Assembly: GCA_945905925.1 (NCBI GenBank)
Contig: CAMDQN010000023.1
Location: 1 to 61,199 of the forward strand
Source of the DNA: Singulisphaera sp. GP187
Lineage (GTDB): Bacteria > Planctomycetota > Planctomycetia > Gemmatales > Gemmataceae
Direction of reading: 5' to 3'
Length of the DNA: 61,199 bases
Position numbers and translations under genes: made by a program. This document shows positions 1 through 61,199 of this stretch, piece by piece. Numbering within the stretch: position 1 is the stretch's first letter; the number at the start of each line of letters is the position of its first letter. The notes beneath the pieces were generated by a model. It worked only from the letters and a program-made list of their open reading frames with translations. It did no database searches and had not been told where the DNA came from.

Positions 1-732
1 TCGTTGGAGCAACTCTCCGACCGCCGTTCGTTACTTCACAGCTTCGACACGTTTCGACGCGAAGCCGACAGCCGGGGGCAAGTCGCGGCGCTCGATGTCT
101 ACACGCGAAAAGCCCTGGACGTGCTCACATCCAGCAAGCTGGTCGAGGCGCTCGATTTGGAGCGAGAAGCGCCGAAACTCCGCGACCGGTACGGGCGCGG
201 GAGCTCGGACCCGGCCTTCGGCGAGGACGCCGGCCCGCACTGGATGGATCAGTTCCTGGTGGCGCGCCGGTTGGTCGAAGCCGGGGTGCGGTGTGTGACC
301 CTGTCGTTCGGCAGTTGGGACCGACACGGTGCGAACTTCGAGCGATTGCCGCTCCAACTGGCCAAGCTCGATCAAGGCATCACGGCTCTCGTCCAGGACC
401 TTCATGATCGTGGGTTGGATCAGGATGTCAGCGTGATCGCGTGGGGCGAGTTCGGCCGCACGCCGCGCATCAATAAGGGCGGCGGCCGCGACCACTGGCC
501 AGCGGTGTCGTGCGCCTTGCTGGCGGGCGGCGGCATGAAGATGGGGCAGGTGATCGGCTCAACCAACCGCCTCGGCGAGGTGCCGCAGGACCGCCCGGTG
601 CATTACCAAGATGTGTTCGCCACGCTGTACCACCAGCTCGGCATCGGCACGAAGACCGCCACGATTTCCGACCACTCAGGCCGGCCCCAGTACCTGCTCG
701 ACCGGCAGGACCCGATCACGGAGTTGATCTGA
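1..732 (+). CDS. DUF1501 family protein, C-terminal part (5' end outside window)
   Basis: The reading frame is already open at base 1, so this is the C-terminal ~243 residues of a longer protein; the Tat signal and N-terminal third are missing. DUF1501 proteins are secreted, usually by the Tat route, and to my knowledge belong to the alkaline-phosphatase-like superfamily; no substrate is established. Visible landmarks are SFGSWDRHGANF (W-D-x-H block), WGEFGRTPRINKGGGRDHW and the tail LAGGGMKMGQVIGSTNR. The tail is closest to that of the minus-strand DUF1501 at 37942-39282. The stop is TGA at 730-732. A decayed DUF1501 follows. Confidence 0.9.
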   Translation, partial: SLEQLSDRRSLLHSFDTFRREADSRGQVAALDVYTRKALDVLTSSKLVEALDLEREAPKLRDRYGRGSSDPAFGEDAGPHWMDQFLVARRLVEAGVRCVTLSFGSWDRHGANFERLPLQLAKLDQGITALVQDLHDRGLDQDVSVIAWGEFGRTPRINKGGGRDHWPAVSCALLAGGGMKMGQVIGSTNRLGEVPQDRPVHYQDVFATLYHQLGIGTKTATISDHSGRPQYLLDRQDPITELI

Positions 733-785
733 ACTCAGGGCCATGACACCACGGCATCGATCTTCTGCCAGTTGAAGGGCACAGC

Positions 786-1033
786 ATGGACCCCCCCCCA
801 TCAGCACCGATTGGGTTTGACTCGGCGTGAACTGGTGCAAGTCGGCTACGGTCTACGGCGCGTCCGACGCCCAGGCCGCCTACGTGAAAGATCAACCCGT
901 CAGCACGGGGGACGTCTGCGCGACGGTCTTTGAAGCCCTCGGCATCGACCCGGAGATGACCGTACCGGACCGTACGGGCCGCCCGATACCAATCGCCAAC
1001 GGCGGACACGCAATCCGAGACATTTTGGCATGA
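786..1033 (+). pseudogene. Internally deleted DUF1501 remnant (N-terminus joined to C-terminus)
   Basis: Two pieces of a DUF1501 gene sit in different frames. The first, from about 787 to 849, reads LGLTRRELVQVG, the usual Tat-type start of this family. The second, from about 851 to 1033, reads VYGASDAQAAYVKDQPVS and ends TGRPIPIANGGHAIRDILA, the usual C-terminus. Everything between, around 400 codons in intact relatives, is absent, and the two pieces are out of frame. A run of nine C at 791-799 also puts the ATG at 786 out of frame with the RRELVQVG stretch. It lies between two DUF1501 genes. Almost certainly non-functional. Confidence 0.8.
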
Positions 1034-1052
1034 ACCCCAACAGGGTGAAACG

Positions 1053-2513
1053 ATGACGATGTCCAACATTCAACACGCCGACATCTCCCGACGAACAGCC
1101 ATCCAAGCGGGCGCGATTGGCTTGCTCGGGCTGGGGATGAACCACGCGGCGGCTCTGCGTGCGGCAGATCGAACCACCGTGACGCCTGGCAGTGGCCGGG
1201 CAAAATCGGTGATCTTCATTTTCCTCTCGGGCGGCCTGACGCAGCACGACAGCTTCGACCCTAAGCCCGACGCGCCCGCTGGCATTCGCGGTGATTTCTC
1301 CTCCATCGCCACGCGAGTCCACGGCATTCGCATCTGTGAACACCTGCCGATGCTCGCGGCGCGCAGTGAAAAATGGAGCCTGATTCGCTCGCTGACCACG
1401 CCGTACAACGAGCATTCGCAGGGCCACATGGCGATCCTGTCGGGTCGCACGCCGATGGCTCCCGGATTCAATCCGACTCGCCCCGAACCCGGTGACCACC
1501 CCTCGATCGCGTCAGTCGTCGGGGCCGCGGTGCCGGCTCGCACGAACAACCTGCCACCTGCCGTGGTGTTGCCCGAACGGTTGGTACACCGCACGGGGCG
1601 GGTCATTCCTGGCCAGTTCGGCGGACAGATGGGAGCACGCCGCGATCCCTGGTTCATCGAGGCTTCGCCGTTCAATCCGCAATCGTATGGTGCGTATCCC
1701 GACTACGAGTTCCACTTCGTTCGGGGTCGTGAGCGGACCCCCGCACTCCGCTTCCAGGCACCGAACCTCAGCTTGCCGCAGGGCCTGACCCGAGATCACC
1801 TCTCTCAACGGGATGGGCTACGGTCCATCCTGGAGCGTCAGCGTCGCGGCCTCGATCAGGCGGCCTCGCTGGAATCGTTCGACCGCCACCGACAGGCAGC
1901 CATGTCCTTGCTGACCGATTCCCGCGTGCAGCGCGCCTTCGATGTCGAATCGGCTGATCCGCGAACCCTGGATCGGTATGGTCGCAACGCCTTCGGCTGG
2001 TCGCTGCTGATGGCTCGGCAACTCGTCGAAGCGGGCGTGACGCTCGTGCAAGTGAACCTTGGCAACAACGAGACCTGGGACACGCACGAGAACAACTTCC
2101 CCTTGCTCAAGAACTGCCTGTTGCCACCGACGGATCGCGGCGTCTCGGCGCTGATCGACGATCTCGACGCCCGCGGCTTGCTCGAGGAAACGCTGATTGT
2201 GATGTGCGGCGAGATGGGCCGCACGCCACGAGTCAACGCCGGCACCGGCGAGAGCAAGGTGCCGGGCCGCGATCACTGGGGCGCAGTGCAGACGGTGTTC
2301 CTGGCAGGCGGAGGGATTCGGCAGGGGGTCGTGGTGGGTGCCTCCGATCGCAACGGAGCTTACCCATCGGAAAGTCCGCAACGCCCCGAGAACCTCGCAG
2401 CCACCATCTACCACGCCTTGGGCATTCCCTCGTCGGCTTCGTGGAAGGACGAACTGGACCGTCCGCACCACATCTACCACGACGAACCGGTGGCGGGATT
2501 GCTGCCAAGCTAA
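1053..2513 (+). CDS. DUF1501 family secreted protein, GRDHW subtype (486 aa)
   Basis: Full-length DUF1501 protein. The N-terminus carries a Tat-type motif (ISRRTAIQAGAIGLLGLG), so export in the folded state is likely. Family blocks in order: SVIFIFLSGGLTQHDSFDPK near residues 50-70, WDTHENNF near 342-349, GEMGRTPRVN near 386-395 and GRDHWG with D407/H408. Start ATG 1053 puts the twin arginine about 13 residues in. The closest relative in the window is the gene at 22643-24112, which shares the NEHS, GRTIPGQF-like and RPHH[IV]YH segments; the two look like duplicates. It is flanked on both sides by internally deleted DUF1501 remnants. Function unknown. Confidence 0.93.
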   Translation: MTMSNIQHADISRRTAIQAGAIGLLGLGMNHAAALRAADRTTVTPGSGRAKSVIFIFLSGGLTQHDSFDPKPDAPAGIRGDFSSIATRVHGIRICEHLPMLAARSEKWSLIRSLTTPYNEHSQGHMAILSGRTPMAPGFNPTRPEPGDHPSIASVVGAAVPARTNNLPPAVVLPERLVHRTGRVIPGQFGGQMGARRDPWFIEASPFNPQSYGAYPDYEFHFVRGRERTPALRFQAPNLSLPQGLTRDHLSQRDGLRSILERQRRGLDQAASLESFDRHRQAAMSLLTDSRVQRAFDVESADPRTLDRYGRNAFGWSLLMARQLVEAGVTLVQVNLGNNETWDTHENNFPLLKNCLLPPTDRGVSALIDDLDARGLLEETLIVMCGEMGRTPRVNAGTGESKVPGRDHWGAVQTVFLAGGGIRQGVVVGASDRNGAYPSESPQRPENLAATIYHALGIPSSASWKDELDRPHHIYHDEPVAGLLPS

Positions 2514-2516
2514 GGT

Positions 2517-2701
2517 GTGATGATGAGCGAGAATCTCACCCGACATCGGTTTCTACCAACCGGGTCGATGCTCAGTCTCGGGCTGGGCCTGTCCGAGGTC
2601 ACGCGATTGCGGGCGGTCGTCGGCGACCGGAGCACACCTTCCCCGACCACACCGGTCGGCCGATGTCAATCCTGCCCGACGGCGAACCGATCAAGGAGTA
2701 G
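2517..2701 (+). pseudogene. Second internally deleted DUF1501 remnant
   Basis: From 2517 the frame reads MMMSENLTRHRFLPTGSML and continues LGLGLSEVTRLRAV, a recognisable but degraded Tat-type DUF1501 N-terminus (RH in place of RR). At about 2625 another frame takes over with EHTFPDHTGRPMSILPDGEP and ends IKE at the TAG 2699-2701, a typical DUF1501 C-terminus. The middle of the protein is missing and the two halves are out of frame. It lies 3 nt after the upstream DUF1501 stop and 2 nt before the GTG of the cytochrome gene, so it probably once belonged to the same transcription unit. Confidence 0.78.
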
Positions 2702-2703
2702 CT

Positions 2704-5352
2704 GTGATGCTTCGTCGTCCACAATGGTTCCCGTGGGTGCTGTGCATCGGGACATGCATGGCCTTCGACACCCGCGCCGCCCTCGCCGATGACGTGGACT
2801 ATCTGAAGCAGGTCAAGCCGCTGCTCGCTACTCGCTGCGGGTCGTGCCACGGTTCGCTCGCCCAAAAGGCGAAACTGCGGCTCGATACCGCGGACCTGGT
2901 TCGCAAGGGCGGCCGTAGCGGTCCGGCGGTCGTGCCGGGCAAGAGCGCGGAGTCGCTTCTGATTCACGCCGTGATGGGGAAGGACCGCGACCGGATGCCC
3001 CCGGAGAAAGACGGTGCGGCGCTGACGAGGGAGCAAATCGCACTGCTTTCAGCCTGGATCGATCAGGGCGCGAAAGGTCCGCCAGACGAGCCGGTGCCCG
3101 AAGACCCACGCAAGCACTGGGCCTTCCAGAAGCCGGTTCGGCCAGCCGTGCCGAAGGTATCAGAGACGACATGGGCGACCAATCCGATTGATGCCTTCGT
3201 TTATGCGGAATTCGAGCGGAACAAGCTGCAACCGAACCCAGCTGCTGACAAAGCCGTTCTGCTTCGACGTGTCACGCTCGACCTGACGGGACTGCCGCCG
3301 ACACGCGACCAACTGCACGCGTTCCTGAAGGACACGTCCCCCGACGCTTACGAGAAGGTGGTCGAGCGGTTGCTCGCCTCGCCGGACTATGGCGAACGCT
3401 GGGCGCGTCACTGGATGGATGTGTGGCGCTATTCCGACTGGTACGGCCGCCGGCAGGAGAAGGACTGGCGGAACAGCAGCCCCACGATGTGGCGATGGCG
3501 GGACTGGATCGTGAACTCGCTGAACGCGGACTTCGGCTACGATCGAATGCTACGTGAGATGCTCGCGGCCGACGAGATTGCCCCGGAGGACGATTCTGCA
3601 CAAGCGGCGACCGGGTTCCTCGTGCGGAACTACTACAGCCTGAACTTCGACACTTGGATGAAGGATCAGGTGGAACACACCGCGAAGGCGTTCCTCGGAC
3701 TGACGCTCAACTGCTGCCACTGCCACGACCACAAGTACGACCCGATCTCGCAAGAGGAATACTTCCGCTTCCGAGCGTTCTTTGAGCCGATCGGCCTTCG
3801 GCAGGACCGCGTAAAGGGCGAACCGGACCCCGGGCCGTTCAAGAAATACGACTACTCCAGCAGCGGCAAGTTACTCGACAGCGGCCTCGTGCGGGTGCTC
3901 GACGACCGCCCGGACGCCAAGACGCGGATGTACAAACTCGGCAACGACCGCGACTTCTTCGCGGATCGCGAATCCGTTTCGCCCGCGGCCCCGGCCTGCG
4001 TGGGTGGGGACAAACTCACGATCCGGCCCGTCTCTCTGCCCTCGACCGCAAGTTACCCGGGCCTGAAACCGTTCATCCGCGACGACGAGACGGTACGACT
4101 CACGGCGATTCTCGCGGCCGCGAGGGCGGCGCTGGCGAAAACGCCCGCCGACGCGCTCGCCACGGCTCGTGTGTCCGCTGCCGAGGCGGAATTGCGTTCG
4201 TTGAAGGCTCGCATCGCGGCTGACGATGCTCGTTTCCTGAAGGGGCCGGGCAACGCCGACGTGCTCGCGAAGATTGCAGCACGAGCCGAGCGAGAGTCTG
4301 CGGTCGCCTTCGCGGAAGTGAAACTGTTGGAGGCCGAAGCGGCTGTCACGGCTGCGAAAGCCAAGAACGACGCGAAGGCTTTGACCGCCGCCGAGGCACA
4401 GTTGGCCGCCTCGAAGAAACTTGTCGAGGCTGCACGAACGGCGATGAGCAAGGCCGATGCGGTGTACGCTCCACTCAGTCCGACATACCCGACGACCAGC
4501 ACGGGTCGCCGCAAGACCCTCGCCGAGTGGATCGCGTCTCGCGACAACCCGCTCACCGCACGCGTCGCGGTCAACCACATCTGGGCGCGGCACTTCGGCA
4601 AGCCGCTCGTCGAATCCGTCTTCGACTTCGGCCTGAACGGCAAACGGCCGAGCCACACGGCATTGCTCGACTGGCTCGCGGTCGAGTTGGTGGAGGCGAA
4701 GTGGAGCATGAAACACCTGCACAAGTTGATTGTCACGAGCCGGGTCTACCGACTCAGGTCGGCGGCGGAGAACACCGACAACAAGGGCCGCGATCCCGAC
4801 AACCGTTGGCTCTGGCACTTCCCGTCGCGACGGCTGGAAGCCGAGGCAGTACGCGACTCGCTGCTGTTCGTCGCGGGCGATCTCGATGGCGCACGTGGCG
4901 GGCGTGAGATCGAAAGCCCGAATCAGCCCGCGTCCCGCAGGCGGAGCCTGTACTTCTCGTGCCATCCGGAAGCCGGCGGCTCGCCCCGGTTGCTGGAGTT
5001 CTTCGACGTGCCCGACCCCTGCGACTGCTACCGACGTCCGGAATCGCTCGTGCCGCAGCAATCACTCGCGTTGACCAACAGCGACTTTGTCCTCCAACGG
5101 AGTCAGGCACTGGCCGGCCGGTTGCTCGCCATGCCCGATGTGAAAGGTGATGATCGTTTAATCGTGGCAGCATTCGAGACGGTACTCACTCGCGTCCCGA
5201 CGGAGAAGGAACTCGCGGCGTGCCGCGACTTCCTGAACGCGCAGATCGAGTTGGTGGCGCAGAAGACGACGCCCGAGGCCGCGCGCCGTCGGGCGTGGGA
5301 GAGCCTCGCCCGCGTGCTGTTCAATCACCACGACTTCATCACCATCCGCTAG
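2704..5352 (+). CDS. PSCyt1/DUF1549/DUF1553 secreted cytochrome-type protein (882 aa)
   Basis: Secreted planctomycete protein with a haem-c domain. A signal peptide at residues 1-28 is followed by PSCyt1 with CGSCH at 45-49 (covalent haem site). DUF1549 follows from about 155 and ends with a second CxxCH (CCHCH) before DHKYDPIS. An Ala/Lys/Glu-rich, probably coiled-coil stretch lies at about 455-590, then DUF1553 begins at NPLTARVAVNHIWARHFG and runs to the end. Start is GTG 2704 or ATG 2707. The stop is 17 nt before the DUF1501 at 5370, so they are very likely co-transcribed. Biochemical role unknown; the haem suggests electron transfer outside the cytoplasm. The coiled-coil insert differs from those of its paralogues here. 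Confidence 0.92.
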   Translation: MMLRRPQWFPWVLCIGTCMAFDTRAALADDVDYLKQVKPLLATRCGSCHGSLAQKAKLRLDTADLVRKGGRSGPAVVPGKSAESLLIHAVMGKDRDRMPPEKDGAALTREQIALLSAWIDQGAKGPPDEPVPEDPRKHWAFQKPVRPAVPKVSETTWATNPIDAFVYAEFERNKLQPNPAADKAVLLRRVTLDLTGLPPTRDQLHAFLKDTSPDAYEKVVERLLASPDYGERWARHWMDVWRYSDWYGRRQEKDWRNSSPTMWRWRDWIVNSLNADFGYDRMLREMLAADEIAPEDDSAQAATGFLVRNYYSLNFDTWMKDQVEHTAKAFLGLTLNCCHCHDHKYDPISQEEYFRFRAFFEPIGLRQDRVKGEPDPGPFKKYDYSSSGKLLDSGLVRVLDDRPDAKTRMYKLGNDRDFFADRESVSPAAPACVGGDKLTIRPVSLPSTASYPGLKPFIRDDETVRLTAILAAARAALAKTPADALATARVSAAEAELRSLKARIAADDARFLKGPGNADVLAKIAARAERESAVAFAEVKLLEAEAAVTAAKAKNDAKALTAAEAQLAASKKLVEAARTAMSKADAVYAPLSPTYPTTSTGRRKTLAEWIASRDNPLTARVAVNHIWARHFGKPLVESVFDFGLNGKRPSHTALLDWLAVELVEAKWSMKHLHKLIVTSRVYRLRSAAENTDNKGRDPDNRWLWHFPSRRLEAEAVRDSLLFVAGDLDGARGGREIESPNQPASRRRSLYFSCHPEAGGSPRLLEFFDVPDPCDCYRRPESLVPQQSLALTNSDFVLQRSQALAGRLLAMPDVKGDDRLIVAAFETVLTRVPTEKELAACRDFLNAQIELVAQKTTPEAARRRAWESLARVLFNHHDFITIR

Positions 5353-5369
5353 CCGACCGGGAGACTTCC

Positions 5370-6815
5370 ATGCGTCCGCATCGTCGCACGTTCCTCGCCG
5401 ATTTCGGCATGGGTTTCACCGGGTTGGCCCTCGGGGCGCTGCTCCACCGCGACGGTGTGGTGCGAGCCGCTGAGATGCCGAGCGGCAAGCCGCACCACCC
5501 ACCAACGGCGAAATCCGTCATCTGGATTTTCCTCTCGGGCGGCTACAGCCATCTCGAGACGTTCGACCCGAAGCCGGCGCTGAACAAGTACGCCGGGAAG
5601 ACGTTCGAGCAGACACCGTTTCCGAACCCGCTCAGGTCGCCACTGCACGACAAGCGGTCGCGGTCGGTGGTCAACGACGCGATCAACGTCCGCGACAAGT
5701 ACGCTACTGTCTACCCGCTCCAAGTCGGCTTCAAAAAGCACGGCCAGAGCGGCATCGAGGTCGCTGACTGGCTGCCGCATATCGGCAGTTGCGTCGATGA
5801 CCTCGCCATCGTGCGGAACGTGTGGACGACCGACAACGACCATGCCGCGGAGAACCAGATCCACACCGGTCGGCACAAGCTCGACGATAAACAACCGTCG
5901 ATCGGCAGCTGGACTCATTACGGCTTGGGTACGCTGAACGAGAACTTGCCACAGTTCGTGGTCCTCGGCGGCCCGACACGCGCCGACACGCGCGAATCCA
6001 TCCAGGCGAACTACCTCGGCCCGCGGTACGACGGTATCCCGCTCAACCTCGACGGTGAGCCGTTGCCGTTCGCACAACGGCCCCAGGCAATTCTCCCACA
6101 GGAGCAAAAGAACGAGTTCGACCTGATCGCCAAACTGAACGGTCTCTCGGGCGTGGAATATCCGTCGGACGATTCCCTTCGCGCTCGTATCCGGGCTTAC
6201 GAGTTGGCGTACCGGATGCAAAGCGCCGTGCCCGATGCGCTCGACATGAGCAAGGAAACCGCCGAGACGCACAAGCTGTACGGCACCGACAGCGCGACGA
6301 CCAAAGTGGCCGCCCGACGCTGCCTCGCCGCCCGCCGACTCGTCGAACGCGGCGTTCGCTTCGTGCAGTTGTACCCGTCGCCTTACGGCGTGTGGGATTC
6401 GCACGCGAAGCTGAAGGAGAACCACGGCAAGCTCTGCCCGCAGATCGACCAGCCGGTCGCGGCGCTGGTGAAAGATCTGAAACGCTGCGGTCTGCTGAAG
6501 GACACGCTGGTGGTGTTCTGCACCGAGTTCGGGCGCACGCCGGGGATGGAAACCCGCGGCGGGAGCAAAGAGGGCCGCGACCACCACCCGCACGGCTTCT
6601 CGGTTTGGTTCGCCGGGGCGGGAATCAAGCCCGGCATTATTCACGGCGAGACGGACGAACTCGGCTTCCACGCCATCGAACCCGCCCACTACGTGACGGA
6701 CCTGCACGCGACCGTGTTGCACCTGCTCGGCCTCGACCCGCGCAAGCTCGAAGTCCCCGGCCGCAAACGACTGGAGATCGACCACGGCCAGCCGATCAAG
6801 GGGATTCTGTCATGA
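5370..6815 (+). CDS. DUF1501 family secreted protein, GRDHH subtype (481 aa)
   Basis: The start ATG 5370 is chosen because MRPHRRTFLADFGMGFTGLA is a Tat signal and a purine-rich GGGAGA lies just upstream; the frame is open further 5' but inside the upstream gene. Motifs: SVIWIFLSGGYSHLETFDPK, WDSHAKLKENHG, TEFGRTPGMETRGG and GRDHHPHGFSVWFAGAG. The tail YVTDLHATVLHLLGLDPRKL places it in the subtype found beside DUF1549/DUF1553 genes. It is the second gene of the 2704-10702 operon; its TGA overlaps the next ATG by 4 nt (ATGA), implying translational coupling with the esterase fusion. Confidence 0.93.
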   Translation: MRPHRRTFLADFGMGFTGLALGALLHRDGVVRAAEMPSGKPHHPPTAKSVIWIFLSGGYSHLETFDPKPALNKYAGKTFEQTPFPNPLRSPLHDKRSRSVVNDAINVRDKYATVYPLQVGFKKHGQSGIEVADWLPHIGSCVDDLAIVRNVWTTDNDHAAENQIHTGRHKLDDKQPSIGSWTHYGLGTLNENLPQFVVLGGPTRADTRESIQANYLGPRYDGIPLNLDGEPLPFAQRPQAILPQEQKNEFDLIAKLNGLSGVEYPSDDSLRARIRAYELAYRMQSAVPDALDMSKETAETHKLYGTDSATTKVAARRCLAARRLVERGVRFVQLYPSPYGVWDSHAKLKENHGKLCPQIDQPVAALVKDLKRCGLLKDTLVVFCTEFGRTPGMETRGGSKEGRDHHPHGFSVWFAGAGIKPGIIHGETDELGFHAIEPAHYVTDLHATVLHLLGLDPRKLEVPGRKRLEIDHGQPIKGILS

Positions 6816-9445
6816 TTCCAGGGTGCACAGCGACAAAACACGCGTTCCTCATTCTGGTCGTTGTCCTCACCGCGATCGGGCGAAGCGCCGCGGCCGATCC
6901 GCCGTGGTACGACGACCGCAAAGACCTGCTCTGGTATAAGGATGACGCGGGCAAGTTGCAGTCGGTGAAGACCGAAAAGGACTGGGCGCGACGCGCGGCC
7001 CACATTCGCGCGAACATGGAACTGGTGATGGGTCGGCTGCCGGAGAAGTCGAAACTGCCGTTGGACGTGAAGACCGGTGAGACGACCAAGCTCCGCCACT
7101 ACACGCGGCAGCATGTGTCGTTCGTTACGGAAGAAGGCGACCGCGTGCCGGGCTGGTTGCTCATTCCACACGGTGCGAGCGAGAAAGAACGCTGCCCCGC
7201 GATGATCTGCCTGCCGGGAAGTTCCGTCCCGGGCAAGGACACGAACGTTGGACTCACCGCGAGCGCCGATCTCGCTTACGCCCACGAACTCGCCGAACGC
7301 GGCTACGTGTGCCTCGTACTCGATTACCCACTCTTGCACAACGCGGAGTACAAGACCGACCCGTACGCGCTGAAGTACGACAGCGCCACGATGAAGGGGA
7401 TCGTCAACCATCGTCGCGGTGTCGATCTGCTTCAATCGCTGCCGTATGTGGATGCCGACGCCATCGGCGTGATCGGCCACTCGCTCGGCGGGCACAACGC
7501 GCTGTTCCTCGCCGTCTTCGATTCTCGCATCAAGGCCGTCGTTTCCAGTTGCGGCTTCAACGTCTTCGCCAAACACAATAAGGGCGACGTGCGAGCGTGG
7601 AGCAGCAAGTACTACATGCCGCGCATCAAGACGGTGTACGGCGACAACCCCGCGAAGATCCCGTTCGATTTCACCGAGGTGCTGGCCGCGCTCGCTCCGC
7701 GGCCGGTGTTCGCGAACGCCCCGCTGCACGACGCCCCGGACTTCGAGGTGTCCGGGGTGAAGGACTGCTTCACCGCCGCGATGCCGGTGTACCGCGCGCT
7801 GTTCAAGGCGGAGGACCGCCTGGTCGCGAAGCATCCGGACGCCGGGCATGAGTTCCCCGCCACTGAACGACAAGCCGCGTATGCGTTTCTCGACCGACAC
7901 ATTCGCTCGCGGAACGGAACGGTCGAACTGAACCGCGACCTCGCCGCGCACTGGCCTTCGGTGACGGAACCGCGTGAAATTGCCGTCAAGGACGTGCCGG
8001 AGTTGGGCAAAGGAGACTTCTCGTTCGCGATGTGGGTGAAGGTCGGCGACAAACTGGATCGCCCGACCGGCGACTTGCTCAGCCGTTACGACTCGAAGAC
8101 GCGCCGAGGCTATCACCTGACGCTCAAGAGCAGTCCGGGCGTGACCTCGAACCAGCCGAACGACCGGCACCTTCAATTCGGCATCGACGACAACCGCGAG
8201 ACCGAGTGGCGAGACTGCGGCCGGCCCGGCAACTCGCTCTTCGCGTTCTCGATGACGGTCAACGGAGGCTCGCTGTACGCGGGCACGTGCGAACCGGGGA
8301 AGGACGAATCGGGGCGCGTCTACCGCTACGCGGGCGACCAGAAGTGGATCGACTGCGGCGCACCCGACAAGTCGAATGCCGTCACCGCGATGGCGGTGTT
8401 CAATGGGAAGCTCTACGTCGGTACCGGGAAGTACCGCGTTGCCGGTTCGAGCCTGAAGGAGTCGGAGAACCTCACGCTCGGTGGCAAGGTGTTCCGCTAC
8501 GACGGTGGCACCCGCTGGACCGATTGCGGCCAGTTGCCGCAGACCGAGGCGGTCGGCGGCTTCGTCGTGTTCCAGGGCCAACTCTACGCATCGTCGCTGT
8601 ACAAACCGGCGGGGTTCTTCCGCTACGAGAACGACAAGAAGTGGGCGGTGCTGGCGGTGCCGGAAGCAATCGACCCAAAGACCACGGAGAAGGGAACGCG
8701 GCGCGTCGTCCCGCTCACGATCCACGATGGGCACATCTACGCTGGTAGTTACGACGGCGGCCACGTGTATCGTTTCGACGGGAAGACGTGGACCGACTGC
8801 GGGCAACTCGGCGACAACACCCAGACCTATTCCTTCGCCCAGTACCACGGGAAACTGTACGTAGGCACCTGGCCGAGCGGGCGCGTATACCGCTTCGATG
8901 GGATCAACAAGTGGGTGGATGTCGGTCGCCTCGGCGACGAGTTGGAGGTGATGGGAATGGCCGTTCACAACGGCCGCTTCATCGCCGGCACGCTGCCGTT
9001 GGGAGAGGTGTACAGCTACGAGGGCGAAACGACGTGGAAGAAACTCGCCCGGCTCGATCACACCCCGGACGTGAAGTACCGCCGCGTGTGGACGATGGCG
9101 GAACACGACGGTCAGTTGTTCGCTAGCACGCTCCCGTCGGGAAAGGTCTTCGCCGACTCCGCCGGGCGACAAGCCATGTGGGGCCACACACTGACGGCAG
9201 GTTGGCACCACGTCACTGCTGTGAAGTCGGCGAATCGGCTGACGCTCTTCGTGGACGGCGAGCGAGTGGCGCAGACGCCGCAGTTCGACGCTGCGAGTTA
9301 TCAGGTTGACTCGAATCAACCGCTGCAACTCGGCACCGGAACCAACGGCCCGCTGAACGGAACGCTCGCGGAGGTCCGCATCTACCGCCGGGCACTCGGC
9401 GTCGTGGAGGTCGAAGCGCTTACCAAGATCAAACCCAAGGAATGA
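6812..9445 (+). CDS. Secreted alpha/beta-hydrolase (esterase-like) fused to propeller-like repeats and a LamG-like domain (877 aa)
   Basis: The start ATG 6812 overlaps the upstream stop. A signal peptide covers about residues 1-27 (AFLILVVVLTAIGRSAAA). An alpha/beta-hydrolase domain spans about 60-370, with nucleophile elbow GHSLGG (Ser224), a candidate acid near LHDAPD and a catalytic-type His346 in DAGHEF; it resembles acetyl-xylan-esterase/dienelactone-hydrolase relatives. From about 435 to 775 there are several repeats of the pattern GKLYVGT...VFRYDG...WTDCGQL, probably a beta-propeller. The C-terminus (about 785-870) reads as a LamG/concanavalin-like domain (GWHHVTAV, LFVDGE, AEVRIYRRAL). 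An extracellular ester- or polysaccharide-acting enzyme is plausible; the substrate cannot be read from sequence. Third gene of the operon. Confidence 0.85.
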   Translation: MIPGCTATKHAFLILVVVLTAIGRSAAADPPWYDDRKDLLWYKDDAGKLQSVKTEKDWARRAAHIRANMELVMGRLPEKSKLPLDVKTGETTKLRHYTRQHVSFVTEEGDRVPGWLLIPHGASEKERCPAMICLPGSSVPGKDTNVGLTASADLAYAHELAERGYVCLVLDYPLLHNAEYKTDPYALKYDSATMKGIVNHRRGVDLLQSLPYVDADAIGVIGHSLGGHNALFLAVFDSRIKAVVSSCGFNVFAKHNKGDVRAWSSKYYMPRIKTVYGDNPAKIPFDFTEVLAALAPRPVFANAPLHDAPDFEVSGVKDCFTAAMPVYRALFKAEDRLVAKHPDAGHEFPATERQAAYAFLDRHIRSRNGTVELNRDLAAHWPSVTEPREIAVKDVPELGKGDFSFAMWVKVGDKLDRPTGDLLSRYDSKTRRGYHLTLKSSPGVTSNQPNDRHLQFGIDDNRETEWRDCGRPGNSLFAFSMTVNGGSLYAGTCEPGKDESGRVYRYAGDQKWIDCGAPDKSNAVTAMAVFNGKLYVGTGKYRVAGSSLKESENLTLGGKVFRYDGGTRWTDCGQLPQTEAVGGFVVFQGQLYASSLYKPAGFFRYENDKKWAVLAVPEAIDPKTTEKGTRRVVPLTIHDGHIYAGSYDGGHVYRFDGKTWTDCGQLGDNTQTYSFAQYHGKLYVGTWPSGRVYRFDGINKWVDVGRLGDELEVMGMAVHNGRFIAGTLPLGEVYSYEGETTWKKLARLDHTPDVKYRRVWTMAEHDGQLFASTLPSGKVFADSAGRQAMWGHTLTAGWHHVTAVKSANRLTLFVDGERVAQTPQFDAASYQVDSNQPLQLGTGTNGPLNGTLAEVRIYRRALGVVEVEALTKIKPKE

Positions 9446-9448
9446 GCC

Positions 9449-10702
9449 ATGAAAGAGGTTCTGTCGCGCCGTGACTGTCTCGCGCTCGGTGCCGCCGGGC
9501 TGGCGGCGGCGCACCCCCTTCCGGCAATCGCCCTGAAGCCGATGGCCAAGCCGCTCTTGGTGGCGGCGGTCGTTACCGAGTACCGGATCCTCTCGCACGC
9601 CGACGTGATCCTCACAAAAATCCTCGAAGGCTGGCACCACGATGGCAAAGACAAACCGGCATTGAAGCTGGCGTCACTGTACGTCGATCAGTTCCCCAAA
9701 ACCGACATCGCCCGCGAGAAGTGCAAGAAGCACGGCGTCCCGATCTTCGACACCATCGAGAAGGCGGTCACGGTCGGCGGCAGGTCGATTCCCGTGGACG
9801 GCGTGCTGAGCATCGGCGAGCACGGCAACTACCCGGTGAACGAACTCGGGCAGCAGTTGTACCCGCGGAAACGGTTCTTTCAGGAGATCACCGACGCGTT
9901 CGAGAAGTACGGCCGGGTCGTGCCCGTGTTCAACGACAAGCACATCAGCACCGTCTGGGAAGACGCGAAGTGGATGTACGACCGCGCGGTGAAGATGAAG
10001 GTGCCGTTCATGGCCGGGTCGTCGCTGCCGGTGACGTTCCGCACGCACCCGCTCGACGTGCCGATGGGGAGCGACATCGAATCGGCGGTTGGCATCGGGT
10101 ACAGCGGGCTGGACGTCTACGGCTTTCACGCATTGGAGTGCTATCAGGCGATCGTCGAGCGGCGCAAGAACGCTGAGAAGGGTGTGAAGTGGGTTCGGTA
10201 TCTGGAAGGCAAGGACGTTTGGAAGGCGGTCGATGACGGCTGGGTGTCGCCCGACGTGATGAACGCGGTGTACGACACGATTCCGAAAACGAAGAAAGCC
10301 ATCCGCGACGACGACAAGGCGATGCTGTTCCAGTTCGAGTACGCCGACGGCTTCCGCGGTGCCCAGTTCATGCTGCCGAGCGCCGGTCTCACCGGAGTCG
10401 GCGTGAAGATCAAGGGTCAGAAGCCGATCGCCACCGGGTTCGAGGAGCGACCGAAGCCGTACTACCCGCACTTCGCGTACCTGCTCAAGGCCATCGAGAC
10501 CATGATCCACACGGGCAAGCCGACCTACCCGGTGGAGCGGACGCTGCTGAGCGGCGGCATTCTGGATCGCGCGCTCACGTCGAAGTTCCAGAAGGGCAAG
10601 AAACTGGATACGCCGGAGTTGGCCATCGCGTACACTCCGGTGGACTACCCGCACGCACCGAAACCCGACCTGCTCGCCGCCCCAGCCGAACGCAAGCAGT
10701 AA
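9449..10702 (+). CDS. Tat-signal conserved hypothetical protein (417 aa)
   Basis: It starts 3 nt after the previous stop with MKEVLSRRDCLALGAAGLAA, a Tat-type signal. The mature part has no GxGxxG nucleotide-binding loop I can identify. It contains recognisable conserved-looking stretches (VLSIGEHGNYPVNELGQQ, PVFNDKHIS, GSSLPVTFR, GLDVYGFHALE, MLPSAGLTGVGVK). Proteins of this kind recur in planctomycetes near Gfo/Idh/MocA and DUF1501 genes, but I do not know a function. Last gene of the 2704-10702 operon; an 80-bp gap precedes the FG-GAP gene. Confidence 0.8.
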   Translation: MKEVLSRRDCLALGAAGLAAAHPLPAIALKPMAKPLLVAAVVTEYRILSHADVILTKILEGWHHDGKDKPALKLASLYVDQFPKTDIAREKCKKHGVPIFDTIEKAVTVGGRSIPVDGVLSIGEHGNYPVNELGQQLYPRKRFFQEITDAFEKYGRVVPVFNDKHISTVWEDAKWMYDRAVKMKVPFMAGSSLPVTFRTHPLDVPMGSDIESAVGIGYSGLDVYGFHALECYQAIVERRKNAEKGVKWVRYLEGKDVWKAVDDGWVSPDVMNAVYDTIPKTKKAIRDDDKAMLFQFEYADGFRGAQFMLPSAGLTGVGVKIKGQKPIATGFEERPKPYYPHFAYLLKAIETMIHTGKPTYPVERTLLSGGILDRALTSKFQKGKKLDTPELAIAYTPVDYPHAPKPDLLAAPAERKQ

Positions 10703-11243
10703 TCGCGCACCCAGATCGCCGGGAGGCTCGATCACATATTTCGCGTGAAGGCGACTCGGAGCCAAACCGTCTGCGGAGGATCGTGATGAGATTATTCCGC
10801 TGTGAGATCGTCCCGTTATTGGTGATCGGGCTGTGTCTCGTTGTGGCGGCCGCATCGCAAGAGAAGCCAGCGGCCCCGCCCGCGCTGTTCCAAGAAGACC
10901 TGATCCGGGCGAAGTACGGCTACGCCTACGGTATCGCCGCGGCGGATCTCGACGGCGACGGCGACCTCGATCTCGTCAGCTCCGACACCACGGATGACAA
11001 GACGCCGAAGAAGGACAACGGCGCCCTGCTGTGGTTCGAGAACGACGGCAAGGGCACGTTCACCGAGCACGTGATCGCGAAGAACGAGGACGGCTGGTTC
11101 GAGCGCCTCGCGGTCGGTGACATCAACGGCGACGGGCACCTCGATGTTGCCGTGGTGTTGAACCGTGCCGGCAGCATCATTTGGTTTCAGAACCCCGGTA
11201 AGCCCGCAACGCAGTCCTGGAAGCGACACGCCATCGTCAGTGG

Positions 11244-11263
11244 CCGATCTTTCCCAGATGAAC
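11244..11263. repeat. IS1380-family terminal inverted repeat, left
   Basis: CCGATCTTTCCCAGATGAAC; core TCCCAGATGA is shared with the right end. The same end sequence, inverted, closes the damaged second copy at 48837-48855. Confidence 0.85.
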
Positions 11264-11498
11264 GCCTCTGGGAACGCAAATCGGCTGTGCGGTCACAAAG
11301 TACCCCCGCGAAGGGTGGTCTGCAACAAGTTTCGCACCCGGAAGAGGTCCCGACTCCGGTCGAACGGTCCCCGAAACTACCGCCCCAGGCGTTTTTCGGC
11401 CCCAGATACGTCGAAAGCGGCTCAACAGGCGCACCGCGGCCCCTTGGCGACGTTGGTCAGCCACGATGGACGGATCGATTTCGCAAACGCTCCTACCT

Positions 11499-12836
11499 TC
11501 ACCCCGTGTCGCACGCCAGGCGCAACCGCCCGATGCGGGTCAGGATCGCCGCGAACAGTTTCCGCGGCACCGCCACTTCCGCCAACTGGAAGATCACGTA
11601 CTTCGAGTGCGACACGACCTTGGCCCCGATCTTGACGAGTTTCTCACGCAGAGTCGTCAGGCTCCAGTGTCGGATCGGCTTCGGGAGCGCCAACTGCCGC
11701 ACGAAGTTGGCCAGGTTGTAGGCCAAGGCGAACAACTGCAACCGGGCCGCGTTGTTCCGGAACCGGCGGCACGACAACTTCGTCCAGTTCACCGCGTTCT
11801 TGCCTTCCTTGATCCACTGTTCCGCCGTACCACGCTTGTTGTAAAACTGGACCACACGCCTTGAACGCCATTTCAGGTTGGTGACGACGAACCCGATCCG
11901 TGGGAACAACTCACCGGCGTGCCACGCGATCTGCACCACCACCCGGCGGTCACGGTCCCACGACCCGGCCCGGTACCGGAAGCTGTGGTAGACGCACTTC
12001 GGCTTCCCCGACGGCCGGCCCACGGGACGTGTCAACCAGGGTAAGATCTTCCGGTCCAGAACGGGGTTGGACTTGAGCCGGATGGCGTACCGGAACCCGT
12101 TCCCCTCCAGCACCGCGAACAACTTGGGGAATGCGAACGCCGAGTCCCCGCGGAAGAACTTGGGGATGTCCTGGTCCCGGTACCGCTCGATCACCGGCAC
12201 CAGCACCCGCCGCCAGTACTTGGCACTGGCGTGGTTCCCGCGGCGGAGCATCGCGCGCTCCAGGTCGCCGAACTGGTTGAACAGGAACAACGGGTGGTAA
12301 CAGGTGCACTCGAAGTAGCCGTTGTACGCCGACCCCTGCTGACGCCCGTAGGTCGGGCTCACCGAACTGTCCATGTCCAGAATGAGTTTCGTGAGTTTGC
12401 GATGCCGGTGGGCACGGTCGATCCACGCGCCGGGAAGGTCGATCAGGTGCTTCAGGTTCTCCTTGGTGCTGAGGGTCTGGGTCTCGAACCGTGCCATCTC
12501 ACTGGTGGATGCCGCGGTGGCCTCCTTGGCCCGGCCGCCGACCACGGCCCGCATGGCCGGATCGACGCACAGGCGCTCGGCGTCGTTCACGTCCTCGTAC
12601 CCGGCGAGTCGGCTGTAGATGGACTGACGGAGGAGGGCTTGCAGGTCGTGTTGCGTGTTCCGGCCGGTGCGGGAATCGTGTAGGCCGGTCGCGGCGGTGG
12701 TGGTCAATCCGAGTGCGTCGTCGAGTTCGCGGTAGGCGAGGAGGCCGGCGTCGCTGGTGACGGTCGAGCCGTGGAACTCCAACTTGATCTCGCGGTCGAA
12801 ATCCACGCGGAGTGAGTCATTTCGGCGGTCACCCAT
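11499..12836 (-). CDS. IS1380-family transposase (445 aa)
   Basis: DDE transposase of the IS1380 group, acting on the element's own ends in the cytoplasm. Recognisable blocks: STVTSDAGLLAYRELDDALG near the N-terminus, the first catalytic Asp in LILDMDSSVSPTYG, SAYNGYFECTCYHPLFLFNQ, the second in FFRGDSAFAFPK, and the Glu-bearing GTAEQWIKEGKNAVNWTK. The length is normal for the family and there is no internal stop, so this copy may be active. About 255 bp between its stop and the left terminal repeat appear non-coding. The copy at 46512-48604 is nearly identical where it can be compared. Confidence 0.93.
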   Translation of the reverse strand: MGDRRNDSLRVDFDREIKLEFHGSTVTSDAGLLAYRELDDALGLTTTAATGLHDSRTGRNTQHDLQALLRQSIYSRLAGYEDVNDAERLCVDPAMRAVVGGRAKEATAASTSEMARFETQTLSTKENLKHLIDLPGAWIDRAHRHRKLTKLILDMDSSVSPTYGRQQGSAYNGYFECTCYHPLFLFNQFGDLERAMLRRGNHASAKYWRRVLVPVIERYRDQDIPKFFRGDSAFAFPKLFAVLEGNGFRYAIRLKSNPVLDRKILPWLTRPVGRPSGKPKCVYHSFRYRAGSWDRDRRVVVQIAWHAGELFPRIGFVVTNLKWRSRRVVQFYNKRGTAEQWIKEGKNAVNWTKLSCRRFRNNAARLQLFALAYNLANFVRQLALPKPIRHWSLTTLREKLVKIGAKVVSHSKYVIFQLAEVAVPRKLFAAILTRIGRLRLACDTG

Positions 12837-12922
12837 TGGGTCCCTCGGTCATTTCGGCAGGGAATGGTCGGAAACGCTGGGAATCCCAGGGTTCCGGCGC
12901 ACATGCCGTGCCGAAAGCTGAA

Positions 12923-12942
12923 GGTCATCTGGGAGATAGGGG
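12923..12942. repeat. IS1380-family terminal inverted repeat, right
   Basis: The reverse complement reads CCCCTATCTCCCAGATGACC, matching 15 of 20 positions of the left repeat. It is followed by the second copy of AGTGG. Confidence 0.85.
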
Positions 12943-13753
12943 AGTGGAGGTCTGCCCGGCGCGTACGACGTCGCGCTCGGCGACTTCGACGGCGACGGTC
13001 GGCTCGACGCGGCCGCCTCGAGCTGGACGCGCGGCAACCGCTTCGTGTGGTATCGCAATCCCGGAAAGGAAGGCTTCGAGAAAGAGTGGCCCGTGCGGGT
13101 CATCGAAGACAAACTCAGCGAGACGCGGACCGTGTGCGTCGCCGACTTCAACGGGGACGGCCGCCCGGACGTGCTCGGCACCGCCAGCGCGGCCCCGCTC
13201 GTGGCCTGGTACGAGAACGTCGGCGCACGCGGCGAGCTTCCCACCTGGAAGAAACACGTTGTCAGCACGACGGCGGCCCCGGTCCACGGGCGACCGGCGG
13301 ACATCGACGGAGACGGGGATGCCGACGTCGTAATGGCTCACGGCATGCGCGACGGGTTGGCTCCGCGTGCGAAGCACCAAGTCGCCTGGTACGAGAACGT
13401 CGGCAAGCCCGGCAAGGGCACGGAGTGGAAGCAGCACGTTGTTGGCGCGTTGGCCGACGCCTTCGAGGCGGTCGCGGCCGACCTTGATGGCGAGGGCAGG
13501 CTCGACATCGTGGCCACCGCTTGGGGGCCCGCGGGGCGAGTGGTCTGGTTCCACAACCCGGGCGATCCGAAGAAATCGTGGCCGATGCACACGTTGAAAG
13601 ACAAATGGCCGAACGCGAATTCGGTGATCGTGGCGGATTTCAACGGGGACAAAAAGCTCGACCTCGCGGCGACGGCGGAGCGTGGGGCGAATGAATTTCG
13701 CTGGTGGAAGAATCTGGGCGACCGATAATCGCGTTTGATACCGGAGGTCGTTC

Positions 13754-15184
13754 ATGTTGACCGTACTCGGAACTCAACGTCACACGTGCGACGGCTTCAC
13801 GCGCCGAGAGTTGCTCCAGGTCGGCGGTGCGGGCCTGTTCGGGCTCAGCCTCCCGCGGCTTCACGCGGCCGAGGCGAGTCAGATCGGCTCGCCCGTGCGG
13901 GCCAGGGCGAAATCGGTGATCTTCGTCTTCCTGTTCGGCGGGCCGAGCCAACTGGAAACGTTCGACATGAAGCCGGACGCGCCCAGCGGCATCCGTGGCC
14001 CTTTCCGGCCCACCGCCTCGCGTACGCCCGGACTTCTGATCTGCGAAAAGTTACCGCGGCTGGCGGCAATGTCGGACAGGTACTGCGTCGTCCGCACCGT
14101 GAACCACCGCCAGAACGACCACAACGGCTGCCACTACATCCAGACCGGCCACCCGGTGCCGCCGGCCCGGCGCGGCGCGGCGATGGTCGATGCCACGGAA
14201 AAGGACTGGCCCGCGATGGGGTCGGTGGTGGAGTACCTCGACCAGAAGCAAGGGCCGCGCGACTTCCCCTCCTACGTCTACCTGCCCAACCGCCTCGGGC
14301 ACATTCAGGGCTACGACCGCCTCGGGCAGTACGCCGGTTGGCTGGGCCGATCGTACAACGCGCTGGCCACCGAAATCCGCAAGCGCGACGCGACCGACAA
14401 CCCGTACTTCCGCGACTGCACCGACGCGGAACTGGACTTCCGAATCGCGGGCCTGTCCGATGAGCCGTCGATGACGCTGGATCGGCTGAACCGCCGCCAC
14501 TCGTTGCTGGCGCAGTTCGAGGCTCGGCGACGCGACACACTCACCGACCGGGAAGCGACCCACGACCGTCTCCGGCAACGCGCCCTGTCCCTGCTCACCT
14601 CCGAGAAGCTGCGACAGGCGCTCGACGTCCGGCAGGAGCCGGCGCGACTGCGGGACCGTTACGGCCGACACCTGTTCGGGCAGGCGGCGCTCATGGGGCG
14701 GCGGATGATCGAGGCCGGCGCTCGATTCGCAACCGTTCTCTGGGACGCGCCGGACGGGTACAGTTGGGACAGCCACCGCACCAATGCCGACGTGGAAAAG
14801 TATCTGCTCCCCGGCCTCGATCAGACGCTGTCCGCGCTGATCGAAGACTTGCACCAGCGCGGGTTGCTCGACGAGACGCTGGTCGTGTGCGTCGGCGAGA
14901 TGGGACGGACACCCAAGCCGGACACCGCCGCGTGGGGGCGGGGGCACTGGAGCTTCTGTTTCCCGGCGCTGCTGGCCGGCGCCGGCATTCGCGGCGGCAC
15001 GGTTTACGGGCGGTCCGACCGGGACGCCGCGTACCCCGTCGAGAAGCCGGTCAGCCCGGAAGATCTGGCCTGCACGGTCTACCACGCGCTGGGGATCGAT
15101 CCGCACGGCTCCATCCGCGACCGGCAGGATCGGCCGACTGCGATTGTCGAAGGCGGGCAACCGCTGCGAGAACTGTTCGTGTGA
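13754..15184 (+). CDS. DUF1501 family secreted protein with GRGHW variant motif (476 aa)
   Basis: The start ATG 13754 lies behind GGAGG. The Tat-type N-terminus is FTRRELLQVGGAGLFGLSLP. Blocks: SVIFVFLFGGPSQLETFDMK, YSWDSHRTN and GEMGRTPKPDTAAWGRGHWS. The motif that is GRDHW in most paralogues here reads GRGHW, so the Asp is replaced by Gly while the His stays. Since this superfamily fold often uses Asp/His as metal ligands, activity could be altered, but that is inference. It is followed 19 nt later by another DUF1501 gene with a different variant motif, so the two are probably co-transcribed. Confidence 0.92.
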   Translation: MLTVLGTQRHTCDGFTRRELLQVGGAGLFGLSLPRLHAAEASQIGSPVRARAKSVIFVFLFGGPSQLETFDMKPDAPSGIRGPFRPTASRTPGLLICEKLPRLAAMSDRYCVVRTVNHRQNDHNGCHYIQTGHPVPPARRGAAMVDATEKDWPAMGSVVEYLDQKQGPRDFPSYVYLPNRLGHIQGYDRLGQYAGWLGRSYNALATEIRKRDATDNPYFRDCTDAELDFRIAGLSDEPSMTLDRLNRRHSLLAQFEARRRDTLTDREATHDRLRQRALSLLTSEKLRQALDVRQEPARLRDRYGRHLFGQAALMGRRMIEAGARFATVLWDAPDGYSWDSHRTNADVEKYLLPGLDQTLSALIEDLHQRGLLDETLVVCVGEMGRTPKPDTAAWGRGHWSFCFPALLAGAGIRGGTVYGRSDRDAAYPVEKPVSPEDLACTVYHALGIDPHGSIRDRQDRPTAIVEGGQPLRELFV

Positions 15185-15203
15185 CGGCCACCGAGGATCA
15201 ACC

Positions 15204-16769
15204 ATGCCACCGTTCTTGCCCCGTCACCCCCGTTGCTTCCCGGGCGAGCACCACCTGCTTGGGCGGCGCGAGCTGCTTCGCGTCGGGAGTGTCAGTCTGT
15301 TCGGGCTTGGGCTGTCCGCTCTTCTGCGGCTGCAAGCTCACGCGGCCAACCCGCGGCACGCGAAGGCCAAGTCGGTCGTGTTCATCTTCCAGTCCGGCGG
15401 CCCCTCGCAGCACGAGACGTTCGACCCGAAGCCGGATGCCCCGGCGGAGATTCGCGGCGAGTACGGCACGACGCAGACGAAACTGCCCGGCGTGCGGTTC
15501 TGCGAATACCTGCCGCGTCTGGCCGCGCGAAGCGACCTGTTCTCCGTTGTCCGCACGATGCACCACACGACGGGGCGGGAGTTCCGCAACGAGCACAACA
15601 GTTGCATGTACCTGCTTCACACCGGCACGACGGAACTGCCGCCGGGCGACACGAACGCGTCCATCGTGAACCCGCGACAGGGCCGGTTCGAGTGGCCCTC
15701 GATCGGCTCGCTGCTCGCGTACGCACGGCCGAGCGATATGATCGGCTTGCCGTCCGTCGTGGAGTTGCCGCGTGCGAACGGCATGAAGTATCCCGGTCGC
15801 GGTCCCGGCATCCTCGGCCCGCGATACGCCCGCTGGGGTGTCGATCTCGCTCCCGTGTGCCGCGCGCCCGACGCGGCCGGTTCGTGCCCCAACTGTTTCA
15901 GCCACGACGATCCGAACGACCCCGCCCGCGCTCCCGGAAAGGGGCCAAAAGCGTGGTGGGACAACAGCAGTTGTCGGAACCCATCGTTCAAACTGCCTGA
16001 CATCGGCGGCATTGCAATCGAGGAGTCGCTCCTCCGGGATCGAACCTCACTGCTCCAGCGACTGGACGCCCACCACCGATCGCAAGATGCGGCAGAGAAA
16101 TCCGGCACGTTTGCTTCCTGGGATGCGTCGCGGATGCAGGCGATGAACCTGCTCTCGACGATGAGCAACGGCCGACAGAACCCGTTCGACCTCACTCAGG
16201 AGTCGCAACGGGTTCGTGACCAATACGGCCACGAGGAATGGGGGCAGGCGTTCCTCGTCGCTCGCCGGTTGGTCGAAGCGGGTGTGCGGATGGTACAAGT
16301 GAACCTCCGCGGCTGGGACACTCACCAGAACGCCTTTCGCGACCTCAAGGGCAAACTGCTTCCTTCCATCGACCGCTGCCTGTCGGGGTTCCTCGACGAC
16401 CTCCATCAACGTGGGTTGCTCGACGAAACGCTGGTCGTGATGTGTGGCGAGATGGGCCGCACGCCGAAGATTTCGCCGATCACGGCGGGCGGGAAGAACG
16501 CGTCGGGCGAGGTGTTCACGCCGGGCCGGCATCACTGGGGCGACGTGTTCCCCTGCTTCTTCGCGGGTGGCGGGGTTCGCCCCGGCCGCGTGATCGGCCA
16601 GACGGACAGGGACGGCGGTCTCCCGGTGACGGAGGCGTACACGCCCGCCGACCTCGCCGCGACGATCTTCCACCTGATGGGCATCGACCCGAACAGCGAG
16701 TTCCACGACGCCCAACGGCGACCGTACCGTTTCTCACAGGGAACGCCGATCCGTGGGCTGGCAGGATAG
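15204..16769 (+). CDS. DUF1501 family secreted protein with Cys-rich insertion and GRHHW motif (521 aa)
   Basis: The start ATG 15204 is the first that places the Tat-type segment LGRRELLRVGSVSLFGLG near the N-terminus; an in-frame extension upstream would overlap the previous gene. Blocks: SVVFIFQSGGPSQHETFDPK, GWDTHQNAF, GEMGRTPKISP and GRHHWGDVFPCFFAGGG (His where most have Asp). Residues about 218-255 form an insertion not seen in the other DUF1501 proteins of this window, containing VCRAPDAAGSCPNCFSHDD and then SSCRNPSF: four cysteines including one CxxC pair. That could bind a metal or form disulfides outside the cytoplasm. Function unknown. Confidence 0.92.
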   Translation: MPPFLPRHPRCFPGEHHLLGRRELLRVGSVSLFGLGLSALLRLQAHAANPRHAKAKSVVFIFQSGGPSQHETFDPKPDAPAEIRGEYGTTQTKLPGVRFCEYLPRLAARSDLFSVVRTMHHTTGREFRNEHNSCMYLLHTGTTELPPGDTNASIVNPRQGRFEWPSIGSLLAYARPSDMIGLPSVVELPRANGMKYPGRGPGILGPRYARWGVDLAPVCRAPDAAGSCPNCFSHDDPNDPARAPGKGPKAWWDNSSCRNPSFKLPDIGGIAIEESLLRDRTSLLQRLDAHHRSQDAAEKSGTFASWDASRMQAMNLLSTMSNGRQNPFDLTQESQRVRDQYGHEEWGQAFLVARRLVEAGVRMVQVNLRGWDTHQNAFRDLKGKLLPSIDRCLSGFLDDLHQRGLLDETLVVMCGEMGRTPKISPITAGGKNASGEVFTPGRHHWGDVFPCFFAGGGVRPGRVIGQTDRDGGLPVTEAYTPADLAATIFHLMGIDPNSEFHDAQRRPYRFSQGTPIRGLAG

Positions 16770-16856
16770 GATCACGAGCCAAGTTTCGATCACGCGGTTG
16801 GGTCGAACATCGATTATTCGCGTATCGACAAAACAGTCTCAACGGAGAGCTATCTC

Positions 16857-17963
16857 ATGCGGCCAGTCGTTCGCTGTCACACGCTTCTCCTCTCACTGCT
16901 GTTCGCGCCGTTGGCCGCGCTGCACTCTGCCGAACCGAAGACGGGCGAATCCAGGCGGATCGACCTCGGCGATGGCGTCACTCTGGAGGTCGTGTACCTC
17001 CCGCCCGGCGAGTTCATGATGGGCAGCACTCCGGAGGAGAAGAAGTGGGCGACGGGCATCGAAGGGGGCGCTCAACCGGGGACGGAGCGCGAGTCGTACG
17101 AAGGCGAGAAGCCGCGTTTGACTCGCGTGAAGAACGGTGTCTGGATGGGCCGTACGGAAGTCAGCGTCGGACAGTTCAAGAGGTTCGCCGTCGAGAGCAA
17201 GTACGTCACCGATGCCGAGAAGCCGAACGGCAAGACGCAGGTCTTCGACCCGGAATGGGATGGCTATCGACTGACAACGAAGGTGGTTCATCCGTGGAAA
17301 TCGGTGGCGGGCAAGAGCTGGCGTGACCCGAACTGGGCGTTCCCGAACCGCGATGAATTCCCCGTGGTGTGCGTGAGCTACAACGACATGAACGCCTTTT
17401 GCCGCTGGCTCACGGATCGGGAACGCAAGGCCGGGCGATTGCCAGAAGGATTGGAGTATCGCCTGCCGACGGAGGCCGAGTGGGAGTACGGGTGTCGCGG
17501 CGGCAGCAAGGAGAGTCACTACTTCTGGTGGGGCAACGACCTCGAACAAGGTGAAGGCCGGCTGAACATCTCCGCGATCGATTTCCTTCCGGGCCGCAAG
17601 AAGACGTGGCCGCTCGGGAAGGCACCGTGGAGCGACGGCTTCGCGTTCGTGTCGCCGGTGGACCACTACGGCGCGAAGGGCCGCAACGGCTTCGGCCTCG
17701 CGGACATGTGCGGCGGCGTGTGGGAGTTCGTCATCGATCACTTCGACCCGAAGGGTGGCCACGAAGAGATCTACTATGAAAATACCGAAAAACGCACCGT
17801 CACCCGCCCCGTGTGCCGTGGTGGCAACTACTTCGACGTGCCCGGCAACGCCCGCTGTGCGGTGCGCCTCGGCATCGCTGGCGTGAACTATTCCGACTCG
17901 CGAGATGGATTCCGCATCTGCTTGGGCCGAGTCGTGCCACGGGAAAAGGAAGACCAACCGTGA
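16857..17963 (+). CDS. FGE-sulfatase (SUMF1-like) domain secreted protein (368 aa)
   Basis: A signal peptide at residues 1-24 is followed by a formylglycine-generating-enzyme-type fold: VYLPPGEFMMGST, MGRTEVSVGQFKRF, YNDMNAFCRWL, YRLPTEAEWEYGCRGG, FGLADMCGGVWEF and CRGGNYFDVPGNARCAVRLG. The C-terminal region has a single Cys in GNARCAV rather than the closely spaced pair used by true formylglycine-generating enzymes, so it is probably one of the many non-sulfatase-maturing members of the fold, possibly a ligand-binding or iron-linked variant. No sulfatase gene is in the window. It overlaps the next small ORF by 4 nt. Confidence 0.88.
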   Translation: MRPVVRCHTLLLSLLFAPLAALHSAEPKTGESRRIDLGDGVTLEVVYLPPGEFMMGSTPEEKKWATGIEGGAQPGTERESYEGEKPRLTRVKNGVWMGRTEVSVGQFKRFAVESKYVTDAEKPNGKTQVFDPEWDGYRLTTKVVHPWKSVAGKSWRDPNWAFPNRDEFPVVCVSYNDMNAFCRWLTDRERKAGRLPEGLEYRLPTEAEWEYGCRGGSKESHYFWWGNDLEQGEGRLNISAIDFLPGRKKTWPLGKAPWSDGFAFVSPVDHYGAKGRNGFGLADMCGGVWEFVIDHFDPKGGHEEIYYENTEKRTVTRPVCRGGNYFDVPGNARCAVRLGIAGVNYSDSRDGFRICLGRVVPREKEDQP

Positions 17964-18112
17964 AACAGATATTCGCACTCACCGCCTTGCTGCTCGCGCC
18001 GCTGGCGGCGCTCTTCAGTTTTCTGTCGTTCTTGGCCGCCGTTTCGGACACGGTTTTCATCACCGGGCACTGCCCGCCAACGATGGTCGCAATTCACGGC
18101 ATCCTCGCGTAA
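17960..18112 (+). CDS. Small ORF with signal peptide (50 aa), possible remnant of a deleted secreted-protein gene
   Basis: GTG 17960 overlaps the upstream TGA (GTGA) and opens a 50-codon frame. Residues 1-18 are a convincing signal or membrane segment (VKQIFALTALLLAPLAAL), followed by FSFLSFLAAVSDTVFITGHC and a short tail. The signal resembles that of the FGE-domain gene just upstream (LLFAPLAAL). I recognise nothing in the tail. It may be a genuine small membrane peptide, or the start of a secreted protein whose body has been deleted, like the DUF1501 remnants at the left end of the window. I favour the second reading weakly. Confidence 0.4.
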   Translation: MKQIFALTALLLAPLAALFSFLSFLAAVSDTVFITGHCPPTMVAIHGILA

Positions 18113-18157
18113 CGGGTGCCGAAACCGCAACTTCCATCACAGAAGACGGACACGCAA

Positions 18158-19231
18158 ATGGACGGAATCACCCGCCGCAGCGCCCTTCAGACGGGAGTTC
18201 TCGCCGTGGGCACTGCGGTCGCACGAACAGGCTCAGCCGCGGAACCGAAGCCCCGCATCAAGATCGGACAGATGGGCGTCGGCCACGCGCACGCCTCGAA
18301 ATTGTCCGTCTATCGGGCTTCATCTGACTATGAGGTCGTGGGCATCGTGGAACCGGACAAAGGCCTTCGCAAGGCCGTGGAGAATGCGGCACCGTACAAG
18401 GGACTGAAGTGGTTGATGCGGGATCAACTGCTCGAAACGCCCGGCCTGCAAGCGGTGCTCATCGAAACGCGAGTGCGCGACCTGCTGGACAACGCGGAGG
18501 CGTGCGTCGCGGCCGGGAAACACGTCCACATCGACAAGCCCGCCGGCGAGTCGCTGCCGCAGTTCAAGCGCATCCTGGAAGCCGCCAGCAAGAACAAGTT
18601 GCTCGTGCAGATGGGGTACATGTACCGCTACAACCCGGCGGTCGTGCTGCTCCGGGAGTTCCTCAAGAAGGGCTGGCTCGGCGACGTGTTCGAGGTTCAC
18701 GCGGTCATGAGCAAGGTCGTTGACCCGGCGGGACGAAAGCTGCTCGCCGAGTACAAGGGCGGAATCATGTTCGAGTTGGGCTGTCACATCCTCGATCTCG
18801 TCGTCGGCATCTTGGGTAAGCCGCAGAACGTAGCGGCGTTCAACCGGCACAGCTCCAAGCTCGACGACGGACTGATGGACAACATGCTCGCGGTGCTGAG
18901 CTACCCGACGGCGACCGCGACGGTGAAGTCGTCGGCCCTCGAAGTGGAAGGGGGCGACCGTCGGCATCTGGTGGTGTGCGGCACCGAGGGGACGTTCCAC
19001 ATCCAACCGCTGGACAACCCGTCGGCGCGTGTGTCGTTGTCACAACCTCGCGGGGAGTACAAGAAGGGCACGCAAGAGATCAAGTTCCCGAAGTACACCC
19101 GGTACGTCGATGACGCGGCTGACATGGCCAAGGTCATTCGTGGCGAAAAGGCGTCCGACTTCGGCGCCGAACACGATCTCGCCGTGCAGGAGACGTTGTT
19201 GAAGGCGTGCGAGTTGCCTCGGGAAAGGTGA
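18158..19231 (+). CDS. Gfo/Idh/MocA family oxidoreductase, Tat-type signal (357 aa)
   Basis: The start ATG 18158 gives MDGITRRSALQTGVLAVGTA, a Tat-type N-terminus; the frame is open 14 codons further upstream but without a signal. The Rossmann domain begins at KIGQMGVGHAHASKLSVY, continues through VVGIVEPDK and reaches HIDKPAGESL, the place of the EKP-type lysine that family members use in catalysis. The C-terminal domain contains MFELGCHILDLVVGILGKP. These enzymes oxidise or rearrange sugars with bound NAD(P); exported versions are common in planctomycetes. The substrate is not readable. The next DUF1501 begins 47 nt downstream. Confidence 0.9.
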   Translation: MDGITRRSALQTGVLAVGTAVARTGSAAEPKPRIKIGQMGVGHAHASKLSVYRASSDYEVVGIVEPDKGLRKAVENAAPYKGLKWLMRDQLLETPGLQAVLIETRVRDLLDNAEACVAAGKHVHIDKPAGESLPQFKRILEAASKNKLLVQMGYMYRYNPAVVLLREFLKKGWLGDVFEVHAVMSKVVDPAGRKLLAEYKGGIMFELGCHILDLVVGILGKPQNVAAFNRHSSKLDDGLMDNMLAVLSYPTATATVKSSALEVEGGDRRHLVVCGTEGTFHIQPLDNPSARVSLSQPRGEYKKGTQEIKFPKYTRYVDDAADMAKVIRGEKASDFGAEHDLAVQETLLKACELPRER

Positions 19232-19278
19232 TGCACGGCCGTTGCAGAACGCAGAGCGACGAGAGGGAACACAACGTG

Positions 19279-20682
19279 ATGCACAAACCTCACCAGGGCA
19301 TCGACCGGCGCACCTTTCTGGTCGCGGGTGGAATGAACTGGCTCGGGTTGGCGATGGCTCAAGGGCGCCCGGTCGCGTCGACGCCACCGCGCCGCCCGGC
19401 GAAATCGACGATTCTGATCTGGCTCAGCGGTGGCGCGTCGCACATCGACACCTGGGACATGAAGCCGGACGCGCCGGTCGAGGTTCGCGGGCCGTTCAAG
19501 CCAATCGCCACGTCGGCATCCGGAATCCGACTTTGCGAGCATTTACCCCTCGTGTCGCGGCAGGCTCATCATCTTGCCATCGTCCGGTCGGTGGGAGGAG
19601 GTGTGGCCACGAACGATCATCACGCGGGCTACTACTACCAATTGACAGGGCATGTGCCCGAAGCGGCCTTCTCCAACTCCCGCCAGCCGCTTTCCGACGA
19701 CTGGCCCTTTTTCGGTTCCGTCGTGGCGGCGAAGCGATCCGCGCATCCGTCGCTTCCTTCGTTGATCTGGTTGCCGGCCGAGTCTGGAGAACCGGGTAGC
19801 CGGCGGCCGGGTGCGTTCGCCGCCCGCCTCGGAGTGCAGCACAACCCATTCTACGTCTACGGCAGCCACACCAAACCGACCGAGTTCCTGTCGCCGAGTA
19901 TCGCACTGTCCGGCGACGTTTCCAAGGAGCGTCTGTCGGATCGCCGCCAGTTACTTCAGTCCATCGATGCCTCATTTCGCGGGATCGAGGGAACGCGAGC
20001 GGGTGCGGCCCACGAGGCGCTCAATGACCGAGCGTTCTCGCTCCTGGGTTCTTCGGGAACGCGGTCCGCCTTCGACGTGAGTGCGGAACCCGACCGCGTT
20101 CGCGAGCGGTATGGAAACACGGTCAATGCGATGAGCATGTTGATGGCCCGCCGTCTGGCCGAGGCGGGCGTCCCGTTCATCACGGTCTACTGGTATCACG
20201 ATTACGAGGAAGACAAGAGACGCGGCTGCCTCGGGGGAGCGTGGGATACACACTGGAAGAACGCTTCCTGTCTGCGCGACTACTTGTTGCCGGCTTTCGA
20301 TCGCCCGTTCTCGGCACTGCTCGATGACCTGCATCAACGTGGCTTGCTGGACTCGACGCTGGTGATGGTGAGCAGCGAAATGGGGCGGACGCCGCGTCTG
20401 GGCGATCCGCGATCGGGCGGGGAGGGAGCGGCGGAGCCGGGCCGCGACCACTGGACGCATTGCATGTCCGTGCTGCTGGCGGGTGGTGGCATTCGCGGAG
20501 GCCAGGTGTACGGGGCCAGCGACCGCATCGGTGCTTACCCCGCCGACCAGCGTGTCGGACCTGAACACATTGCGCGGACCGTTTACCACGCGATGGGCAT
20601 CTCCGATCTGCAGGCGGTGGACCGCGACGGCCGCCCCTTCGACCTGCTGGAAGGAGGCCGGGCGCTGACGGAGTTGTTTTGA
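19279..20682 (+). CDS. DUF1501 family secreted protein, GRDHW subtype (467 aa)
   Basis: The start ATG 19279 (or GTG 19276) follows GAGAGGGA and gives MHKPHQGIDRRTFLVAGGMN, a Tat-type signal; an in-frame GTG-type start further 5' would overlap the upstream gene. Blocks: STILIWLSGGASHIDTWDMK, a YWYHDYEEDKRRG insertion before GAWDTHWKNA, SEMGRTPRLGDPRSGGEGAA and PGRDHWTHC. The tail LAGGGIRGGQVYGASDRIGA is typical. The stop lies 41 bp before the left end of an IS1-like element, which therefore sits just behind this gene. Confidence 0.92.
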   Translation: MHKPHQGIDRRTFLVAGGMNWLGLAMAQGRPVASTPPRRPAKSTILIWLSGGASHIDTWDMKPDAPVEVRGPFKPIATSASGIRLCEHLPLVSRQAHHLAIVRSVGGGVATNDHHAGYYYQLTGHVPEAAFSNSRQPLSDDWPFFGSVVAAKRSAHPSLPSLIWLPAESGEPGSRRPGAFAARLGVQHNPFYVYGSHTKPTEFLSPSIALSGDVSKERLSDRRQLLQSIDASFRGIEGTRAGAAHEALNDRAFSLLGSSGTRSAFDVSAEPDRVRERYGNTVNAMSMLMARRLAEAGVPFITVYWYHDYEEDKRRGCLGGAWDTHWKNASCLRDYLLPAFDRPFSALLDDLHQRGLLDSTLVMVSSEMGRTPRLGDPRSGGEGAAEPGRDHWTHCMSVLLAGGGIRGGQVYGASDRIGAYPADQRVGPEHIARTVYHAMGISDLQAVDRDGRPFDLLEGGRALTELF

Positions 20683-20723
20683 GCGATTCGAGGTGAAGTC
20701 ATTAACTGAGTTTCGCTCCCTTC

Positions 20724-21921
20724 GGTGGTGACCTACTTGCGTTGTACGGTGGGGTAGGTCAGCCACTGGTAGAGTGACCACACGTGATCGGTCAAGCCGG
20801 CGGCCATCGCGGGCGTTCGCTTCTGCCACCGACCGTCCTCGCCCTTCACGCGCAGGGTCCGCACCGGCCAACAGAAGTTGTAACTGAAGTAGCTGAACGC
20901 GGTCGCGGCGTGATGGACGTCCCAATCCTTCGAGAACCCGTAACTCTTGCGCGCCTTGCGGCTGCACCGGTTCCGATCCGTCCCGTTGTGCCGCTCCACG
21001 AAACTCGTGTTCACGACCCGGCCGACCGCGGACGCCGCCACGGCCCGGGCCACCGCCACCGCCGTCCCGAACACCGCCCGCGTACTCACCCGCACCACCC
21101 GGTTGTTCTCCTTCTCCTTGTGAACGGTCGCGTACGTGAGCGCCGGCGGGATCACCGTGCGTGGCTTCCGGGGTCGACCCGGACGACCCGTCCGCGGTGG
21201 CACGACCACGTGCCCGTACGCGTCCCGGATCGCGTCCTCGTACACCGGGTACTCGTCGGAGGTCATCAGCCGCATCACGCGGTTCCCGGTTCGCCGCCGG
21301 AAGTCCCGTACCAACGCTCGCGTCGCCTCGGCCGTCCGCTTCCCGACCACCAGGCTGACGACCAGCCGGCTCTCGGGATCGAGCGCGACGTGGTCCCAAC
21401 AGTCCCACGCCGAGTGTCGTCGCGTTCACAGTTCTTCTGCTTTCGGGCGACGAACGCCCACTTCTCGTCGAACTGTACCTCCGTGGTCGTCGGGGGAAAA
21501 AGCGACCAGCTCGTCGTGCAATTCGGCGGCGTGATCGCCGGCGCGTCGGGTGTATCGGGTGACCGTGTCGGTATGAACGCCGGTGAGCCGGGCCGTCTTG
21601 CGCGTGCCGATCCCTTCGGCCACGTGAGCCAGGACGGCGGTCACCTTCGCCGTGGGCAGCCGCGTGCCGAACAGGGGCGTGCCCTTGCGCTCGGAGAAGC
21701 GTGCCTTGCAGGTCCGACAGCGGAGCATGCGGCGCGTCTGGCCGGGTCCGTAACTCGCGGTCACGGTCAGGTTGCCGTGCCCACGCTTGCCCAGGTCGGC
21801 GCACGCCGGATTCAGACAACAGAACGCACTCAGGTCGTCCACGATCAGCCTCCGCTCCAGCTACGGGAGGCCGCACTCTACAACGAAACCCAAGCGCCTA
21901 CAACATTCAAAGGACACCACC
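20724..21921 (-). mobile_element. IS1-like insertion sequence with inactivated transposase (about 1198 bp)
   Basis: The ends are set by an inverted repeat: GGTGGTGACCT at 20724 and, on the other strand, GGTGGTGTCCT from 21921 inward, with a second matching patch GTTGTA. No convincing target duplication could be found in the flanks, so the ends may be off by a few bases or one flank may have been lost. The element lies between an intact DUF1501 gene and a gene lacking its 5' end. The same GGTGGTG end, followed by a related C-terminal coding stretch, recurs at 46437-46511. Confidence 0.7.
20733..21842 (-). pseudogene. IS1-like transposase with two compensating frameshifts
   Basis: From GTG 21842: an N-terminal zinc-ribbon-like part (FCCLNPACADLGKRGHG and later RCRTCKARFSERKG), then an HTH-like stretch (RKTARLTGVHTDTVTRYTRR). 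At a run of five C (minus strand, 21492-21496) the expected continuation SPTTTEVQFDEKWAFV is found in the next frame. At 21404-21406 the expected RRGDCWDHVALDP needs one more G. Downstream, LVVSLVVGKRTAEATRALV, TSDEYPVYEDA and VERHNGTDRNR are back in the first frame. The out-of-frame segment ends in TGA 21426-21428 for the original frame, so a single protein cannot be made without recoding. A sequencing error is the alternative. Confidence 0.75.
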
Positions 21922-22605
21922 CCGCTCGGCAAGGGATGGTATTTTGATTTCGACATGCTCAACGTTGGTCGGAAACGAAAGTCCGAGGACTCGGGGTTGG
22001 TCCTGCCGATCAACGCGGTGCCCTACCACTGGCTACCCGAGAAGAAACACCTGCACGTGGGCAACGCTTGGACCCGCGGAACGGACGGGAAAGTGGTCGC
22101 CCGTCACGACCGACAGCGCCGGCGGTTCGTACACCCCGTCCTCGAGACCAGCAAGACGGACACCGTAAGGGCCGAGTTCGAGTTCGCGGTGGAGGACTTC
22201 GGGAATGATCCGACGAACCCGATGCTTCTGGGGTTGTTTCACTCGGGCTGTGCGGCGAACTGTTCGTCGGTGACCTTGCGTGTCGGCGAGGCGGACGCGG
22301 TTTCGATTACGGTTGCGGGCGAGAAGGGCGTGTGGGAATCGAAACCGGTCAGGGGCTTGAAAGCGGGTCAGAAGCTCCGCTTCCGGATTGTGCTGAACGG
22401 CTCGGCGAGGACGTTGGACGCACGACTCACCGACCTCCGTGTCGGCAAGGTTCTGTGCGAATTGCGCGGCGAACTTCCGAAGGAAGTCGCCGGCCTGCGG
22501 TTCGACGAGATCGGAATCGCACAGCCCGACTGGATCGTCGCGGATACGCCCGCAGACAAGGCACACGCCTACCGCGTGACGCGCGTCCTTTTCGAGCGGG
22601 AGTAG
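21922..22605 (+). pseudogene. 5'-truncated gene of unknown function beside the IS1-like element
   Basis: Coding-type sequence starts exactly where the insertion sequence ends (PLGKGWYFDFDMLNVGRKRK) and runs to TAG 22603-22605 with good codon bias. No start codon with a plausible leader precedes it, and nothing matching its N-terminus is visible in the 41 bp on the other side of the element, so the 5' end seems lost rather than just displaced. The frame runs back into the element, so an aberrant fusion is possible. Internal ATG 21955 is a possible restart. I recognise no domain; the sequence looks beta-rich (VTLRVGEADAVSITVAGEKG, RFRIVLNGSARTLDARL). Confidence 0.65.
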
Positions 22606-22642
22606 TGCAGGTCGCCATAGACGCCACCCACGGAGACGAGCG

Positions 22643-24112
22643 ATGTTGAACCAAAGGTTCGCCTTGCGACACCCGCGGCCTTCGCGTCGTGTTGCGATGC
22701 AAATCGGCGCGCTCGGGCTGCTCGGACTGGGAACAAACCACATCACCGGCCTGCGGGCATTAGCGGCGGAGAATGCTTCCCCCGTGCCGACCGTGAAGCC
22801 GAAGGGCGTGATCTACATCTTCCTGTCCGGCGGCCTCGGGCAGCACGACAGCTTCGACCCGAAGCCCGACGCGCCAGAAAACATTCGCGGCGAGTTCAAG
22901 CCGATCGCGACGTGCACGCCGGGCATCCGAATCTGCGAGCACCTGCCGCGGCTCGCGGAGCGGAGCGACCGCTGGGCACTCGTGCGATCGCTGACGCACC
23001 CATACAACGAGCACTCCCTCGGCCACCACGTTATGCTCACGGGCCGCACGCCTGCGCCGAGCGGGTTCGACGGCAACCGACCGAAGCCGACCGACTTCCC
23101 GAGCATCGCGTCCGTCGTGACCGGCCTGTTCGCCCCGCGAAACAACCTGCCCCCCGCCGCCGTGCTGCCGGAGAAGTTGGTTCACGTCACCGGGCGAACC
23201 ATTCCCGGCCAGTTCGCTGGCGAGATGGGCCCGCGCGTCGACCCGTGGTTCATCGAAGCGAGCAACTACCGCGACGCCAGCTACGTCCACGGCGCGTTCC
23301 CCGAATACGGCTTCCAGCGCGCAGACGGCAAAGCGACACCGCCGAACTATCGGTTCGAGGCGCCGCGGCTGGAACTCGGTCACGATATGCTCCCCGACCG
23401 CATCGATAGCCGCACTCGCCTCCTCTCCTCTCTTGACCGACAGTTGCGAGCGCTCGATGGGGCCGGCTCGGCGGGTGCCTTCGACCGCGCCCGGCAGTCG
23501 GCCGTGTCGATGCTACTGGACGGCCGCGTGCATCGCGCGCTCGACGTTCACGCGGCCCCGGCCAAAGTGCAGGAGCGGTACGGCCGGAACTCGTTCGGCT
23601 GGTCGCTGCTCATGGCGCGGCAACTCATCGAAGCGGGCGTGCGGATGGTTCAGGTGAACCTGGGCAACGACGAGGCGTGGGACACCCACGAGGCCGCGTT
23701 CCGGAACCTGAAGGAGTTCCTGTTCCCGCCGACCGACCGGGCGGTCTCCGCGCTCCTCGACGACCTCCACGACCGCGGGTTGCTCGACGACGTGCTGATC
23801 GTGATGGCCGGCGAGTTCGGGCGGACGCCGCGGGTGTTCACCGAACCGAGTTTGAAGTCCAAACTGCCCGGCCGCGACCACTGGGGGGCTGTGCAGTCCG
23901 TGTTCTTCGCAGGTGGCGGCGTCAAGGGTGGTACGGTGGTCGGGGCCAGCGATAAGATCGGCGCGTACCCGTCGGTCGATCCACAGACCTCCGAGAACAT
24001 GGCCGCGACGATCTACCAGGCACTCGGCTTGCCGAAAACGATCGCGTGGAAGGACGCGCTCGACCGACCGCACCACGTGTACCACGGCGAACCCATCCGC
24101 GGGCTGTGCTGA
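22643..24112 (+). CDS. DUF1501 family secreted protein, GRDHW subtype (489 aa)
   Basis: ATG 22643 follows GGAGACGAG. The N-terminal signal PSRRVAMQIGALGLLGLGTN is Tat-like. Blocks: GVIYIFLSGGLGQHDSFDPK, the NEHSLGHHVMLTGRTPAPSG stretch, WDTHEAAFRNLKEF, GEFGRTPRVFTE and GRDHWGAVQSVFFAGGGVKG. It is a close paralogue of the gene at 1053-2513 over its whole length, differing mostly by conservative changes, which points to duplication and dispersal within this cluster. A 256-bp intergenic stretch with a short hairpin at 24183-24201 follows. Confidence 0.93.
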   Translation: MLNQRFALRHPRPSRRVAMQIGALGLLGLGTNHITGLRALAAENASPVPTVKPKGVIYIFLSGGLGQHDSFDPKPDAPENIRGEFKPIATCTPGIRICEHLPRLAERSDRWALVRSLTHPYNEHSLGHHVMLTGRTPAPSGFDGNRPKPTDFPSIASVVTGLFAPRNNLPPAAVLPEKLVHVTGRTIPGQFAGEMGPRVDPWFIEASNYRDASYVHGAFPEYGFQRADGKATPPNYRFEAPRLELGHDMLPDRIDSRTRLLSSLDRQLRALDGAGSAGAFDRARQSAVSMLLDGRVHRALDVHAAPAKVQERYGRNSFGWSLLMARQLIEAGVRMVQVNLGNDEAWDTHEAAFRNLKEFLFPPTDRAVSALLDDLHDRGLLDDVLIVMAGEFGRTPRVFTEPSLKSKLPGRDHWGAVQSVFFAGGGVKGGTVVGASDKIGAYPSVDPQTSENMAATIYQALGLPKTIAWKDALDRPHHVYHGEPIRGLC

Positions 24113-24182
24113 GCGGCGCGGAATTCGGCTCTGACGTGCATGCGAAGAACCCGAAGTTGCCAGAAGGCGTAATTCCTCGGAC

Positions 24183-24201
24183 CGTTAGCGCACCCCTAAC
24201 G
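24183..24201. other. Short inverted repeat (hairpin) in the DUF1501-DUF1501 intergenic gap
   Basis: CGTTAG, a 7-nt loop CGCACCC, then CTAACG, 71 bp after one DUF1501 stop and 167 bp before the next start. There is no T-run, so it is not a classic terminator. It shares the string TTAGCGCAC with the much longer hairpin at 48865-48900. The rest of 24113-24368 shows nothing I can assign. Confidence 0.5.
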
Positions 24202-24368
24202 ACCATTAGGATGATTTCTTGCCCCGACTGTTGCGGCCGGTGCGGGGCGGGCGGTACACTCGCACTTCTCACCGCACCGCGCAGATCCCGTGTTTACTCG
24301 TTCGGCTACGAGCGTCGTGTCGGCGCTTGCCGCGGCAGAGGCGGCATTACCATCGTTTGGGGCGCACC

Positions 24369-25754
24369 ATGCCGATCACCGAACGATTTCACAATGGACT
24401 ATCACGACGGGACGCCCTTCGAGCCGGGAGCCTCGGGGCCGGGGCCCTCGTCACCGGTGCATGGAACGCCGGAGCGCAGGCAGGCGACCGCTCACGTGAC
24501 AGCACCTTCGGGCGGGCGAAGAGCTTGCTCTTCCTCTGGCTCGCCGGCGGGCCGTCCCAGTACGAGACATTCGACCCGAAGCCGGACGCCCCCGCCGAAA
24601 TCCGGGGCATCTTCAAGCCGACCGCCACGAGCGTGCCCGGTGTGCAGATCTGCGAACTGCTGCCACGCACCGCTCGGATGGCCGACGAACTCTGCATCGT
24701 GCGATCCATGTCTACGGGCGACCCCAACCACGAGTCCGGCGGGTACTGGGTGACCACGGGCCACCCGTACCGCGGTTCCAACATGCGGGCGACCCACCCC
24801 ACCGACTGGCCCGCGTTCGGCTCCATCGTCAAGATGCTGAAGCCGAGCAGCACCGTTCCTTTCAGCGCAGTGGTCCTGCCCGAACCGATCATCGCCAACC
24901 CCGGCGTGTTCCTGCCGGGCCAGAACGGCGGCTTCCTCGGGCAGCGATGGGATCCCGAGTTCTTCCGTTGCGACCCAACCGTGCCCGATTTCCGTATCGA
25001 GGGGTTTGAACTGCCAGCCGACCTTCCGCCGGCTCGCCTCGACGGCCGGCACACGCTGGCCCAGCAGTTGGACAGTCGCGCGCCGTGGGCGGCTCATTCC
25101 GATTCCGCACGCCAACAGGTGCGAACGATTCGGGAGGCGATCGGCATCGTCAACTCGACCGCCGCCCGCGACGCCTTTCGGCTCGACCGCGAGCCGGCGG
25201 CCGTCCGAGATCGTTACGGCCGCACGAAGTGGGGACAATCGCTGTTACTCGGTCGGCGTCTGGTCGAGGCTGGCGTTCGAATGGTGTTCGTGAACTGGCC
25301 GCGGGAACCCGGCGACATGAACGTCGGCAACCCGCTCTGGGACACGCACTCGAACAACAACGCACGGATGAAGGACGCCCTCTGCCCGCAATTCGACGGG
25401 AGTTTCCCCGCCCTCATCGAGGATCTGAACCAGCGCGGGTTACTCGAAGAGACGCTCGTTGTGGCCGTCGGCGAGATGGGCCGGACGCCGACGTTCAACC
25501 CGCAGGGCGGGCGCGACCACTGGGGCAACGTCTGGTCGTTCCTCCTCGCCGGTGCCGGCGTCCGCACGGCGCAAGTTGTGGGGGCGAGTGACCGGCGCGG
25601 CGCGGAGGTTCGCGACGGCAAGGTGACCCCTTCCGACCTGACCGCCACCATGGCCCACCTGCTGGGGATCGGACCCGACGCCATGTTCCGGGACAAGGCC
25701 GACCGGCCCCACCGCGTCACGGACGGCGACCCGATCCGCGCGGCCCTGGGGTGA
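24369..25754 (+). CDS. DUF1501 family secreted protein, GRDHW subtype (461 aa)
   Basis: The start ATG 24369 gives MPITERFHNGLSRRDALRAG, the normal distance to the twin arginine; the frame is open 50 codons upstream but that part has no coding character. Blocks: SLLFLWLAGGPSQYETFDPK, WDTHSNNNARMKDALCPQFD, GEMGRTPTFNPQGGRDHWGN and VWSFLLAGAGVRTAQVVGAS. The next gene, a PSCyt1/DUF1549/DUF1553 protein, begins within about 60 nt, so they are probably one operon, but this DUF1501 is not of the subtype usually paired with such genes. Confidence 0.92.
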   Translation: MPITERFHNGLSRRDALRAGSLGAGALVTGAWNAGAQAGDRSRDSTFGRAKSLLFLWLAGGPSQYETFDPKPDAPAEIRGIFKPTATSVPGVQICELLPRTARMADELCIVRSMSTGDPNHESGGYWVTTGHPYRGSNMRATHPTDWPAFGSIVKMLKPSSTVPFSAVVLPEPIIANPGVFLPGQNGGFLGQRWDPEFFRCDPTVPDFRIEGFELPADLPPARLDGRHTLAQQLDSRAPWAAHSDSARQQVRTIREAIGIVNSTAARDAFRLDREPAAVRDRYGRTKWGQSLLLGRRLVEAGVRMVFVNWPREPGDMNVGNPLWDTHSNNNARMKDALCPQFDGSFPALIEDLNQRGLLEETLVVAVGEMGRTPTFNPQGGRDHWGNVWSFLLAGAGVRTAQVVGASDRRGAEVRDGKVTPSDLTATMAHLLGIGPDAMFRDKADRPHRVTDGDPIRAALG

Positions 25755-25816
25755 ATCGTGTGAGGACGGAAGCCAACCAGTACGTTAGAGGTGTGCGAAA
25801 AAGCGAGAATACGACC

Positions 25817-28300
25817 ATGACCCGATCACTGATCTGCTTACTCGTGCTCCAGTTCGCCGGACCGATGGCCGTGGGCCAAGAACCGGCCGCACCCACGAAA
25901 GAGCAACTCGACTTCTTCGAGTCGAAGATTCGGCCCGTACTCGTCGAGCATTGTTACAAGTGCCACGCTCCCGAGGCCAAGATCATCAAGGGCGGGCTGC
26001 GTCTGGATCATCGTGAAGGGCTGCTCAAGGGCGGCGACACCGGGGCGGCTATCGTGCCCGGACAACCGGCCAAGAGCCTGCTGGTGAAAGCGTTGAAGTA
26101 CGATGGCCTGGAGATGCCGCCGAAGGGGAAACTCGCGGAGTCGGTCATCAAGGATTTTGAAACCTGGATCATGATGGGTGCTCCGGACCCGCGCAAGTCG
26201 GACGATGTTCCCAAAGCACGCACGATTGACATTGAAGCCGGCCGGAAGTTCTGGGCGTTTCAACCAGTCGCCGATCCGACGCCGCCGAAGGTGAAGAACA
26301 CCGAGTGGCCACGCGATTCGATCGACCACTTTGTGCTCTCGCGGCTAGAAGAACAGGGCCTGAAGCCGGTGACCGATGCGAATCGCTATACATGGCTGCG
26401 TCGCGTCACCTTCGATCTCACCGGTCTGCCGCCGAGTACGAAGGAGATCGATGACTTTATCCGCGACACTTCGCCGCAGGCACGCGAAAAGGTAGTTGAC
26501 CGGCTGCTGGCATCGCGAGCCTACGGCGAACGCTGGGCACGCCACTGGCTCGACCTCACCGGTTACGCGGACATGATGGGCACATCGAACAACGTCTACG
26601 CTGAGTTCACCTGGCGGTATCGCGACTACTTGATTGAAGCGTTTCACAAAGACAAACCGTTCGACCGCTTCATCCGCGAGCAGATTGCGGGCGACTTGAT
26701 GAAAGCAGACACGATTCCCGAACGTGCGGAGAACATCACTGCGACGGGCTTCCTCATGGTCGGCGATGTCGAGATCGTCGAGCCAGACAAAGCGAAGTTG
26801 GAAGCGGACCACATCGACACGCAGGTCAGCAAGATCGGCACGGCGTTCCTCGGCATGACACTCGGCTGCGTGCGTTGCCACGATCACAAGTTCGATCCGA
26901 TCGCCTCGACTGACTACTACGGCATTGCCGGGATGCTTCGCAGTTCCCCCTCGACGCACAAGATTCCGTTCGGTGTCTGGAGCCTGCTCAATTCAACCGA
27001 GTTGCCCGAGACGCCCGAACAACGAGAAGCTCGCCTGAAGCTCGAAGCCGAGCACGAAAAGAAGATCGCGGCATTGAAGACCGAGCAGACCAAACTCGCA
27101 GCGGAGAAGAAAACCGTCGAGGCGGAACTTGCGAAAGTGATGAAGGACGATGCGAAGAAAACTGAGTTGACGAAACGGCGAGATGAACTGGCCGGGAAAC
27201 TCAGCCCACTCGCCGGATTGATTCACCACGCGGAGTTCTTTCGTTCGAGATCGCCCCGAGCGTTCGCCATGCACGACGGCGACAAGCCTGCCGACATGCC
27301 GATCTACATTCGCGGCAATCCGTATGCACCGGGCGCCGTGGTTCCGCGCGGCGTCGTCCAAGTTGCATCGTGGGGAAAGCTGCCGGAGATTCCCAAGGGG
27401 CAAAGCGGCCGCCTGCAACTGGCCGACTGGCTCGCCGACAAACGCAACCCGCTCACCGCACGAGTGACCGTCAATCGTGTTTGGCAGAAGCTCTTCGGGG
27501 AAGGCCTGGTTCGCAGCGTCGATTACTTCGGAGCACGCGGCGAAACGCCTTCGCATCCGGACTTGCTCGATCACCTGGCCACACGATACATGAGCCACGG
27601 CTGGTCGCAGAAGACGTTGATTCGCTCGATCGTGCTCAGTCGCGTCTATGGCCTGTCGGGACTCAATGACGAATCGGCGACGAAGATTGACCCCGACAAT
27701 CGGCTGCTCTGGCGGATGAACCGTCAACGGCTCGAAGCAGAGGCGATTCGCGATAGCTTGCTGGCCGTGAGCGGCGAATTGCAGCCAAGTGAAGGAGGAC
27801 CCGGTCTGGTGCTTGAAGAGCCAGCAAACTGTGGCGACCTCGCGTTGAAAGGCGTGAACCCGCCCAACTACACTCATCGCAAGCCGCGGGCCAGCCAGGA
27901 ATACCAGCGGACGATCTACCTGCCCGTAATGCGGACGAACACCACGGACACCGACCGCATCCGCAACTTCTTCGACTTTGTGAACCCGGCTCAGATTGCT
28001 GGCCAGCGCTCGCAGACCGTCGTGCCCACGCAATCGCTGTTCCTGATGAACAACGACTTGTTCCGCAAACGAGCGCGCGTCGTCGCGGACAAACTGATCG
28101 CCCAACACGCCCAACCGCCAGAACGACTGAAACAGTTGTGGTTCACGATCTACAACCGTCCGATTACGAATGAGGAACGCGACCACGCGTTGAAGTTCCT
28201 CGCCGAACTGAGCCCGCTCGTCCAAGCCAACGAATCGCTCCTCTGGCAGGAACTCTGCCACGGCCTGTTAGCGTCTAACGAATTCGTGTTCCGAATCTGA
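25817..28300 (+). CDS. PSCyt1/DUF1549/DUF1553 secreted cytochrome-type protein (827 aa)
   Basis: The start ATG 25817 gives MTRSLICLLVLQFAGPMAVG, a Sec-type signal; an in-frame GTG at 25751 would add 22 residues without a signal. PSCyt1 has the haem site CYKCH at 46-50; DUF1549 includes DLTGLPPSTKEIDDFI and YGERWARHWLDL and ends with CVRCHDHKFDPIA. A charged, coiled-coil-like linker (EHEKKIAALKTEQTKLAAEK) precedes DUF1553 (NPLTARVTVNRVWQKLFGEG) and the C-terminal ASNEFVFRI. Role unknown; a secreted haem protein. A 184-bp intergenic gap with visibly lower GC follows. Confidence 0.92.
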   Translation: MTRSLICLLVLQFAGPMAVGQEPAAPTKEQLDFFESKIRPVLVEHCYKCHAPEAKIIKGGLRLDHREGLLKGGDTGAAIVPGQPAKSLLVKALKYDGLEMPPKGKLAESVIKDFETWIMMGAPDPRKSDDVPKARTIDIEAGRKFWAFQPVADPTPPKVKNTEWPRDSIDHFVLSRLEEQGLKPVTDANRYTWLRRVTFDLTGLPPSTKEIDDFIRDTSPQAREKVVDRLLASRAYGERWARHWLDLTGYADMMGTSNNVYAEFTWRYRDYLIEAFHKDKPFDRFIREQIAGDLMKADTIPERAENITATGFLMVGDVEIVEPDKAKLEADHIDTQVSKIGTAFLGMTLGCVRCHDHKFDPIASTDYYGIAGMLRSSPSTHKIPFGVWSLLNSTELPETPEQREARLKLEAEHEKKIAALKTEQTKLAAEKKTVEAELAKVMKDDAKKTELTKRRDELAGKLSPLAGLIHHAEFFRSRSPRAFAMHDGDKPADMPIYIRGNPYAPGAVVPRGVVQVASWGKLPEIPKGQSGRLQLADWLADKRNPLTARVTVNRVWQKLFGEGLVRSVDYFGARGETPSHPDLLDHLATRYMSHGWSQKTLIRSIVLSRVYGLSGLNDESATKIDPDNRLLWRMNRQRLEAEAIRDSLLAVSGELQPSEGGPGLVLEEPANCGDLALKGVNPPNYTHRKPRASQEYQRTIYLPVMRTNTTDTDRIRNFFDFVNPAQIAGQRSQTVVPTQSLFLMNNDLFRKRARVVADKLIAQHAQPPERLKQLWFTIYNRPITNEERDHALKFLAELSPLVQANESLLWQELCHGLLASNEFVFRI

Positions 28301-28484
28301 CGAGGAAAGCAATCCACCTATTGGAGACGCGAAAAATGGGATAGGCTACATACTGGCTGCGATGCAACTGATGCTTGAGATTTGGAGCTGATTCCTACCC
28401 CACCCGATGCTCTGAAAATCCAGAGCGGTTTAACCGAAACCAGGCTACGATTTTGAACCTGGCTGCTGACGAAAAAGCTAACCC

Positions 28485-31079
28485 ATGAAGCCATTCAAGG
28501 TCACTGTTCTGCTTGCACTCGGCATCGTCTGCGCGGTTGCCGTGGCTGACGGGCAGGAGTCGTTGGAAGCGGCCAAAGAGCAAGGGCGGAACAAGTCCCG
28601 ATACTTGAAAGAGACCAAGGCTGCGGCCGATACCAGCGATGCGATCCCGAAGGCCAACGTCGCAGATTTTCAGAAGTCGGTGGTGTCGATTCTGACCAAG
28701 AACTGCGTGGAATGTCACGGCCCCAAAAAAGCCAAGGGCAGACTTCGAATCGATCAGCTGAATCCTGATCTGCTTACCGGTCCTGATGTTGAAAAATGGC
28801 GTGAGGTTTACAGTGCGCTGAGCAAATCGGAAATGCCCCCCGCCAAGGAGCCGGATTATGCGCTCTCCGACACCAATCGCGCGATCGTTGTGGATTGGCT
28901 CAGCGTGGAACTGAACAAGGCGTCTCTTGTCCGACGCAGCAGCAAGGAGCATTCCTCGTTTCGTCGGCTGACGAAGTACGAATATGACTATGCTCTGCAG
29001 GATTTGCTGGGCGTGCCCTATCCCTTGGCGAACAAACTACCGCCGGAATCGACCACGGAAGACGGGTTCAAGAACAGTTCGGAATTGCTGCAGATATCGG
29101 CCGTGCAGTTCGAGACCTACCGAGAGATCGCACTGAAAGCTCTCAAACGAGCGACGGTGAGCGGTCCGCGTCCTCAACCTGTCACTTACATCATCTCGAT
29201 GCAGCACGAGATGGATAACGCTGGCAAGAAAGCCAAGTCATTCGAGACGAGCGGTGCAAGCAAGGGCAAGTACAAGAATCAACAACATCTCTTGAATCGC
29301 GAGACCGGCACGGGAATTCAATTCTCCCCTGGAACAGCGAAGCTTCAGGCCGGGGCGGTTGCTGGACAAACTCCTGCTGTTTCACCCGTCGTGCTCGTGC
29401 TTCCCGGAGAGAACGAACTGAAGCTGAATCTGGACCGCTTTCTTCCCGACGATGGCATCATGCGAGTTCGCATTCGAGCCGGGCGCTCGGCGATGAACCC
29501 GGACGAGTACGCTAGCCTGCGGCTGATGCTCGGTGCCCACACCAGCAACGATGCCAATTTCACGCAGGTCGTCAGTCAGCGAGACATCCCGGTGACGGCG
29601 GCGGGCGACAAGCCGGAATTCATTCACTTCGATATCCCATTGAGCGATATTCAACGCAACCCGTTTCGGAAACTGACCACGACCTTTCCAAGACGGGACG
29701 AGTTCCTGCATATTCGCAACGTGTCCAACGCAACCGGAGGGGAAGAGCGTCTCAAAGTCCTGATCGACTACATCGAAATCAGTGCTCCGTTCTACGAGCA
29801 ATGGCCGCCGAAAACGCACATCGGCATTTTTTTTGAGAGCAAGAGCAAGAGCGACGAAAACGTCTATGGCCGAGAGGTGCTGAATCGATTCCTCGGACGA
29901 GTCTGGCGACGCCCAGCCACCTCGCAGGAAGTTGACAAGTTCATGGCCCTGTTTGCGAAGTATCGGCCGGAGTTCTCAACTTTCGAAGATGCCATGGTGG
30001 AAGTGCTGGCGACCGCCTTGGCTACGCCCGACTTTCTCTACCTGACACAACGAGCGACGACCGAAGAGAAGAAATCGCCGGCCAAGCTCAGTGAATTCGA
30101 GTTGGCCAGCCGACTCTCCATATTCTTGTGGTCGAGTATCCCGGATGACGAACTGCTGAAGCTCGCGGAGCAGGGGAAACTCCGGAAGCCAGAGGTTTTC
30201 GCGGATCAAGTGAAACGAATGCTGGCAGATCCGCGTTCGAGACGCTTCTCTCAAAACTTCGTCGAGCAATGGTTGGGTCTGGATGGCCTGAACAGCGTGA
30301 CGCATGTCCCGGCTGGACCATTGAAAGATGCGATCCAGGAAGAGCCAATCGCCTTCTTCGAGGAAGTCCTCAAGCACAACCACAGCATTATGGACTTCAT
30401 CCATTCGGATTATGCCGTAGTCAACGAACGGCTGGCGGCACACTACGGGATTCCGAAGGTGTTCGGCCCGCACTTCCGCAAGGTGTCCATCACGCCTCAA
30501 ATGAATCGGGGCGGCCTTTTGACGGGGGCGGCCATCCTCGCCATGAACTCCGATGGCAAGGATTCGCATCCGCTGAAACGGGGCGTCTGGATGTTGAAAC
30601 GCATCCTACACGATCCGCCGCCGCCACCCCCGCCGGATGTCCCGGAAGTCGACCTGACGAACCCGGAGATTCTCAAACTGACTTTGAAAGAACGCATCGC
30701 CGATCATCGGAACAAGGCGGCCTGTGCATCGTGTCACTCGCGGATCGACCCGTGGGGAATCGCGTTTGAAAACTACGACGCCCTCGGACTGTTCCGGACG
30801 CAGATCAAGAACAAGCCCGTCGATGCGACGTCCGAACTGTTCAATCGGCAGACGCTGGCCGGGATGGACGGGTTGAAGCGATACCTGCTGACGGACCGAC
30901 AAGATCAATTTGCCCTGGCGATGGTGCATAAGTTGACGGCCTACGGACTTGGCAGACCACTCACTTTTGGCGACCGTGCTGAAATCGAGAACTTGACCGC
31001 GCAGTTCCGACGACGCGGTGACGGCCTGCGCGACCTGATCTACCTGATCGTGAACAGCAACCTCTTTAACTCGAAATAA
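28485..31079 (+). CDS. DUF1587/DUF1592/DUF1588/DUF1585 secreted cytochrome-type protein (864 aa)
   Basis: A signal peptide at residues 1-23 is followed by a PSCyt1-type haem site CVECH at 74-78. DUF1587 begins near SSFRRLTKYEYDYALQDLLG. A carbohydrate-binding-like middle region (about 240-430) has no haem. DUF1595/DUF1592 follow (NRFLGRVWRRPATSQEVDKF; ELASRLSIFLWSSIPDDELL), then DUF1588 with GGLLTGAAILAMNSDGKDSH and a second haem site CASCHSRIDPWG, and DUF1585 at the end (AYGLGRPLTFGDRAEIE). The domain order is normal for the family. It is followed 16 nt later by its usual partner, a DUF1552 gene. The pair looks less GC-rich than its neighbours, hinting at a separate origin. Confidence 0.93.
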   Translation: MKPFKVTVLLALGIVCAVAVADGQESLEAAKEQGRNKSRYLKETKAAADTSDAIPKANVADFQKSVVSILTKNCVECHGPKKAKGRLRIDQLNPDLLTGPDVEKWREVYSALSKSEMPPAKEPDYALSDTNRAIVVDWLSVELNKASLVRRSSKEHSSFRRLTKYEYDYALQDLLGVPYPLANKLPPESTTEDGFKNSSELLQISAVQFETYREIALKALKRATVSGPRPQPVTYIISMQHEMDNAGKKAKSFETSGASKGKYKNQQHLLNRETGTGIQFSPGTAKLQAGAVAGQTPAVSPVVLVLPGENELKLNLDRFLPDDGIMRVRIRAGRSAMNPDEYASLRLMLGAHTSNDANFTQVVSQRDIPVTAAGDKPEFIHFDIPLSDIQRNPFRKLTTTFPRRDEFLHIRNVSNATGGEERLKVLIDYIEISAPFYEQWPPKTHIGIFFESKSKSDENVYGREVLNRFLGRVWRRPATSQEVDKFMALFAKYRPEFSTFEDAMVEVLATALATPDFLYLTQRATTEEKKSPAKLSEFELASRLSIFLWSSIPDDELLKLAEQGKLRKPEVFADQVKRMLADPRSRRFSQNFVEQWLGLDGLNSVTHVPAGPLKDAIQEEPIAFFEEVLKHNHSIMDFIHSDYAVVNERLAAHYGIPKVFGPHFRKVSITPQMNRGGLLTGAAILAMNSDGKDSHPLKRGVWMLKRILHDPPPPPPPDVPEVDLTNPEILKLTLKERIADHRNKAACASCHSRIDPWGIAFENYDALGLFRTQIKNKPVDATSELFNRQTLAGMDGLKRYLLTDRQDQFALAMVHKLTAYGLGRPLTFGDRAEIENLTAQFRRRGDGLRDLIYLIVNSNLFNSK

Positions 31080-31095
31080 GTGTCAGGAGCAAGCG

Positions 31096-32493
31096 ATGAA
31101 TAGCAAACTCGAATTGCTGAACCGGCGAACGTTTCTTCGTGGTACTGGTGTCGCACTGGCACTGCCGTGGTTCGAAACCTTTTCAACCGGGGCCCCGGGT
31201 TCGGACGAAACGCCGAAGCGTTTCCTGAGCGTCTATCATCCAGACGGTGTAGGCCTACCGCTCAAGTCCGATCCGGCGTGGAAGGATTGGTGCTGGTTCC
31301 CGCGCGGCGGCGAGAAGGACTTTGAGCTGACGAAAGTGCTCGATGTGCTGCAACCGTTGCGCAACGACATTACAATTTATTCCGGTTTGTCGCACCCGGC
31401 CGCACGACAGGTCCACGGCCATTCGAATGCCGATCAGTATTTGACGGGCGCGCCGATCGGCGGTTCGGGTCCCTATCAGAATTCGATCTCGGTCGATCAG
31501 GTCTACGCGGAGTACGCCGGCGACTTCACTCGACACTCCTCGTTGGTCATGTCGACAAACGGTGGAGTTGGCGGTCCTCGTGGTGCGCAGACACAGTCCT
31601 TCAATCGCGAAGGTCGGCCGATCCCAGCGATGAACAAACCCAAAGAAATCTTCGACATGCTCTTCGTGACGAGTGGCAAAGATGCCGCCGCACGACTGGC
31701 GAGAAGCAAAAGCGCCCTGGACCTCCTGATTGACCACACGCGATCTCTGTCACGCGAACTCTCCAAAAAGGATCAGGAGACCTTGAAACAGTACCTGGAC
31801 GCGGTTCGCGATACGGAGTTGAAACTCGCGAAGGCCCAAAAGTGGCTCGATACACCGACTCCAAAGGTCGATGTCCGCGACCTGCATCTGGATGCTGAAC
31901 CCAAACAAGCCAGACTCTACTTCCAGACCATGTACGAGTTGATCTATCTCGCCTTCCTGAGCGATTCGACTCGCGTGGTGACGTTCCAGTTGGGGCGAGA
32001 AAATGGCGAAGGCCCGCACGATCTGCTGTCTCTCGCGGTTGGACTTGGTGCCGCTCATGGGCTGACTCACGAGGTCAAGAAGCCCAACGGCTGGAAGAAC
32101 CTGGGCACCTACAACCGTTACCAAGCCGAGGAATTCGGTCGCTTCGTCCAGAAACTGAAAGACACCAAAGAGCCGACCGGCAAAGGCAACATGCTAGACA
32201 ACACGTTCGCCATGCACGGCTCCGCGTCCAGCAGTTTCCACCTCTCGCGCAACTACCCCATCATTTCCGCCGGCGGCAAGAACCTCGGTTTCACCAATGG
32301 CCGGTATCTCAAGTTCGGCAAGGGGAACGAGGACAATCAGGCTGGCGCTGGAATCGACACGGATGCCGGCTGGCAAGGCAAGGTTGCGGTGGAAGAGCTT
32401 CCGCTGGCAAAGCTGTTCGTCACCATCTTGCAACGGCTTGGGGTGAAGACCGATTCGTTCGGCGGGTACAGCGGAACGTTAAGTCGGGTCTAA
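31096..32493 (+). CDS. DUF1552 family secreted protein, partner of the DUF1592 protein (465 aa)
   Basis: The N-terminus LNRRTFLRGTGVALALPWFE is a Tat-type signal. The body matches DUF1552: RFLSVYHPDGVGLP, ITIYSGLSHPAARQVHGHSN, SVDQVYAEY, ARLYFQTMYELIYLAFLSDS, HGSASSSFHLSRNYPII and FTNGRYLKFG. DUF1552 proteins are regularly encoded beside DUF1592/1588/1585 proteins in planctomycetes, as here with 16 nt between them, so they presumably act together outside the cytoplasm; the reaction is unknown. The length is normal. A 101-bp gap precedes the next DUF1501. Confidence 0.93.
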   Translation: MNSKLELLNRRTFLRGTGVALALPWFETFSTGAPGSDETPKRFLSVYHPDGVGLPLKSDPAWKDWCWFPRGGEKDFELTKVLDVLQPLRNDITIYSGLSHPAARQVHGHSNADQYLTGAPIGGSGPYQNSISVDQVYAEYAGDFTRHSSLVMSTNGGVGGPRGAQTQSFNREGRPIPAMNKPKEIFDMLFVTSGKDAAARLARSKSALDLLIDHTRSLSRELSKKDQETLKQYLDAVRDTELKLAKAQKWLDTPTPKVDVRDLHLDAEPKQARLYFQTMYELIYLAFLSDSTRVVTFQLGRENGEGPHDLLSLAVGLGAAHGLTHEVKKPNGWKNLGTYNRYQAEEFGRFVQKLKDTKEPTGKGNMLDNTFAMHGSASSSFHLSRNYPIISAGGKNLGFTNGRYLKFGKGNEDNQAGAGIDTDAGWQGKVAVEELPLAKLFVTILQRLGVKTDSFGGYSGTLSRV

Positions 32494-32594
32494 TTCGTAG
32501 CGCGCCCTGAGTAAGCTTCACATAGCAAAAACCCTCCCAAGGTCTGCGGGGGCTCGAACTGCTCAGGCTTCGGATTGAGCGAAAGGGATCAAGC

Positions 32595-33992
32595 ATGTTG
32601 ATGCACCAGCCTTTCACCAGGCGCCAGATGCTTCGCACGGCCGCATGCGGGTTCGGCTCGTTGGCGCTCGCGGACATCCTTCAGGCGGCGGAGAAGATCG
32701 ACGCCCGCCTTCCCGGTGCCGTGCCGAAGGCGAAGCGCGTGATCTTCCTGTTCATGGCAGGCGGGCCATCGCAGCAGGACCTCTTCGACCCCAAGGAATT
32801 CATCCGCAAGAAGCACGGCGAGAAGATCGACTCGCCGTTGCGGAAGGAAGTCACGCAGATCGGCACCGAGAAGTTCCTGGCGCTGGCCGAAGCGGCGCCG
32901 GTGAAGGCGCGCGGCCAATCCGGAATGATGGTCTCCGACCTTTTGCCGCATCTGTCGAGCGTCGTGGATGACATCTGTCTGCTTCGTGGGATGAACGCCG
33001 ACAACCCGCAGCACGCCAGCGCCACGAACCAATTCCACACCGGCGTCTTCACCGAAGTCCGGCCGTCGATGGGGGCGTGGATCAGCTACGGCCTCGGCAC
33101 GGAAAACAAGAACCTGCCGAGCTTCGTCAGCATCCACGCGCCGGGCGTGCGGACCTACGGCTCCGGGTTTCTCCCCGCCGACCATCAGGGGACGCCGCTC
33201 ACCGTGCCGCTCGATCCCAAAACCCTGCCGATCGAGAACCTGCGAAACGCCTCGGCCAGCGACGAGATTCAACGCAAGCGCATGGAGCTGACCCGGCGGC
33301 AGAACCAACGCCTCGTCGACGAACTGCACGGCGACCGCAACATGGAAGGCATGATCCAGAACATGGAACTCGCCTTCCGCATGCAAACCACGACCCCACA
33401 ACTCGTCGACATCTCGAAGGAAAGCAAGGAGACGCTCGCACTCTACGGCATCGGCGACAAGGACGCCGACAAGCAGGGCCGCGCGTGCCTGCTGGCCCGG
33501 AAGCTCAGCGAATCCGGCGTGCGGTTCGTGCAAGTGACGATGGACGGCTGGGACCACCACGGCGACATCCGCGGTAACCTCCCGCGTCTCTGCAAGCAAA
33601 CCGACCAGCCGGTCGCGGGCTTGCTCAAGGACCTGAAACAACGTGGCTTGCTCAAGGACACGCTCGTTCTGTGGTCCGGCGAGTTCGGCCGTACCCCGTG
33701 GAGCCAGGACCTTTCCGGTACGGCGCCGATCGCGAAGCACGGCCGCGAGCACCAGCCGGAAAGTTTCTGCGCGTGGATGGCGGGCGGCGGCGTGAAAGGC
33801 GGCTTGACCTACGGCGAAACCGACCACATGGGCTACCGCGTGGTCAACGGCAAGGTCCACATCCACGACCTGCACGCGACGATGCTGCACCTGCTCGGCC
33901 TCGACCACACCCGCCTCACCTGGCGGCACCTCGGCCGCGATTTCCGCCTGACCGACGTACACGGCAGCGTCGTCAAGGAGATCCTGGCGTGA
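32595..33992 (+). CDS. DUF1501 family secreted protein, GREHQ subtype (465 aa)
   Basis: ATG 32595. The signal FTRRQMLRTAACGFGSLALA is Tat-like. Blocks: RVIFLFMAGGPSQQDLFDPK, MDGWDHHGDIRGNLPRLC, GEFGRTPWSQD and GREHQPESFCAWMAGGGVKG. The tail VHIHDLHATMLHLLGLDHTR followed by LTDVHGSVVKEILA is diagnostic of the subtype lying beside DUF1549/DUF1553 genes. Its TGA overlaps the GTG start of the next gene by 4 nt (GTGA), so the pair is translationally coupled. Confidence 0.93.
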   Translation: MLMHQPFTRRQMLRTAACGFGSLALADILQAAEKIDARLPGAVPKAKRVIFLFMAGGPSQQDLFDPKEFIRKKHGEKIDSPLRKEVTQIGTEKFLALAEAAPVKARGQSGMMVSDLLPHLSSVVDDICLLRGMNADNPQHASATNQFHTGVFTEVRPSMGAWISYGLGTENKNLPSFVSIHAPGVRTYGSGFLPADHQGTPLTVPLDPKTLPIENLRNASASDEIQRKRMELTRRQNQRLVDELHGDRNMEGMIQNMELAFRMQTTTPQLVDISKESKETLALYGIGDKDADKQGRACLLARKLSESGVRFVQVTMDGWDHHGDIRGNLPRLCKQTDQPVAGLLKDLKQRGLLKDTLVLWSGEFGRTPWSQDLSGTAPIAKHGREHQPESFCAWMAGGGVKGGLTYGETDHMGYRVVNGKVHIHDLHATMLHLLGLDHTRLTWRHLGRDFRLTDVHGSVVKEILA

Positions 33993-36319
33993 CCGCAACC
34001 AACGGCACCAGCTTGCTGGCACTCGTCCTCCTCGCATGCGCAGGATCGGCTTCTCGTGCGTCAGACGACTTCGAGAAGCACGTCCGTCCGTTGCTGGTGG
34101 AGAAGTGTCAGTCGTGCCACGGTGCCGAGAAGGCCAAAGGCGGGTTGCGACTCGACTCGCGGGCGGCGCTGCTCAAGGGCGGCGACAGCGGCCCGGCCGC
34201 GGTGCCCGGCAAGCCCGCCGAGAGCCTCCTCGTCAGGGCGATCGGCTATACCGGCGAATTGAAGATGCCGCCGAAAGGGAAGCTGTCGGACAAGGAGATC
34301 GCTCTGCTCTCTCGTTGGATCGAAGACGGAGTGGTTTGGCCCGATTCAGGTGTCGCGTCGAAAGTCGGTGCGGAGTTCGTGGTCTCGCAGAAACAGCGAA
34401 ACTGGTGGGCATTTCAGCCGGTGAAGCGGCCGGAGGTGCCCAAGGTCACAACCCAACCAGCGAACCCGATCGACGCGTTCATCCGGGCGAAGCTCGACAC
34501 GCTTAGCCTGACGCCCGTCGCCCCGGCGGACAAACGAACGCTGCTGCGACGGGTTACGTTCGACCTGACCGGACTGCCACCCACCCCAGAAGAGGTCGAT
34601 GCATTTCTGAAGGACGATTCCGCGGAGGCGTTCGCGAAGGTCGTGGACCGCCTCCTCGCGTCTCCCACCTACGGGCAGCGGTGGGCACGACATTGGCTCG
34701 ACGTGGTCCGCTATGCCGACTACCACGACGGCAACCCGAAGGCCCGCAACCCGGTCTGTGAGCCACTTGAAGCGTGGCGGTACCGCGACTGGGTTGTGCA
34801 GAGCCTCAACCGCGACCTGCCGTTCGACCAGTTCATCGTCCACCAGATCGCCGGCGACCTGCTCCCGCCGCCGGACGGCAAACAGCCATACTCGGATGGT
34901 CTCGTCGCCACTTCGTTTCTCGTGAACGGCGCGTGGGACCGCGGCGATGCCGACAAGGAGAAGATGGTCAGCGACATGGTCGACGACCAGATCGACACGG
35001 TCGGCAAGGCGTTTCTCGGACTGACGCTCGGCTGCGCCCGCTGCCACGACCACAAGTTCGACCCGGTGAGCACCCGCGACTACTACGCACTGGCGGGCAT
35101 CTTCTACAGCACGCGGATGCTGAAGGAACTCGGGACCAAGGGGGGTGAGATCACGCTCCAACGCCGACCGCTGGTTCCGCAAGATGTCGTGGACAGGCGC
35201 GACCGACAACTGAAGCAGATCGCCGGGTTGAACGGCATCCTTGCCGAGATGGACAAGAAGAGCCCGAAGCCGCCGGCGAATGACCCCACCCGTGAACTAC
35301 TGATCGAAACGCGGGACCGCATTCAGAAGGAACTGCTCCCCGAACCGTCATTCGCTCTGGCGGTGAGTGAGGGCGGCGTGCCAGGCGGACTGTTCCCGAA
35401 GCTTCAGGACGTGCCGATTCACATCCGCGGCAGCTACACCCGGCTCGGCACGGTTGTGCCGCGTGGGCTGCCGACCTTCTTCGCCGGCGACAGGCAACCG
35501 AAGATCGCGACCGGCAGCGGTCGGAAGGAATTGGCGGCGTGGGTGGCGTCGAAGGACAACCCGCTCACCGCTCGTGTGATCGTCAACCGCGTCTGGCAGT
35601 GGCACTTCGGCACAGGCTTGGTGCGTACGCCGAACAACTTCGGGATGCTCTCCGAACCTCCGTCGCACCCGGAGTTACTCGACTGGCTGGCGGCCACATT
35701 CGTCGCCGACGGCTGGTCGTTGAAGAAGTTGCACCGGCGGATCGTGCTATCCGAGACCTACCAGCGATCGAGTGCGACCACCCCGGACACAATGACCCAC
35801 GACCCGGACAACCGCTGGCTCGGCCGGTTCACCCCGCGTCGGCTGGAAGCAGAGGCGATCCGTGACGCCATGCTGGCCGCCTCGGGCCGACTCGACGTGA
35901 AGCCGCTCGGCCCCGCGACCCACGACCTCGGCGTGCCGAACCGCTCGCTGTACGTCCAGACCGCACGGTGGGACCGGAGCAACTTCGCCACCCTCTTCGA
36001 CGCGGCCAACCCGGACGCCGCCGTCGAGAAACGCGACGTCAGCACGGTGGCCCCGCAAGCCCTGTTCCTGCTCAATCACGATTTCGTCCTCGTTCAGGCG
36101 AAGCATCTCGCGGACCGAGCGACCCGGGATGAGCCAAAGGACGAAGATGCCCGCATTCAGCGACTCTTCCGGCTGACGTTCGCGCGCGCCGCTTCCGAAG
36201 ACGAAGTCAAGGTGGCCCGGACGCTCCTGGCCGCCCCTCGCAAGGGCGGTGCGGACCTCGCGTGGCGCGACCTCGCGCATGTGCTGCTGTTGAGCAACGA
36301 GTTCATCTACCTCGATTGA
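33989..36319 (+). CDS. PSCyt1/DUF1549/DUF1553 secreted cytochrome-type protein (776 aa)
   Basis: The start GTG 33989 overlaps the upstream stop and gives VTATNGTSLLALVLLACAGS, a signal peptide; a longer in-frame reading inside the DUF1501 gene has no coding support. PSCyt1 haem site CQSCH is at 40-44. DUF1549 has DLTGLPPTPEEVDAFL and YGQRWARHWLDVVRYADYHD, ending in CARCHDHKFDPVS. The linker is short (RRDRQLKQIAGLNGILAEMD), the shortest among the four paralogues. DUF1553 starts at NPLTARVIVNRVWQWHFGTG. It is the middle gene of a three-gene operon flanked by two DUF1501 genes of the same subtype. Confidence 0.93.
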   Translation: MTATNGTSLLALVLLACAGSASRASDDFEKHVRPLLVEKCQSCHGAEKAKGGLRLDSRAALLKGGDSGPAAVPGKPAESLLVRAIGYTGELKMPPKGKLSDKEIALLSRWIEDGVVWPDSGVASKVGAEFVVSQKQRNWWAFQPVKRPEVPKVTTQPANPIDAFIRAKLDTLSLTPVAPADKRTLLRRVTFDLTGLPPTPEEVDAFLKDDSAEAFAKVVDRLLASPTYGQRWARHWLDVVRYADYHDGNPKARNPVCEPLEAWRYRDWVVQSLNRDLPFDQFIVHQIAGDLLPPPDGKQPYSDGLVATSFLVNGAWDRGDADKEKMVSDMVDDQIDTVGKAFLGLTLGCARCHDHKFDPVSTRDYYALAGIFYSTRMLKELGTKGGEITLQRRPLVPQDVVDRRDRQLKQIAGLNGILAEMDKKSPKPPANDPTRELLIETRDRIQKELLPEPSFALAVSEGGVPGGLFPKLQDVPIHIRGSYTRLGTVVPRGLPTFFAGDRQPKIATGSGRKELAAWVASKDNPLTARVIVNRVWQWHFGTGLVRTPNNFGMLSEPPSHPELLDWLAATFVADGWSLKKLHRRIVLSETYQRSSATTPDTMTHDPDNRWLGRFTPRRLEAEAIRDAMLAASGRLDVKPLGPATHDLGVPNRSLYVQTARWDRSNFATLFDAANPDAAVEKRDVSTVAPQALFLLNHDFVLVQAKHLADRATRDEPKDEDARIQRLFRLTFARAASEDEVKVARTLLAAPRKGGADLAWRDLAHVLLLSNEFIYLD

Positions 36320-36329
36320 GAGGCGGGCC

Positions 36330-37736
36330 ATGTCATCGGCGTTCCTACCCTCGCGTCGGAGTCTGCTGGCGACCGCCGGCACCGGCTTCGGCCTGCTCGC
36401 GCTCGCCGACCTGCTCGCCGCTGAGGAGAAGACCGCTCCGGACGCGGATCGGGCCGTGAATCCGTTCGCGGTGCGCAAACCGCACCACGCGGCGAAGGCC
36501 AAACGTGTCATCTTCCTGTACATGCCCGGCGGCCCGAGTCACGTCGACCTGTTCGACCCGAAGCCGCGTCTGGCCCGCGACAACGGCAAGCCGCTGCCGT
36601 TCGAGAAGCCGAAGCTCGAACGGACCAAGACCGGCAACCTGCTGGCCTCGCCGTGGAAGTTCGGCAAGCACGGTCAGTCCGGCGTCGAGGTGAGCGAACT
36701 GCTGCCGCGGGTCGCGTCCTGTATCGACGACATCTGCGTCATCCGCTCGATGCACGCGGACAACATCAACCACACCGGCGCGGCCCTACAGATGTGTACC
36801 GGCGAGCAGGCGTTCTCGCGGCCGAGCATGGGGTCGTGGCTGGTGTACGGGCTGGGCACGGTGAACCAGAACCTGCCAGGGTTCGTCGTCGTCAGCCCGG
36901 CGGAGGTGTTCCAGGGGGCGCAACTGTGGGCGTCGAGCTTCCTGCCGAGCGCCTATCAGGGAACTCTCGTTCGAGACATGAAGAACCCGATCGCGAACCT
37001 GCGCACCGGTACGGGCGAGGCGGAGCAGAGGGACAAGCTCGATGCTTTGAAGGAGTTCAACGAGTTGCACAAACGCGGCCGCCCGTCGGACTCGCAACTG
37101 GACGCCCGCATCGCGTCCTTCGAGTTGGCGTTCCGAATGCAGAAGGAAGCGCCGGAGGCGTTCGACATTTCGCGCGAGAGCGCCAGGGTGCAGGCGATGT
37201 ACGGCATCGGTAATCCGACAACCGATTTATTCGGTCGCCAGTGCCTGATGGGCCGCCGGCTGCTCGAACGCGGTGTCCGCTTCGTGCAACTGTTCGACGC
37301 GCCGGCCAACAACGCCTGGGACCACCACGGCGGCATCCGCGAGAACCTGCCGAAACGCTGTCAGGCGGTGGACCAACCCATCGCGGCCTTGCTGACGGAT
37401 TTGAAATCGCGCGGGCTGCTCGACGACACGCTGGTCCTGTGGGGCGGTGAGTTCGGCCGCACGCCGACGGCGGAGGGCAACAACGGTCGCGAGCACCACC
37501 CGTTCGGCTTCTCGATGTGGATGGCCGGCGGCGGCATCAAGGGCGGCATGACTCACGGGGCCACCGACGAGTTCGGTTGGCATTCGGTTGAAAAGAAGGT
37601 CCACGTCCATGACTTGCATGCGACCATCTTGCACCTGATGGGCCTCGACCACGAAAAGCTCATCTACCGCTTCGGTGGGCGCGACTACCGCCTGACGGAT
37701 GTGCACGGGCGCGTCGTCAAAGAGATCCTCGTGTAA
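36330..37736 (+). CDS. DUF1501 family secreted protein, GREHH subtype (468 aa)
   Basis: ATG 36330, 10 nt after the cytochrome gene and behind GAGAGGCGGG. The signal is LPSRRSLLATAGTGFGLLAL. Blocks: RVIFLYMPGGPSHVDLFDPK, WDHHGGIRENLPKRC, GEFGRTPTAEGNNGREHHPF, WMAGGGIKGGMTHGATDEFG and LTDVHGRVVKEILV. It is the same subtype as 32595-33992, so the cytochrome gene between them has a DUF1501 partner on each side. It converges on the minus-strand DUF1501 at 37942-39282 across a structured 205-bp gap. Confidence 0.93.
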   Translation: MSSAFLPSRRSLLATAGTGFGLLALADLLAAEEKTAPDADRAVNPFAVRKPHHAAKAKRVIFLYMPGGPSHVDLFDPKPRLARDNGKPLPFEKPKLERTKTGNLLASPWKFGKHGQSGVEVSELLPRVASCIDDICVIRSMHADNINHTGAALQMCTGEQAFSRPSMGSWLVYGLGTVNQNLPGFVVVSPAEVFQGAQLWASSFLPSAYQGTLVRDMKNPIANLRTGTGEAEQRDKLDALKEFNELHKRGRPSDSQLDARIASFELAFRMQKEAPEAFDISRESARVQAMYGIGNPTTDLFGRQCLMGRRLLERGVRFVQLFDAPANNAWDHHGGIRENLPKRCQAVDQPIAALLTDLKSRGLLDDTLVLWGGEFGRTPTAEGNNGREHHPFGFSMWMAGGGIKGGMTHGATDEFGWHSVEKKVHVHDLHATILHLMGLDHEKLIYRFGGRDYRLTDVHGRVVKEILV

Positions 37737-37860
37737 GCGCACGGCACCTGTTGGACTTGACCGGACCGCGGCGTTCACCCGAACCACGGCGCACGTCCGC
37801 TTCGCGGTTTCGTCATCAGACCTCGCTATTTCGGACCATTGGCCCCTGCGGCCCGCACGT

Positions 37861-37926
37861 CGAAGACCGGAACACCGGCACCGCGACCTTTCCGTGTTGG
37901 TCGCACGGCCTCACCTTCCGGTCTTC
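37861..37926. terminator. Inverted repeat in a convergent intergenic gap, possible bidirectional terminator
   Basis: GAAGACCGGAA and TTCCGGTCTTC form an 11-bp perfect stem, with a nested GCGACC / GGTCGC pair inside the loop. It sits between two convergent DUF1501 genes. No T-run is present on either side, so a terminator role is only plausible. The rest of 37737-37941 shows no coding. Confidence 0.4.
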
Positions 37927-37941
37927 TCGCCAGTGCCCCCG

Positions 37942-39282
37942 TCAAATGACTTCTGGCAGTGCCTTCCAATCGTCCACCAGGTAGTGGGGGCGACCGGTGA
38001 AGTCCGGGAGCGTGACCGCGTGCGGGTCGATCCCGAAGTGGTGGTAGAGAGTCGCATGAACCTCGCCGAAGTGGACGGGGCGCCGAGTGATCGTTCCGCC
38101 GGTCCGGTCGGTGGCCCCGATCACTTGCCCGGTCCTGAACCCGCCACCCGCGAGCAACCCGCCACCCACCTGCGGCCAGTGGTCGCGGCCCGCGTCCTTG
38201 TTGATCTGCGGGGTGCGGCCGAACTCGCCCCACGCCACCACTGCCACGTCGTCGGCCAACCCCCGGTCGTGCAGGTCCGTGATCAGGGCGTGCATCCCGT
38301 GATCGAACCACGGGAAGTGCGTGTTCTTGCACTCGCTGAAGTTGTTGCTGTGAAAGTCCCACCGGCCGAAGTTCAGCGTCACCACCCTTGCCCCGGCCTC
38401 GACCAGCCGGCGGGCCATGAGGAAGTGCTCCAGGTTCCGCGGCGCGCCGTCGCCGTAGTTCTTGGGGTCGCCCTTGCCGTACCGCTCGCGCACGACCAGC
38501 GGCTCTCTGGACAGGTCGAGCGCCTCCCCGATTTTGCTGGACGTCAGGAGTTCGAGCGACCGGTGCCGGATCGCGTCCAGCCCGTCGAACGCCCCCTTCG
38601 TATCGAGGTCACTGCGGGCGCGGTCGAACCCCTTCAGCAACCCCATCCGGTCCGAGAGGTGGACCGCGTTGCTCGGGTTCATCGCCAGGTTCTCGCGGAT
38701 CGGCCCCGACGGACGGAACGCGCCGTGTGCGACGCCCAGGAACCCCGGGTGGCCGGGCGACCCGTACGGCGGGTGGCCCGCGTCGGGGGCGAGCCCGACG
38801 AACGGCGGCACCGAGGCGTTCGACCCGCCGAGCACCTTCGAAACAGTCGAACCGAGAGACGGCCAACCGCCCGGCGGTTGCTTCTGCACCGTGCGGCCGG
38901 TGTAGCAGATGAACGAATCGTGGTCGCCGCTGGGCGACCCGTGGACCGAGCGGAGCGGGATCAGCTTGTCCGCGATGGAGGCGAGCTTCGGCAGGTGCTC
39001 GCAGAACTGGATGCCGGGCACCTTCGTGTTGATCGGCTTGAACTCGCCGCGGACCTCCGCGGGCGCGTCCATCTTCAGGTCGTACATGTCCTGGTGCGGC
39101 GGCGCGCCGACCATGTAAATCATGATGACGGCCTTGTGGGACGTGCGGATCCCGGCGGCCTGTTCCGCCCTCAACAAGCCCGGAAGTGACAGACCGCCCA
39201 GCCCCAGCGCGCCGATCGTGAGGAGTTCCCGGCGCGACGCGTGGCCGGTTGTGGAACTCGCGCTTCCGAACACAGAAATCAT
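37942..39282 (-). CDS. DUF1501 family secreted protein, GRDHW subtype, minus strand (446 aa)
   Basis: Start ATG at 39282. The signal ASRRELLTIGALGLGGLSLP is Tat-like. Blocks: AVIMIYMVGAPPHQDMYDLK, FGRWDFHSNNF, GEFGRTPQINKDAGRDHW and LLAGGGFRTGQVIGATDRTG. The C-terminus (RPVHFGEVHATLYHHFGIDP) is most like that of the gene cut at the left window edge. It is the only intact DUF1501 on the minus strand. Upstream lies a 130-bp gap and then degraded DUF1501 sequence on the same strand, perhaps the remains of a neighbour. Confidence 0.92.
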   Translation of the reverse strand: MISVFGSASSTTGHASRRELLTIGALGLGGLSLPGLLRAEQAAGIRTSHKAVIMIYMVGAPPHQDMYDLKMDAPAEVRGEFKPINTKVPGIQFCEHLPKLASIADKLIPLRSVHGSPSGDHDSFICYTGRTVQKQPPGGWPSLGSTVSKVLGGSNASVPPFVGLAPDAGHPPYGSPGHPGFLGVAHGAFRPSGPIRENLAMNPSNAVHLSDRMGLLKGFDRARSDLDTKGAFDGLDAIRHRSLELLTSSKIGEALDLSREPLVVRERYGKGDPKNYGDGAPRNLEHFLMARRLVEAGARVVTLNFGRWDFHSNNFSECKNTHFPWFDHGMHALITDLHDRGLADDVAVVAWGEFGRTPQINKDAGRDHWPQVGGGLLAGGGFRTGQVIGATDRTGGTITRRPVHFGEVHATLYHHFGIDPHAVTLPDFTGRPHYLVDDWKALPEVI

Positions 39283-39413
39283 GTCGGCATCCTGAGACGA
39301 GGAGTGTGGCGGGACCGCGGCGGGTGCGGGTGCGGCGAGTCGGCGGGCAGAAAATAGCGTACCAACATCGCTCAGTTATTGCGAGTGTTTCTCAGATGAG
39401 TGTTTCTGGATCC

Positions 39414-39735
39414 TCAGTGCCGTGAAATATTCGTCGCGCCCGCTGTCGCGGATGTCAACTTCTCGTGGCCGAGGCCCATCAGATGCAGAACCGTGGTGTG
39501 CCGGTCGCGGACGTGGACCCGGTCCTCGATCATGGACAACCCGAACTCGTCGGTCGCTCCGTAGCTCGTGCTGGGTTTCACGCCGCCGCCGTCATCCAGA
39601 CCGTGAGCCCGTAGTGGTCGTGGTCGCGGCCCTTCGCGCCCTCGGAGGTCGGCACCCCGAACTCGCCGCCCACAGCACCAGCGTCTCGTTCGGGATGCCG
39701 CGCGACTTCAGGTCGGTGAAGGGCACTCGCCGCTC
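39414..39735 (-). pseudogene. C-terminal DUF1501 fragment with frameshifts
   Basis: On the minus strand the sequence reads DLKSRGIPNETLVLW, then in another frame GEFGVPTSEGAKGRDHDHYG, then GGGVKPSTSYGATDEFGLSM, VHVRDRHTTVLHLMGLGHEK and a degraded end. At least two frame changes are needed and the N-terminal two thirds are missing. The VHVRDRHTTVLHLMG stretch belongs to the subtype paired with DUF1549/DUF1553 genes, yet no such gene is near, so the partner may have been lost too. Dead. Confidence 0.75.
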
Positions 39736-39858
39736 ATAGGTTTCGCGCTTGACGGGTTCCCGCTGTACGGGCCATACGTCGCGAAGGGGCTGATGGCGAA
39801 GGACGATCAGTACAAGCCGCTCGACGAGTTCAACATGCGCTACGACGACGACCGCGGC
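39733..39858 (+). pseudogene. YHYH-domain protein fragment
   Basis: About 41 codons read IGFALDGFPLYGPYVAKGLM and then AKDDQYKPLDEFNMRYDDDR. GFALDGFPxYGP followed by LDExN is the hallmark of YHYH-domain secreted proteins. The part that should follow, including the YHYH motif itself, is replaced at about 39858 by a transposase fragment in another frame. No start or stop of its own. The assignment rests on this short motif only. Confidence 0.55.
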
Positions 39859-39859
39859 C

Positions 39860-40189
39860 GTGTCGGAGGCGTTCCCCGGCACGACGCACGACAACAAGGT
39901 GTACGACCGAACCGGCGCGGTGTGCCCGCGCGGGGTGCCGAGGACCGGTGAAACGGCGTACCTGGGGACCGGGCTGCGGACCCCGCGCCGGCGCCCGCCG
40001 AAGGGCGTATTGACGGAGCGGCAGAAGGCGGGCAACCGGCGGGTGTCGCGCCGGCGGATCGTGGTGGAACACGCGATCGGGAAGATGAAGGTGTGGCGGA
40101 TTGCCGCCGAGCGGTATCGGAACCCGCGCCGACGGCACACCCTCATCATCAAGAACGTCGCCGGACCCCACAACCTCATTTACGCCTGA
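39860..40189 (+). pseudogene. IS5-type (DDE) transposase, C-terminal fragment
   Basis: The frame reads SEAFPGTTHDNKVYDRTG, GVLTERQKAGNRRVSRRRIV, VEHAIGKMKVWRIAAERYRN and ends KNVAGPHNLIYA at TGA 40187-40189. These are the last ~110 residues of an IS5-group transposase, including the glutamate-bearing VEHAIG. The N-terminal half and the first catalytic Asp are missing. It abuts the YHYH fragment directly. The 141 bp up to the next gene hold a weak CCTCTC/GAGAGG hairpin near 40256-40273 and nothing else I can assign. Confidence 0.8.
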
Positions 40190-40330
40190 GAACGAGGGTA
40201 GCGGAACGCCTCGTCCCAACCACTAACTATTGTGCAGCGACTCGAATCTCGACCCCCTCTCGACAGGGAGAGGTAGAAATGTTACTCTAAGGTACGTTTC
40301 ATCCCCACCTACACTCCCCCAGATCCCGAC

Positions 40331-41548
40331 ATGGCAAGCTCGTCCCCCACCCGACGCCACTTCCTGAAGTCGGTGACGGCTGGCGCGCTCGTCGCCCCCG
40401 CCGTTGCCACCGCACAAAAGACCCCGGCGAACGACCGCATCACGATGGCCACCATCGGCTGCGGCGGGCAGGGCCGCGGCGACATGGGCGGGTTCATGCG
40501 CTTCCCCGAAGTGCAGATGGTGGCGGTGTGCGACGTGGTGCCAGAGCACCGCGAACAGGCCCGGAAGCAGGTGAACGACCGATACAAGAACACCGACTGC
40601 AAGGCGTACTCCGACTTCCGCGACGTACTCGCCCGTGACGACATCGACGCCGTGCTGATTGGCACGCCCGACCACTGGCACGCGATCATCACGATCGAAG
40701 CGTGCAAGGCGGGGAAGGATGTCTATTGCGAGAAGCCGGAGTGCCTGACCGTCCGCGAGGGGCGGGCAATGGCTGACGCGGTCGCCCGATACGGCCGGGT
40801 GTTCTCCGGCGGCAGCCAGCGGGTGTTGGGCGACTACGGCGACTGGCCGCGGACCATCTGGGGCGGTTCGCTCGGTACGGTGAAGGAAGTCTTCGTCGAT
40901 TGCTGGGGCCCTTCGGAGGATTGCTACCTGCCGGAGGAGAAACTGCCCGCCGGGATGACCCCGGCGGAATGGGAGATGTGGCTCGGGCCGGCGCCGAAGC
41001 GGCCGTTCCACTCGTCGCTCATCAAGGGCGGGTTCCGCCCGTTCCGCGATTACTCGGGCGGCGGCATGACCGACTGGGGAGCCCACCGCTTCGGCGCGGC
41101 GATGTTCGCCACCGGCCACCACCTGACCGGCCCGACGGACATCATCCCGCCGGACGGGAAGGAAGTGAAACACCTCACCTATGTGTTCGCCGACGGCATG
41201 AAGATGTACCACGGCGGCACGAACGACATCCGGTACATCGGCACCGAGGGCGAACTGGACCGCGGCAAGCCGAAGCCGACGAAGCCGCCCCGCGCTACGG
41301 ACATGCCGACCTACCGCGGTAAGGGCGGCATCTTCGGCGACTTCCTCCACTGCGTGAAGACCCGCGAGAAGCCGTTCCGCAACATCGAGGTGGCCCACCG
41401 CGCCTGCACCGTCTGCCACCTGGGGAACATCGCGTACTGGCTGAAGCGGCCACTCAAGTGGGACTCGGTGAAGGAGGAGATCGTCGGCGACGCCGAGGCC
41501 GCCCGCTGGCTCGACCGCCCGAAGCGCGAGCCGTGGTCGCTCTCGTGA
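40331..41548 (+). CDS. Gfo/Idh/MocA family oxidoreductase, Tat-exported (405 aa)
   Basis: The N-terminus MASSSPTRRHFLKSVTAGAL is a Tat signal. The NAD(P)-binding part has ATIGCGGQGRGDMGGF (GxGxxG), VVAVCDV-like MVAVCDVVPEHREQ, GTPDHWHAIITIEACKAGKD and VYCEKPECLT, the catalytic EKP lysine. The C-terminal half has DWGAHRFGAAMFATGHH and TEGELDRG. It matches the planctomycete secreted oxidoreductase group; the sugar substrate is unknown. First gene of a plus-strand run; the HEAT-repeat gene follows after 54 nt. Confidence 0.93.
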   Translation: MASSSPTRRHFLKSVTAGALVAPAVATAQKTPANDRITMATIGCGGQGRGDMGGFMRFPEVQMVAVCDVVPEHREQARKQVNDRYKNTDCKAYSDFRDVLARDDIDAVLIGTPDHWHAIITIEACKAGKDVYCEKPECLTVREGRAMADAVARYGRVFSGGSQRVLGDYGDWPRTIWGGSLGTVKEVFVDCWGPSEDCYLPEEKLPAGMTPAEWEMWLGPAPKRPFHSSLIKGGFRPFRDYSGGGMTDWGAHRFGAAMFATGHHLTGPTDIIPPDGKEVKHLTYVFADGMKMYHGGTNDIRYIGTEGELDRGKPKPTKPPRATDMPTYRGKGGIFGDFLHCVKTREKPFRNIEVAHRACTVCHLGNIAYWLKRPLKWDSVKEEIVGDAEAARWLDRPKREPWSLS

Positions 41549-41602
41549 CTGCTCGGCCGCCGACCCCACCCTCCCACACCACCCTCCCCCCCACCTCTCG
41601 CC

Positions 41603-43669
41603 ATGAACCGATTCGCCATCGCACTGCCCTGCGCCCTGCTCGGCGCGGCACTCGCCCTCGCACAGCCGGCAGCGCCCGACCTGAAGGGCAAGACGCTCGC
41701 CGCCACCTTCGACGAACTGCAGCCCGGCATTGAAAAGGCCGACAAGGCCGCCCAACAGCGGTGGCAGGACATCTGCAACGCCGCCGCCGCACCCGGCAAC
41801 GAGAAAGTGCGGGCCGAAGCCTGCACGCTCATGGCCGGCAAGCTCGACCCGAAGACGCCCGCCCCGACCCGGCTCTGGATGCTCACGCAATTGGAGCGGA
41901 TCGGCCGCGAGGAGTCGGTCGCCGCCCTCACGCCGGTGATCGACGATAAAGACGACGTGGTCCGCGAGGCCGCCGTCCGGGCACTGGCGAACAACCCCAG
42001 TCCGAAGGCGACCGCCCCGCTCACGGCCGCTCTGAAGGCCGCTTCCGGCCAGCACAAGATCGGGCTGCTGAACGCCCTCGGCCATCGTGCCGACGCGACG
42101 GCGGTGGCGGCGGTCGGGGCGGAACTGGGTTCGGCTGACGAGGCGACGGCGGTGGCGGCTTCACGGGCGCTCGGCCGCATCCCGGGAGCTGACGCCCTCG
42201 CCGCACTCAACACCACGAAAGCCAAGGCGAAAGGGGCGGTTCGCAAAGCCGTGGCCGACGCCCTCCTCGCCCACGCCGACCGGCTCCGCAAAACTGATGC
42301 GGTGGCGGCGTCGAAAGTCTACGCCGGGTTGAACTCGCCGGACGAGCCGAAGCCAGTTCGCCTCGCCGCCCTACGCGGCATCATTCAGACCGACGGCGAC
42401 AAGGCTGGAGCTACGGTCCTGAAAATCCTCAGCGGCGACGACGCGGGAGCGAAGGCCGTCGCCGTCGGGCAGATCGAATCACTGACCGCCGGGGCGCTGA
42501 AGACGCTCGCCGGAAGCCTGGACAAATTGACCGCGCCGAACCAGGTTGCGGTCGTCACCGCCATCGCCGCAAAGGGAGATCGCACGCAAGCGGGGGTTGC
42601 CCTGTCTGCGGCGAAGAGCGCCGACGCGGGCGTAAAGCGGGCCGGTGTCCTCGCCCTCGGTCGGTTGGGCGACGCCACCGCTGTCGAGTTTCTGCTCGAC
42701 GCCATGTCCGGGAAAGATGCCACTGCGGGCGACGCCGCCGAGAGCCTCGCCTCGCTCCCCGCCGACGGGGTGAACGAGAAACTGATCGCGGTGCTGAAGA
42801 GCGAGAAGGTGCCGGCCCGCACCGTCGCCCTGATCGGCATCCTCGAACGCCGCAAGGCGACGGCCGCCGTTTCCGAACTGCTCACCGCTGCGGGTTCGTC
42901 CGACGCGACCGTGCGTCGGGCTGCGTTCGCCGGGCTGAAGGCACTGGCAACACCTGCGGCAGTTCCCGACATGCTCTCCGCGTTACTCAAGACGCCGAAG
43001 GGGAACGACCGCGATCAGGCGGAACTCGCGATCGTCGCGGTGAGCGCGCAGTCGGCACCGGAGAAACGGGCCGAGCCTGTGCTGGCGGCGATCAGCAAAG
43101 ATGCGAAGCTCGCGCCTGATCTCCTCCCGCTGCTCGGCCGCCTCGGCGGGCCGGCCGCGCTCAAGGTCGTCCGGGAAGCGGTCGCCGGCAAGGACGCCGC
43201 GCTGAGTGCGGCCGGCATCGTTGGGCTGTGCAACTGGCCGGACGGGACGGCGAACAACGATCTGCTCGCGCTGGCCGAGAAAGGGGCGGCGGACGAGAAG
43301 CTCAAGGCGGTCCAGGCCCTCATCCGCATTAACGCGGTCCTGATCGACCGCACGCCGGAGGAACGCCTGGCGACACTCGGTGTCCTCAAGAAGGCGATGG
43401 CGCTCGCGACGCGCGATGAGGAGCGGCGGGCGCTGCTCGACGGCATCGGCTTCGTGCGGCACATCGAGACGCTGAACTTCGTCCTCCCTTACCTCGACCA
43501 GCCGCCGCTGGCGCAGTCGGCGTGCCGGGCCGTCGTCGAACTGGCCCACTCGAAGATGCTCCGCGAGCCGAACAAGGCGGCGTTCGTTCAGCCGCTCGAC
43601 CGCGTCATCGCCCTCTGCAAAGACAAGGGGTTGGTGGACCGCGCGAAGCAGTACAAAGAGGGACGGTGA
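41603..43669 (+). CDS. Secreted HEAT-repeat protein (688 aa)
   Basis: A signal peptide covers residues 1-21 (FAIALPCALLGAALALA). The remainder is almost entirely Ala/Leu/Lys-rich helical repeats of about 30 residues of the HEAT/PBS-lyase kind (for example EAAVRALANNPSPKATAPLT, KRAGVLALGRLGDATAVEFL, VRRAAFAGLKALATPAAVPD). Such solenoids bind partner proteins rather than catalyse. It lies between the Gfo/Idh/MocA gene and a DUF1501 gene with short gaps (54 and 34 nt), so it may scaffold proteins of the same operon outside the cytoplasm; that is inference. Confidence 0.88.
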   Translation: MNRFAIALPCALLGAALALAQPAAPDLKGKTLAATFDELQPGIEKADKAAQQRWQDICNAAAAPGNEKVRAEACTLMAGKLDPKTPAPTRLWMLTQLERIGREESVAALTPVIDDKDDVVREAAVRALANNPSPKATAPLTAALKAASGQHKIGLLNALGHRADATAVAAVGAELGSADEATAVAASRALGRIPGADALAALNTTKAKAKGAVRKAVADALLAHADRLRKTDAVAASKVYAGLNSPDEPKPVRLAALRGIIQTDGDKAGATVLKILSGDDAGAKAVAVGQIESLTAGALKTLAGSLDKLTAPNQVAVVTAIAAKGDRTQAGVALSAAKSADAGVKRAGVLALGRLGDATAVEFLLDAMSGKDATAGDAAESLASLPADGVNEKLIAVLKSEKVPARTVALIGILERRKATAAVSELLTAAGSSDATVRRAAFAGLKALATPAAVPDMLSALLKTPKGNDRDQAELAIVAVSAQSAPEKRAEPVLAAISKDAKLAPDLLPLLGRLGGPAALKVVREAVAGKDAALSAAGIVGLCNWPDGTANNDLLALAEKGAADEKLKAVQALIRINAVLIDRTPEERLATLGVLKKAMALATRDEERRALLDGIGFVRHIETLNFVLPYLDQPPLAQSACRAVVELAHSKMLREPNKAAFVQPLDRVIALCKDKGLVDRAKQYKEGR

Positions 43670-43703
43670 GCGAACCGGAGCCGACCGCACCCGAGGGCGA
43701 TCC

Positions 43704-45026
43704 ATGTTTGACATCGGCAGTTTCCGCGCGGCGCTTCACGGTAGGGTGTCCCGGCGGGCGTTCCTGTCCGCCGGCGCGGTGACCCCCTTCGCGCTCGGCG
43801 GCCGCGCCGGCGCGACTGAGCCGGCCGCGAAACCGGCGTCGGTCATCCTGCTATGGCTGTGGGGTGCGCCCAGCCACCTCGACACGTTCGACCCGAAGCC
43901 GAACGCGGCCGCCGAGATTCGCGGGCCGTTCGGCACCATCCAAACCAAGACGCCCGGCGTACGGTTCACCGAACTGTTCCCGAAGACTGCCGCGCGGTCG
44001 GACCAGTTTGCCCTCATCCGGTCGATGGTGAACTTCGACGGCGACCACCTGAAAGCCGGGTCGATCGGCCTCACGGGGATGCTCGAAGGGAAGAACGCCG
44101 AGGTGCCGAACTTCGGTTCCATCGTCGCGCGGCAGCGGGCGGGCAAGGACTTGCCGGCGTTCGTGGCCATCGGCCGGGGCAACCCGCGCGACGTGGTCGG
44201 CCCGATGAAAGGGTACGGCGGCGGCAACTGGGGCCGAAACTACGACCCGCTTCTCGTCGGGTGTTCGGAGACCGGCGAGACCGACATCCCCGCCCTGAAA
44301 CTCCTCGACGGCCTGTCGCCGGTGGTGCTCGACGACCGCCGAAAACTGCTCGGCGAACTGGATCGGTTGAACCGCTCTGCGGACCGCCCGTCCTTCGACA
44401 AATGGGACGCGACCCAGAAGCGGGCGTATGCCCTGCTCACGACACCGGAAGCCCGCGCCGCCCTCGACCTCGCGAAAGAGAAGCCGATCGCGCGGGAAGC
44501 CTACGGGCAGACGTCGTTCGGGCAGTCGTGCCTGCTCGCCCGTCGGTTGGTGCAGGCTGGCGTCCCGTACGTGCAGGTGAACTGGAGCCAGTACGTGGAG
44601 GCGATGACGCCGAACTGCGACTTCGGCTGGGACACGCACGTGTTCAACTTCGACCTCCTCCCCGACCGGCACGGGCCGATCTTCGACCGCGTGTACGCCG
44701 CGCTGCTCGACGACCTGAACGCCCGCGGCATGCTCGACCGCACGCTGGTGGTGGCGATGGGCGAGTTCGGGCGGACGCCGCGAATCAACGGGCAAGCCAG
44801 CCGCGACCACTGGCCGCAGTGCTACTTCTCGATGTGGGCCGGGTGCGGTGTTCGCGGCGGGGCGGTGATCGGCGACAGCGACGCCACCGGCAGCGCCCCA
44901 CTCACGGAAGGGATCACGCCCGGGATGGTCGGCGCGACGATCCTCCAACTGGCCGGTGTGGACAGCCAAGCGCGGGCGGAGCTGCGCGTACTCCCCGGCA
45001 TGAGGACGATCCATGAACTTTTCTAA
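43704..45026 (+). CDS. DUF1501 family secreted protein with SRDHW motif (440 aa)
   Basis: ATG 43704. The signal is VSRRAFLSAGAVTPFALGG. Blocks: SVILLWLWGAPSHLDTFDPK, GWDTHVFNFDLLPDRHGP, GEFGRTPRINGQASRDHWPQ and CYFSMWAGCGVRGGAVIGDS. The C-terminus is divergent (GITPGMVGATILQLAGVDSQ). Its last 14 nt overlap the start of the TolB-like gene, implying coupled translation. It is a member of the subtype not paired with DUF1549/DUF1553, in a cluster with oxidoreductase and repeat proteins. Confidence 0.92.
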   Translation: MFDIGSFRAALHGRVSRRAFLSAGAVTPFALGGRAGATEPAAKPASVILLWLWGAPSHLDTFDPKPNAAAEIRGPFGTIQTKTPGVRFTELFPKTAARSDQFALIRSMVNFDGDHLKAGSIGLTGMLEGKNAEVPNFGSIVARQRAGKDLPAFVAIGRGNPRDVVGPMKGYGGGNWGRNYDPLLVGCSETGETDIPALKLLDGLSPVVLDDRRKLLGELDRLNRSADRPSFDKWDATQKRAYALLTTPEARAALDLAKEKPIAREAYGQTSFGQSCLLARRLVQAGVPYVQVNWSQYVEAMTPNCDFGWDTHVFNFDLLPDRHGPIFDRVYAALLDDLNARGMLDRTLVVAMGEFGRTPRINGQASRDHWPQCYFSMWAGCGVRGGAVIGDSDATGSAPLTEGITPGMVGATILQLAGVDSQARAELRVLPGMRTIHELF

Positions 45027-45822
45027 GCCGGTCCGCCTGACCACCGACGGCAAACTGAAGCAGGATCCGGTGTACCGCCGAGACGGCGACCTCGTCTACA
45101 CCCTGCTCGAATCGCCGATTCTGATGCGTCTGATGCGGCTGAAGGCGGGGGAGAAGAAGCCGGTGGTCCTTCACTCGGACGCGACCACGAACGAGTTCGA
45201 GGCGACGTTCACCGCCGAAGGTTCGCACTACGCCTTCGTCCAGAGCCGCGGCAACCTGAACATGAAGCTGGTTATCCGCGACACGGCTACCAGTAAGGAC
45301 TCCGTGTTCGACCCCGGCGGCGGGTTCGCCGCTGTGCGCCGTCCCAGTTTCCACCCGAAGGGCGACCGCGTCGGCTTCGCCATTCCGTCTGCGAACGGGC
45401 AGGAGATCGCGACCGTCGGGCGGGACGGCACGGACCGCAAAAAGCTCACCAGCGGCGGCATCAACAACTGGCCGGCTTACTCCCCGGACGGCTCCCGCAT
45501 CGCCTTCTGCTCCAGCCGCGACGGGGAGTTCGACCTGTACGTCATGAACGCCGACGGCACCGACGTGAAGCGGGTTGTGAAGCTGAACGGCATGCAAGCG
45601 CGGCCGTGCTGGTCGCCCGACGGCAAGCGGATCGCGTTCACTTGGAACGCGGACGGCCGGTACGACATCCACGCCGCCAACCTCGACGGCACCGGGTTGC
45701 GGCGGCTGACCGACGGGTTCGAGCGGGCCGATTACCCCACTTGGCACCCTGACGGCACCGCGCTGGCGTTCGTCGGTGAACTGAGCGGTCGGTTCGACCT
45801 GTACCGCGTCGCCACGGGATGA
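45013..45822 (+). CDS. TolB-like beta-propeller (PD40 repeat) protein (269 aa)
   Basis: ATG 45013 lies inside the end of the DUF1501 gene. PD40/WD40-like repeats dominate: YSPDGSRIAFCSSRDGEFDL, VMNADGTDVKRVV, WSPDGKRIAFTWNADGRYDI, NLDGTGLRRLTDG and WHPDGTALAFVGELSGRFDL. No signal peptide is visible, which is odd next to exported partners and may mean a cytoplasmic protein, or that the true N-terminus is missing. TolB-type propellers are generally protein- or ligand-binding. The downstream 47 bp are followed by a truncated gene. Confidence 0.87.
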   Translation: MNFSKPVRLTTDGKLKQDPVYRRDGDLVYTLLESPILMRLMRLKAGEKKPVVLHSDATTNEFEATFTAEGSHYAFVQSRGNLNMKLVIRDTATSKDSVFDPGGGFAAVRRPSFHPKGDRVGFAIPSANGQEIATVGRDGTDRKKLTSGGINNWPAYSPDGSRIAFCSSRDGEFDLYVMNADGTDVKRVVKLNGMQARPCWSPDGKRIAFTWNADGRYDIHAANLDGTGLRRLTDGFERADYPTWHPDGTALAFVGELSGRFDLYRVATG

Positions 45823-45869
45823 GTCGCGTACCAAGAAGCGGAATTCCCTCCGTGCCTCAGAAGAGGTAG

Positions 45870-46436
45870 GGTGCCGGTCTTGGCGATCCCGGTCTCACTC
45901 CCGACGCGAAACCGGCCTTCAACTTCGACACCAAATCCCACGATCCGGCCTACATCCTCGCGCTCGCCGACCTGTATCGCGTCCACCGTCATCCGGACAC
46001 GTTGAAGTTCATGGAACACCTCGGCCGCAACGTGATTGCTCACCGCCACGATCCGAAGTCCGGCCTGTTCGTCCACCACCCGGATCACCTCCACACCATC
46101 CGCCTCAACAAGAAGACCAAGGAGGCCGGGGAGGGGCTAACCGTCCGCGAAACCCTTCATCCCAGTTTCGGCTACGATCGCCCGAAGGTCGTGGCTCTCG
46201 ACGTCGTTGAACCGCTTGCCCTGCTCGCCGTCCATGCCTGCCGGACCGGCCAGTTCGACAAGATCCCGCAGTGGCTCAGCGGTGGACTTTGGGGCGCTGA
46301 TTCCTCGGGCCACGTGATCAGCCACGACCTCGAACGCTGGTTCGACCGCCCCAAGCTGGAGGCCCACTACAAGGAGCGACGAGAGTGGCTCAAGGAGAAG
46401 GGTTATGTAATCGATAAGGAATGGTTTCCGAAATAA
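45870..46436 (+). pseudogene. C-terminal fragment of an unidentified enzyme-like protein
   Basis: An open frame begins after the TAG 45867-45869 and shows coding character from about LTPDAKPAFNFDTKSHDPAY, with no start codon and no leader. It runs LADLYRVHRHPDTLKFMEHL, HRHDPKSGLFVHHPDHLHTI, PSFGYDRPKVVALDVVEPLA and ends KEWFPK at TAA 46434-46436. The helical, His- and Trp-containing pattern suggests the end of an alpha/alpha-barrel or pectate-lyase-like secreted enzyme, but I cannot name it. An IS1-like end begins at the base after its stop, so the stop context may itself be altered. Confidence 0.55.
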
Positions 46437-46511
46437 GGTGGTGGATCAGATTAGCGGACAAGGTTTGGCGGGGTAGGTGAGCCATTCGCGGAGTGTCCAG
46501 ATGTGGTCGGC
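46437..46511 (-). mobile_element. IS1-like element, one end only (75 bp remnant)
   Basis: It starts with the terminal GGTGGTG also found at both ends of the IS1-like element at 20724-21921. On the minus strand it encodes LADHIWTLREWLTYPAKPCP and a stop, homologous to the C-terminus LTDHVWSLYQWLTYP of that element's transposase. It stops abruptly at an IS1380 fragment. Confidence 0.7.
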
Positions 46512-46930
46512 CAACCCCGTTCTGGACCGGAAGATCTTACCCTGGTTGACACGTCCCGTGGGCCGGCCGTCGGGGAAGCCGATGTGCGTCTACCACAGTT
46601 TCCGGTACCGGGCCGAGTCGTGGGACCGGGACCGCCGGGTGGTGGTGCAGATCGCGTGGCACGCCGGCGAGTTGTTCCCGCGGATCGGGTTCGTCGTCAC
46701 CAACCTGAACGGGCGCTCGCGGCGTGTGGTCCGGTTTTACAACAAGCGTGGCACGGCGGAGCAGTGGATCAAGGAAGGCAAGAATGCGGTGAACTGGACG
46801 AAGCTGTCGTGCCGCCGGTTCCGGAACAACGCGGCCCGGTTGCAGTTGTTCGCCCTGGCCTACAACCTGGCCAACTTCGTGCGGCAGTTGGCGCTGGGGT
46901 AGGCGTGGCTTTCGTTAGTGGTCGTTTGTA

Positions 46931-48321
46931 TCAAGCAGCGGTGGATCGTCTCCAGAAGTCGGTCCACTGGCTGTGTTCGCTGCGATACAACGCTCGGACG
47001 TGGCAAACCGCGTGCGCCCCGGCCTCGCTCCAACGCATCCCCGATCCCTTCATCCGTTGACCCACCACCGTCTTACACGCGCTCTCCACCGCACCCGAGC
47101 CGATGTACCAACCCTTCGCCTCGTAACTCGGGTAATCCATCCGGTGGACCTGGTTACGGAAGTAACCCAACACCTCCTCACGCACCGATCCCGAACCCTT
47201 CACGCTCGGCCACGCCCAGTTCTCCAACACTGCGATCATCACCTCACCGCCCTCTTCGCGTAACACACGCGACCACGCCTTCGTCTGTTCCAACGCCCTG
47301 TCCTCGTCTTTGGGATGCAACACCGCCGACAGTTTCGCCAGGTATTCCGCCGCGTGATAAAAGTCCAAGATCACGGCCTCCACACGCGGGAAGTTCTCAC
47401 GCACGAAGTCTTCCAACCCACTCCCGCCATCGCACAACGCGACCCACACCTCGGCCCGATCCAGACCCACCTGTGCACCTTGCTTGCGTAACAACGGACC
47501 CATTTCCGCCAGCGGATACAAGCCGCTGATGTATCTCGCACGCATTTTCTCACCCGGCTTGGGCCACGACTCGAAGACACGCTCTTCGTCTGGCAACGGG
47601 TTGAAGACCATGCCCACGTATGCCATCCGACCATCGGCTCGCACGCCGCCAGGCCCCTGTTGACGTACCCCAGTCGCGTCGATGCCGATGTAACCAACCG
47701 TGCGTCCGCAAGCGTCCCGGAACCAACTCCACGTCTGCTTGCCCCCGAAAGTGCGTCCACTCTGGATGTGTTGCGAGATTCGCTGGCCTGTGGCTTGTGT
47801 GGTTTGCTCGACAGTCGTTTCACTCAATCGGATCCCTGCCGTCTCATGTAAGAGTTCGGCCCCCTTCTCGAAACTGTCGGCGACTGCCCCGCACAACGTG
47901 GCAAGTCGTTCCAGTGCGGGTGATAACCGCTGAGGTGTCAATCCAACGCGGGCGTCCCAGGGGCAGGAGCCTTTCCCGCAGACGCCGCAGTAGTAGTACG
48001 CGCGGTTGCACGTGACCGCCCCGCCGAGCGTCTCGACCGTTTTTTCGCGGTACCCGTGGAAGGTGGCAGAGCGTCCGCAGGAGCAGTCGATGGCGGAGGT
48101 GGTGTATCCGCTTTTTTTGGGAGATGCTCGGCATAAGCGTCGGCAACGATGCCAAGAGTTTGGTCGCGGAGAGCGAACTCGGTGTCTCCGAAGAGCGTGT
48201 CGTCGGTGGTGGCAACGAGGCGACGTGCCATTTCGAGGATGGCCTCGGCGGACCGGGCTTTGATTCGTGCTGCGAGTTCCTGGGCTTTGGCTTCCAACTC
48301 AGGGTTGAGCGGCTCTGACAT
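46931..48321 (-). CDS. ISKra4-family transposase made by -1 frameshift (two overlapping frames)
   Basis: The first frame starts at ATG 48321 (MSEPLNPELEAKAQELAARI) and would run on alone to 47938. At seven A on the minus strand (48118-48112) a -1 shift joins it to the long second frame, which from there reads KKSGYTTSAIDCSCGRSATF, a zinc-finger-like CNRAYYYCGVCGKGSCPW and then LTPQRLSPALERLATLCG. Downstream are GYIGIDATGVRQQG, LCDGGSGLEDFV, ILDFYHAAEYL and the family signature GQRMKGSGMRWSEAGAHAVC. The joined product is about 465 residues, normal for ISKra4 transposases. The second frame has no start of its own at the shift point, so recoding is needed. Confidence 0.85.
48112..48118 (-). promoter_or_regulatory. 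Candidate -1 ribosomal frameshift (slippery) site, A7
   Basis: On the minus strand the sequence is CTCCCAAAAAAAGCGG. Reading CCA AAA AAA GCG in the first frame and AAA AAA AGC after slipping back one base connects two frames that each carry clear transposase sequence. Transcriptional slippage on the same run would give the same product. Confidence 0.7.
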
Positions 48322-48864
48322 CACAGGCTCCTGCCGGGGAATTCCACAACGTCATTCTAAACTACACCGAACTGAACACATTTCCCACCAACTATTGCAA
48401 CGCCTACCCTTGGCGCTGCCGAAGCCGATTCGGCACTGGAGCCTGACAACTCTGCGTGAGAAACTCGTCAAGATCGGGGCCAAGGTCGTGTCGCGCTCGA
48501 AGTACGTCATCTTCCAGTTGGCGGAAGTGGCGGTGCCGCGGAAACTGTTCGCGGCGATCCTGACCCGCATCGGTCGGTTGCGCCGGGCGTGCGACACGGG
48601 GTGAGGTGGTCGCGGCTGCGAAATCGATCGGTCCATCCGGGTCGGCCATCGCCGAGGGGTCGCGGTGCGCCTCGCGGGCCGTTTTCGACGTATCCGGGGC
48701 CGGAACATGCAGGGCGCGGTGGTTGGGGGAGCCATTCGACCGTGGTCGAGATCTCATCCGGGCACGAAACGCGTTGCAGGCGACCCGTCGCGGGGGTAAT
48801 CTGTGACCTCACGGCCGATTCGTGTCCCCAGAGGCATTCATCTGGGAAAGATCGGACAATGGCC

Positions 48865-48900
48865 GTTTAGCGCACGACCCCGGCGGGGTCGTCGCTAAAC
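48865..48900. other. Long near-perfect hairpin directly upstream of a cytochrome gene
   Basis: GTTTAGCG plus ACGACCCC, a GGC loop, then GGGGTCGT plus CGCTAAAC, with one unpaired C (48873). It lies between the IS1380 end at 48855 and the ATG at 48914, and the sequence GGGGTCGT recurs once more at 48905-48912, just before the start codon. A repeat element, or a structure influencing translation of the next gene, are both possible. The shorter hairpin at 24183-24201 begins with a similar TTAGCGCAC. Confidence 0.65.
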
Positions 48901-48913
48901 AGCAGGGGTCGTT

Positions 48914-51886
48914 ATGATTCGTTCCGTTGTCTGCACCGCCCTTGTCCTTCTCGTTTCGCCTCTCGTCGCCGCGCCGCCCGACTTCGACAAGCAAATCGCG
49001 CCGCTGCTCGCGTCGCGGTGCCTCGACTGCCACAGCGGGGCGAAGCCGAAAGGCGAGCTCGATTTATCTCGCAAGGCCGGCGCGTCTGCCGCCGTCGTGG
49101 CGGGCAAGCCCAAAAGCAGCGCGCTGTGGGAGCGCGTCGCGTCCGGCGAGATGCCGCCCAAGAAGCCGCTCCCGGAAGCCGAACAGAAGCTTCTCAAAGA
49201 GTGGATCGAATCGGGGGCGAAGTGGGGCACCGATCCCATCGACCCGTTCCGCTTCACCACTTCGACGCGCGCCGGCTACGACTGGTGGGCGCTGCAACCG
49301 ATCGTACGGCCGAAGGTGCCCGAAACACCAAACACTAAACACCAAACGCTTAACACGATCGACAAGTTCATCGTGGCGAAGCTGAGTGACAAGGCGTTGT
49401 CACTGGCGCCGGAAGCGGACCCGCGCACGCTGATTCGGCGCGTCTACTTCGATCTCGTCGGGCTCCCGCCCACACCGGCAGAGGTCGATGCGTTCGTGAA
49501 GGACCGGGCGCCCGACGCCTATGAAAAAGCGGTGGTGAGGTTACTCGCGTCGCCGCACTACGGGGAGCGCTGGGCGCGCCACTGGCTCGACGTGGTGCGC
49601 TACGGCGAAACCGACGGCTTCGAGCGCAACACGCCGCGCCAGAACTCGTGGCGCTACCGCGACTGGGTGATTCGCGCCCTCAACGCCGACATGCCTTACG
49701 ACGAGTTCGCGAGGCTGCAACTCGCGGGCGACGTGCTGAAGCCGAACGACCCGGACGCGGTGAAAGCGACCGGCTTTTTGGTCGCGGGCGTTCACAACAC
49801 CGTGCTCGGCAACGACCAGATGCGCGCCGTCGCGCGCCAGGACGAACTCGAAGACATCGTCGGTGGGGTCGGACAGACCTTCCTCGGCCTCACCGCGAAC
49901 TGCGCGCGCTGTCACGACCACAAGTTCGATCCCATTTCGCAAACGGACTTCTATCGGCTCGCGTCCGCGCTCGGCGGCGTCGGGTTCGGCGAGCGCGCGA
50001 TTCCCGAAGCGAAAGCGTCTGCCGAGATCGCGCGATTGGTGAAAGACCTGGACACGGTCGCGAAGGAACTCGCCGCGCTTGAGGAGCCTGCACGCAAGGC
50101 GGTTCTCGCCGAGAAGGGGACGGGGAAGCTCGCGGCCAACGCGCCTTCACCGGTGGCCGCGTGGGACTTCCGCAAGAGCGGTGACGACCTCGTCGGCAAG
50201 TTGCACGCGAAGCCGATCGGCGGCGCGAAATTCACGCCCGACGGTGCGGTCCTCGACGGCAAGACCGCACTGTTGCAGACCCCGCCGCTACCCGTCGATC
50301 TGAACACGAAGACGCTCGAAGCCTGGGTGAAACTCGACAACCTCACGCAGCGCGGCGGCGGTGTCATCTCCGTGCAGACGCCCGACGGCACGACGTTCGA
50401 CGCGATCGTGTTCGGCGAGAACGAACCGGCCCGGTGGATGGCCGGGAGCAACGGCTTCGTGCGGTACAAGTCGTTCGGCGGCACCGAGGAAAAGGACGCG
50501 GCGAAGGAACACGTTCACTTCGCGGTCACGTTCAGCGCCGACGGCACCATCACCGGCTACCGTAATGGCGAGTTGTACGGCAAAGGCTACGCATCGAAGG
50601 GCTTGGCGGCGTTCAAGGCGGAGAAAGCGGTGGTCGTGTTCGGGTGCCGTCACGAACCGGCCGGCGGGAACAAAATGCTCGCGGGCACCGTGAGCGTCGC
50701 CCGGCTCTACGACAAGGCACTGTCACTCGAAGAGGTGCAAGCGTCATTCAAGTCCGGCGGCGGGTTCGTGAGCGACGCGGAGATTGAGGCAAAGCTCACG
50801 CCCGAACAACGCACTTCGCGAGGTACACTCCGCAAGCGGCACGACGCGCTCGCGGGGCAACTCGGCGCGCTGACGCAGCGCGCGACGGGCGGGAAAGCTT
50901 ACGCGAACGTGCCGCTGCCGCCGGGAATCACGCGGTTCCTCGCGCGCGGCGACCTCGCCACGCCCGGTGCGGTCGTGGCGCCTGCGGGCCTTTCCTCGGT
51001 GGACGGCCCGCGCGCGGACTTCGATCTGAAGCCTGACGCGCCCGACGCGGACCGGCGGAAGAAGCTCGCGGAGTGGATCACCGCGCCGAACAACCCGCTG
51101 TTTAGCCGCGTCATCGTGAACCGCGTGTGGCACTACCACTTCGGCGTCGGGATCGTCGACACGCCGAACGACCTCGGCTTCAACGGCGGTCGCCCGTCGC
51201 ACCCGGAACTGCTCGACTGGCTCGCCAGCGAGTTCGCCGAACACAAGTACAGTCTGAAGGCGCTTCACAAGCTCATCGTCACTTCGGCAACGTACCGTCA
51301 GGCGTCCGCGCCGCGCAAGGACGCGAGCGCGACCGACGCGGACAACCGGTTGCTGTGGCGGTACAAACCGCACCGGCTCGAAGGCGAAGCCGTGCGCGAC
51401 GCGATGCTTGCCACCTCGGGCTTGCTCAACCCGGAGGTTGGCGGGAAGGGGTTCAGCGACTACAAGATTCGCGACTTCAACGGCACCGCGTACTTCGACC
51501 CGTTCGATCCGATCGGCCCCGAGTTCCACCGGCGGAGCGTGTACCGGTTCACGCCGCGCGGCGCGAATCAGGGGTTGCTCGACACGCTCGACTGCCCGGA
51601 CCCGGCCGCCGCGGCCCCGCGCCGCGCGATCACCACCACACCGCTGCAAGCACTCGCGTTGTGGAACAACGGCTTCGCGCTGCGCGCCGCGGATGCGTTC
51701 GCGGTGCGTGTCGCGAAGGACGCCGAGGGCGCGGAGAAGCAAGTTCGCCGCGCGTGGCAACTTGCTTACCAACGCGACCCCGCGGCGGACGAAATGAAAC
51801 TCGCGGCGAAGCTCGTAGCCGACCACGGGTTGAAGGCGCTGTGCCGCGTGCTGTTCAACAGCAACGAATTCGTGACGGTGGAGTAA
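48914..51886 (+). CDS. PSCyt1/DUF1549/LamG/DUF1553 secreted cytochrome-type protein (990 aa)
   Basis: A signal peptide covers residues 1-20. PSCyt1 has CLDCH at 36-40. DUF1549 has DLVGLPPTPAEVDAFV and YGERWARHWLDVVRYGETDG and ends in CARCHDHKFDPIS. Between DUF1549 and DUF1553, residues about 412-600 form a LamG/concanavalin-like domain (VAAWDFRKSGDDLVGKLHAK, LEAWVKLDNLTQRGGGVISV, HFAVTFSADGTITGYRNGEL, ARLYDKALSLEEVQASF), absent from the three paralogues here. DUF1553 starts near NPLFSRVIVNRVWHYHFGVG. It is the longest paralogue. The DUF1501 partner follows 3 nt after the stop. The LamG domain suggests a carbohydrate or other surface ligand. Confidence 0.93.
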   Translation: MIRSVVCTALVLLVSPLVAAPPDFDKQIAPLLASRCLDCHSGAKPKGELDLSRKAGASAAVVAGKPKSSALWERVASGEMPPKKPLPEAEQKLLKEWIESGAKWGTDPIDPFRFTTSTRAGYDWWALQPIVRPKVPETPNTKHQTLNTIDKFIVAKLSDKALSLAPEADPRTLIRRVYFDLVGLPPTPAEVDAFVKDRAPDAYEKAVVRLLASPHYGERWARHWLDVVRYGETDGFERNTPRQNSWRYRDWVIRALNADMPYDEFARLQLAGDVLKPNDPDAVKATGFLVAGVHNTVLGNDQMRAVARQDELEDIVGGVGQTFLGLTANCARCHDHKFDPISQTDFYRLASALGGVGFGERAIPEAKASAEIARLVKDLDTVAKELAALEEPARKAVLAEKGTGKLAANAPSPVAAWDFRKSGDDLVGKLHAKPIGGAKFTPDGAVLDGKTALLQTPPLPVDLNTKTLEAWVKLDNLTQRGGGVISVQTPDGTTFDAIVFGENEPARWMAGSNGFVRYKSFGGTEEKDAAKEHVHFAVTFSADGTITGYRNGELYGKGYASKGLAAFKAEKAVVVFGCRHEPAGGNKMLAGTVSVARLYDKALSLEEVQASFKSGGGFVSDAEIEAKLTPEQRTSRGTLRKRHDALAGQLGALTQRATGGKAYANVPLPPGITRFLARGDLATPGAVVAPAGLSSVDGPRADFDLKPDAPDADRRKKLAEWITAPNNPLFSRVIVNRVWHYHFGVGIVDTPNDLGFNGGRPSHPELLDWLASEFAEHKYSLKALHKLIVTSATYRQASAPRKDASATDADNRLLWRYKPHRLEGEAVRDAMLATSGLLNPEVGGKGFSDYKIRDFNGTAYFDPFDPIGPEFHRRSVYRFTPRGANQGLLDTLDCPDPAAAAPRRAITTTPLQALALWNNGFALRAADAFAVRVAKDAEGAEKQVRRAWQLAYQRDPAADEMKLAAKLVADHGLKALCRVLFNSNEFVTVE

Positions 51887-51889
51887 CTC

Positions 51890-53275
51890 ATGCACCTTGA
51901 TCGTCGCGACTTTTTTTGGTCCGCATCCGCTCTTGGTGCGATGGCCGCACTACACCAGTTCGGCGGTGCGAAGCCGCACCACGCGCCGAAGGCGAAACGC
52001 GCGATTCAGATTTCGCTCGTCGGCGGGATGAGCCACATCGACTCGTTCGACCACAAACCCGAACTCACGAAGCGCCACGGCAAGCCGCTCGGCAGCGACA
52101 CCAAGCCGGACGTGTTCTTCGGGCAGGTCGGGCTATTGCGAAAACCGGACTGGGAGTTCAAGCAGCGCGGCAAATCCGGGCTGTGGGTGTCGGACCTGTT
52201 CCCGCACATCGCGGGCGTCGCGGACGAACTCACCGTTATCAACTCGATGACCGCGGACAGCGCGAACCACACGCCGGCGCTGTTCGTGCAGAACAGCGGG
52301 TTCCAGTTCAACGGCTACCCGGCGCTCGGCTCGTGGCTCAGTTACGGACTGGGCAGCGAAGCCGACGACCTGCCCGCGTTTGTGGTGCTGCCGGACGGGC
52401 GCGGCGAAGCGAACGGGGCCGCGAGCAACTGGTCGAACGGCTTCCTCCCGGCGCAGCATCAGGGCGTCGTGTTCCGCGGCGGTGACTCGCCCGTGCGCGA
52501 TCTGTTCCCTGAGAAAGCGATTCCCGCAGGTGAAGAGAAGGACTCGCGCGCGGCACTGGAAAAGCTCAACCAGATGCACCTCGAACGCAGCGGAAGTGAG
52601 GGCGTGCTCGCGGCGCGGATGCAGAGTTACGCGATCGCGGCGAAGATGCAACTCGCGGTACCGGCGGTCGCGGACCTGAGCAAAGAACCGGCGAAGCTGA
52701 AGACACAATACGGCTTCGACGACGCGAAGACGGCCGACTGCGCCCGCCGATGTTTGCTGGCGCGCCGCCTACTTGAGAAGGGCGTACGGTTCGTGCAGGT
52801 GTACTCGGGCGGGCCAATTGCTGGCTCACCGCGCACGAGTTGGGACGCGCACGAGAACGTAAAGGAGAACCACGGCGCCGAAGCCGCACGTATCGACCAA
52901 CCAATTGCGGCACTGATCCAAGACCTGAAGCAAAAAGACATGCTGAAGGATACGCTAGTGATCTTCACGACGGAGTTCGGGCGGACACCGTTCACGCAGA
53001 GCGCCGGGAACGTGGTCGGCATCGGGCGAGACCACAACAAGTACGGTTTCTCATGCTGGCTCGCGGGCGCGGGGTGCAAGTCCGGCATCGCGTTCGGCGC
53101 AACAGACGAGATCGGCTGGAAGGTCGCGGAACACCCGGTCGCGTGGTACGACTTCCACGCGACCGTGCTACATTTGCTCGGCATCGATCACGAAAAACTA
53201 ACGTACTATCACAACGGCATCAAACGCCGGTTGACCAACGTTCACGGTGAAGTGGTGAAGGGCATACTTTCGTAG
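51890..53275 (+). CDS. DUF1501 family secreted protein, GRDHN subtype (461 aa)
   Basis: ATG 51890, 3 nt after the cytochrome gene. The N-terminus LDRRDFFWSASALGAMAALH is Tat-like. Blocks: RAIQISLVGGMSHIDSFDHK, WDAHENVKENHGAEAARID, TEFGRTPFTQSAG, IGRDHNKYGFSCWLAGAGCK and LTNVHGEVVKGILS. The tail (WYDFHATVLHLLGIDHEKLT) is of the DUF1549/DUF1553-associated subtype. Its TAG stop (53273-53275) is part of an inverted-repeat element, so the last codons may have been modified by that insertion. Confidence 0.93.
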   Translation: MHLDRRDFFWSASALGAMAALHQFGGAKPHHAPKAKRAIQISLVGGMSHIDSFDHKPELTKRHGKPLGSDTKPDVFFGQVGLLRKPDWEFKQRGKSGLWVSDLFPHIAGVADELTVINSMTADSANHTPALFVQNSGFQFNGYPALGSWLSYGLGSEADDLPAFVVLPDGRGEANGAASNWSNGFLPAQHQGVVFRGGDSPVRDLFPEKAIPAGEEKDSRAALEKLNQMHLERSGSEGVLAARMQSYAIAAKMQLAVPAVADLSKEPAKLKTQYGFDDAKTADCARRCLLARRLLEKGVRFVQVYSGGPIAGSPRTSWDAHENVKENHGAEAARIDQPIAALIQDLKQKDMLKDTLVIFTTEFGRTPFTQSAGNVVGIGRDHNKYGFSCWLAGAGCKSGIAFGATDEIGWKVAEHPVAWYDFHATVLHLLGIDHEKLTYYHNGIKRRLTNVHGEVVKGILS

Positions 53276-53345
53276 GGTACTGCCCACCGTGCTGTGCGCC
53301 TCGCTCAACCGACGCGCGAAGCGCGGTGGGCAGTGCCCACCCTAC
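53272..53345. repeat. REP/MITE-like inverted-repeat element (74 bp)
   Basis: It begins GTAGGGTACTGCCCACCG and ends CGGTGGGCAGTGCCCACCC followed by TAC. The arms pair, and the right arm is itself palindromic (GGTGGGCAGTGCCCACC). It overlaps the DUF1501 stop codon on the left and touches the end of the minus-strand hydrolase remnant on the right (stop at 53353-53355). Elements with this GGTGGGCA-TGCCCACC core are typical of dispersed bacterial repeats. Confidence 0.7.
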
Positions 53346-53352
53346 AAGACGT

Positions 53353-53721
53353 TCACTTTACCACACCCACGGTAATGCGCGACGGGTGTTCGCTGTCGCG
53401 ATACACCTTGTGCGTTTGCTTCTTGAAATCGCTCGCGTCCGCTTTGTAGATGTGGCAGAACGTTTGCGGGTTGCGGTCCACCAGCGGGAACCACGTCGAT
53501 TGCACCTGCACCATCAACCGGTGCCCCGGGCGCAGCGTGTGATACACGTCCGGCATCACGAACTTCACCTTCGTCACTTCGCCGGGCTTGAACGCCTCCG
53601 GCTTGTCGAAGCCGTTGCGGAACTTGCCGCGGAACGGTTCGCCGCGAACGAGCTGCTGGTAGCCGCGCATCTTCACGCCGGTTGGGTTCGGGTCTGGGTC
53701 CGAGGCGTCGTCGGGACAGGG
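53353..53721 (-). pseudogene. CocE/NonD (X-Pro dipeptidyl-peptidase-like) hydrolase, C-terminal fragment
   Basis: About 122 residues from CPDDASDPDPNPTGVKMRGY through QQLVRGEPFRGKFRNGFDKP, VTKVKFVMPDVYHTLRPGHR and LMVQVQSTWFPLVDRNPQTF to VGVVK. This is the C-terminal jelly-roll domain of CocE/NonD hydrolases (secreted acyl- or peptide-cleaving enzymes). The whole alpha/beta-hydrolase domain, with the catalytic Ser, is missing. Similarity stops exactly where a ~135-bp inverted-repeat element begins, so an insertion or deletion event there removed the 5' part. An ATG at 53769 within the element could give a meaningless fusion. Confidence 0.8.
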
Positions 53722-53852
53722 CCAACGCGTATTCGTTTCGCCTGGATTTTCAGGGTTTTCAGCACACATTGCTGTCGAAAAGTACCCTTTTCACAGTGGC
53801 CAACTTCACGAAACCCTGGGATTTCCAGCGATTTAATACGCGTTGGCCCTGG
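53717..53852. repeat. Inverted-repeat element, about 135 bp (candidate MITE)
   Basis: GGGCCAACGCGTATT at 53719-53733 is perfectly repeated in inverse at 53835-53849, and similarity continues inward (CCTGGATTTTCAGGGTTTTC against GCTGGAAATCCCAGGGTTTC), giving arms of roughly 40 bp with small gaps. The centre codes for nothing. It lies between the truncated hydrolase and the end of the ABC operon. Confidence 0.7.
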
Positions 53853-53863
53853 AGAGGATCCCC

Positions 53864-53875
53864 GGAGGGACCTCC
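53864..53875 (-). terminator. Short hairpin downstream of the sugar ABC operon, possible terminator
   Basis: GGAGG, GA, CCTCC, about 30 bp past the stop of the permease gene on the minus strand. The stem is GC-only and short and is not followed by a T-run, so this is a weak call. Confidence 0.3.
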
Positions 53876-53904
53876 CTCCCAGACCATGTTTCGGGAATGG
53901 CAGC

Positions 53905-55257
53905 TCAACGGGGGGCGGGCCCCTTGCCCCCGGGCCATCCGCGGTGTCGGATCTTATCGAGTAGCACGGCCCCGAGGATCACACTACCCAGGACGACCTT
54001 TTGGGTGTAACTTTCGACGTTGGTGAGGTTCATACCGTTCTGGATGACGGCGATCGTGAACGCACCGATCAGCGTGCCGAACATCTTCCCTTCACCCCCA
54101 CTCAGGCTGGTTCCGCCGACCACGACCGCGGCGATCACGTACAACTCGTACATGTTGCCGTACGTCGCCGAGCCGCTCTTGAGCTGCGACGCCATGATCA
54201 CCCCGCCGAGCCCCGCCAGCGCTGCACTTGCGACGTACGCGCACAGCAGCACCCTTTGGACCGGAACGCCGGACAACCGGGCTGCCTCGCGATTTCCGCC
54301 GACGGCGTAGAGGTGCCGGCCGAGCCGCATCCGGGACATCACCACGTGCGCGACGCCGTACAGGAGGACCATGAGGAGGACCGCGTTGGGGATCTTCCAC
54401 AGCCCTTCGCCCCGTCCGAGCACCACGAAGGACTCGGGCAGTTGATAAATCGACTGACCGGCCGCGAGGATGTACGCCAGTCCGCTCCCGACCAACATCA
54501 CGGCCAGAGTGACGATGAACGGCGGGATGTCGAACGCGGTGATCATCCCGCCCGAAAAGGCTCCGATCAGGCCACAGATCAACACCGCCGCGAGACCGGC
54601 CAGAAGCATGCCGGACGCGGACGCCTGCTCGGCCCCCGCGTAATCACGAATGAACCGCGTGGTCAGGACCGCCGACAGGGCGAGCAAGCTGCCCACCGAG
54701 AGGTCGATCCCGCCGGTGACGATCACCATCGTCACCCCGATCGCGATGATCGCGATCACGGCGATCTGATTGGCGATGTTGACGAGGTTCTCCGACTTCA
54801 AAAAGTTGGGCCACTTCTGGGTGGCCGGTTGCACGACCTTCGGATCGCCGAGCGCCGGGAAGTCGGTCTTCAGGTCCGCGAACACCAGCCACGCCGCCGA
54901 CTCGCGCGTGCAGGCGATTACGTCCAACTTGTCCCCGGCCGCGGCGAACTTTTGGAGCGCCGCCCGCGCGTCCTTCGGTTCCCCTTTCACAACCGCCACG
55001 ACCTTCACATCGGTGGCCGCGAGTGCCTCTTCGAGTTTGCTCGCGAACAGCGCGTCGTCCGCTTGCTCGCGGACGACGATCAGCACGCGCGGGGCCGTTC
55101 CGGCTTTTGACGTGATTGCCGTTGCGACCTGCCGGGCCGCCGCTTCGCCGGTCGGGGACTGCTCGCTCATGGTCGCGACGCTGAAGAACACGCACAGCAG
55201 AGCCAGCACGAAGATCATGCCGTAGTCGGCCAGGAAACGGGACGGGGTGCGTGCCAT
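53905..55257 (-). CDS. Sugar-type ABC transporter permease (RbsC-like) with a soluble N-terminal insertion (450 aa)
   Basis: Inner-membrane permease of the ribose/xylose-type importers (BPD_transp_2). Start ATG 55257. TM1 lies at residues about 13-30 (MIFVLALLCVFFSVATM). Residues about 35-140 are soluble and rich in charged residues (APRVLIVVREQADDALFASK, VKVVAVVKGEPKDARAALQK), an insertion not normal for the family, whose members are about 320-350 residues. Normal permease sequence resumes at PNFLKSENLVNIANQ, with ITGGIDLSVGS-type VTGGIDLSVGSLLALSAV, and YAVGGNREAARLSG near the coupling loop. It lies 13 nt after the ATPase gene; last gene of the operon. Confidence 0.92.
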   Translation of the reverse strand: MARTPSRFLADYGMIFVLALLCVFFSVATMSEQSPTGEAAARQVATAITSKAGTAPRVLIVVREQADDALFASKLEEALAATDVKVVAVVKGEPKDARAALQKFAAAGDKLDVIACTRESAAWLVFADLKTDFPALGDPKVVQPATQKWPNFLKSENLVNIANQIAVIAIIAIGVTMVIVTGGIDLSVGSLLALSAVLTTRFIRDYAGAEQASASGMLLAGLAAVLICGLIGAFSGGMITAFDIPPFIVTLAVMLVGSGLAYILAAGQSIYQLPESFVVLGRGEGLWKIPNAVLLMVLLYGVAHVVMSRMRLGRHLYAVGGNREAARLSGVPVQRVLLCAYVASAALAGLGGVIMASQLKSGSATYGNMYELYVIAAVVVGGTSLSGGEGKMFGTLIGAFTIAVIQNGMNLTNVESYTQKVVLGSVILGAVLLDKIRHRGWPGGKGPAPR

Positions 55258-55270
55258 CGGTTCCCTCCGT

Positions 55271-56761
55271 TTACGCGATCGCGAGCTTCATGATCTGTTC
55301 CTGTGTCGCGCCGCGGGCGTCCGCGATCTCTCCGGTCACGCGCCCCTCGTGCAGAACAAGGATCCGATCGGCCATTCCGAGCACTTCGGGCAGTTCGGAA
55401 CTGATCATGACGAGCGCCTTCCCCTGCGCGGCGAGTTCGTTCATTAGCAGGTAGATCTCGTATCTCGCGCCCACGTCGATGCCCCGCGTCGGCTCGTCGA
55501 AGATCAGAACGTCGCAGTCGCGCGCCAGCCATTTCGCCAGCACGACCTTCTGCTGGTTCCCCCCCGACAGTGTACCGGCGCGCTGCTCGCTACCAGCGGT
55601 TTTGATCCGCAGCGCCTCCGTGTACCGCGCGAACTCCTCGCGCTCGCGCCGGAGCCGCACGAAGCCCCAGCGCGAGAGCCAGTTCAGGTTCGGCAGCCCG
55701 AAGTTCTCGCGGACGGAGTGCCCGAGAACGAGCCCTTGCAACTTGCGGTCCTCGGTGAGCAAACCGATTCCGGCGGCGATTGCGTCGCGCGGCGACCGGA
55801 TCGTCAGCACGCGGCGGTCGAGCCGGATCTCCCCCGCGTCGCGGGGGTCGGCTCCGAAGATCAGCCGCGCGGTCTCCGTTCGGCCGGCCCCGACCAGTCC
55901 GGTCAGCGCCAGGATCTCGCCGCGCCGAACGGAGAACGACACGTCGCGCACCGCGCGGCCGCGCCGCAAGCCGGAAACTTCCAACCGCGGCTGACCGATT
56001 GGGGTCGAACGCTTCGGAAACTCGGCGCTCAGTTCGCGTCCGACCATCAACTCGATCAGATCCTGTCGCGCGACTTGTGCGATCGGGCGTTCGCCGACAT
56101 TCGTGCCGTCGCGGAGCACCGTCACGCGGTCGGCCACCGCGAAGATTTCGTCCAGCCGGTGACTGATGTAGATGACACCGATTCCCTGTCGTTTCAGTTC
56201 CTCGATAATCGCGAACAGTCGGGTGACTTCGTGCGACGTTAGGGCCGCACTGGGTTCGTCCATGACGATGATGCGTGCGTGAAGCGCGAGCGCCTTCGCG
56301 ATCTCAACGAGTTGCTGTTGGGCCGTCGTCAGCCGCCGGCACGGGGCGTCGAGATCCACCTCGACCCCGAGGCGGCGAAACAGGTCGGCCGCGCGGGATC
56401 GTTCCTGCGCGTGCGAGATGAACCCCGCGCGGGTCGGCTCCTGTCCCAGGAAGATATTTTCAGCGGCGGTCAGACCGGGGACGAGGTTAAACTCTTGATA
56501 AATGACCGCGACGCCCGCCCGGTGCGAGTCGAGCGGGCGAACAAAGTGCCGCGGAACGCCGTCGATCTCGATCGCCCCGGCGTCGGCCCGGACCGCGCCG
56601 CCGAGCACCTTCATCAGCGTGCTCTTCCCGGCGCCGTTCTCGCCGAGCAGCGCCAGAACCTCGCCCGCATTCAGCGCGAGATCGACGCCGCGTAGCGCCC
56701 GCACGCCGGGAAACGACTTCACGATGCCGCGCATGGCCAGCAGCGGTGCGCGTGGTGTCAT
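55271..56761 (-). CDS. Sugar-type ABC transporter ATP-binding protein, two ABC domains (RbsA-like, 496 aa)
   Basis: Two fused ATPase domains, as in ribose/galactose/xylose importers. The N-terminal domain has Walker A GENGAGKST at 40-48, a relaxed signature LTTAQQQLVEIAKAL and Walker B IIVMDEPSAAL. The C-terminal domain has the usual degenerate Walker A LTGLVGAGRTETARLIFG, signature LSGGNQQKVVLAKWLARD and Walker B VLIFDEPTRGIDVGA. The length is typical. Its ATG overlaps the stop of the AroE-family gene by 4 nt (ATGA), so import and that dehydrogenase are co-expressed. It powers uptake with the permease at 53905-55257 and the binding protein at 57651-58628. Confidence 0.95.
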   Translation of the reverse strand: MTPRAPLLAMRGIVKSFPGVRALRGVDLALNAGEVLALLGENGAGKSTLMKVLGGAVRADAGAIEIDGVPRHFVRPLDSHRAGVAVIYQEFNLVPGLTAAENIFLGQEPTRAGFISHAQERSRAADLFRRLGVEVDLDAPCRRLTTAQQQLVEIAKALALHARIIVMDEPSAALTSHEVTRLFAIIEELKRQGIGVIYISHRLDEIFAVADRVTVLRDGTNVGERPIAQVARQDLIELMVGRELSAEFPKRSTPIGQPRLEVSGLRRGRAVRDVSFSVRRGEILALTGLVGAGRTETARLIFGADPRDAGEIRLDRRVLTIRSPRDAIAAGIGLLTEDRKLQGLVLGHSVRENFGLPNLNWLSRWGFVRLRREREEFARYTEALRIKTAGSEQRAGTLSGGNQQKVVLAKWLARDCDVLIFDEPTRGIDVGARYEIYLLMNELAAQGKALVMISSELPEVLGMADRILVLHEGRVTGEIADARGATQEQIMKLAIA

Positions 56762-57612
56762 AGTCTCAGTGCCCGTTCCAGTGCCGTCCGCATCACCGTC
56801 GCATCCGGCTCGATGCCGGTCCAGTACTCCACGCCGACGACCCCCTGGTTGACCAGCATTCCTAACCCGTCGAGCGTTGTGGCCCCACGCTCCGCTGCGT
56901 CGCGCATCAAACGCGTGTGCGGTGGGTTGGGGATTACGTCCGCGACGACCATCCCGGGCTTCAACGAGCCGACATCCAAACTCAACCGCGCCTCAGCGTC
57001 ATAGAGCCCGATCGAGGTCGCGTTGATCACCACGTCGGCCCCTGCGGGGATCACATAGTCCCCGCGCCACACGACCAGTTCCGCATCGAGCTTCAGTTTG
57101 CTCCGGAGCAGTTCGACCAGTTCCCCGCCGCGCGGTTCCGAGCGGTTCACCACGGTAATCTTCCGGACCCCGGCCAAGCCCAACTCGACGGCGATCGCAC
57201 GCGCGGCACCGCCGGCCCCGAATATCACCACCGATTTGCCCTGCGGGTGGGTGACCGACCGCAGCGATTTGAGAAACCCTTTGCCGTCCGTGTTCTCGCC
57301 TATCAACTTGTCGCCGCGACGCACGACACAGTTGACGGCTCCCATCACGGCAGCGGATTCGCCCAGTCCGTCGAGGTGCGAAATGACCGTGACCTTGTGT
57401 GGCAGACTGCAATTAAAGCCGCGAAAGCCCAGCGCGTGCGCGCCCCGGACGGCAGCCCCCAGGTCTTCCGGTGCCACCTCCATGTTGATGTAGCGCCAGT
57501 GCAATCCGTGATGACCGAACGCCGCCTCGATCATCGCCACCGTCGGGTTCCCCGCAGCCCCCTGCGACATCGATCCGACCAGTTCGTGCAAGAAAGTCGG
57601 TTGGCCGCTCAT
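56758..57612 (-). CDS. AroE-family (shikimate/quinate-type) dehydrogenase (284 aa)
   Basis: The fold is clear: FNCSLPHKVTVISHL (catalytic Lys), MGAVNCVV, GENTDGKGF (catalytic Asp), Rossmann loop GAGGAARAIAVELG, cofactor-specificity region NRSEPRG, INATSIGLYD and GLGMLVNQGVVG. Canonical shikimate dehydrogenases start with a substrate-binding SxS-P segment; here it reads VGSMSQGAAGNPTVAMIEAAF-like sequence with that pattern changed. NR at the end of beta2 suggests NADP preference. Being locked inside a sugar ABC operon, it may oxidise an imported polyol or cyclitol-like compound instead of serving aromatic amino acid synthesis. Start ATG 57612; 38 nt after the binding-protein gene. Confidence 0.88.
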   Translation of the reverse strand: MSGQPTFLHELVGSMSQGAAGNPTVAMIEAAFGHHGLHWRYINMEVAPEDLGAAVRGAHALGFRGFNCSLPHKVTVISHLDGLGESAAVMGAVNCVVRRGDKLIGENTDGKGFLKSLRSVTHPQGKSVVIFGAGGAARAIAVELGLAGVRKITVVNRSEPRGGELVELLRSKLKLDAELVVWRGDYVIPAGADVVINATSIGLYDAEARLSLDVGSLKPGMVVADVIPNPPHTRLMRDAAERGATTLDGLGMLVNQGVVGVEYWTGIEPDATVMRTALERALRL

Positions 57613-57650
57613 AAGTTTCGACTCCGCAACCGGGGACGCGAAGGTGGTGA

Positions 57651-58628
57651 TTACTTGAGCTCGGGATCCGCAAGGCCATCGGCCTTGCGGTATAACCGAG
57701 TCGGAATCAACATCTGGGGCGGGAGTGTCTCACCCTTCGAGTATTTCACGATGGCCGTGACGATTTCGACGCCCATCTTGTCGGGGAACTGAATCGGGTC
57801 TGCATAGATTTTGCCTTCCTTGATGGCCTGCTTCCCTTCCGGCTGACCGTCGAAACCGACGATCAAGACCTTATCGGTTTTGCGGGCCTTCTCGAGTGCG
57901 GCCCGCGCGCCCAGCGCGGCGGGATCGTTGATCGCGAAGATGCCGCGCAAATCGGCGTGCGCCTGTAGTGCGTCCTCGGCGGCCTTGTAGCCCATGTCTT
58001 TCGCGGCGCCGCTCTCGAGTTCGATCGCCATGTCGATCTTTGCTTTTGCCGTTTTGTTGTGGGCGTCGATGACCTCACGGAAGCCCTTCACGCGGAGTTG
58101 GCACGATTCCGCCTGCTTGAAGTGCAGGATCGCGACCTTCCCCCCGGCCTCGCCGAGCGCCTCGATCATCGCGCGACCGGCCTCTTTGCCGCCGCCGTAG
58201 TTGTCGGTCGCGACTTGTGTGACGATCTTCACCCCAGGCTCGTTACAGGGGATGTCCACGGTGAAGACCGGGATCCCGGCATCGTTTGCTTCTTTTATCA
58301 CGGGGATGATCGCCTTCGAATCGCACGGGCTGAGCACGATCGCGCTCACCTTTTTGACGATGAAGTCTTTGATCTGGTTACTCTGCTTGGCGACGTCTTT
58401 CTCGGCGCTGACCACGATCGTCTCGTAGCCGACCTTCTTCCCCTCGGACGTGATGGTGTCACCGATGACCTTGAAGAAGGGGTTGTCGAGCGTCAGCAGC
58501 GAGACACCGATGGTTCCCTTCGGGGCCGCGGGTGAACCGGACACCGGTTGCGTGGCCTGGTTCGACTTGCCGCATCCGAGCGGGCACGCCACCGCACTCG
58601 CGAGCAGTAACAACAGGATCCGTTTCAT
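57651..58628 (-). CDS. Sugar ABC transporter substrate-binding lipoprotein (RbsB-like, 325 aa)
   Basis: The N-terminus MKRILLLLLASAVACPLGCG is a lipoprotein signal (Cys15 or Cys19). The mature protein is a periplasmic-binding-protein type 1 fold: GTIGVSLLTLDNPFFKVIGD, ISLSPCDSKAII-like VSAIVLSPCDSKAIIPVIKE, VFTVDIPCNEPGVKIVTQVA, DLRGIFAINDPAALGARAAL and VLIVGFDGQPEGKQAIKEGK. The ligand is probably a sugar or polyol; the identity is not readable. Second gene of the operon after the mutarotase-like protein, with a 55-nt gap. Confidence 0.94.
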   Translation of the reverse strand: MKRILLLLLASAVACPLGCGKSNQATQPVSGSPAAPKGTIGVSLLTLDNPFFKVIGDTITSEGKKVGYETIVVSAEKDVAKQSNQIKDFIVKKVSAIVLSPCDSKAIIPVIKEANDAGIPVFTVDIPCNEPGVKIVTQVATDNYGGGKEAGRAMIEALGEAGGKVAILHFKQAESCQLRVKGFREVIDAHNKTAKAKIDMAIELESGAAKDMGYKAAEDALQAHADLRGIFAINDPAALGARAALEKARKTDKVLIVGFDGQPEGKQAIKEGKIYADPIQFPDKMGVEIVTAIVKYSKGETLPPQMLIPTRLYRKADGLADPELK

Positions 58629-58683
58629 GATGGTTCCCTGGAGAGGGGGGCTATTTCGGTCGCGCTCGATGCCGAGAGCGGCG

Positions 58684-59919
58684 TCACAGTTTCCCGGACT
58701 TCAAGAACTCGTGCCGCACCGGCGCGGGCACCCGTTTGCCGGTGGTGGAGACGAAGGTGACTTTCCCAGGAGCAAATTCGAGCGTCTTGACCATCTCGAA
58801 CCCGTCGGGAACCTTCACCACGCCCTGGATGTAATTCACCGTGGTGGGCTTCCCCTCCTTCAGTTCGATCGCGGTCGCGATGCCCTCCTTGGTCAGAACG
58901 TTCGCGCGGGACGAGGCTTTCAACCCGTCGGCGAAGTACGCCGTGACGTCCTCGAGTCCCAGACAGTTGTTCCGGCCGTTCCACGGGTGCCCGTGGCGAC
59001 CGCGGTTCTCGATCCAGAACACCGTGCTGTTGAGCACGGCCGGATCTTTCAGGGAGAACCAGAGATAGCCCGCCTCGGTGAACGTCGCGGTCATCCAAGC
59101 TGGGGCTGTTGTCTTCTCCCACGATTCGTTGAAGAGTTGCACCAGATCGGCGTGCCCCTGTCGAGCGGGGAGCTTCGTGATGTCAGCGTCCGGTTCGCCC
59201 TTCCAGGCGACCGGGACTTTGGTCAACGTCGTCCATTTCGCGCCCGGCAGCAGCGACTGGTACTCGCGCTGCTTCGGGTCACTGAAGGTGCCGGGGTACG
59301 TCATGCCGAAGCGGAACGGACTGGCCGCGAGCCGAACGGTCCCCTCCTTGTCGGGCATCGCGAGTGTGGCGTGGTGGCCGAGCGGCACCGAACCGGTGAA
59401 CCCGTCGATGGTGTGTCGCGAGTAGATCACGTTCTGCGCATCGACCAGTAGTAGTTCCTTGGTCACCCGGCCTTTGCGCACCCGCGTGTCGATCGTCATC
59501 GTGAGCGTGGTCACATCGCCCGCCTTCTTCGTGCCGACGTGCTTCCACTTCGCGCCGACAATCTCGCCGTGCGGCGGGTGCTTCTCGCCGTCGATCTCGT
59601 CCGAATTGCCCCCGAACGGCACGCAGAAGAAGTCGCCCCGCAGTGCGTTCAGAACGGGTGCCGGCATCGTCGCGTGTTTCTCGTCCTGCCACGGGCTAAC
59701 GTAGTAGGGCCGCACCGGCTTGTCGGAGTCGCGGAAGAACGTGACCGGGGCCATGTGCCCGCCCAGTTCGGTGACGGCCAATTCCACTTGCTTCGTCGAA
59801 ACGACGAAGCTCGGTTGCGCGTGAATCGTGCGCGTGTCGGGGTCCGCTGCGAAGCAGGCCGTCGCGACGAGCGAGATGAGCAGACAACAAACGTGAGGGG
59901 CCTTTAGCAGAGACTTCAT
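58684..59919 (-). CDS. Secreted aldose-1-epimerase-like (mutarotase fold) hypothetical protein (411 aa)
   Basis: A signal peptide covers residues 1-24 (KAPHVCCLLISLVATACFA). The mature part is beta-rich and resembles galactose-mutarotase-like proteins: VELAVTELGGHMAPVTFF near the N-terminus, FFCVPFGGNSDEIDGEKHPP, HGEIVGAKW, HTIDGFTGSVPLGHHATLAM and FWIENRGRHGHPW. The HGEIVGA and GHHATLAM histidines are in places compatible with mutarotase catalysis, but I cannot align them confidently. First gene of the sugar ABC operon, so it may equilibrate or bind the sugar outside before import. The promoter should lie in 59920-60030. Confidence 0.75.
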   Translation of the reverse strand: MKSLLKAPHVCCLLISLVATACFAADPDTRTIHAQPSFVVSTKQVELAVTELGGHMAPVTFFRDSDKPVRPYYVSPWQDEKHATMPAPVLNALRGDFFCVPFGGNSDEIDGEKHPPHGEIVGAKWKHVGTKKAGDVTTLTMTIDTRVRKGRVTKELLLVDAQNVIYSRHTIDGFTGSVPLGHHATLAMPDKEGTVRLAASPFRFGMTYPGTFSDPKQREYQSLLPGAKWTTLTKVPVAWKGEPDADITKLPARQGHADLVQLFNESWEKTTAPAWMTATFTEAGYLWFSLKDPAVLNSTVFWIENRGRHGHPWNGRNNCLGLEDVTAYFADGLKASSRANVLTKEGIATAIELKEGKPTTVNYIQGVVKVPDGFEMVKTLEFAPGKVTFVSTTGKRVPAPVRHEFLKSGKL

Positions 59920-60033
59920 GGGAGAGGGTCTCTCGGTGAGCGGTCTTGGGCATAGTATAGGTGGCCGGCCCGGAACGAACTCACGGGATCCCGAGTACTT
60001 TCCAGTTGAGCTGGTGAACGCAGGGCCATCCAG

Positions 60034-60265
60034 TCAGTGGGCCTCGATCCGAAACACCGTGATGAGCCCGTAGCCCTCCTGATGAACCACCGCCCCCGTC
60101 GGGGCGATCGCGCACGCGCTCAACGAGCGCAATCCCGTCCGGTCCGGTTTGACGCGCCGGTTGGCCTTCAACCGGGTGAGCCAATGCCAGCCCAGTTGCT
60201 GGAGGGCCTTGAGGTTCTCCAGGCTGCTGTACCAGCCGTAGAACAGCACCGCGAACCGCGGCGTT
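60034..60265 (-). pseudogene. DDE transposase fragment (IS4/IS701-like)
   Basis: The minus-strand frame reads RFAVLFYGWYSSLENLKALQ, then QLGWHWLTRLKANRRVKPDR and VHQEGYGLITVFRIEAH with a stop at 60034-60036. VLFxxWYSSLxNLK followed by GWHWLTRLKANRRV is the core around the second catalytic region of IS4/IS701-type transposases (with Tyr where Asp or Ser is usual). Both ends of the gene are missing. The rest of 59920-60383 contains no other coding sequence I can support. Confidence 0.7.
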
Positions 60266-60282
60266 CGCGCGGAACAGCGTTG

Positions 60283-60316
60283 ACCGCGACCGCTCGCGGT
60301 GAGAAACTTGTCTCAC
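60283..60316. other. Two adjacent hairpins upstream of the last gene
   Basis: ACCGCGA CCGC TCGCGGT (60283-60300... stem of 7), directly followed by GTGAGA AACTTG TCTCAC (60299-60316, stem of 6). They share the bases GT, so only one can be fully paired at a time, or the second is one pair shorter. About 67 bp before the ATG at 60384. Confidence 0.45.
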
Positions 60317-60383
60317 CCTCGCAACGGCACCCCCGCCCGTTCGGCCCGACCGCACTCCACCGCAGGCGCTCGAAGCGAAGCCC

Positions 60384-61199
60384 ATGACGTTCCGTTCCTC
60401 GCGATTCGGATTGCCGCGCGCGCTCGGCGCGCCGCTCGTTGCGCCGCTCGTGTGCGCGCTGGCACTTGCGGCCGGGCCCGTCCGCGCCGTCCGCGCGGAG
60501 AAGCCCGAACCGACCCCTAAGCAGAAGTTCCGTTCCGTCGTCGCCCCGTTCCTGGAAACGCATTGCGTCGGGTGTCACGGCCCTGAGAAGCCCAAGGGCA
60601 ACGTGACCCTCGAAGGCGTTTCGAGCGACCCGAAGAACGCAAAGGCGGTCGCGCTCTGGGAGCGCACCCTGGAACAACTGGAAATCGGGCACATGCCCCC
60701 GCCGGGCAAGGCGCAGCCGACGCCGGCGGAGCGCGAGCGGGTCGCGCAGTGGATCCGCGACTACCTGACCGACGCGGGCAAGGGCTACCAGCTCAAGTCG
60801 AAGATGTTGCTCCCCGAGTACGGCAACCGGGTCAGCCACGAATTACTTTTCGACGGCAGCATCAAGGAGATGCCCGCGTCGCCGTCGCGGTTGTGGCGCA
60901 TCAGCCCGTACATCTACAACGGCCGCGGGCTGGTCTCGGGACCGGGGCCGAAGGCCGAACCGCTCACGTTCTCCACCAAGACCGACGGCCTGCGCGACTA
61001 CTCCTCGCAAGAAATCCTCGGCGAGTCCGGGTTCCTCGCGCTCATGATGACGTTCGACGACCTGCTCACGCGGCAGATGCACGACGACAAGGGCGTGCCC
61101 GGGAACCCGAGCTTCAAAGCCATTTCGGAGGCCAAAGGCGCCCCGACGCAAGAGGCGATGGAGCGCGTGGTGCGCGAAGAGTACCTCCGCGTGCTCGGT
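60384..61199 (+). CDS. Secreted PSCyt1-type cytochrome protein, N-terminal part (3' end outside window)
   Basis: ATG 60384 opens a frame that stays open to the window end (272 codons). Residues 1-39 are an arginine-containing signal peptide (LGAPLVAPLVCALALAAGPV). The haem site is CVGCH at 61-65 in FLETHCVGCHGPEKPKGNVT, followed by the PSCyt1 ending LEQLEIGHMPPPGKAQPTPA and WIRDYL. Downstream is YGNRVSHELLFDGSIKEMPA and SPYIYNGRGLVSG, which is not DUF1549 and lacks the usual RLTxxEY start of DUF1587; it may be a variant of the DUF1592-type architecture. The remaining domains lie outside the window. Confidence 0.82.
   Translation, partial: MTFRSSRFGLPRALGAPLVAPLVCALALAAGPVRAVRAEKPEPTPKQKFRSVVAPFLETHCVGCHGPEKPKGNVTLEGVSSDPKNAKAVALWERTLEQLEIGHMPPPGKAQPTPAERERVAQWIRDYLTDAGKGYQLKSKMLLPEYGNRVSHELLFDGSIKEMPASPSRLWRISPYIYNGRGLVSGPGPKAEPLTFSTKTDGLRDYSSQEILGESGFLALMMTFDDLLTRQMHDDKGVPGNPSFKAISEAKGAPTQEAMERVVREEYLRVLG

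Follow-up and report, generated by a model that had tools for sequence, protein, structure and literature searches.

Insertion sequence remnants in a planctomycete contig: a complete ISKra4-family element inside an IS1380 fragment that a probable microhomology deletion has joined to an IS1-like end

The stretch analysed here, called the window, comprises 61,199 nucleotides of contig CAMDQN010000023.1 from Singulisphaera sp. GP187. The genome is a draft of 6.47 Mb in 251 contigs, 96.6% complete. A stack of insertion sequences is located between a TolB-like gene on the left, which ends at 45822 and is separated by a 47-bp spacer from position 45870, and a planctomycete PSD1/PSCyt gene on the right, which starts at 48914, to the right of the IS1380 right end at 48855. 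Profile searches identified PSCyt1, PSD1 and DUF1501 genes in the window. No RNA family reached the gathering score between 45000 and 49500. The original prediction had described a truncated gene, an IS1-like end, an IS1380 fragment and an ISKra4 element within it, and profile, repeat and alignment evidence recovered all of these pieces in their predicted places.

45870-46436, plus strand: 3′ remnant of a pectate-lyase-2-like gene, 188 amino acids and stop (PF06917 and UBA7890 homologue)
46437-46517, minus strand: right (3′) end of an IS1-like element, including the last part of its transposase frame (G006 match, GGTGGTG terminus)
46511-46517: CCAACCC microhomology at the IS1-like/IS1380 joint, a 7-nt overlap with the G006 element as proxy
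46511-46896, plus strand: first surviving part of an IS1380-family element, through the left 9-bp duplication (alignment to the full copy)
46888-46896, plus strand: left 9-bp target duplication TTGGCGCTG (single copy in G015)
46897-48409, minus strand: complete ISKra4-family insertion sequence, 1513 bp (terminal inverted repeats and ISKra4 model)
46931-47941, minus strand: main part of the ISKra4 transposase, counted from the first start codon, probably entered by a -1 shift
47938-48324, minus strand: ISKra4 ORF1, encoding the transposase N-terminus (layout shared by 13 of 14 loci examined)
48112-48118, minus strand: A7 run, CCC-AAAAAAA-GCG, putative -1 slip site
48410-48418, plus strand: right 9-bp target duplication TTGGCGCTG
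48410-48855, plus strand: remainder of the IS1380-family element with the transposase C-terminus and the intact right end GGGAAAGATCGG
48856-48860, plus strand: ACAAT, probable IS1380 target duplication, surviving side only (once in G003)
11244-12942, minus strand: complete IS1380-family reference copy
20724-21921, minus strand: IS1-like reference element, both ends present, no flanking repeat seen

The gene remnant at 45870-46436 matches PF06917 in Pfam with an E value of 8e-12, covering profile positions 382-454 of 491. Over residues 1-188 it is 65% identical to a protein of UBA7890, an Akkermansiaceae metagenome-assembled genome, the only homologue found in the genome collection, and the reading frame ends at the matching residue. 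The remnant represents the last 189 codons, including the stop codon at 46434-46436. Because this stop matches that of the Akkermansiaceae homologue, the loss is on the 5′ side, and the predicted pectate-lyase-2-like gene has lost its 5′ part and keeps its stop at the native place. The truncated gene had been said to end at 46436; the truncation was confirmed, and the break was relocated to the 5′ end, at about 45870. Searching the own genome at the DNA level turned up no other part of the gene (40 of 50 candidates scored), nor did a family search there yield further PF06917 parts (4 of 4 scored). PF06917 matches occurred in 4 of 149 genomes searched, the own genome included, three of them above the cut-off. 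A protein search with the truncated gene gave matches in one of 59 genomes, the own genome itself. A plasmid DNA search with 45823-46520 gave no match, and no element-free counterparts of the sites 45870 and 46437 were found.

Directly behind the stop codon, from 46437, lies the terminus of an IS1-like element, of which the outermost 74-81 bp remain; it extends to about 46510, with homology reaching 46517. A DNA search with 46430-46519 among 99 genomes resulted in four matches at E 0.01 or better, own genome included. The best of the others is the right end of an IS1-like element in genome G006, 88% identical over 49 bp (46469-46517, E 8.5e-11) and located where a two-part IS1-like transposase ends. 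The G006 element starts with GGTGGTG and ends with CACCACC. The minus strand of the remnant, read by hand, encodes LADHIWTLREWLTYPAKPCPLI and then a stop, compared with LADHVWSLHEWLTYPVVQRK and a stop in G006. IS1-like relatives of the remnant have the GGTGGTG terminus and a similar inward sequence, and the predicted terminus is supported by both the G006 match and the GGTGGTG motif. In the own genome, 46430-46519 has no significant match besides itself, the next one having an E value of 0.945. Four IS1-like protein matches at E 1e-15 or better were obtained there (30 of 37 candidates scored): C23:20736 and one on C92 are near full length for the query, one on C69 covers residues 71-216 with stops, and one on C28 covers residues 166-215. 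A copy that lacks only its 3′ (C-terminal) end was not among them. Likeness to the IS1 family lies in the GGTGGTG terminus of the remnant, the two-part transposase of a relative and a flanking repeat of 8 bp found beside one of the two G016 copies read. The differences are that the related full element scores below the curated cut-offs and that about 80 bp are left here. The element is named "IS1-like" because of these low scores (relative L035: 26.8 and 23.6 bits against NF033558, cut-off 100; 23.4 bits against PF03400, cut-off 24.1).

The IS1380 remnant (46511-48855) represents the right half of the element, 827 of 1699 bp, with an intact right end. It aligns to positions 873-1699 of the complete copy in the window, and the left 872 bp are gone. 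Profile searches gave an E value of 1.7e-34 for DDE_Tnp_1_4 and of 1.9e-33 for the NCBIfam IS1380 model; the latter score, 115.7 bits, stays below the cut-off of 180 because half of the protein is missing. The complete copy at 11244-12942 reaches 365.3 bits with the same model. It has inverted ends and a 5-bp duplication, CCACT, on both sides, and seems to interrupt an FG-GAP-like repeat gene (window 10783-13728, named by eye). The first surviving part of the remnant, 46511-46896, is 97% identical to a copy on C6 and 96% to the copy at C23:11686-12070. The C6 copy is full-length (94.6%) and showed no flanking repeat. Other copies in the own genome are an internal fragment on C91 and a copy without its middle at C6:83593-84047, and an orphan left half was not found (40 of 79 candidates scored). 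In the C6:83593-84047 copy, IS1380 positions 1-205 are joined to 1319-1567; it is possibly a small non-autonomous derivative or a decayed copy. The predicted fragment without its 5′ half is consistent with the alignment and the family-model matches. The transposase model places the element in the IS1380 family, which the complete copy also resembles in its 1699-bp length, inverted ends and 5-bp duplication; the copy in question differs by the missing left 872 bp and by an interruption. It is dead twice over.

The interruption is an ISKra4-family element with terminal inverted repeats of 25 bp that are 80% complementary (46897-46921 and 48385-48409). Its transposase matches NCBIfam NF033572 with 4.1e-66 and 223.8 bits, above the cut-off of 205. 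The element is bordered by the 9-bp sequence TTGGCGCTG at 46888-46896 and 48410-48418. Inverted repeats, family model and repeated 9-mer bear out the prediction of a complete ISKra4 element with a 9-bp duplication inside the IS1380 fragment. Two of 11 loci compared (L094 and L097) align over the whole 1513 bp.

Contig C656, binned in G015, another genome of the genus, is 99.7% identical to the window along 3151 bp to the right of the ISKra4 site. Beyond the site it reads on into IS1380, with TTGGCGCTG present once and without ISKra4, for which no match at E 1e-20 was found in G015. Since C656 shares bases 46629, 46680 and 46711 with the IS1380 copy of the window, against three other copies compared, sequence comparison identifies it as a natural unoccupied allele of this copy. 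In its last 294 bp, C656 agrees with the window at only 96%, and seven of the 11 differences are private to G015 relative to the copies covering the site. The contig stops at window position 46603, 85 bp short of the IS1-like/IS1380 overlap, so that the joint is outside it. The duplication and the unoccupied allele together demonstrate, at the level of sequence, an insertion of ISKra4 into IS1380. The predicted order, IS1380 first and ISKra4 into it, agrees with the geometry and with the G015 allele; because the contig carries the same IS1380 copy without ISKra4, IS1380 is the older. Two G015 contigs, C656 (L041) and C546 (L071), are 99.4-99.7% identical to the window. At one other locus compared, G015 and the own genome are 82-85% identical, and for this reason the two contigs may belong to a close strain and have been mis-binned, or they may stem from a recent transfer.

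The ISKra4 transposase is encoded in two overlapping frames. ORF2, in the -1 frame relative to ORF1, stays open on the minus strand between 48298 and 46934, and the frame switch is positioned at CCC-AAAAAAA-GCG (48112-48118). A search for relatives listed 51 matches and returned 30 loci. Fourteen of the 30, window included, were examined, chosen as near full length for the query. Thirteen keep the -1 overlap, with a run of C5A5, C6A4 or A5-A8 at the corresponding position, and two pairs among them share the same upstream sequence within one genome; the exception, L115, lacks the N-terminal part. Decay of the split transposase was rejected on the overlap and A-run conserved in 13 of these 14 loci. 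The element looks intact, and the transposase is probably made by -1 frameshifting at the A7 run. We take the article PMC3942029 to be Guerillot et al. (2014). According to that source, the ISMich2 group has two ORFs with a conserved -1 shift, and a target duplication of 8 or 9 bp is given for these transposons (PMC3942029). The window element resembles the ISMich2-type ISKra4 family in family model, 9-bp duplication and two ORFs with a -1 shift (p-MULT 4; PMC3942029); its placement in the ISMich2 subgroup rests on the two-ORF layout. This organisation is known biology. A partial relative (L091, 78% identical) is present in the own genome at C209:179-853; it starts just downstream of the slip site and its far end is cut.

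On the right, the sequence from 48855 onward, which is the 5′ region of the PSD1 gene, is colinear with genome G003. G003 has no IS1380 at the corresponding place and reads GACG-ACAAT-GGCTG, with ACAAT once. The right end of IS1380 can be placed well, as can its target; the left flank has been lost. The own genome has two PSD1/PSCyt paralogues that share 87% identity, at window 48914-51886 and at C92:22538-24576. The left neighbour of the G003 PSD1 gene is a different gene, whose best own-genome match is on C92 beside the PSD1 paralogue, and upstream the G003 gene is similar to the window copy, not to C92. The G003 gene may be orthologous to the C92 paralogue rather than to the window gene.

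The joint between the IS1-like end and IS1380 had been predicted as a point at 46511/46512. A joint is present; the point is replaced by a shared stretch of about 7 nt, CCAACCC (46511-46517), common to IS1380 and the IS1-like element, with the G006 relative standing in for the lost IS1-like sequence. At this position the IS1-like copy of the window reads GGTCAAGCC and several relatives read CAACCC. The overlap is only an estimate, as the lost sequence was deduced from a relative and the copies differ there, and the true overlap could be shorter. In 400,000 random joints between both sequences, at least seven shared bases occurred with a frequency of 9.5e-4 and at least six with 2.7e-3. A one-ended insertion of IS1380 into the IS1-like element was rejected, since the 5′ region of the PSD1 gene and not the rest of the IS1-like element comes after 48855. 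The reverse, a one-ended IS1-like insertion into IS1380, was rejected because the end of the pectate lyase gene, not IS1380, lies beyond 46437. Of the predicted "recombination or one-ended event", the recombination was retained and narrowed to a deletion across a microhomology of about 7 bp. As neither of the outer ends lies against the other element, a transposase product is unlikely; the joint is best read as a host-type deletion. Microhomology-mediated (illegitimate) deletions are known in bacterial genomes and leave a short shared stretch at the joint and no element end. The joint here likewise has a short shared stretch without an element end.

The deletion competes with a chromosomal rearrangement in which an inversion or translocation joined two distant places, with breakpoints inside both elements. 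The two sides are indeed not neighbours in G003, where contig C169 carries the DUF1501/TolB-like match and contig C203 the PSD1 gene, with another gene as its neighbour. However, paralogues of both sides are present in the own genome on C126 and C92, and the G003 contigs may be their orthologues. The search for missing halves that had been proposed as a check on a rearrangement between element copies was carried out and revealed no orphan left half of IS1380 (40 of 79 candidates scored), no IS1-like copy without just its 3′ end (30 of 37 scored), no further part of the gene (40 of 50 and 4 of 4 scored) and no reciprocal joint, so that this claim was not supported; a reciprocal joint could be missing from an assembly of 251 contigs and 96.6% completeness. 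The chromosomal rearrangement is considered unlikely. Recombination between IS1380 copies was rejected separately: it would yield a hybrid instead of a half, and the search gave no orphan half (40 of 79 scored). A joint made by the assembler at a repeat is conceivable in a 251-contig draft with several IS1380 copies, yet very improbable: nothing else in the own genome matches the IS1-like piece significantly (next E 0.945), at window 46583 the IS1380 piece is distinct from either full-length copy, and the shared stretch amounts to only about 7 nt. Usual assembly word sizes are far above 7 nt. Least probable of all is that the IS1 or IS1380 transposase made the joint by a one-ended event or an adjacent deletion, for although each element has kept one intact end, the breakpoints are internal to both and host sequence lies beyond each surviving end, and adjacent deletions made by transposases are known to begin exactly at the element end.

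The microhomology deletion, as part of a nest of insertion sequence debris with ISKra4 inserted in IS1380, is the preferred reading of the whole locus, with a probability of about 0.8. An IS1380-family element would have inserted 58 bp upstream of the PSD1 gene, with ACAAT as the probable target. Separately, an IS1-like element would have been present just behind the end of the pectate-lyase-like gene. A deletion from about 70-80 bp inside the IS1-like right end to IS1380 position 873, at CCAACCC, would then have taken out the remainder of the IS1-like element together with the left half of IS1380 and any intervening DNA. The ISKra4-family element entered the IS1380 transposase gene with duplication of 9 bp; the deletion is placed neither before nor after this step.

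The locus is a clean but ordinary insertion sequence scar, with nothing new in it and an ordinary mechanism. It provides a nest of elements with a partly datable order, and its joint is attributable to a deletion of host type, not to a transposase. The main consequence concerns annotation: the split ISKra4 transposase is better labelled as a probable frameshifted gene than as a pseudogene. Four of the five closest relatives examined have C5A5 at the slip site, in comparison with A7 in the window copy. A change from C5A5 to A7 in this ISKra4/ISMich2-like lineage is a doubtful suggestion; if true, it could raise frameshifting or add transcriptional slippage, altering the transposition rate.
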